24,562 nucleotides of DNA from a virus. The position numbers were made by a program, and so were the translations under genes. Every line of letters starts with the position of its first letter. Position 1 is the first letter of the stretch. The notes beneath the pieces are model-generated. The model saw only the letters and a program-made list of their open reading frames with translations. It was not told the DNA's origin and searched no databases. Positions 1 through 24,562 of the stretch are shown here, one piece after another. The stretch is taken from the IMG/VR virus record IMGVR_UViG_3300009610_000088, positions 1-24,562 of that record; one strand, 5' to 3'.

Positions 1-1
1 C

Positions 2-649
2 ACCCTCTCCTTCCTCGCCAAGGATGGCAAGGAACTCGGCAAGTCCACCTTCACCGCCAAGGATGCTCAGGCCGCCGGCATCCGCGGCGACATGTATAAC
101 AAATACCCCCGCAACATGTACTTTGCCCGGGCGATCAGCAACGGGGCCAAGTGGTTCACGCCGGAGATCTTCGGCGGCGTGCCCGTCTACTCGGATGGCG
201 AACTCGGTGGCGACGAGGGAGAGGTGGTTCAGCCGGAGCCTGCTCCTGCCCCCGTGCCTGCGCGCCAAACGGCTACGTCTGTACGCATCGAGGGTGCCCG
301 CCAGCCCGTCGAGGAGGCCAAGCCTGCCCCGGTGCCTCTCCCCGACATAGAGCCGCGCCTCGCCGAACTGTACGCGCAGGCGACCGGGTTTGCCGAGACG
401 GTGCAAATCGTGACCGGGTTCAAGCCGATCATCAACGAACTCACCGGCTCCGAGCACGAGTACTATCGCATCATCAATTCGCATGGCATGCAGCACGGGA
501 ATGAGTTGCAGGGAAAAACCCGCGGGCAGATCCGCAAAGTGATTAAAGACTTGTATGAGTACTGTGCGACGATCGCTAGCCCGCCTCCCCCCGATCCGGC
601 TGAAGCGGCTGAAGCCTGGGATGCTCTCGCGGAGGGCACCGATGTATAG
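2..649 (+). CDS. RecT-like single-strand annealing protein, C-terminal part (5' end outside window)
   Basis: The frame is open from the left edge, so 215 residues of a longer protein are visible and the first ATG at 92 is probably internal. The visible start holds a segment around FTAKDAQAAG, KYPRNMYFARAISNGAKW and GGVPVY. I recall this pattern (YP-x-x-M-x-x-ARA-x-S followed by a G-x-VY) from the C-terminal half of phage RecT-like annealing proteins; this is family knowledge from memory, not a search. Such proteins bind single-stranded DNA and promote strand annealing in phage recombination. A Pro/Ala-rich linker follows (residues about 75-110), then a helical tail with a Pro-rich stretch near the end. 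The Sipho_Gp157 gene two positions downstream fits a recombination cassette. The stop overlaps the next start (ATGTATAG). An ERF-like or unrelated protein is possible. Confidence 0.5.
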   Translation, partial: TLSFLAKDGKELGKSTFTAKDAQAAGIRGDMYNKYPRNMYFARAISNGAKWFTPEIFGGVPVYSDGELGGDEGEVVQPEPAPAPVPARQTATSVRIEGARQPVEEAKPAPVPLPDIEPRLAELYAQATGFAETVQIVTGFKPIINELTGSEHEYYRIINSHGMQHGNELQGKTRGQIRKVIKDLYEYCATIASPPPPDPAEAAEAWDALAEGTDV

Positions 650-1055
650 AACCCACGGCATGAGGAACAGCCCCGAGAACGAGGCTTGGCACGCCATGAA
701 ACAGCGGTGCAACAACCCGAAGAGTCAGGCTTACAAGAACTACGGTGGCAGGGGCATCCAGGTCTGTCCCGAATGGGCTTCCTTCGAAGCCTTCTACCGG
801 GACATGGGACCGCGCCCGAGTCCCAAGCATAGTCTCGAACGGATCGACAACGAGCGAGGCTACGAGGCAGGGAACTGCCGCTGGGCCACTCTGATCGAGC
901 AGCACCAGAACACACGCTACTCCCGGTTCCTGGAGTTTGGCGGAGAAACCAAAGCCTGCGCCGAATGGTGCAGGGAACTCGGCATCAAACCATCGACGCT
1001 GTGTGACCGGCTGAAACGGGGATGGTCCGACGAGATGGCTTTAGGATACCGATGA
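642..1055 (+). CDS. HNH-like (AP2/HNH type) phage protein
   Basis: A 137-residue protein. I place the start at ATG 642, inside the stop of the preceding gene, because the following residues match the usual N-terminus of this phage family. Visible motifs are W16-x2-M19-x2-RC23, YGGRGI (34-39), C42-x2-W45, DMG (54-56), LERIDN (65-70) and NCRWAT (78-83) followed by EQ-x2-N (86-90). This series is typical of small phage proteins related to HNH homing endonucleases, in which the D-N / NCRW part resembles a His-Me finger. Classical catalytic histidines are not evident, so nuclease activity is inferred and may be absent. The C-terminal part (about 95-137) looks like a small helix-turn-helix DNA-binding tail, with a CAEW-REL-GIKPSTL pattern. 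The stop overlaps the next start by ATGA. Confidence 0.7.
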   Translation: MYRTHGMRNSPENEAWHAMKQRCNNPKSQAYKNYGGRGIQVCPEWASFEAFYRDMGPRPSPKHSLERIDNERGYEAGNCRWATLIEQHQNTRYSRFLEFGGETKACAEWCRELGIKPSTLCDRLKRGWSDEMALGYR

Positions 1056-1639
1056 AGAACAACACCAAGTCAATGACCCTCTACCACATAGAGGAAGACC
1101 TCCTGATGATGGCGGATTCAGAGGCGCTGGTGCCTCAGGACCAGCTTCAAGAGTTCCAGGAGTTGTTCGCCGCTAAAACCGAGCAAGCCCTCATGAAAAG
1201 GGGTTCGTGCATCCGCGCCATCTCCCACCTTGAGGCGCAGATTGCCGGCGCCCGTGCCGAGGAGAACCGCATTGCCGCCTGGCGCGGCAGCCTTGAGTCT
1301 GGCCTCGCCCGCTTCAAGGATTACCTCGTCAGGTGCATCGAACTGTCGGGCCAGAAGAAAGTCGAGGCCGACAACGGCTCGCTTGCCATCCAGGCGAATC
1401 CGGAGAGCGTCGAGATCACCGATTTGGATCAGGTGCCCGACGAGTTCAAAACCGTCACCGTCAAGATGCCGGCCATGCTCTGGCGGGAAATATGCACCGA
1501 GTACCGGCCCGCCGATCTCACCGGCTGCGATGCCACCTTCACCGCCTCCAAGACGCAGATCAAGGCAGCCTTGAAGGAAGGGCGCGACGTGCCCGGGGCC
1601 GATACCCGTTTCGGGAAATGGTCTCTTCGGGTACGCTGA
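1052..1639 (+). CDS. Sipho_Gp157 family protein
   Basis: A 195-residue protein starting at ATG 1052, which overlaps the previous stop by 4 nt; an earlier in-frame start at 1022 lies inside the upstream gene and is less likely. It resembles the Sipho_Gp157 (PF05565) family. An N-terminal helical, coiled-coil region (about 15-110) contains the KRGSCIRAI and EAQI-EENRIAAW type helices. A beta-rich C-terminal domain follows, with a GSLAIQANPESVEI stretch, DQVPDEF and the terminal KAALKEGRDVPGA segment, all typical of the family. The biochemical role is not settled; the gene usually sits in phage recombination or replication cassettes next to annealing proteins, as here. Location in the cell is cytoplasmic by inference, since no signal or membrane segment is visible. 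Confidence 0.85.
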   Translation: MKNNTKSMTLYHIEEDLLMMADSEALVPQDQLQEFQELFAAKTEQALMKRGSCIRAISHLEAQIAGARAEENRIAAWRGSLESGLARFKDYLVRCIELSGQKKVEADNGSLAIQANPESVEITDLDQVPDEFKTVTVKMPAMLWREICTEYRPADLTGCDATFTASKTQIKAALKEGRDVPGADTRFGKWSLRVR

Positions 1640-1643
1640 CCTC

Positions 1644-2012
1644 ATGCTGCCGGGCCTGCTCAAGAAGTTCGGCTTATCCAAGGACGGGGGCGTGTCCCCC
1701 GTCGAACCCGTTTTACCCCTTGGCATACGTGATAAGAAGCGCTTCAACGAACTCGATCGCCTGATCGCCGCTGGTTACGGGGAGATCAGTCAAGACAAGA
1801 TCCCCGACGAGGTGATGATCGCCGTCGAGGAAGGCAAGCCCGTGCCGCGGCGCCGCCCTGCCAATGAGGCGAATCCCTTCGCCGCGCCGGCCAAGCCGAA
1901 GAAGCCGCCGCGCCAGATGACCCAGGAGAAGATCGAGCGGCGCCGGTATCTGGCTAAGCAGCGGTATGACTACAGATTTCCCGGAAGGAAGCAATTGAAA
2001 GGAACCGAATGA
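1644..2012 (+). CDS. Hypothetical basic phage protein
   Basis: A 122-residue protein I do not recognise. It starts 4 nt after the Gp157 stop without a clear Shine-Dalgarno sequence, which suggests translational coupling. The first part (about 25-70) contains a short helix with ELDRLIAAGYGEI and an acidic EEGKPVP segment. The second half is Pro/Lys/Arg-rich (RRRP, KPKKPPRQ, EKIERRRYLAKQRYDYRFPGR) and strongly basic, so binding to nucleic acid is plausible but unproven. Its stop overlaps the next start (ATGA), so it is part of the coupled early cluster. Confidence 0.7.
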   Translation: MLPGLLKKFGLSKDGGVSPVEPVLPLGIRDKKRFNELDRLIAAGYGEISQDKIPDEVMIAVEEGKPVPRRRPANEANPFAAPAKPKKPPRQMTQEKIERRRYLAKQRYDYRFPGRKQLKGTE

Positions 2013-2350
2013 TAGAAATCAACCAGTCATTTAAAGAAGCCAATACCACCATCGGCATGGGACCGGCCACGGTGTTGATCACTCCGCCCATTGGGTCCGG
2101 CTACTTTATCGCCCGAGTCCCGCTGTTCGCCGATCAGGCCATCCAAATCTTTCCAAAGTTCTCGACTGTGGGCTGCGGGTTCGCTCAAGAGGAAGACTGG
2201 AATACCAACTTGCCGATCACTCTTCCGGCAGAAGAGATTTACCGCCATATCGAGCACAACAAGAAGTACTCCGAAATCACCGAAGATCAGGCAATCGCGG
2301 CGATTAAGGAACTGCAGCAGTGGTGGACAAGCCAGAGGAATAGCGAATGA
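2009..2350 (+). CDS. Hypothetical small phage protein
   Basis: A 113-residue protein with no recognised family. It begins at ATG 2009, overlapping the previous stop by 4 nt, and a GGAA stretch upstream may serve as ribosome binding site. The N-terminal two thirds look like beta-structure (TVLITPPIGSGYFIARVPLF, FSTVGCGFAQEEDW). The C-terminal third looks like an alpha-helix (EDQAIAAIKELQQWW). No signal peptide, membrane segment or metal-binding motif is seen. It is likely a small phage accessory or replication-associated protein, judging only from position. Confidence 0.65.
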   Translation: MIEINQSFKEANTTIGMGPATVLITPPIGSGYFIARVPLFADQAIQIFPKFSTVGCGFAQEEDWNTNLPITLPAEEIYRHIEHNKKYSEITEDQAIAAIKELQQWWTSQRNSE

Positions 2351-2550
2351 CGAAGGATCACCTGAACAAAGTGCGCGAGGCCATTGCCTGCCTCGAAGAG
2401 GCCGCCAGCTACATCTCGCGCGATTTCTGCATAGCCAGGAAGCTGCACACCCGCATCCAGGATGCCGGCGACCGGCTGGTCGAGGTGCGGGAGGAGATCC
2501 AGATGCGGCTTGAGGCCGAAGAGAATTTCAAGAAAGCGGTGTCCCGATGA
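2347..2550 (+). CDS. Small helical hypothetical protein
   Basis: A 67-residue protein, almost entirely predicted helix by inspection. It has heptad-like spacing of Leu, Ile and Val (VREAIACLEEAASYI, LVEVREEIQMRLEAEE), so a short coiled coil or helical hairpin is likely. It starts with the ATGA overlap at 2347 and ends with an ATGA overlap into the next tiny gene. I cannot assign a function. Confidence 0.6.
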   Translation: MTKDHLNKVREAIACLEEAASYISRDFCIARKLHTRIQDAGDRLVEVREEIQMRLEAEENFKKAVSR

Positions 2551-2684
2551 AACCCATGCGTGTTGTTGCTGTCGGTGAGGACGGTGCCGTCAAGGTGCGA
2601 CCGCTCACCTGGTCTGAGCGCCTCGCCTACGGCTTCGGCCATGCCGCGGGCTGGCTGGCCGCCAGGATCTTCAGGCGTGGCTAA
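2547..2684 (+). CDS. 45-residue hypothetical protein
   Basis: A tiny reading frame starting at ATG 2547 within the preceding stop (ATGA) and ending at TAA 2682-2684. The product begins MKPMRVVAVGEDG and ends with AGWLAARIFRRG. The charged beta-like start and the amphipathic basic end could be a membrane-associated helix, but nothing is recognised. Support comes from the perfect ATGA coupling shared with its neighbours and from the following nuclease gene starting inside it. The frame is short enough that it could be chance. Confidence 0.5.
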   Translation: MKPMRVVAVGEDGAVKVRPLTWSERLAYGFGHAAGWLAARIFRRG

Positions 2685-3024
2685 GATCCCCGCCGCGAAA
2701 AGCCCGCATGAGGAAGCCTTTGCCATCGCCTGGAAGGCCCTCGGCGGGCCGCCGCCCGAGCGCGAGTGGCGCTTTGCCCTCCCCGAAAGGCAGTGGCGCT
2801 TCGATTTCTGCTGGCCCAAGGCAATGGTTGCCGTTGAGATCGACGGTGGTGTCCACGAGGGCAAAAGCCGCGGTAGGCATATGCGCCAGGGCGGCTACGA
2901 AAAGGACGCCGAGAAATTGAACGAAGCAAATTTCCTGGGCTGGCGCGTGTTCCGGCTGACACCATCCATGATGCAGCCGCTGCTACTCGAGCGCCTCGCC
3001 TGGGAGATAAGGCGGTGCCTGTGA
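2677..3024 (+). CDS. PD-(D/E)XK-type small endonuclease
   Basis: A 115-residue protein if it starts at GTG 2677. A start further upstream at 2560 would lie almost wholly inside the preceding gene and gives a Ser/Pro-rich, shadow-like N-terminus. The core resembles small phage and DUF559/VSR-like nucleases: a helix with E12-E13, the strand WRFDF with D43, then VAVEIDGG with E54 and D56, H60, a basic GRHMRQGGYEKD segment, and a final strand GWRVFRLT. This matches the order helix, D, E-x-D/K, strand of PD-(D/E)XK folds, with Asp in place of the usual Lys. The likely role is DNA or branched-DNA cleavage during phage replication. Specificity cannot be read. Its stop overlaps the next GTG (GTGA). 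Confidence 0.7.
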   Translation: MAKIPAAKSPHEEAFAIAWKALGGPPPEREWRFALPERQWRFDFCWPKAMVAVEIDGGVHEGKSRGRHMRQGGYEKDAEKLNEANFLGWRVFRLTPSMMQPLLLERLAWEIRRCL

Positions 3025-3227
3025 GACCCCTCGGCCTAACCCAGCAGGACTACGAGGAGCTTGAAAACCCCAGCCGCGCGGCGGAACCGGTTTCCCCTTT
3101 ACCGTCCCTCACCTGGGGGGAAGAGTGTTTGTTTGTAGCAGCTTGCGCCTTCTTCCTCACCCTCATCGCCTTCTTCTACGTTACTGCACTGTTGTGCAGA
3201 ATGGTCACGGGGAGGTGGCCGCGATGA
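3021..3227 (+). CDS. Small single-pass membrane protein
   Basis: A 68-residue protein starting at GTG 3021, which makes a GTGA overlap with the nuclease stop; GTG 3015 is an alternative start adding two residues. The N-terminal half is soluble and charged (QQDYEELENPSRAAEP). The C-terminal half holds one strong hydrophobic segment of about 24 residues (ECLFVAACAFFLTLIAFFYV and on), then a short basic tail ending GRWPR. That arrangement predicts an inner-membrane protein. It is not near recognisable lysis genes, so calling it a holin would be guesswork. The stop overlaps the next start (ATGA). Confidence 0.6.
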   Translation: MRPLGLTQQDYEELENPSRAAEPVSPLPSLTWGEECLFVAACAFFLTLIAFFYVTALLCRMVTGRWPR

Positions 3228-3406
3228 TCATCCTCAACGTGCTCGAAGAAACCCGCATGCCGGCGCTCGCCTCGCATGCCGATGACGACGGCTCGGTGGT
3301 GGTCACCACCTTGGGCAGCCGGGTGCGCCTCGACCCCCGGAACCTCAAGCTTCAGGTGCTGGTCCGTATCGCATTAAGCCTGGCTTTAGGAAGGCATTCC
3401 AAGTAA
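3224..3406 (+). CDS. 60-residue hypothetical protein
   Basis: A small protein starting at ATG 3224 by ATGA overlap; a longer frame from 3125 would overlap the membrane protein and is unlikely. The product starts MIILNVLEETRMPALASH and contains an acidic turn (DDDG), a strand SVVVTTLG and a helical end rich in Leu, Ile and Arg. It looks like a small compact alpha/beta domain. No family is recognised. Position in the coupled cluster is the main support. Confidence 0.55.
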   Translation: MIILNVLEETRMPALASHADDDGSVVVTTLGSRVRLDPRNLKLQVLVRIALSLALGRHSK

Positions 3407-3415
3407 GCTAGAGCC

Positions 3416-3706
3416 ATGATTGACAAGCTAGTCTCCAACGCAGGGGAGAAGATCACGGGGAGACCATGCGAACTATGCCGAAACACCGGCATCGTCTCAC
3501 TCGTAGGTAGACCGGCGCGCGTTCGCTTCGAAGATATCTGGAAGTGGCAGGCCCCCTGCGGCTGCCATGCTGGGGACCAGTGGCGGAAGGAAGCGCAGGT
3601 CTGCCTCGCGCCGCCGCCGTGCGAGGTGTGCGGCAGGCTCGCCGAGGTCACCCTCACCACCTACCCGCGCTGCGTGAAGTGCGATCTGGGTCGGCGGTGT
3701 TGCTAG
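3416..3706 (+). CDS. Cys-rich zinc-ribbon-like protein
   Basis: A 96-residue protein with ten cysteines. Visible pairs are CELC (residues 18-21), a CGC turn, and in the second half CEVC and CVKC (about 70-85), with a final CC. Two zinc-ribbon-like sites are likely. The middle contains R-x-R-F-E-D-I-W-K-W-Q, which may be a basic or aromatic surface. No family is recognised; zinc-ribbon proteins of this size in phages often contact nucleic acid or host proteins, which is inference here. It begins 9 nt after the previous stop. Confidence 0.65.
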   Translation: MIDKLVSNAGEKITGRPCELCRNTGIVSLVGRPARVRFEDIWKWQAPCGCHAGDQWRKEAQVCLAPPPCEVCGRLAEVTLTTYPRCVKCDLGRRCC

Positions 3707-3713
3707 GCGGCCA

Positions 3714-3896
3714 ATGTCTTATACCGATTTGATGGACGCGCGGGACATCATTGAGGTGGCGCTTCTCAAAGTGTATGAAGAGCAGGGATTTACACCTGCC
3801 TGGCACACCCTCTCACATGCCGAGAGTCATATCAGCGGGCAGGCTCGGGAAGCCTTGCGCGGGATCGCATGGAAAGTCGAGCGCCCGGAGCGATGA
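3714..3896 (+). CDS. 60-residue hypothetical protein
   Basis: A small acidic-to-neutral protein beginning MSYTDLMDARDIIEVALLKV. Most of it reads as two helices separated by a GFTPAWHTL turn, ending in a helix with AREALRGIAWKVE. Residues look like those of a normal cytoplasmic protein, not of a shadow frame. The stop overlaps the next start by ATGA. No function can be assigned. Confidence 0.55.
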   Translation: MSYTDLMDARDIIEVALLKVYEEQGFTPAWHTLSHAESHISGQAREALRGIAWKVERPER

Positions 3897-4090
3897 GGGG
3901 AGTGACCTACATCCGCCGCAATCCGTTCCGGTTCTCGATCAACGAAGGCGGCTGGGGGTTCGTCCTTTCCCACGGCATGGAGTTCGGCGAAGGCAATGAT
4001 ACCTACGGCTTCTGCTACCCGCTTTCCTTCCTTGGCATCCATCCCCGCTGGACCTGGCGCGGCTGGTTCAAGAACCTGCGGAAGGTATGA
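3893..4090 (+). CDS. 65-residue hypothetical protein, Trp/Phe/Gly-rich
   Basis: It starts at ATG 3893 through an ATGA overlap; an earlier in-frame ATG at 3869 lies within the upstream gene. The product is rich in aromatic residues (NPFRFSINEGGWGFVLSHG, YGFCYPLSFLG, WTWRGWFKNL). It is likely a small beta-rich domain. I know of similar short phage proteins but cannot name a family. It is the last confidently coding member before the atypical stretch that begins at 4091. Confidence 0.55.
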   Translation: MRGVTYIRRNPFRFSINEGGWGFVLSHGMEFGEGNDTYGFCYPLSFLGIHPRWTWRGWFKNLRKV

Positions 4091-4091
4091 G

Positions 4092-4769
4092 ATGTTGCTT
4101 AAGCAGTTAGCCTTGTACGCTCGCGTCTTCGACGCCGCGCACTTCTTTCTGCCCTCAATTCCTATGCTTCACAGAGGTGCATGGTATATGGCCGGTGCGG
4201 CCATGCCTCGCGGGGCGAGGTTATCTTTGCTGCGCGCTTCGCTTGCTCTGACTGCGCGCTTCGCTTGCCCTGAAACTCGTCGGGCCACTTGCTACCTAAG
4301 TAACGAGTGGCCCGATCTGTCTAGTAGGTGCGCCGTTGAGCGCAGTCCGATCTTAACACATAACCTATGGAGATTCCCGAGCAGACGCACCGGGACCTAC
4401 CACCCGGTCCCGATCGCGATAACCCACGGTTTCATCCGTCGCTTTCCGCAGGTGGCTTCGATCTTGGGTATGCCACCAACCTGTCCGAATTCCTCTGCGC
4501 CGGGGAAGAGTTCCTCTCGGGGATGCACCGGTGCTGGGACTTGGACCCGCACCGTCCGACCATTTCAGGCCGACCGGTCCTTCTGCCGTATCAAAATACG
4601 GCGTACACTCCGCAGAGACGCTTTACGTGGTCTGTTAGGATACACCGGTCGACGCAGGCTATGTCCTGTCATTGACTGTTCCACGCTGATGCTGAGATTT
4701 ATGCCTCATATCACGGCTGCGCCTACCAGAGCGCGCCACCTTCCGATGACCTCAGAAGTATACACCTAA
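4092..4769 (+). CDS. Possible 226-residue Arg-rich protein (alternative A for the 4091-4775 region)
   Basis: This frame starts 1 nt after the preceding stop and ends 6 nt before the HNH gene, so it fills the gap exactly, as expected of a gene in this coupled cluster. AAGG lies upstream of the ATG as a possible ribosome binding site. Against it, the product is very rich in Arg, Ser, Pro and Cys, with few acidic residues and very few Lys. Such composition is common in shadow frames. The tandem DNA repeat would encode a repeated LLRASLAL / TARFACP-like segment. No family or domain is recognised. I judge it less likely than not to be real. Confidence 0.3.
   Translation: MLLKQLALYARVFDAAHFFLPSIPMLHRGAWYMAGAAMPRGARLSLLRASLALTARFACPETRRATCYLSNEWPDLSSRCAVERSPILTHNLWRFPSRRTGTYHPVPIAITHGFIRRFPQVASILGMPPTCPNSSAPGKSSSRGCTGAGTWTRTVRPFQADRSFCRIKIRRTLRRDALRGLLGYTGRRRLCPVIDCSTLMLRFMPHITAAPTRARHLPMTSEVYT
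4188..4204 (+). other. Inverted repeat (hairpin)
   Basis: A 7-bp perfect stem ATGGCCG / CGGCCAT with a 3-nt GTG loop. It lies just before the terminator-like hairpin at 4206-4220, so the two could stack as adjacent stems in a transcript. Confidence 0.55.
4206..4227 (+). terminator. Terminator-like hairpin
   Basis: A perfect 6-bp GC-rich stem (CCTCGC / GCGAGG) with a GGG loop at 4206-4220, followed by TTATCTT. The T-run is interrupted and the stem is short, so intrinsic termination would be modest. It would end transcription of the small-gene cluster about 115 nt after its last good gene. If the 226-residue frame is real, this hairpin lies inside a coding sequence, which argues against one of the two readings. 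Confidence 0.35.
4231..4274 (+). repeat. 22-bp tandem direct repeat, two copies
   Basis: Two adjacent 22-nt units at 4231-4252 and 4253-4274, each starting TGCGCGCTTCGCTTGC. They differ at two positions (CTCTGAC against CCCTGAA in the tail). Only two units exist. Possible meanings are a protein-binding iteron pair or replication slippage; the sequence does not decide. Confidence 0.85.
4280..4315 (+). other. Long imperfect hairpin
   Basis: Outer perfect 10-bp stem TCGGGCCACT (4280-4289) with AGTGGCCCGA (4306-4315). Pairing continues inward (4290-4295 with 4300-4305) with one G-U-type pair and one mismatch, closing a CTAA loop at 4296-4299. A competing pairing exists between ACTCGT at 4275-4280 and ACGAGT at 4303-4308, so two mutually exclusive folds are possible. 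No T-run follows, so it is not a simple terminator. It could be an RNA element or a protein-binding site. Confidence 0.65.
4367..4675 (+). CDS. Possible 102-residue protein (alternative B for the 4091-4775 region)
   Basis: A second plus-strand frame, mutually exclusive with the 226-residue one over this interval. Its first 80 residues look more like a normal soluble protein: MEIPEQTHRDLPPGPDRDN, then FDLGYATNLSEFLCAGEEFL and HRCWDLDPHRP. The last 20 residues look less protein-like. It would be preceded by a terminator-like hairpin and a weak promoter-like sequence, consistent with a new transcription unit. No clear Shine-Dalgarno sequence is seen before the ATG, and no family is recognised. 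Confidence 0.25.
   Translation: MEIPEQTHRDLPPGPDRDNPRFHPSLSAGGFDLGYATNLSEFLCAGEEFLSGMHRCWDLDPHRPTISGRPVLLPYQNTAYTPQRRFTWSVRIHRSTQAMSCH
4391..4412 (+). other. Inverted repeat CGGGACC / GGTCCCG
   Basis: A perfect 7-bp stem, 4391-4397 with 4406-4412, around an 8-nt loop. It lies 24 nt after the possible start at 4367. Part of the hairpin-rich stretch; function unknown. Confidence 0.55.
4585..4602 (+). other. Inverted repeat GCCGTA / TACGGC
   Basis: A perfect 6-bp stem, 4585-4590 with 4597-4602, closing the 6-nt loop TCAAAA. No T-run follows. Function unknown. Confidence 0.5.
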
Positions 4770-4775
4770 ACTCGT

Positions 4776-5495
4776 ATGCCCAAGCGGAAAATTGTGAGCG
4801 ACGTTGACGCCTACGACCGCATGCCTGCGGCACAGTTCACCGCGCCGCCGCTTAAGCCCAAGCGGAAGAAGCTGAATCCACGCCAGCGCAAGCGCCTTCG
4901 CCAACAGTTAAAGGTGGTTCCCGACCAGTGGTACAAGCGCTACATGAACCACCTCCGCTCCCAGAAGTGGCGGCTGTTCAAGGTCAACATCCTCGCCGAG
5001 CGGGGTACGATGTGCGAACGCTGCGGGAAATTCGGTAAGCAACTGGAGCTACACCACATCAACTATGCGAGGATGGGCCACGAATTACCCGAGGACGTGA
5101 AGCTCTATTGCAGAGACTGTCACACCGACATGCACCGGCACCGGTCGTGGAAGGGCCGAGGCAAAAAACTAATTACGGAGAAGCACATGGCAGAAGAGAC
5201 TCCGAAATCCCCGGAAAATTCCGGTGAAGCGAAAGAGCATCTGCACGAGTGGGAGAACCTGGAACCGGGCAAGTGGCGATGCACCATCTGCCAGATAGAG
5301 GGCATCGGCCCGGTGAAGTACGTGTCGAAGTGCTTGGTCTGCGGGTATCCGGCCGCCCTGCACCTCGGCGGCCCCGACGACCACGGCTACCCCTACGTGC
5401 ACGTCACGCTCGAGGACGTGGAGCTTTGGAGAAAAGCGGGCGACTCCGAGCAGGCGATCATGTCGCGCATCGCAGCAAGGGGCATGGCCGAATGA
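4776..5495 (+). CDS. HNH endonuclease with C-terminal zinc ribbon
   Basis: A 239-residue protein. The N-terminus is very basic (PLKPKRKKLNPRQRKRLRQQ), suited to DNA contact, followed by YMNHLRSQKWR. The HNH core reads C80-x2-C83, LHH (His 93 and 94) with N96, and C112-x2-C115-H116 with H120; the Cys pairs form the structural zinc site. The second half is separate: a linker of Glu, Pro and Ser, then a zinc ribbon with C169-x2-C172 and C186-x2-C189 plus HLGGPDDHG. An in-frame ATG at 5187 (Met 138) has GGAG 6 nt upstream, so the zinc-ribbon half may also be made alone. HNH enzymes cut DNA in homing or packaging; no intron or split gene is evident here. The stop overlaps the next start (ATGA). 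Confidence 0.8.
   Translation: MPKRKIVSDVDAYDRMPAAQFTAPPLKPKRKKLNPRQRKRLRQQLKVVPDQWYKRYMNHLRSQKWRLFKVNILAERGTMCERCGKFGKQLELHHINYARMGHELPEDVKLYCRDCHTDMHRHRSWKGRGKKLITEKHMAEETPKSPENSGEAKEHLHEWENLEPGKWRCTICQIEGIGPVKYVSKCLVCGYPAALHLGGPDDHGYPYVHVTLEDVELWRKAGDSEQAIMSRIAARGMAE
5175..5189 (+). promoter_or_regulatory. Internal ribosome binding site and ATG within the HNH gene
   Basis: GGAG at 5177-5180 lies 6 nt before an in-frame ATG at 5187, exactly at the border between the HNH half and the zinc-ribbon half. It could drive a separate product of about 102 residues. Confidence 0.4.
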
Positions 5496-5686
5496 ACATC
5501 GAGCGGGCCTGCTGTACCTGCCAATGGTGGGATCGGAAGAGCTTCAAGAAAGCGGAGCGCAACACCGGCTGGTGCCGCATCCTTCCGCCGAGGAATAACG
5601 GCGGAGACGAATCGTACTGGGGCTGGCCTCTCACCTACGACGAAGATTGGTGCAGCCGGTATCAGCCGCGCGAGGAGGCGAAGTGA
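5492..5686 (+). CDS. Cys-rich microprotein, first of a related pair
   Basis: A 64-residue protein starting at ATG 5492 by ATGA overlap with the HNH stop. The pattern is C-C-x2-C-x-WW near the start, a G-W-C in the middle, and D-W-C-S-x-Y near the end, which suggests one four-cysteine zinc site. The next gene has the same order of motifs (C-x2-C-x2-W, G-x-C, D-x-C-x2-F), so the two are probably distant paralogs. Several short phage proteins of this kind exist with unknown function. RBS-like GAGGAGG near its end serves the following gene. Confidence 0.65.
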   Translation: MNIERACCTCQWWDRKSFKKAERNTGWCRILPPRNNGGDESYWGWPLTYDEDWCSRYQPREEAK

Positions 5687-5880
5687 TGGACAAGATCTGC
5701 CGGAACTGCAGCAACTGGTCAGCTCGCAACACCGACGTCGGAATTTGCACCCTCAACCCGCGGGTCTGGGCCGGTAGCTGGGAGTACCCTGCGCAGTTCG
5801 CTATCGACACCTGCAGCCACTTCGAGGCAACCACCGTGCTCGCGCCCGTCGCGAAAGGGAAGGGCAAGAGTGCTGCCTGA
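5686..5880 (+). CDS. Cys-rich microprotein, second of a related pair
   Basis: A 64-residue protein starting at ATG 5686, one base overlapping the previous stop (TGATG). GAGGAGG lies upstream at good spacing. An ATG-less extension to 5647 would use GTG and is not needed. Motifs are C5-x2-C8-x2-W, G-x-C, then D-x-C-x2-F, followed by a basic Lys/Gly-rich tail (KGKGKS). The arrangement mirrors the previous gene and predicts a small zinc-binding fold. Function unknown. Confidence 0.65.
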   Translation: MDKICRNCSNWSARNTDVGICTLNPRVWAGSWEYPAQFAIDTCSHFEATTVLAPVAKGKGKSAA

Positions 5881-6124
5881 CTGGCTTCTCCTCCTGTGGT
5901 GGCAGATCTTCCCGCCGCCCATGATCTGGATCAGAGTCGTCTGCCACGGCTACCATGATGGCGAGAACGAAATCCAGATCCGCATCATGCGCCTCAACGT
6001 GCGCGGCCCGTTCTCCTCTACGCTCGAGCGCATCGTACAGCAGGGCGGCATCATCACGCCGCACCAGTTCGTGCCGCTCGCCAAAGTCTTCACCGTGGAG
6101 GAGATCGATGGCCAGGCACTTTGA
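5870..6124 (+). CDS. 84-residue hypothetical protein
   Basis: It starts at GTG 5870, overlapping the previous gene by 11 nt. The first 18 residues are hydrophobic and Trp-rich (LPDWLLLLWWQIFPPPMIW), which could be a short membrane anchor or simply a core helix. The rest looks like an alpha/beta soluble domain (GENEIQIRIMRLNVRGPF, QQGGIITPHQFVPLAKVF). It ends by overlapping the start of the ATPase gene by 17 nt, and GGAGG inside its end is the ATPase ribosome binding site. No family is recognised. Confidence 0.55.
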   Translation: MLPDWLLLLWWQIFPPPMIWIRVVCHGYHDGENEIQIRIMRLNVRGPFSSTLERIVQQGGIITPHQFVPLAKVFTVEEIDGQAL

Positions 6125-7322
6125 GAACTGGCTCAAGGCGTACATGAGTTACACCGCGGCGACAGAACCGCCCGCCATTTTCAATTACTGGGTTGGGGTG
6201 AGTACCATCGCGGCCGCCTTGCAGGGGAAGGTGTATCTGGGAATGGGTTTATTCGAGTGGACTCCCACTTCGTACATCATCCTCGTCGGACCCAGCGGCT
6301 GCGGCAAGTCGAGCGCCATTCACTCCGGCATGAACCTGCTGCGCCAGGTGAAGGGAATTCACTTCGGGTCCGACACCCTGACGTGGCAAGCGATGATCGA
6401 CGAGCTGCTCGCCACCACCGTCACCCGCGGCAAGGGCACGCAGCGCCGCCACTCCTCGATAACGTATGCCGTCGATGAGCTGGGTACTTTCTTGAACCCA
6501 CGCGACAACAAGCTGATGTCGAGTCTCACGAAATTGTGGGGCGGAGACGGCGGGCAGAACTTCTCGAAGTCGACGAGGGGCGAAGGATTGCTGGAGGTGA
6601 TGCGGCCGCAGCTTAACCTTCTGGCCGGCGCAACGCCATCCTGGATATCGGAGCATCTGCCCCCCGCGCTGATCGGCGGCGGGTTCACCAGCCGCTGCGT
6701 ACTCGTGTATGCCGAAGCGAAGCAGAACCTGGTGGCCTACCCGCGGCGCGCGAGTTTGCAGCAGGGACTCGGCGAGGTGTGGAAGATGGGACCGAAGCTC
6801 ACCGAGGATCTGGTTGCCATCTCGAAACTGCAAGGCGAGTTCACCCTCAGCGAAGAAGCGTATGCGCGCGGCGAATCCTGGTACGAGCAATCATCGAAGC
6901 TGCCTCCAGTGGGTCTGCCCCCAGAACATTTTTCCGGTTATTTAAATAGGCGCCAGGCTCACATGCATAAGCTCGCGATGTCGTTGAGTGCGGCTGAAAA
7001 CAATTCGCTGATCATCGAGTCCCGGCATTTGGATGAAGCCATCATGATGCTCGAGACAACGGAGAGAACCATGCCGGTAGCCATCGCCGGTCTCAATGAG
7101 GAACTTCGTCCTGCGATCCGGGTCGAAGAAGTTCTACGCCGGTATGGCTCTGTAAACCAAGTCGATCTCTACGCTCGGTTCAAAAACAAAATGGACTGGC
7201 GGACTTTTATACAAATCCTGAAGCAGCTTGAAGACGCCGGCATGGTTTGCGAAACACACACCGCCACCGGCCGCGCGGTGCGCTGGCTCGGAGCACAACC
7301 AAAAGACTCGCTGCCGAGTTAG
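6108..7322 (+). CDS. DUF3987-type P-loop ATPase (primase/helicase-associated)
   Basis: A 404-residue protein starting at ATG 6108, with GGAGG at 6097-6101 six nt upstream; a longer frame from 5955 overlaps the preceding gene. The N-terminal block FENWLKAYMSYTAATEPP with FNYWVGVSTIAAAL matches the start of DUF3987 phage proteins. The Walker A motif is GPSGCGKSS (61-69, Lys 67), and the Walker B-like motif ends in V122-D123-E124. The C-terminal 65 residues (about 330-395) look like a winged helix (VNQVDLYARF, ILKQLEDAGMV). DUF3987 proteins are linked to phage replication, often beside or fused to primase modules; ATP-dependent action on DNA is therefore inferred. It is the last plus-strand gene and its stop overlaps the stop of the converging gene. 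Confidence 0.8.
   Translation: MARHFENWLKAYMSYTAATEPPAIFNYWVGVSTIAAALQGKVYLGMGLFEWTPTSYIILVGPSGCGKSSAIHSGMNLLRQVKGIHFGSDTLTWQAMIDELLATTVTRGKGTQRRHSSITYAVDELGTFLNPRDNKLMSSLTKLWGGDGGQNFSKSTRGEGLLEVMRPQLNLLAGATPSWISEHLPPALIGGGFTSRCVLVYAEAKQNLVAYPRRASLQQGLGEVWKMGPKLTEDLVAISKLQGEFTLSEEAYARGESWYEQSSKLPPVGLPPEHFSGYLNRRQAHMHKLAMSLSAAENNSLIIESRHLDEAIMMLETTERTMPVAIAGLNEELRPAIRVEEVLRRYGSVNQVDLYARFKNKMDWRTFIQILKQLEDAGMVCETHTATGRAVRWLGAQPKDSLPS
7319..7322. other. Overlapping stop codons of converging genes
   Basis: The four bases TTAG hold the TAG of the plus-strand ATPase gene (7320-7322) and, on the minus strand, the TAA of the giant protein gene (7319-7321). There is no spacer and no hairpin, so any transcript termination must occur inside the opposing gene or by another mechanism. 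Confidence 0.95.
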
Positions 7323-10300
7323 CGCGGCATCGGATACGTGTCAGGGTAGAGACCCTTCAGGCGATCCCGCATGAATTGGCGCTGCCGATGCGGACCGGCA
7401 GGCGTGCCGCTCTCCTCGAGATTCTGTTTCTTGTCGCGCATCATGAAGCTTCGGTGATACGTCCCCAGAGTGCGCTCGAAACTCTGCGGCAGAATCTTGT
7501 TGATCTTGGCGATCTCCTCGTGGACTAGCGCCCGTTCCTCCGGGTTGCCCGTCCGGCTATAGGCGGCATTATATTTGCGCTGCATCCCGTCGAGCAGCCC
7601 GTTGTAGTAGATCGACAATTCCGCATTGGCATACTGCTGCTCCTGCGCCTTGGCCGCGCGGCCGGACCGGGCACCGAGCGCCACGCCCACCACCTCGGCG
7701 ACATGCGAGGGATTGGATGTGTCGATGCCGACGACCTTCTCGCCGCTGGCGCTGCTGATCTGCTTGTCGCGCAAGGTTTCCCTCGCCCGCTCCGCTCTCG
7801 CCATCCAAGCCGGCACGAGCGCCTTGAAGACTTGCTCCGACACCGGGCCGCCTTCGACGGCAGCCTTCATGGCAGTCATGAGTTGGCCGCCCCACGGGCC
7901 ACCCACTTCCTCGCCTATATTCCAGAACCCTGTCTTGGCGTTCATCCTGCCGCCGAACATCTTGATGACCTCGTCTACGCCCGGGATGGGATCCGCCTGG
8001 CTGAAGGCGTCTTTCAAATCGTACGGGCCGATCTTGCTATTCGCACCGTTGATGGCATAGTCGGCCACTTCCTCACTCGTGGACCGGGCGATCAGTTCTC
8101 GGACCGTCTGCTGGATGTCGAGGTAGGGATCCTTCGTACCCATCCACTTCCGGAACCAGGTGCCGAGCGCATTGATCAGAGCCATGAGGGGTGCGGCTCC
8201 CAAGAAACCCCGGAGGCCGCCGAGAAATAACTGCGTGATGAATAACTTCTTCTTGGCCTGGCTCTGCGTCTGAAGCCAGATGTTATTCATCAGGAAACTT
8301 TTGAAGATGAGCGGTATCGCCAGCCCGCGCTGGAGCATGGAACGGTTCGAAGGCTCATGGCTCCCCTGCGCCTTGAGCACCACATCCCTGGCTGCCATGT
8401 AGGGATCGGGGTGGCCTTGCTTGGCGAAGGCCCGGGAGCCAGCCAGGAGACCGACACGCCGGGTCCACTCCTCGCTCCACTGGTGGCCGGCCAGACTCCA
8501 TTCGCCGAACGTCTTGAAGAGCTTGTCTATCCCCCGGCCCACGCCCTGCACGTCGGTTCCCCCCTCCTTGCCGAAGCCGAGGGGATGGAGGCCGAAGATG
8601 CCGGTGAGTCCCTGCTCGAAGGTGGAGATGTTGGCGAGGCCGGCGATCTGGTGGGCGTTGCTGTCGCCGGTCAGCCCTTCGCCCCGGCCCCGTTGCAGCA
8701 CTGCCCAGTCCTCTTCGGAGAGGCCACCGGTGTAGTTCTCCTGGTAGGTTTCGTACTCGCCGCCACCGCGCAGCTTCATCCGCACCTTGTGGCTAGTCCG
8801 GTCATAGGCCCGCTTGGTGTAGACCTTGGTCACATCATGCATCGCCCGCGTGATTTCCCAAGCGGCTCTGGGCATGCCGACCTCGGCCGACAACACCTGA
8901 GCGACGTTGAGCACCTGGACGAAGTTCTGGTAGATCTGCACGGGACCGAAGCCGAGGAACCAGGTAGCGGCGGCGCCGACGATCGAGTTGTTCTGCACCT
9001 TCGGATTGAGAAGGGCGGTCTTGGTGTCCTTCATCAGGTCGGTCAGGCGGTTGACGTGCGAGGTGTCGACGATGACGTTGCTGCCGCTCACCATCTCGTT
9101 GCGCCACTTTTCCGCATCGAGTACGGACTGCTCGAGGTTCCCGCGCTGCTCCGTCCGCCCGATGTGATTGGCAATCGAGGAGACGTAGGCGGAGAAGGCG
9201 CGCTGCGCGTCCCGGCTGAAGCCCTTGGTTCCCTTGCGGCGGTTCAGGCGGGAGAAGAAGGAGCGCTGGTTCATCGAGGCCGCGATGATCTGGTCGAACG
9301 CCGCTTCGAACGTGGCACGCTGCTCGGCGGTCAGGTTGAGATCCGCCGCGAGTTTGCCGGCCAGTTTCCTGGTGACGGCAGGCGGAAGATACCCGGCATC
9401 CCGCGCCTCGGCGGTGGTATTCTCCATGATCCTGATGCCGCCGGGTTCGATGGTAATCCCTTCGTCCCGGTAGCGCTCCTCCATAGCCCTGGCCGCATCC
9501 TTGGCGGCGTGCTCGGTCGGGAGGTGCTCGACCTGATCGACTTGCAGTTTGCCGTTGGCATCGCGCCTCTTGGCTACGACCATCCACTGGCCGAAGCGAT
9601 CCAGAGGAAAATAGTTTCCGCGCATCTTCTCGTCGAACTGCGCGTTGATCTCGGCGGTGGCTTTGGCAAGTGCATCCGGGTCGGAGATCTCGCGCTGGAG
9701 TTCGGAGATCGTCGCCTGCCGCAGCGCTTCCCAGGAGTCATGGAAGAACTGCTGGATCTGGTGGTAGACCTCGTAGCCCTTTTCGCTGACGCCGTAGAGG
9801 TCGCCGGTACGGGCCAGTTCCTCGGGAGAGAGCTTGCGTTGAAACGTGTCGCTCGCCTTGGTGGCGGCAAAGGCCAGATCGCTGACGGCTTGCGCCTGCT
9901 CCGATCCGAGATTGCGCCATGCCTTGGCGATCTCCCCGCCCCGGTCCTTCCACCGGAAGACTTCTATCTCCAGCCGGTCCTTGGCCTTGAGCATCGCCTG
10001 GATGGGAGCGAAGTCCTTGAATTTCCAGGCCGCCCAGCGGAACTGGGTGAGGAGGCGCTGCAACCTTCCGAAGCTTTTGACCGAATCTTTGAAGCGGTCT
10101 GCGGGAGGAAGGTTCGGGTTGGTGGCATCGGGCATCGCGCCCAACGGAGGCAGCGGGGGCGGTTCCACCCGGGCCTGACCCGGCAGTGGGGGAGGCTGCC
10201 CGGAAACCTGCGCTGGCTGGCCCTGTAGCGAGCCGGTGGGCTGGGTGGCTGTGACGGACGCCGGACGGGCAGCGGGCGCTCCTGGGCTAACTGGCGGTGC

Positions 10301-13120
10301 AGCAGAGGGCATCAGCCGAGCCTTCATCGAGATGTCAGCAGGAAGCTCGCGGTTCTGGTGGAACCCAGCAGCAATCGATTGCTCCGGGTAGTCAGCCTCG
10401 ATGAGCGGGTGGTTGGTCGGGATGTCGACGTAGTAGACACCGCCGTTACCCGCCACCTGCTTATCAGCGTAAGCCTGAGCATAGACGGGATCACTGGAAA
10501 ACCAGCGAGGCCCGTCGATGGGCACGTCCTTCGCGCCTCCGCTATACATCCGAGTCATGCCGGGTTTCGGCGGTGGCGGCGCAGCAGCGGGCATTCCTGC
10601 ACGCCTCTCCGCTTCGACAATCTTCTCCGCCTCCTGGAATATGTCTATCGCCGCCATCCGCACCTGCGGACCGTACTTGGCCACGATCGCCTCGACGAAA
10701 TTCCCAACATGAATCAATCCACGGGCCACGTCGCCCCGGATCGAGAGCGCCATCTTGCTGATGACTTTCGGATCGAGGAAGGCGCCCATCGAAGCCCGTC
10801 CGCCGGTGAAGAGACCCATCTTGCGGAGTTCTTCGTCGGCTGCTTTGCCTTCGGCATCCCACTTGTCGAGCGTACTCTGAGGCACAGGTTCCTCGACCCC
10901 CGCAGCCTGGAGAGTACTGTCAACGAACACATCCTCGCTGCGCGCAGGCTGAGGGCCGGTCGGGGTATCTACCACCATGTCGGCATCGGGAGCCTCAGGC
11001 TTCAGGGTTGTCGGCCTACTCCAGTCGATGTTTCCCTGCTCGTCCGTCGAGATGCCCTGTTGGGCGAGCCATGCCCGGTACTCGGGCACGTTGATGTTTG
11101 GCCCAGGTGCTGCCGCAGAGGGAGGTGCCACTGGCTGCGGAGGCTGGACATTGACGCCCGGCCGAACAGCTCCGATATCGTGGAAGCGCGGCTCCGGCGT
11201 TCGCCCCTGTGCCTCTTCCACGCTCTTCGCCCACGTCAGCAGATCCGCTCTCGTCGGCGCAGGTTCCGGTGCGGCTACCGATGGTGCCGGTTCGGGGGTA
11301 GTCTCCCAAACCTCGATCAGCTTCTGCCGGATGTCCACAGCCTGCGGGTCTTCCGATCCCAGCCACTCCCACAGAAGCTCGTGCACCTGCGGGTCGTTGG
11401 GATGCACCGGGTCACCCCGCATCGACAACCGGCGACTTATCTCTTCCCGCGCATCGCCAAGCAACACGGCAGCCGGGTCCACCACCCTCTCCTGCGGGAT
11501 CACGCCGGCGCGCCGCTGCTCCTGGCTCTGCCTTTGGAATACCTGCGCCGACTGCTCGGCAGGACTCGTTCCCGGGGCAGGCGTCTGCGTCGGACCCGTT
11601 AACCCGAAGGCTTCGGCTGATGCACGGGCCGAGGGAATCATGCCTGTTCCGGGGGGAGTCGGTGCGTAAGGAAGCGGCGGAAGCGGTGGCACCGGGCGAC
11701 CACTGTAGTTGAAGTCCTGGAGTTGCCGGGTGCGGAACACCTCGGCGGATTCTTCAGCCGGACCCGGTGGCGGCGTCGGTATCGGCGGGCCGAAGGCTTC
11801 AGCGGATCTACGGGCTGCACCTCCCCCAGGACTGAGATCCTTAGGCGGCACTCCGGTGGCAGGTTGGATGATGAACTGAACCGGGGGCGCGGCTTTCGCG
11901 TTGTAGGCGTCGAAGTTCATCGTCCGCTTGGTCATCGGTGAGGGCTTCTCCGGGCGATGCGCCAGATGCCCGCCGCCCTCCATCAGGAAGCTGAAAAGGA
12001 ATGTCTCGAATAGCCGCCAGAACGTGTCGGTCTGCGGGATGTTGTAGTACTTCTCATGCAGGATCGCCATGATCTCCTGCACCAACTCGGTGATGGAACC
12101 GACACTAGCCGTTGCGAGAAACCCCTTGGTGATACCTCGCATGGCGAGGAAGGGAGCAACGCTGTTGAGAGCAGCGATGAAAGCACCGACTCCCACAGAG
12201 GAGCCGGGCGCTTTGACGCCGAGCTTTTCCATCTCGTTGTAGCGTTGCCCGATATCGTTGGTGGCGCTCGCCACGAAACCGCCAAGGGGACCACCGGCGA
12301 TTGTGCCCGCTACCGTGAAGGCCATCGGGCCGAACATCTTACCCAGCCTGAACCCGGCGTAGTCCATGATCGTGGACTTACCCGTCGCCACGTCCTCGTG
12401 GGTTGGCCCCTCATAATCCATGTAACTCCGGAACGTCGGATCGGTGATCCACGGCTTCTTGAGTTCGCCAATATCCTCGGAGAGAGGTTTCTTTTTCTTG
12501 TATTTGTCTTTGACTAAACTCGCCTTGGCGTTTTCCTGTGTCGCGACTAAGGCTTGGAGGGTGGCAATGGCATTGTTGGGCAAGTCTTTCAGACTCGCCG
12601 CCGCGCCCTGCGCCCCTAGGACCGCACCCGGACCAACGGATGCCCTGACTCCCGTATTGACCGCCTGCCGCATGATGTCGGGTAAGTTGGCGGGTGCAGG
12701 CTCAGGCCCACCAGGTGCCAATCCCGGAGGCAACGGAGGCGGAGGCACTACTGGAGTCCTGGTGGTTATCGTCGTGCGTCCATCCGGACCCACTGACGAG
12801 GTCACATACTGAGGACGTGCCACGGTGAGTTGAGGCACGCCGCTGACGCGAGGCGCAGGCGCACCAAAGACAGGCGCAGAGGGACTCTGTTGAGGAAGCC
12901 CCCCTGTTGCAACCGCCGGGGATACCGCCGTTGCCGACGGAGCTTGGCCCACCGGCACCACGCCAGTGGGCATAGGTTGAGCAGCAGTGGGAGCAACCCC
13001 CACGGGAATGACTCCCGGCGGCATGGGTAGGGGTGCTCTACTTACCCCGGCAGGAGCACTCACGGAGACGCCGCTTATTGGAATAACTCCAGGCGGCATG
13101 GGAAAAGCTCGGCTGCTCAT
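7319..13120 (-). CDS. Giant polyvalent internal virion protein (PLxRFG, ART-like)
   Basis: A 1933-residue protein, start ATG with AAGG 9 nt upstream. The order is: three MPPGVIP-type repeats (1-60); a Pro-rich low-complexity zone; a hydrophobic helical block (about 260-390) with GPMAFTVAGTIAGGPLGGF; two SAEAFG/AE-x-SA-x-VF repeats (about 436-545); a helical domain with HVGNFVEAIVAKYGPQV (about 780-840); an ADP-ribosyltransferase-like segment (about 853-935) with RMYSGG, RWFSSDPVYAQAYAD and VYYVDIP; the PLxRFG motif as YFPLDRFGQW (about 1168-1177); and a long helical tail with a GFGPVQIYQNFVQ stretch. This is the architecture of phage and plasmid polyvalent proteins (family knowledge). They are probably injected with DNA. 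The position last in the virion operon fits an ejection protein. Enzyme activity is inferred. Confidence 0.8.
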   Translation of the reverse strand: MSSRAFPMPPGVIPISGVSVSAPAGVSRAPLPMPPGVIPVGVAPTAAQPMPTGVVPVGQAPSATAVSPAVATGGLPQQSPSAPVFGAPAPRVSGVPQLTVARPQYVTSSVGPDGRTTITTRTPVVPPPPLPPGLAPGGPEPAPANLPDIMRQAVNTGVRASVGPGAVLGAQGAAASLKDLPNNAIATLQALVATQENAKASLVKDKYKKKKPLSEDIGELKKPWITDPTFRSYMDYEGPTHEDVATGKSTIMDYAGFRLGKMFGPMAFTVAGTIAGGPLGGFVASATNDIGQRYNEMEKLGVKAPGSSVGVGAFIAALNSVAPFLAMRGITKGFLATASVGSITELVQEIMAILHEKYYNIPQTDTFWRLFETFLFSFLMEGGGHLAHRPEKPSPMTKRTMNFDAYNAKAAPPVQFIIQPATGVPPKDLSPGGGAARRSAEAFGPPIPTPPPGPAEESAEVFRTRQLQDFNYSGRPVPPLPPLPYAPTPPGTGMIPSARASAEAFGLTGPTQTPAPGTSPAEQSAQVFQRQSQEQRRAGVIPQERVVDPAAVLLGDAREEISRRLSMRGDPVHPNDPQVHELLWEWLGSEDPQAVDIRQKLIEVWETTPEPAPSVAAPEPAPTRADLLTWAKSVEEAQGRTPEPRFHDIGAVRPGVNVQPPQPVAPPSAAAPGPNINVPEYRAWLAQQGISTDEQGNIDWSRPTTLKPEAPDADMVVDTPTGPQPARSEDVFVDSTLQAAGVEEPVPQSTLDKWDAEGKAADEELRKMGLFTGGRASMGAFLDPKVISKMALSIRGDVARGLIHVGNFVEAIVAKYGPQVRMAAIDIFQEAEKIVEAERRAGMPAAAPPPPKPGMTRMYSGGAKDVPIDGPRWFSSDPVYAQAYADKQVAGNGGVYYVDIPTNHPLIEADYPEQSIAAGFHQNRELPADISMKARLMPSAAPPVSPGAPAARPASVTATQPTGSLQGQPAQVSGQPPPLPGQARVEPPPLPPLGAMPDATNPNLPPADRFKDSVKSFGRLQRLLTQFRWAAWKFKDFAPIQAMLKAKDRLEIEVFRWKDRGGEIAKAWRNLGSEQAQAVSDLAFAATKASDTFQRKLSPEELARTGDLYGVSEKGYEVYHQIQQFFHDSWEALRQATISELQREISDPDALAKATAEINAQFDEKMRGNYFPLDRFGQWMVVAKRRDANGKLQVDQVEHLPTEHAAKDAARAMEERYRDEGITIEPGGIRIMENTTAEARDAGYLPPAVTRKLAGKLAADLNLTAEQRATFEAAFDQIIAASMNQRSFFSRLNRRKGTKGFSRDAQRAFSAYVSSIANHIGRTEQRGNLEQSVLDAEKWRNEMVSGSNVIVDTSHVNRLTDLMKDTKTALLNPKVQNNSIVGAAATWFLGFGPVQIYQNFVQVLNVAQVLSAEVGMPRAAWEITRAMHDVTKVYTKRAYDRTSHKVRMKLRGGGEYETYQENYTGGLSEEDWAVLQRGRGEGLTGDSNAHQIAGLANISTFEQGLTGIFGLHPLGFGKEGGTDVQGVGRGIDKLFKTFGEWSLAGHQWSEEWTRRVGLLAGSRAFAKQGHPDPYMAARDVVLKAQGSHEPSNRSMLQRGLAIPLIFKSFLMNNIWLQTQSQAKKKLFITQLFLGGLRGFLGAAPLMALINALGTWFRKWMGTKDPYLDIQQTVRELIARSTSEEVADYAINGANSKIGPYDLKDAFSQADPIPGVDEVIKMFGGRMNAKTGFWNIGEEVGGPWGGQLMTAMKAAVEGGPVSEQVFKALVPAWMARAERARETLRDKQISSASGEKVVGIDTSNPSHVAEVVGVALGARSGRAAKAQEQQYANAELSIYYNGLLDGMQRKYNAAYSRTGNPEERALVHEEIAKINKILPQSFERTLGTYHRSFMMRDKKQNLEESGTPAGPHRQRQFMRDRLKGLYPDTYPMPR
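13005..13102 (-). repeat. Repeated DNA coding for PMPPGVIP units
   Basis: Two near-identical segments, about 13005-13027 and 13080-13102 (both read GGAAT-A-CTCC-GGCGGCATGGG on the plus strand), encode two PMPPGVIPxx units at the N-terminus of the giant protein. A third, more diverged unit (PMPTGVVPVG) lies near 12960. They may be a linker or a sorting tail for packaging. Confidence 0.75.
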
Positions 13121-13129
13121 TGAGAATCC

Positions 13130-14497
13130 TTACTTACGGGGTGGCGGCACAACCTGCCACTTACCATCCGGACCCGCCCTCCAGACTTCTCCGGTTATGG
13201 GATCGTATCCGTCCGTCTTTGGATTGGCCCAAGCTGGAGGATCTTTTGGTGGTATCGGCTTCCCTTGTGCCGCTTGCGCTCGGGCATAGTTACGCATGGC
13301 GAGGGAATATACCTGCCTCTCCTGTTCCGCCGGATCGATCGGCTGATAGGGCTTGCCAGCGTTGTAAGCGGCTTGCATGTTGTTCCGCTCCTGACCGTAT
13401 ATACTGTCACCCGCTTCTTTCATGAAGGGCAGGAGTTTCTCGTTACCCTCCTTGGCGGCCATCCTCGCAGAGTTAGCCTGCGCCACAGCCAGATGACCTT
13501 GGTCGACTTTAAGCTTCTGCCTAGCAAGATCATCGAGACTAGCGTTGCGTTTTTGAAGGGCTTGGAATTCCGCCTCGTCGTTAGCGACTTTTCTCACAGC
13601 GAGGTTGTAATCCAAATCAGCCTGTCTGGCTGTCTCTTGTCGGGAAGTCTCAAGCGAGGCGGCGTTCTTCTCGCCGGTCGCAACTTCTCTCCCCTTGAAT
13701 CCTGCCGCTCTATCCCTTTCGGCTTGGTCTAACGAAGCCTGAGCAGCAGCCTGTCTGGCCTTCCTTCGCTCGTCCGCGCTCTGGGCTTCCCTGCGCTCGC
13801 CCTGGCTCTTATAGTCTCCGATTTTGGCTTCGCTCTCCAACTTATCCTGTTGAGCCTTGGCCTGCTTGGCCTGCCACTCACGTTCTGCTAACTCACGGGC
13901 AACCTGCATTTGCCGCTGCTGCGCGAGCGTGTTATACCCAGCAGTTACTGCGTTAACGGCGTTACCAATGCCGCTCTCTCCGGGGTATCTAGCACGGGTC
14001 ATCTGCTGCCCTGCCGCCAGCGCAATACCGGCTAAGCTGGGGTCAGTCAACCTATCCCAGATACCTGGTTTCTTAGCCTCAGCAGGCGGCTGCCATGTGC
14101 CCGCACCGGGACTTCCAGGAGGAATAATCGTATCAATCAACTTGTTGTCTTTGTCGAAGACGCGCTTAGTCCCATCGTTATCTTCCTCTGTATAACCTCC
14201 GTCCGGATCGTAAGTCGTTTTAGCGCCCCTCTTCCCTGCCGGTTTTGGAGTAACAGTCCCGAGAGTCTCACCGAGCGACGGCGGCATCGTGCGCGGCGCA
14301 CCCGGAGTAGGCATCGTGGGCCTGCCGAGCACCTCGCCACGTTGGGCCATGCCGCCGCCTCCATATCCAGGAGGAGTGCGGGCGTTCGGGTTGATCCCCG
14401 GCGTGCCGAACCCAGGATTGACTACCGGAGCGATGCCTCCGAACTTCTGCGCGAGAGCCATCAGCAATTGCGGATTAATGGGTGGTACGGCTGGCAT
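13130..14497 (-). CDS. Putative internal virion protein, coiled coil
   Basis: A 455-residue protein that starts directly after the upstream stop, with GGAG 9-10 nt before the ATG. The first 60 residues are Pro/Gly-rich (NPGFGTPGINPNARTPPGYG). Next comes a charged segment DPDGGYTEEDNDGTKRVFD. Residues about 185-350 form a long, Ala/Gln/Glu/Arg-rich helix with heptad-like pattern (RELAEREWQAKQAKAQQDKL and similar), and the C-terminus is Pro-rich with DPITGEVWRAGPDGKW. No family is recognised. Its place between low-complexity virion genes and the giant polyvalent protein suggests an ejection or inner core protein, similar in role to podovirus internal proteins; this is inference from position and composition. 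Confidence 0.65.
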   Translation of the reverse strand: MPAVPPINPQLLMALAQKFGGIAPVVNPGFGTPGINPNARTPPGYGGGGMAQRGEVLGRPTMPTPGAPRTMPPSLGETLGTVTPKPAGKRGAKTTYDPDGGYTEEDNDGTKRVFDKDNKLIDTIIPPGSPGAGTWQPPAEAKKPGIWDRLTDPSLAGIALAAGQQMTRARYPGESGIGNAVNAVTAGYNTLAQQRQMQVARELAEREWQAKQAKAQQDKLESEAKIGDYKSQGERREAQSADERRKARQAAAQASLDQAERDRAAGFKGREVATGEKNAASLETSRQETARQADLDYNLAVRKVANDEAEFQALQKRNASLDDLARQKLKVDQGHLAVAQANSARMAAKEGNEKLLPFMKEAGDSIYGQERNNMQAAYNAGKPYQPIDPAEQERQVYSLAMRNYARAQAAQGKPIPPKDPPAWANPKTDGYDPITGEVWRAGPDGKWQVVPPPRK

Positions 14498-15499
14498 TTA
14501 TCTGACTCCTGCGAGAAGCTGACCGATCGAGGGAATGGGGTTGCCGCGCGCTTGCGGCTTGAAGACGGGGGCGACGGGGGTGTGCGGACCGAGGTGCGCG
14601 TAGGGCGCGGGCGTGGTGGTGGTGCCGCCCTGGAACGCGGCGAGCATGGGCAGCGCGGCGAGGAGCTTGCCCACTCCCGGCTGCTGCTGCTGCTGTTTGC
14701 CTCCGGTCTGCGTCTGTGGCGGGGGCGGCTGGGTCGGCTTAGTCCGATCCGGCGTGGTGAGCACCGGCCCGTGTATGTCGGGAGGCGTCTTCGGCCACGA
14801 GTCGCCAATGACAACGGGCGGATTCGGCTTCGCGGGTTGGAACGTATCACCTATCTCGTATCCACCTCCGGTCTGCGGGAAATCCCAATAGGTCTTGTAG
14901 TCGCCTTTGGTCTGCGGCAAATCCCAGTAGGTCTTGTAATCGCCGCGTTTAATCGGATCATCCGGATCAGTGGTATCCCAAGTCGTCGTCTCAAACTTGT
15001 ACGGCGGAGGATTCGGATCATAGTCCTCGACCTTATACTCGCCGGGAAACGGGTAACTCGGATCGGTGAATCCGGTGACATCTGTCGTGAAAGTGGGGTT
15101 CCCGCCGCCGCCACTGCCGCCACCGCTGGGATAGAACCCGCTTCCTCCGGGCAAGGACGAGAGGTACTGGTTTACGTCGTAGTTCGGTGTGTATCCAAGG
15201 TATTGGAGAGGATCCGTATCACCGATGACCTCAGTGGTATAAGTCGGATTACCTGTGCCAGGATCAAACCCCGCCGGACCGGTTCCTCCGGGCGTCTCGG
15301 TGGTCTGCCCCTCGTTGGGCGTCGTCGGAGCCGTGCCCCCCGATTGCGCTATCTGATCCTCCCAGGAGGTGACTGGCGTGTTGTAGCCGTAGGGATCGTA
15401 AGCACCGTAAGGATTGTTATAGTTCCACCAATAGCCGCCATCCCCATACGGATTGTAGCCCCCGGTATTGCCTGGCGGTCGGTTGCCAATGTATTCCAT
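14498..15499 (-). CDS. Low-complexity Tyr/Gly/Pro-rich virion-associated protein
   Basis: A 333-residue protein, mostly disordered by composition. It has AAGGAG 6 nt before the ATG, the best ribosome binding site in this part of the operon. The N-terminus is Tyr/Gly/Asn-rich (NPYGDGGYWWNYNNPYGAYD). Two internal repeats are clear: GNPTYTTEVIGDTDP against GNPTFTTDVTGFTDP, and GDYKTYWDLPQT against GDYKTYWDFPQT in tandem. A Q-run and a Pro/Thr-rich tail follow, with one hydrophobic patch (GKLLAALPMLAAF). No family is recognised. The neighbours imply a structural or ejected protein. Such Tyr/Gly-rich sequences can form flexible or phase-separating material, but nothing here proves that. Confidence 0.6.
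   Translation of the reverse strand: MEYIGNRPPGNTGGYNPYGDGGYWWNYNNPYGAYDPYGYNTPVTSWEDQIAQSGGTAPTTPNEGQTTETPGGTGPAGFDPGTGNPTYTTEVIGDTDPLQYLGYTPNYDVNQYLSSLPGGSGFYPSGGGSGGGGNPTFTTDVTGFTDPSYPFPGEYKVEDYDPNPPPYKFETTTWDTTDPDDPIKRGDYKTYWDLPQTKGDYKTYWDFPQTGGGYEIGDTFQPAKPNPPVVIGDSWPKTPPDIHGPVLTTPDRTKPTQPPPPQTQTGGKQQQQQPGVGKLLAALPMLAAFQGGTTTTPAPYAHLGPHTPVAPVFKPQARGNPIPSIGQLLAGVR
14873..14946 (-). repeat. Tandem repeat coding for GDYKTYWD(L/F)PQT
   Basis: Two adjacent units of about 36 nt inside the Tyr/Gly-rich gene encode GDYKTYWDLPQT and GDYKTYWDFPQT. On the plus strand each reads AAATCCCA-TAGGTCTTGTA or similar. They are nearly identical at both DNA and protein level, pointing to recent slippage or duplication. 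Confidence 0.8.
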
Positions 15500-15505
15500 G
15501 TCAGT

Positions 15506-15511
15506 CTCCTT
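15506..15511 (-). promoter_or_regulatory. Ribosome binding site AAGGAG
   Basis: AAGGAG on the minus strand, 6 nt before the ATG at 15499. It overlaps the stop codon of the upstream gene (15510-15512), so translation of the two genes is probably coupled. Confidence 0.7.
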
Positions 15512-16412
15512 ACCCGAAGAAGTTGCTGGTGCCGCCAGGAGGTGTGCCTACCGTGGTGCCAGTCGGTACGATCGGCGGAGTCCCGGCGGTGGTTCCCTGT
15601 TTACGCATCTGCTCGATGATCTGCAGCAAAGCCGGAATACTCAGCCCGGCGCCGATGATGGCTGACGCCGTACTCGGCTGCGGCACCTTCACCTCTGACA
15701 CCGCCTCGGCCCCGAACGGCTGACGGATCAGGTTGCCATAATTCAGCAGATTCTCATACGGTAACCGCTGCTCATACTCGTACCGGTTGGCATTCTCGTT
15801 CCGCTGCGCTTCCTCCTGCGCCCGGATCTGCGCGCCCACCGCGCCCGTGATCTGCCCCGGCGCCGTGAGATTCGCCTGCAACTGCGGGATGTTCTGCATC
15901 GTCTGCATCGCCTGCTGCTGAGCAGACAGATAGCCCTGGTTCGCCAAACCAGACGACACTTCTCCCGCCACGCGCTCGGCATCGCGCACCGCCTGCGCCT
16001 CCCCGATCGACTGCCTCGAGCCGCCATAGCCGCCGCTGGCAATCCCCTGGTGCCGGATGGCCGGCAGCGCCCGCGTCAGCAACTGATCGCCGATGGGTGC
16101 CACGGCCGCCGAGATCGCATTCTTCAGGTACGGGTTCGTCGCCGGATCCCGCCCCGCTCCGAGGTTGAACTCCGCGCTCTTCGTCCCGAGTTCAGCGAGG
16201 TACTGCGCCGGGGTGGCCGCAGCGCCGGTCTGCCGCAACGCCGAGAGTTCGTCTTGATTAAAATCAGCAACCCGTGGTTCGGGACTCAGCTTCGGTCCAC
16301 CCTGCTGATACAATCGCGTGCTTTCATCAACAAACTGCTTCAATGCCGGTTGTTGGAAGCTTGGGTAGTTAGTCGTTGAGGTTGCGACGTTACCGCCTGC
16401 GGATTTTCCCAT
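15510..16412 (-). CDS. Putative internal virion / DNA ejection protein
   Basis: A 300-residue protein with GAGG 8 nt upstream of its ATG. After a short N-terminus it contains a helical core with a NPYLKNAI segment, a Gly-rich turn RHQGIASGGYGGSRQSIGE, then long Ala/Gln helices (LANQGYLSAQQQAMQTMQ; QEEAQRNENANRYEYEQRLP). The pattern N-P-Y-L ... G-G-x-G-S-R-Q-x-I-x-E ... Y-x2-A is one I know from proteins found next to the tail and internal genes of podovirus-like phages, thought to be ejection proteins. The C-terminus has a hydrophobic helix (TASAIIGAGLSIPALLQII) and a Gly/Thr/Pro tail. It overlaps the end of the GNAT gene by 23 nt. Confidence 0.65.
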   Translation of the reverse strand: MGKSAGGNVATSTTNYPSFQQPALKQFVDESTRLYQQGGPKLSPEPRVADFNQDELSALRQTGAAATPAQYLAELGTKSAEFNLGAGRDPATNPYLKNAISAAVAPIGDQLLTRALPAIRHQGIASGGYGGSRQSIGEAQAVRDAERVAGEVSSGLANQGYLSAQQQAMQTMQNIPQLQANLTAPGQITGAVGAQIRAQEEAQRNENANRYEYEQRLPYENLLNYGNLIRQPFGAEAVSEVKVPQPSTASAIIGAGLSIPALLQIIEQMRKQGTTAGTPPIVPTGTTVGTPPGGTSNFFG

Positions 16413-16911
16413 TATGATTCCTCACTTCCATGATTAAGGTTACGTAAGCAGGTTCAAATCCGAGCGGGGCCAAAAGTCTGGTGAGACCTTTCCTGCCACT
16501 AGCTTCCAATCGCTCACATTGGTTCTCGCGGGCGTAAGCCTCAAGGGCCACGCGAGCGTGACCGCCCCAGTCCCGGAAGGAAATCCCCTGAAGGAGCACG
16601 ATTCGCAAAACCCTCAAACAGGGGTACTCAGTACACTCGGTTAGAATCACACCAAGGAGTTCAGCCCCGTCGCCAGCCAACGCTACCCACACCTGCATTT
16701 TGTCGGCAGCGATGTACGCCTTAATCGAGCTTTCGCTTAACTCTCCGTGGCAATGTTTGAGGGCTTCGGCGAAGTAGGGCGTCAATCTCACGAACACCGC
16801 AGGCTCGATGGCCATCTCTGAATTGAGGCGCGTAACCTGGATTCGCCGGGGGGCCAACTGTTTGGCTATCGGAAGCGGCGAGATTTCTTCCAGAACTTGT
16901 TCAGTATTCAT
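16390..16911 (-). CDS. GNAT-like acetyltransferase-fold protein
   Basis: A 173-residue protein. I choose ATG 16911, because the next residues match the duplicated N-terminus at 17662; the frame extends upstream to 16998 but into the inserted HNH region. The order is: a short leader, AKQLAPRRIQVTRL, a helix with LTPYFAEALKHC, a strand VWVALAGDGAELLGVILTE, a helix GGHARVALEAYARE, the GR-K-GLTRLLAPLGFEP segment and a closing strand. This resembles GNAT-like proteins that phages carry beside their tail genes; the C-terminal GR-x-G-x3-L-x2-L-GF motif is typical. Whether it acetylates anything is unknown. No clear ribosome binding site is present, and a 10-bp inverted repeat lies in its leader. The usual coupling to an upstream gene appears broken by the HNH insertion. 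Confidence 0.65.
   Translation of the reverse strand: MNTEQVLEEISPLPIAKQLAPRRIQVTRLNSEMAIEPAVFVRLTPYFAEALKHCHGELSESSIKAYIAADKMQVWVALAGDGAELLGVILTECTEYPCLRVLRIVLLQGISFRDWGGHARVALEAYARENQCERLEASGRKGLTRLLAPLGFEPAYVTLIMEVRNHNGKIRRR
16803..16866 (-). repeat. Diverged repeat of the GNAT 5' region, copy B
   Basis: This segment aligns without gaps to 17558-17621 (copy A). By eye 47 of 64 positions agree, about 73 percent. Protein-level identity is higher, so the copies are old or came from different phages and are not a fresh target-site duplication. Confidence 0.75.
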
Positions 16912-16923
16912 GGTTAAATGAGT

Positions 16924-16956
16924 GAGCGGATGGATGCGGCAAACACCCATCCGCTC
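16924..16956. other. Perfect 10-bp inverted repeat
   Basis: GAGCGGATGG (16924-16933) and CCATCCGCTC (16947-16956), separated by 13 nt. It lies in the 73-nt space between the divergent starts of the HNH gene (+) and the GNAT gene (-). No T-run follows on either strand, so it is not a plain terminator. It could be an operator, a recognition site or a leftover of the insertion. Confidence 0.8.
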
Positions 16957-16984
16957 GACAGTCAGGAAAGGATGAGTTTCCCGA

Positions 16985-17557
16985 ATGCCTGAAGCCAATT
17001 CTATCTACCGCTACAAGACGGTTGACGATCTTATCGCAAAACACGTCCCCGATAGACAACCGGGCCAATGCTGGCTTTGGGTTGGCGCGACCAGCAAGGG
17101 ATACGGCAGTTGTATCTGGCGATATAAGCCCTACAAGGCGCATCGGCTGGTGTACGAACACCTCGTCGGTGCTATTCCTGAAGGCTTGCAGCTCGATCAC
17201 TTGTGCCGAAACCGCCGGTGCGTAAACCCTGCACACTTGGAACCAGTCACGATGGCGGAGAATATTCGCCGGGGCATAAACTACTGGCGCGAGAGAAAAC
17301 ACTGCTCGAAGGGTCATGCCTATGATGCTGCCAACACCCATATCAACGGATCTGGGGAAAGGGTCTGCCGGGAGTGTAAACGCCAGAGCTATCACTGGCA
17401 GGGCGGGATTTGGAACCGAGACAAAACTCACTGCGTTCACGGCCATGCCCTTGATGCCGCTAACACCTACATCCAAAAAAACGGATCTCGCCACTGCCGG
17501 GAATGTCACCGCCAGTGGGACCGCATCTATCGCGCGAAGAGGAAGCTGACGGCTTAG
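16985..17557 (+). CDS. HNH homing-type endonuclease with two zinc repeats
   Basis: A 190-residue protein on the plus strand, inside a minus-strand operon. It has CWLW (29-32), a middle part with KAHRLVYEHLVG, and the HNH_3-type core LDHLCRNRRCVNPAHLEPVT (D71-H72, C74, C79, N81, H84) followed by EN-x2-RG. Two C-terminal repeats of about 43 residues spacing read HCSKGHAYDAANT ... CRECKR (C107, H111, C128, C131) and HCVHGHALDAANT ... CRECHR (C150, H154, C171, C174), likely zinc-binding DNA contacts. These features are typical of phage homing endonucleases. The gene ends exactly where similarity between two copies of the GNAT N-terminus ends. An AAGGATGAG stretch upstream may be its ribosome binding site. 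No promoter was recognised. Confidence 0.85.
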   Translation: MPEANSIYRYKTVDDLIAKHVPDRQPGQCWLWVGATSKGYGSCIWRYKPYKAHRLVYEHLVGAIPEGLQLDHLCRNRRCVNPAHLEPVTMAENIRRGINYWRERKHCSKGHAYDAANTHINGSGERVCRECKRQSYHWQGGIWNRDKTHCVHGHALDAANTYIQKNGSRHCRECHRQWDRIYRAKRKLTA

Positions 17558-17662
17558 CTCAATCGCCATCTCAGAACTGAGCCGGGTAACTTGCAACTTG
17601 CGCGGGGCAAGCTGCTTGGCGACCACCGGAGCTTCGATGATAGGCGTTTCTTCAAGTGTCAT
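17557..17662 (-). pseudogene. GNAT N-terminal fragment cut off by the HNH gene
   Basis: The reading frame starts with an ATGA overlap with the tail-fibre stop and begins MTLEETPIIEAPVVAKQLAP. The stretch AKQLAPRKLQVTRLSSEMAIE matches residues of the downstream GNAT protein at 18 of 21 positions. Right after MAIE the match ends, at the stop codon of the HNH gene. The frame happens to stay open through the antisense of HNH as far as 16901, but those residues look like a shadow. I read it as the 5' end of a second GNAT-like gene whose remainder was replaced. A short peptide may still be made. Confidence 0.65.
17558..17621 (-). repeat. Diverged repeat of the GNAT 5' region, copy A
   Basis: Partner of the segment at 16803-16866. 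It begins immediately after the HNH stop codon. Together the two copies flank the HNH gene and its leader. Confidence 0.75.
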
Positions 17663-19365
17663 GGTGTAGCCGCCGCCGCTTCAAGTGCCTCGACTTTCGC
17701 CTTCAGTTGTTTGATGGCAAGAATGGCGTGCATTAGGCATTCATGAATGTTGACACCGAGTATTTCGACCTCCTCGGGATCGTCCGGAGAGAGCTTACCA
17801 AGGCTCTTGGATACTGTTCCCGGCAACACCTGTTCAATTTCCTGCGCGATGAAGCTTAGAACGCGCGTCCCTTCGGGCGTACCGGCGAGGCCATTGTAAG
17901 TGGCTTCGATTGGGCGCAACTGAGCGATGATGTCCAGCCCGCCCTGAAGATCTTTCACGTCGCGCTTCACGCGCGCATCTGACGCTATTGTCCAAGCCGA
18001 AGTGGTGGGTTTTGCCGCGCTATCTGTCGATAATTGCAACTGGTAGGCAGGCCCGGCTGTACCGATACCCACATTGCCGGTGCTCTGAATGGTCACAGCA
18101 CGGGTACGAGTCCCGCCAACGTCGAAGCCGTGATTGTAGCCGTCGTAGCGCGTGCCGAAACCACCCTCGGCCCAGAGACGGGAAGCGGTGTCCCAAGCCG
18201 GCGCGGCACTGAAGGGCAAATGGATATAGTTAGTCTGAACCTGCCCCACATTATTCAGGTTGAACGCGGCGCCTTCGATGTTGCTCAGCCAGGGCGTTTG
18301 GGAAGTGCCGGGCGGAGCGGCCCAGGAGGCGTCTTCGCGGAGGTACTTAGTGATCCCAGCGGTGGTGCCGGGAGTAGGCACGGTACCGCCACGACCGGAC
18401 GCGCCGCTGGCGATCATGGGCAGTGCGTTCAAAGTAACATCCGCGGTAAGTGCGCCGCCGCCGGACAGGCCGGTCCCTGCGATCACTTGCCTCGAAGTGG
18501 GCACGCCCGCCGCCGGAGCACCCGTGATTTTGGCATAGGCGAGCGAAGTGATCCAGGCCGGATCGGGATAACTGCCGAGGACCGACACCGCGTTGGTGAC
18601 TTGAGCGGCAGTGTAGTCGCCGCTCGCTGCGATGACAGCCCCGGTCCTGGTGAACACGCTGGTGACGGCACTGGCCGGCAGGGCAGTCCAGGCTCCATCG
18701 CCTCTGAGCCAGTTACTCGCGCTGGGTGTACCTGACCCAAGACGTGCTACTGCGAAGATGCCAGAAGTGGTATCGGCAGCAGCATGAACGTGCGCCGCAG
18801 GCGTGAAAGTAGTAGGTACGCCGGTCAACTTCGAGTAAGCCAGACTCGTGATCCAGCCAGGATTGGCATACGATCCGAGAATGGAGACGGCGTTAGTCAC
18901 TTGCGCGGCCGTGTAATCTCCACTCGCCGCAATGACATCTCCAATGCGCGTGAAGACGCTCGTGACTGCCCCAGCACCACCGCCGCCGGGAATCGTCACC
19001 ACCGTGCGCGTGCCGTCGTCTGTGGCCGTGACGCCTGCGCCCACGAAGTTGAGGATCGTTCTCGTGGTGAGGGCAACGCCTTCGTCCTGGACGATGGTAT
19101 AGCCGCCACCACCTCCTCCGCCACCGCTCATCGCGTGCCACGCGCCGGCGTAATAAACGTAGTACCCGGCCCCCGCTCCCGGGTTCCAGTCAGTGCCATC
19201 GGCGTAGGCTAGCATGCCCTCCCGCGGCTTAGCTGGTGCCACATGCCAGACCTTGTGAATAGAATCGCGGTGCCGGTTGATATCGATCTGCTGGTCCTCG
19301 GCCACGCTCCACAGCATCTTCAGCCCTTCGCGGGTATCGTCGGGGAGCGGCCGGTCTAGTGGCAT
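17659..19365 (-). CDS. Tail fibre with C-terminal S74 intramolecular chaperone
   Basis: A 568-residue fibre protein. The N-terminal part has DTREGLKMLWSVAEDQ and a short DGTDWNPGAG repeat-like segment, then a Gly-rich hinge. Two modules of about 52 residues, 100 residues apart (about 131-181 and 231-282), share AVTSVFTR-G-VIAASGDYTA and AQVTNAVS-LGSY. A LREDASWAAPPG type segment follows, typical of fibre shafts, then GNVGIGT. The C-terminus is a Peptidase_S74 domain: the self-cleavage dyad is S462 and K467 in SDARVKRD, followed by LRPIEATYNG, FIAQEIEQVLP and a helical coiled end. S74 domains help trimers fold and cut themselves off. It probably binds the host surface. The start is 1 nt after the upstream stop. 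Confidence 0.85.
   Translation of the reverse strand: MPLDRPLPDDTREGLKMLWSVAEDQQIDINRHRDSIHKVWHVAPAKPREGMLAYADGTDWNPGAGAGYYVYYAGAWHAMSGGGGGGGGYTIVQDEGVALTTRTILNFVGAGVTATDDGTRTVVTIPGGGGAGAVTSVFTRIGDVIAASGDYTAAQVTNAVSILGSYANPGWITSLAYSKLTGVPTTFTPAAHVHAAADTTSGIFAVARLGSGTPSASNWLRGDGAWTALPASAVTSVFTRTGAVIAASGDYTAAQVTNAVSVLGSYPDPAWITSLAYAKITGAPAAGVPTSRQVIAGTGLSGGGALTADVTLNALPMIASGASGRGGTVPTPGTTAGITKYLREDASWAAPPGTSQTPWLSNIEGAAFNLNNVGQVQTNYIHLPFSAAPAWDTASRLWAEGGFGTRYDGYNHGFDVGGTRTRAVTIQSTGNVGIGTAGPAYQLQLSTDSAAKPTTSAWTIASDARVKRDVKDLQGGLDIIAQLRPIEATYNGLAGTPEGTRVLSFIAQEIEQVLPGTVSKSLGKLSPDDPEEVEILGVNIHECLMHAILAIKQLKAKVEALEAAAATP
18530..18672 (-). repeat. Fibre module repeat, second copy
   Basis: This segment and that at 18830-18972 encode the same module of about 50 residues in the tail fibre. 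The DNA identity by eye is about three quarters, while the protein is clearly more alike, so selection has kept the module. Confidence 0.75.
18830..18972 (-). repeat. Fibre module repeat, first copy
   Basis: Partner of the repeat at 18530-18672. In the protein it is the N-terminal of the two modules, roughly residues 131-181. Confidence 0.75.
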
Positions 19366-19366
19366 G

Positions 19367-20947
19367 TCATAGGCTCGCTGTCGGCTCGAGGTCTAAGTCA
19401 AAGCCGATGAGTTTCCAGTTGACGCCCTCGTGGAAGCATTGCACGCGATAGGAAAGATACCGGAACGTGCCGAAGAAGCCGAGCTTTACGGTCTGGCCCT
19501 GCGTGAACAGTTGCGCCGGCTGCCACGAGACCGGAGCCTTGCGGCCCATCGAGAAACCTATGGTGATCGAGAAGGTGATGCCGTCGTCACACACGAACTT
19601 GGGCCAGATCTCGCGCATCACCGCCAGGCGCCCGTGGTCGATGACGATCTCGCCGCGCGACGTCCCCTTCACCGCCACGCCGATGCGCTCGACGTAGTTC
19701 ACGGAAGCATCCCCCACATCCACGGTTTCCCCATTGACCCGGAGGCGGAGCGCAGTCGACGCCAGCGCCAAGCCCTCGGAGGCCCGCTCGTAGATGTTGT
19801 ATTCCCAGGTGATGGGATCTTGTGCGGCCCAGGTGCCTACCACCGAGGCCCAGGAGTTGGTGCTCGGCGTGGACTTGCTGGGACCGGCGGCAATGGCGTG
19901 GTTGTTGTCTTCGAGGTCGCGGATCGCCCAGGTGTCGAACTGCCAATTCCATACAAGGGCGCGGTTGGTGGCCTCCGTCCCGCCGGTGGGAAAGCAGATC
20001 CAGACTTCCTTGGCATTCATCTTCCGGACGACGCGCACTTTGTCGTAAGAGGTGGCGGTCAGTTGCGAGAAGAACCAGCGCTTCGTGCGGTCGTAGCCTA
20101 TGCTGGTGACGCTCTGGAGATCGTGAATGACGAAGTCGTCGGCGGTCACCTGGAATACTTTGTTGAGGAAGGTGACGGCGCAGCCTTGCGCCAGTGCCCC
20201 GATCTCGCTGAAGACCCGCCGGAAAGCCATGATGTCCTGGCCGCCGATAAAAGTCATTGCCCACGTCTGCACGCCGGTCATGATCATGAGCTGGTTGCCG
20301 ACCTGGAGGGCGTCGATGATGCGGTCCTCGCCTTCGGAGAGCGAGATCTGCCCGGCGTCGAGCGTCTCGTCGGCCACATCCCAGGAGGGCGGGATTCCCA
20401 GCGGGTCAGCGGGGTGCGACCACATGACCAGCCGGTCGTCCCGCTCGCCTGAGATCGTTACGTCGAGGGCGACGAGGAAATTCTTGAAAGGCGTGATTAC
20501 CTTCGCTCTGTGCGTGGCAGGCCAGTTAGGCAGATCGGCTAGATCCGCTGCTGCGTTAGGCAGATCCCAGTACTGCGGCACGTCGACGCCATTGTTCAGG
20601 ATCAGGTGATCGTTGAACATCCCGCCATTCCAGAAGTCCTGGGTGGTTCCGGTATAGGGACCGGCGAGGCGGGTGATGTCGGTGACGGTGTCGCCAGTGA
20701 GAGCAATGACCTGCTGCAGACCCGTGTAGACCCAGTACCGGCCGGCGAGGCCGTGGACGAAGAAGAGTCCGTAGGGAATGGGCGAGCCGGCGAAGTTGAT
20801 CAAGGTACGCCAGGAGGGTGCCCGCTGCACACCTCCCAGTTCGAATTGCACGTTGCGGCAGTCCGACCAGAAGTTGGGCGGCAGATCGTAGGGCGGCTGG
20901 TCTGTGATCAACCCGGTCTTGCCGACGAAATTGACAGGCACGATCAT
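19367..20947 (-). CDS. P22 gp10-like tail / DNA stabilization protein
   Basis: A 526-residue protein starting at ATG 20947 by ATGA overlap; an extension to 21127 gives an Arg/Pro-rich shadow sequence and is rejected. The N-terminus GKTGLITDQPPYDLPPNFWSD followed by C-RNVQFELGGVQRAP is typical of podovirus tail tube or nozzle proteins such as P22 gp10 (packaged-DNA stabilization). The middle has beta-propeller-like repeats (DRLVMWSHPADP, IIDALQVGNQLMIMTG, VFQVTADDFVIHDL). The C-terminal part ends in strands around KLIGFDLDLEP. It would close the portal channel and connect to fibres. The order adaptor, then this gene, then fibre supports the role. A specific P22 homology was not tested. Confidence 0.7.
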   Translation of the reverse strand: MIVPVNFVGKTGLITDQPPYDLPPNFWSDCRNVQFELGGVQRAPSWRTLINFAGSPIPYGLFFVHGLAGRYWVYTGLQQVIALTGDTVTDITRLAGPYTGTTQDFWNGGMFNDHLILNNGVDVPQYWDLPNAAADLADLPNWPATHRAKVITPFKNFLVALDVTISGERDDRLVMWSHPADPLGIPPSWDVADETLDAGQISLSEGEDRIIDALQVGNQLMIMTGVQTWAMTFIGGQDIMAFRRVFSEIGALAQGCAVTFLNKVFQVTADDFVIHDLQSVTSIGYDRTKRWFFSQLTATSYDKVRVVRKMNAKEVWICFPTGGTEATNRALVWNWQFDTWAIRDLEDNNHAIAAGPSKSTPSTNSWASVVGTWAAQDPITWEYNIYERASEGLALASTALRLRVNGETVDVGDASVNYVERIGVAVKGTSRGEIVIDHGRLAVMREIWPKFVCDDGITFSITIGFSMGRKAPVSWQPAQLFTQGQTVKLGFFGTFRYLSYRVQCFHEGVNWKLIGFDLDLEPTASL

Positions 20948-21633
20948 GGAATGCCCACCTCTGTCTGGTAGCCCAAGAGGGCGTCCTCCCCGGAGCCGAC
21001 AACGGCGCGGCGCATGGACTCTAACCTCGAGGTGGTTTCCTGGGCGATGCGGCGGCGGGCCTCGGCGCGGTCCTGCCCGAACAGCGTAGCGGCCTCGTTG
21101 TCGCGGATGTTGCGCGCCACATGCCAACCGGCTTCGGCAATCAGGATGTCCTCACCCTTGACGCTCCATATATTGGTACTGCTGGGACCGGATAGTTCGG
21201 TGTCCCGCCGATAGTAAAAGAACTGGACCGTGTAACTGATATCGGGAGTGGGGTAAAACTGGATGTTAGCCGGATTTTGACCCTGGAGATTGAAATTGCG
21301 GGGTCTGCCCCGCGCGTCCCGGCCCATCGTCTGGATATGCTCCTGGTAGCCGCCGTATACCTTAAACGGTTGAGCGTAGTATTTGGTGTCAGTGGTGGCC
21401 TTGCATATATAAACAATGTCATCGGCCATCTCGATGAAATCGCTCGGCATCTGGAGCCACTGTTCCCCGGCTAAGGCTTCGGTGTTCTGTTGACTTTGCA
21501 GGAACCACGGATAGGGCGGGGTCTTCTCAAGCACCCGCTGCGCCTGGCGGATCTCCGAGTAGATCATGGTGTCAATGTCGGTGCGCTGGCCTAACCTTCC
21601 AGCAAGCAGCGATTTCATATCATCGAGAGTCAT
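20944..21633 (-). CDS. P22 gp4-like head-tail adaptor
   Basis: A 229-residue protein. It starts with MTLDDMKSLLAGRLGQRTDI and an early helix IYSEIRQAQRVLEKTPPYPWFL, the usual beginning of phage adaptor proteins of the gp4 or DUF6682 kind. The middle has LQMPSDFIEM, YGGYQEHIQTM and an IQFYPTPDISYTVQFFYYRR beta segment. The C-terminal helix (AEARRRIAQETTSRLESMRR) would contact the portal ring. Such adaptors form a dodecamer between portal and tail. It starts 3 nt after the stop of the fibre gene and its own stop overlaps the next start. Confidence 0.7.
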   Translation of the reverse strand: MTLDDMKSLLAGRLGQRTDIDTMIYSEIRQAQRVLEKTPPYPWFLQSQQNTEALAGEQWLQMPSDFIEMADDIVYICKATTDTKYYAQPFKVYGGYQEHIQTMGRDARGRPRNFNLQGQNPANIQFYPTPDISYTVQFFYYRRDTELSGPSSTNIWSVKGEDILIAEAGWHVARNIRDNEAATLFGQDRAEARRRIAQETTSRLESMRRAVVGSGEDALLGYQTEVGIP

Positions 21634-21636
21634 GGC

Positions 21637-22350
21637 TTACCACCCAAACTCCAGCACGATGCAGTAGCCCGAGCCTCCGGCCCCACCAGGATTCGCTACG
21701 GCGGCGTTGCAGGCTCCGCCTCCGCCCCCGCCCCCGCTGTTCGCAGCGGCCGCCACTCCCACAGCGGAACCGTTTCCTCCTCCCTGCCCGCCATTGGAAA
21801 CAGCACCGGCCACGGGAGGATTGCCATCTTCTCCAGCACCTCCGGGGAAGGTGGCATCTCCATTGTTAGTGGTAGTTTGGGGACCACCACTGTTATAAGC
21901 TGCGCCAATCTGGCCACCGCCACCCCGGCAGTAGACGACGGGACCGGGACCAGTGAAGGTCGTTTCGCCCCCGACCCCGCCTTTGACCGTACTCCCCACG
22001 CCTCCTGCCCCGCCCGCGCCAATCGTGACCGTGGCGGAAGCAATGGCTCCGACGGAAAGCCAGGTTAGCCCGGTGCCGCCGCCGCCGCCGCCGCCGCCGC
22101 CAAAGCTGCCTGTGCCACCTGCCCCGCCGCCCGCCCCGCCCCCAAGACAGTAGATGAGAACATACTTCACATTGGTGGGTCGGGTCCACGTAGCAGTGGC
22201 CGGGAAGGCCCGGACGGCCTTCAAGAAGGTGATCGACTGCATCACCGTCTTGATCAGGCGGATGTGGTCGTCGCCCGAGGAGACGGCGTCGGTCGAGAGC
22301 GGATTGGTGGGGACCAGATCCCCGATGCCCGTGCCTGTTTCAAGCCCCAT
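21637..22350 (-). CDS. Glycine-rich tail fibre / adhesin
   Basis: A 237-residue protein with a strong ribosome binding site, GGAGGAGGT, 5 nt before the ATG. The N-terminus contains SSGDDHIRLIKTVMQSI, a short helical motif common at the start of phage fibre subunits. It continues with FPATATWTRPTNVKYVLIYC, the beginning of a Gly-rich domain. Then come glycine runs (a nine-Gly run coded by nine GCC units, and GGAGG, GGGGG repeats). The last strand GYCIVLEFGW closes the domain. Gly-rich fibre tips can form polyglycine II bundles and act as receptor-binding adhesins, as in other phages; here that is inference. It overlaps the glycosyltransferase gene by 11 nt. Confidence 0.75.
   Translation of the reverse strand: MGLETGTGIGDLVPTNPLSTDAVSSGDDHIRLIKTVMQSITFLKAVRAFPATATWTRPTNVKYVLIYCLGGGAGGGAGGTGSFGGGGGGGGGTGLTWLSVGAIASATVTIGAGGAGGVGSTVKGGVGGETTFTGPGPVVYCRGGGGQIGAAYNSGGPQTTTNNGDATFPGGAGEDGNPPVAGAVSNGGQGGGNGSAVGVAAAANSGGGGGGGACNAAVANPGGAGGSGYCIVLEFGW
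22075..22101 (-). repeat. (GCC)9 triplet repeat
   Basis: Nine perfect GCC units on the plus strand, read as GGC on the coding strand, encode a nine-glycine run in the fibre. Such repeats can slip and change in length. Confidence 0.9.
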
Positions 22351-23032
22351 GCGTTACCTCCTCCGCAGCGCGCCCTTCGTAAATGACTGTGGTATTGTCC
22401 ACTCTATGTTCCTCGTAGCGAGGCAGCGAATACATCTTGTTGCCCCAGTGGCCGACCAGGGCGCTCGTATCATGATCGACCCAGATGGGGATGCCTGCTT
22501 TTTCGAGCTTCTCGCAGAACCCCCAATCTTCACCCACCCAACGCTGTTCATTCTCGAGCCAGCGCACCGGGAACCACGGCTTTTTAATATCGTGAAACAC
22601 CGTGGCCTTGATCATCATGACGCCGGTGCCGACGCGCCAGACCTTCTCGAGTCCGGTCGACCGCTCGCAGGGAATGAGCTTGCCGTTCTCGTCGAAGCCG
22701 AGGCAGGCGGTCTCCATCGGCGGATCCACCTTGGTGGCGATGTTACAAGCGACGACTGCCCGCTGGTGAGTGAGCAGCCGCGCGACAACAGAGGCCGGGA
22801 ACGATTGATCGGTGTCAATGAACAGTAAGTGCGTGAAGGAGTACTTCAACGCCATCTCGCCGAAGTGCTGGCGCGCCGCCCACAGCATGGAGGTCTTGTG
22901 GTTCAAGACCGCCATCTCGATTTGAGGCTCGTGGCGCATCGTCTGGGTGAGCATGTTGCACATGGCCATCCCGAACTGATCCGACCAGTGGCCTGTGGTG
23001 GGAAACCCGACCAACACTTTGGCTGAGATCAC
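22340..23032 (-). CDS. Family A glycosyltransferase
   Basis: A 230-residue enzyme. I use GTG 23032 (VISAKVLVGFPTTG...), with GGAGA upstream; the frame extends to 23308 but that part overlaps the capsid gene antisense and looks like shadow. It begins with a strand and a Rossmann-like fold. D73-T-D75 in LLFIDTDQSF is the DxD motif that binds a nucleotide sugar and metal. GTGVMMIK and the EDWGFCEKLEKAG block (about 168-181), with H-x7-H-G (VDHDTSALVGHWG), are typical of GT-A enzymes. It could glycosylate virion or host surface molecules, or DNA. It lies between capsid and fibre genes, so virion decoration is plausible. The target cannot be known from sequence. Confidence 0.8.
   Translation of the reverse strand: MISAKVLVGFPTTGHWSDQFGMAMCNMLTQTMRHEPQIEMAVLNHKTSMLWAARQHFGEMALKYSFTHLLFIDTDQSFPASVVARLLTHQRAVVACNIATKVDPPMETACLGFDENGKLIPCERSTGLEKVWRVGTGVMMIKATVFHDIKKPWFPVRWLENEQRWVGEDWGFCEKLEKAGIPIWVDHDTSALVGHWGNKMYSLPRYEEHRVDNTTVIYEGRAAEEVTHGA
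22356..22364 (-). promoter_or_regulatory. Strong ribosome binding site GGAGGAGGT
   Basis: Minus-strand GGAGGAGGT, 5 nt upstream of the glycine-rich fibre start at 22350, inside the end of the glycosyltransferase gene. It suggests high expression of the fibre. Confidence 0.7.
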
Positions 23033-23055
23033 GCGAGTTGTCTCCCGGCTTCGAG

Positions 23056-24270
23056 TTAGATGACCACCATATTGCCAATGTAGGCGCAGGTTTCCTCGGC
23101 GAGCACCTCGAGTCCGCACTCGGTGAGCCAGCCGTCGATGATCGAGTCGGTGCCCTTGTCCTGTTGATCCTCCATCAGCTTGGTATCGCGGAGGAAGCGG
23201 TACTTCAGAACCGTGGGATCGAGGATGAAGGCTGCATTCGTATACTGCGCGTGCACGTTCATGAGCGGGTGCGTCTTGAACCCGATCTGCCCCTGCGGCA
23301 GGGTCCACACATTGAGGTTCATGCCGAACATTTTGACGATGCCGTCCTGGTTGATGACCGAATCGGTCTTAGCCAGTTTGTTCAGCGAATTCAAAAACCC
23401 ATTGCCACAGAATGCGATTCTCTGATCGCCGGCGCGGGTATCCCAGTTCCAAATCGGGTACGTCGCATCCATGAATGTGGAGGTCGTAATACCCGTGCTG
23501 GATTGGAAGATGGTCACGTTCGAAGTGATGAAGCTCCGGAGGCCGCCCGTGGTGCGGGTCAGGTTGCCGGTGGCTTGCGGCGAGGGGTCGACGACTTCCG
23601 AGGCCAGCCCGTACAGGAACTGCATCTCGATGTCGCGGCCGTGAGCAAATGTCGCGCGCTCCCGGTCGTTCTTGTAGGCATCGCCGGTGCGGGCAAAGGT
23701 CTTATCGGCGGTGCCCGTAACGGCCCAATTCGTGCGGAAGATCTGGCAGTAGTTGGTGTACTTGGTCGGGTTGTTCGAGACGCTAGCAGGGCGAGTCGAA
23801 CCTTCGCCGAACGCCGTGCCGAGCGCGGTCAGGAAAGTGCCGCCGGTGGTGAGGGCCACAGGCGTGGTTCCAAACTGGCCGCGCTTGAGCACCACCGTCG
23901 TATCGTTTGTGACCGACGATACAAGAGCAATTTCGACGTTGGCCGCCACGTAGGACACCGGCTCGGTGGTGCCGATCGTGTCGACCTTGATGAGTTGGTT
24001 GGGGCGAAGCGCGAGGGCGCCGCCGGTCACCGTGAGTGTGCCGGCAGTGGTGGCTCCGGCTGCGGTCAGCGTCAAGCGGATGACGGTGTTGCGCTCATTC
24101 CACCACGAGAACTGCGGATCAGTCACCGAGGAAGAACCGAGCTTCTCGGTGAGGGCAAACAGCGGCGACTTGCCGTTGGGGTTGAGGAAGAGGATGGTCT
24201 CCCGGAAAGATTTGGGGCGCTCGTCGGTGCCCCAGTCATCGGTGGCGCGAACGCCTGCGAAAAATGCCAT
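23056..24270 (-). CDS. Major capsid protein, SU10/DUF5309-like
   Basis: A 404-residue protein with AGGAG 6-7 nt before the ATG at 24270. The N-terminal region SFRETILFLNPNGKSPLFAL followed by SSSVTDPQFSWWNE resembles the DUF5309 (SU10 major capsid) family. Middle blocks show long strands and a Gly/Thr-rich loop (residues about 75-150). Later blocks include WAVTGTADKTFARTG, ERATFAHGRDIEMQFLYG, then GGLRSFITSNV and FCGNGFLNSLNKLAK, followed by GFKTHPLMNVHAQY. The HK97-type fold is expected from the family. It forms the icosahedral shell. As the first complete gene of the minus-strand unit it is probably strongly expressed. No protease domain is fused to it. Confidence 0.8.
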   Translation of the reverse strand: MAFFAGVRATDDWGTDERPKSFRETILFLNPNGKSPLFALTEKLGSSSVTDPQFSWWNERNTVIRLTLTAAGATTAGTLTVTGGALALRPNQLIKVDTIGTTEPVSYVAANVEIALVSSVTNDTTVVLKRGQFGTTPVALTTGGTFLTALGTAFGEGSTRPASVSNNPTKYTNYCQIFRTNWAVTGTADKTFARTGDAYKNDRERATFAHGRDIEMQFLYGLASEVVDPSPQATGNLTRTTGGLRSFITSNVTIFQSSTGITTSTFMDATYPIWNWDTRAGDQRIAFCGNGFLNSLNKLAKTDSVINQDGIVKMFGMNLNVWTLPQGQIGFKTHPLMNVHAQYTNAAFILDPTVLKYRFLRDTKLMEDQQDKGTDSIIDGWLTECGLEVLAEETCAYIGNMVVI

Positions 24271-24292
24271 TGAAGTTCTCCTGGTCTAAGCC

Positions 24293-24562
24293 CTAACGGC
24301 CGTTGCGCGCGTGGTTCACCATATCCGCGAAGACGTTGAAGGATGGGGTTGGTGAAGGGGCAACGCTGCCGGGACCGAGCGGGGTGCGGGCAACGATGTT
24401 GCCGTTCCCGTTCTGGTATTGGGGCTGGGCCGCAGGAGGCTGTTGAGCATTAGGTGCTGGGGCATTGGTGGAGGGAGACAAGCCGAGCATATTGCGTACC
24501 AATATGCCGATCTCCCGGGTGGCGATGTCCCGGGTGAGTCCCGGATTACCGCGGTTGGCCTG
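24293..24562 (-). CDS. C-terminal part of a Pro/Gln-rich protein before the capsid gene (partial)
   Basis: The frame is open to the right edge; at least 89 residues are visible. It begins with QANRGNPGLTRDIATREIG and a short helix (VRNMLGL), then a Pro/Ala/Gln/Asn-rich low-complexity zone (PSTNAPAPNAQQPPAAQPQ), and ends FNVFADMVNHARNGR. The position directly before the major capsid gene, 22 nt away, suggests a scaffolding or assembly protein, but composition alone does not show it. It could be the tail of a portal or other protein. Confidence 0.5.
   Translation of the reverse strand, partial: QANRGNPGLTRDIATREIGILVRNMLGLSPSTNAPAPNAQQPPAAQPQYQNGNGNIVARTPLGPGSVAPSPTPSFNVFADMVNHARNGR

Follow-up and report, generated by a model that had tools for sequence, protein, structure and literature searches.

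Free-standing HNH homing endonucleases of phages, such as the T4 mob genes and the HNH_3 / phrog_826 family, carry an HNH_3 domain, sit between genes, occur sporadically at orthologous sites and are accompanied by a heterologous flank on one side. According to a review of the T4 enzymes (PMC2988022), the free-standing enzymes cut far from their own insertion site and the homing genes run with their neighbours, the one exception being segD, which lies antisense between genes 23 and 24. For ShiLan, an out-of-frame HNH insertion in phage methylases has been described that leaves the host frame open (PMC11855218). Phage nuclease genes also mark boundaries of gene exchange (Barth et al., PMC10448857).

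We analysed a 24.6-kb uncultivated virus record (the window, meaning this whole stretch of DNA), whose virion genes lie on the minus strand. Its HNH gene has the domain, the intergenic position, the sporadic distribution and apparently the one-sided heterologous flank of the free-standing enzymes, but it is antisense to the operon, its reverse frame is stop-free and coupled to the neighbouring genes, and the 5' stub of a displaced gene is retained beside it. It resembles T4 segD in being a free-standing homing endonuclease gene opposite to its flanking virion genes; segD, however, belongs to the GIY-YIG family, and the available part of PMC2988022 describes no reverse bridge for it. The nearest parallel to such a bridge is the ShiLan insertion, likewise a mobile element across which the host-direction frame is stop-free, so that host translation runs through (PMC11855218). 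In ShiLan the HNH is in sense orientation and interrupts one gene, which resumes beyond the insert, whereas in the window the HNH is antisense and its open frame closes where an intact following gene begins, 11 nt inside GNAT. HEG-bounded exchange regions similarly carry nuclease genes at exchange boundaries, but the bridge frame and the gene-stub anatomy are features of the window that were not found for those regions in the available part of PMC10448857. A literature search that covered few subscription journals returned no paper on antisense bridges. We consider it likely that the locus is a free-standing homing-type HNH cassette, antisense in the tail operon of a group of uncultivated phages, of recombinant origin and spanned by a translated bridge ORF. 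Such a bridge would be a concrete answer, for backwards insertions, to how selfish endonuclease genes harmlessly enter tight, translationally coupled phage operons.

The upstream neighbour of the cassette is an S74-chaperone tail fibre gene (17659..19365, minus strand; Peptidase_S74, E=3.7e-9), whose stop codon overlaps the start codon of the next frame as ATGA according to the ORF coordinates. That start codon opens copy A (17558..17662, minus strand), a 35-codon 5' stub assigned to the recipient GNAT by its position and by an N-terminus like that of the full GNAT in the HNH-less relatives L005 and L014. The HNH_3 endonuclease gene follows on the plus strand (16985..17557, 190 aa; phrog_826, E=5e-55), and beyond it lie copy B, a complete GNAT-fold gene of the donor type (16390..16911, minus strand, 173 aa), and the next operon gene (15510..16412, minus strand, 300 aa), related to phage DNA-ejection proteins (phrog_7477, E=2e-11; phrog_4287, E=9e-7). 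These coordinates confirm the preliminary description of a plus-strand HNH gene wedged between a copy A stub and a complete copy B gene on the minus strand. Five contigs from five metagenomes (L002, L003, L019, L020, L041) are 100% identical over the region, which is thus a real haplotype and no assembly artefact; a DNA search gave no match to it among cultivated phages. A Sigma-70 promoter scan found none. A further HNH gene lies outside the virion operon at 4776-5495 of the plus strand (PF01844, E=5e-5).

Copy A had been described as stopping exactly at the HNH stop codon. Its GNAT homology does end exactly there, at 17555-17557, where the minus strand reads CTA, the reverse of TAG, but the reading frame does not: it continues stop-free along the HNH reverse strand to 16901, overlapping the GNAT start. 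The resulting bridge ORF (16901..17662, minus strand) comprises the stub, the codon-phase reverse strand of HNH and the leader, 253 codons in all, and through the start codon of the stub it connects the stop of the upstream gene with the start codon of the gene that follows. Open codon-phase reverse frames are found in 10/10 tail cassettes. They start on or close to the stop of the preceding gene and run out between -16 and +12 nt from the following start codon, usually with the TGA of an ATGA.

Could this openness be a functionless by-product of codon bias or GC content, with only the recombination being real? Codon-phase reverse frames of GC-rich genes are often open, and with the codon usage of the window's own genes a single HNH gene would be open with a 24-50% chance. 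In this phase, stops arise only from the sense codons TTA, CTA and TCA, and the window HNH gene contains none of them. Across the ten HNH genes, with the last ten codons set aside, CTA accounts for 0/70 CTN, TCA for 0/25 TCN and TTA for 0/23 TTR codons. It is these stop-generating codons alone that are missing: other A-ending fourfold codons make up 18% in the same genes, and A accounts for 51% in two-fold purine pairs. The probability that all 10 frames are open is 1.3e-5 with window codon usage and 8e-9 with the codon usage of GC3-matched HNH homologues, in which antisense-stop codons amount to 54/428 and only 4/24 genes are without them. Codon bias also does not predict that the frame should end at the next start codon. 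Together with the independent set below, these figures make a mere by-product unlikely.

The independent set comprised 146 HNH homologues from other phages, with neighbours defined by a simple gene caller, the HNH gene forced and the end-point window left unchanged. Thirty-two of the 146 were antisense inside an operon, and in 16/32 the codon-phase frame ended at the next start, against 3 and 4 for the other two frames. In these 16 coupled HNHs, antisense-stop codons made up 16/325 Leu/Ser codons where 53 were expected from GC3, an about threefold depletion, compared with 68/303 in the other 16 antisense HNHs and 311/1686 in 89 sense-oriented HNHs (coupled vs other antisense, Fisher 6e-11 with codons treated as independent). 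At GC3 0.37, L311 has 0/22 such codons vs 7.4 expected, which again speaks against a by-product. Fully open frames were found in 8/16 coupled vs 12/89 sense-oriented HNHs (P=0.002), and the comparison with the other antisense HNHs (3/16) was not significant alone (P=0.14). The bridge pattern thus extends beyond this phage group without being universal, since half of the unrelated antisense HNHs are without a bridge and 3/16 coupled HNHs contain 3-5 internal stops. The cultivated Mycobacterium phage JAMaL carries an antisense HNH with 5 reverse stops and no bridge. The cultivated BUCT566 was considered as another antisense case and set aside, since its HNH runs in the sense direction and is coupled through the HNH frame itself.

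Eighteen further HNH genes of another type, mostly antisense, occur elsewhere in the phages of the group. This second subfamily (L235-L249) has a helix-turn-helix-like C-terminus with ..WKHIP, and the insert typically abuts the stop codon of the gene upstream directly. All 11 of its operon-internal HNHs are open in the reverse frame (11/11), compared with 1/7 at operon boundaries or uncoupled sites, such sites being found, for example, after a terminator-like hairpin in L235, L237 and L241 and at an apparently convergent junction in L236. Open frames distinguish operon-internal from boundary positions with Fisher values of 3.8e-4 (18 second-subfamily HNHs) and 1.9e-5 (all), boundary status having been assigned after the frames had been seen. 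When the operon-internal antisense HNHs of the phage group are combined (10 + 11), 21/21 are open, although these cassettes are related to each other and two share a right flank. The first reverse-frame stop past the HNH 5' end falls -16..+12 nt from the next start in 20/21 and at exactly +3 in 13/21; the other two frames end in this window in 3/21 and 2/21, none at the exact position.

A long open frame that is conserved in all cassettes and has plausible starts could also encode a functional overlapping protein under selection. The bridge ORF, however, has no Pfam or PHROG match beyond one marginal hit (E=0.07 in L021), equal openness is found opposite a different HNH subfamily, and A-ending codons without reverse-stop effect are used freely, so that openness rather than sequence seems to be preserved. 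We regard selection for such a protein as improbable, to about the same degree as a by-product of codon bias. We rather favour, with somewhat better than even confidence, the broader proposal that antisense phage HNHs repeatedly evolved a stop-free bridge ORF coupled to the next gene, together with operon-strand hairpins, as a general way to spare the invaded operon. Automatic gene callers can mistake a bridge for a gene, and the simple caller used here did so.

We next turn to the two GNAT 5' ends. The GNAT N-terminus does occur twice, as AKQLAPRKLQVTRLSSEMAIE in copy A and AKQLAPRRIQVTRLNSEMAIE in copy B, with 18/21 identical positions against a maximum of 11 in 500 shuffles; their DNA identity is 47/66, that is 71%, close to the earlier figure of about 73%. 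Copy B itself had no match in Pfam and NCBIfam searches, and a GNAT search among bacterial genomes returned nothing. GNATs were the only PDB matches of the AlphaFold model of copy B (best E=3.7e-5, TM about 0.55), and the 173-aa product is thus predicted to be a GNAT-fold protein.

Relatives were collected as 22 loci by a search with the next operon gene (15510..16412), to which GNAT and HNH searches added more. In the HNH-less L005 and L014, S74 is followed directly by a single full GNAT that starts on the S74 stop with MTIEETPIIEASPVAKQLAPRKLQVTR..., which is the copy A arrangement; the comparison with HNH-less relatives proposed earlier thus returned one GNAT and no tandem genes. L021 and L026 have S74, HNH and GNAT in this order, with the left junction CCCCATGATGGAACTAAGCC and a GNAT that begins MNSEQVLEE..., which is the copy B arrangement. 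HNH is absent in L004, L005, L011, L014 and L018 and present in L021, L026 and others, a presence/absence pattern at an orthologous site. The core of copy A is 83% identical in DNA to L005, L014 and L018 vs 71% to copy B, and its N-terminal nucleotides match L005 and L014 at 33/39 positions. Copy B, in turn, has the MNxEQVLEE N-terminus common to the HNH-bearing L021 and L026 and, just after the core, is 79-81% identical to the HNH-bearing type, the GNAT gene being a mosaic throughout. Since the stub type is that of HNH-less relatives and the copy B type that of HNH-bearing ones, the window appears from these comparisons to be a recombinant of both states, in which an HNH-less-type left side (S74 and 35 GNAT codons) is joined to HNH and a complete HNH-bearing-type GNAT.

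The preliminary description had offered two origins. An arrival of HNH with a heterologous flank through gene conversion is supported by the types of the stub and of copy B. The other origin, in which HNH took the place of the body of a tandem GNAT paralog, would account for a pair of GNAT 5' ends with 71% identical DNA, but alleles of different phages span 64-83% identity to copy A, a range that includes this value, every relative examined has one GNAT per locus, and in them the copy-A-type N-terminus invariably heads one full GNAT, at the same place in HNH-less phages; with no locus carrying two GNATs, the tandem-paralog idea falls, and we consider it very improbable. HNH_3 proteins are often intron-encoded, but a group I intron or other splicing element is hardly credible here, with HNH on the opposite strand, copy B needing no splicing to be complete and a search of 16200-17900 returning no Rfam match at E<=1.

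For the recombinant origin we propose the following scheme. The HNH enzyme would cut or nick the 5' region of the recipient's gene. From the right-hand end, repair would then copy leftwards across HNH, templated by the homologous GNAT that a co-infecting donor supplied, and the left-hand end would be joined without long homology, such that the end of the stub may mark roughly where the break lay. The stub at the insertion point would in this way suggest where the enzyme cuts. Operon ribosomes would then translate the bridge ORF, which may keep the downstream gene translationally coupled, open the leader hairpins and prevent Rho-type polarity, so that an operon of overlapping genes could tolerate a backwards insertion. 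By its choice of synonymous codons the parasite would leave the opposite strand readable and let ribosomes through. The bridge would constitute a second selective layer on HNH codon usage, and this reading predicts which single synonymous HNH changes should harm the phage.

Two hairpins lie between the HNH start and the next gene, at 16912-16984 in the window and also in L021, L026, L010, L009, L015, L006, L017 and L048. Hairpin 1 (16965..16981, to which we assign no strand) has a 5-bp stem, GGAAA..TTTCC, that is invariant in 10 cassettes, and a 7-nt loop (6 nt in a single cassette) that displays the presumed HNH ribosome-binding site, a Shine-Dalgarno sequence. Hairpin 2 (16924..16956, minus strand, ~14 bp) is stable as operon-sense RNA just upstream of GNAT. 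Folding of the window leader gave z=-7.4 on the minus strand vs -1.9 on the plus strand, and the leaders of relatives ranged from -1.8 to -4.8 as operon-sense RNA and from -0.02 to -2.5 as HNH-sense RNA, because G-U wobble pairs form only on the operon strand. Double compensatory changes, a covariation seen among the relatives, were present in 5/18 base pairs of the leader, and the second HNH subfamily has a similar leader layout. A structure in HNH-sense RNA was also considered and dropped, as it showed little consensus; the fold belongs to the operon strand. That the hairpins serve coupling or an antisense control of HNH is speculative; with paired short loops over the HNH ribosome-binding site, operon mRNA might silence HNH by loop-loop pairing. 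The HNH leader pattern, searched in all viral contigs, gave only four chance matches beyond this phage group.

The HNH protein scores above the curated cut-off for HNH_3 (PF13392, E=1.3e-14). Residues D71 H72, N81 and H84 are invariant in 8 aligned proteins and, by the family pattern, would be the catalytic His/Asn/His residues. The protein ends in two C-terminal Cys/His modules. Across the alignment this module occurs in one or two copies, which suggests internal duplication or loss.

Close HNHs lie antisense at four gene junctions of the S74-GNAT interval: S74/95-aa gene (L006, L017), 95-aa/119-aa gene (L009, L015, L048), 119-aa gene/GNAT (L009, L010) and S74/GNAT (window, L021, L026). In L006, a stub of the 95-aa gene (MTYEESAALI) precedes HNH and an intact copy (MTYAESSEL) comes after it, the stub matching the intact gene of the HNH-less L168 and L198 at 27/33 nt vs 23/33 for its own intact copy. 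Two genes (GNAT in the window, the 95-aa gene in L006) thus each show a stub that comes from a different allele, and both stubs lie on the upstream-gene side, as would be expected if the break were repaired by invasion from the right only. With close HNHs at four junctions and the L006 stub coming from a different gene, specific targeting of GNAT by HNH is putative, also in view of the distant cutting by the T4 free-standing enzymes (PMC2988022). Searches via the neighbouring 95-aa and 119-aa genes recovered many HNH-less relatives and no new cassette, 40 larger relatives had no cassette by this profile, and the HNH tree was too poorly resolved to link insertion sites to separate HNH lineages.

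In L009 (3890-3930), one HNH no longer has the stop common to the others and extends into the upstream gene's 3' end, with a C-terminal ..KKASQVKGAC. At the left junctions of L009, L015 and L048 (e.g. L015:4486-4500), ATGACCTATGAGG is similar to the 95-aa gene's 5' end, even though the cassette follows that gene; this left end may be a stub carried from another site. In L040 (G019:C1:6632-7038), HNH is split over several frames and neighbouring genes are frameshifted too, and this is probably a low-quality contig. The conserved 95-aa protein (MTYxES...DSIMIEA), for which PHROG gave no clear match, is encoded between fibre and tail genes in L018 (4880-5164) and in about 100 viral contigs of uncultivated phages.
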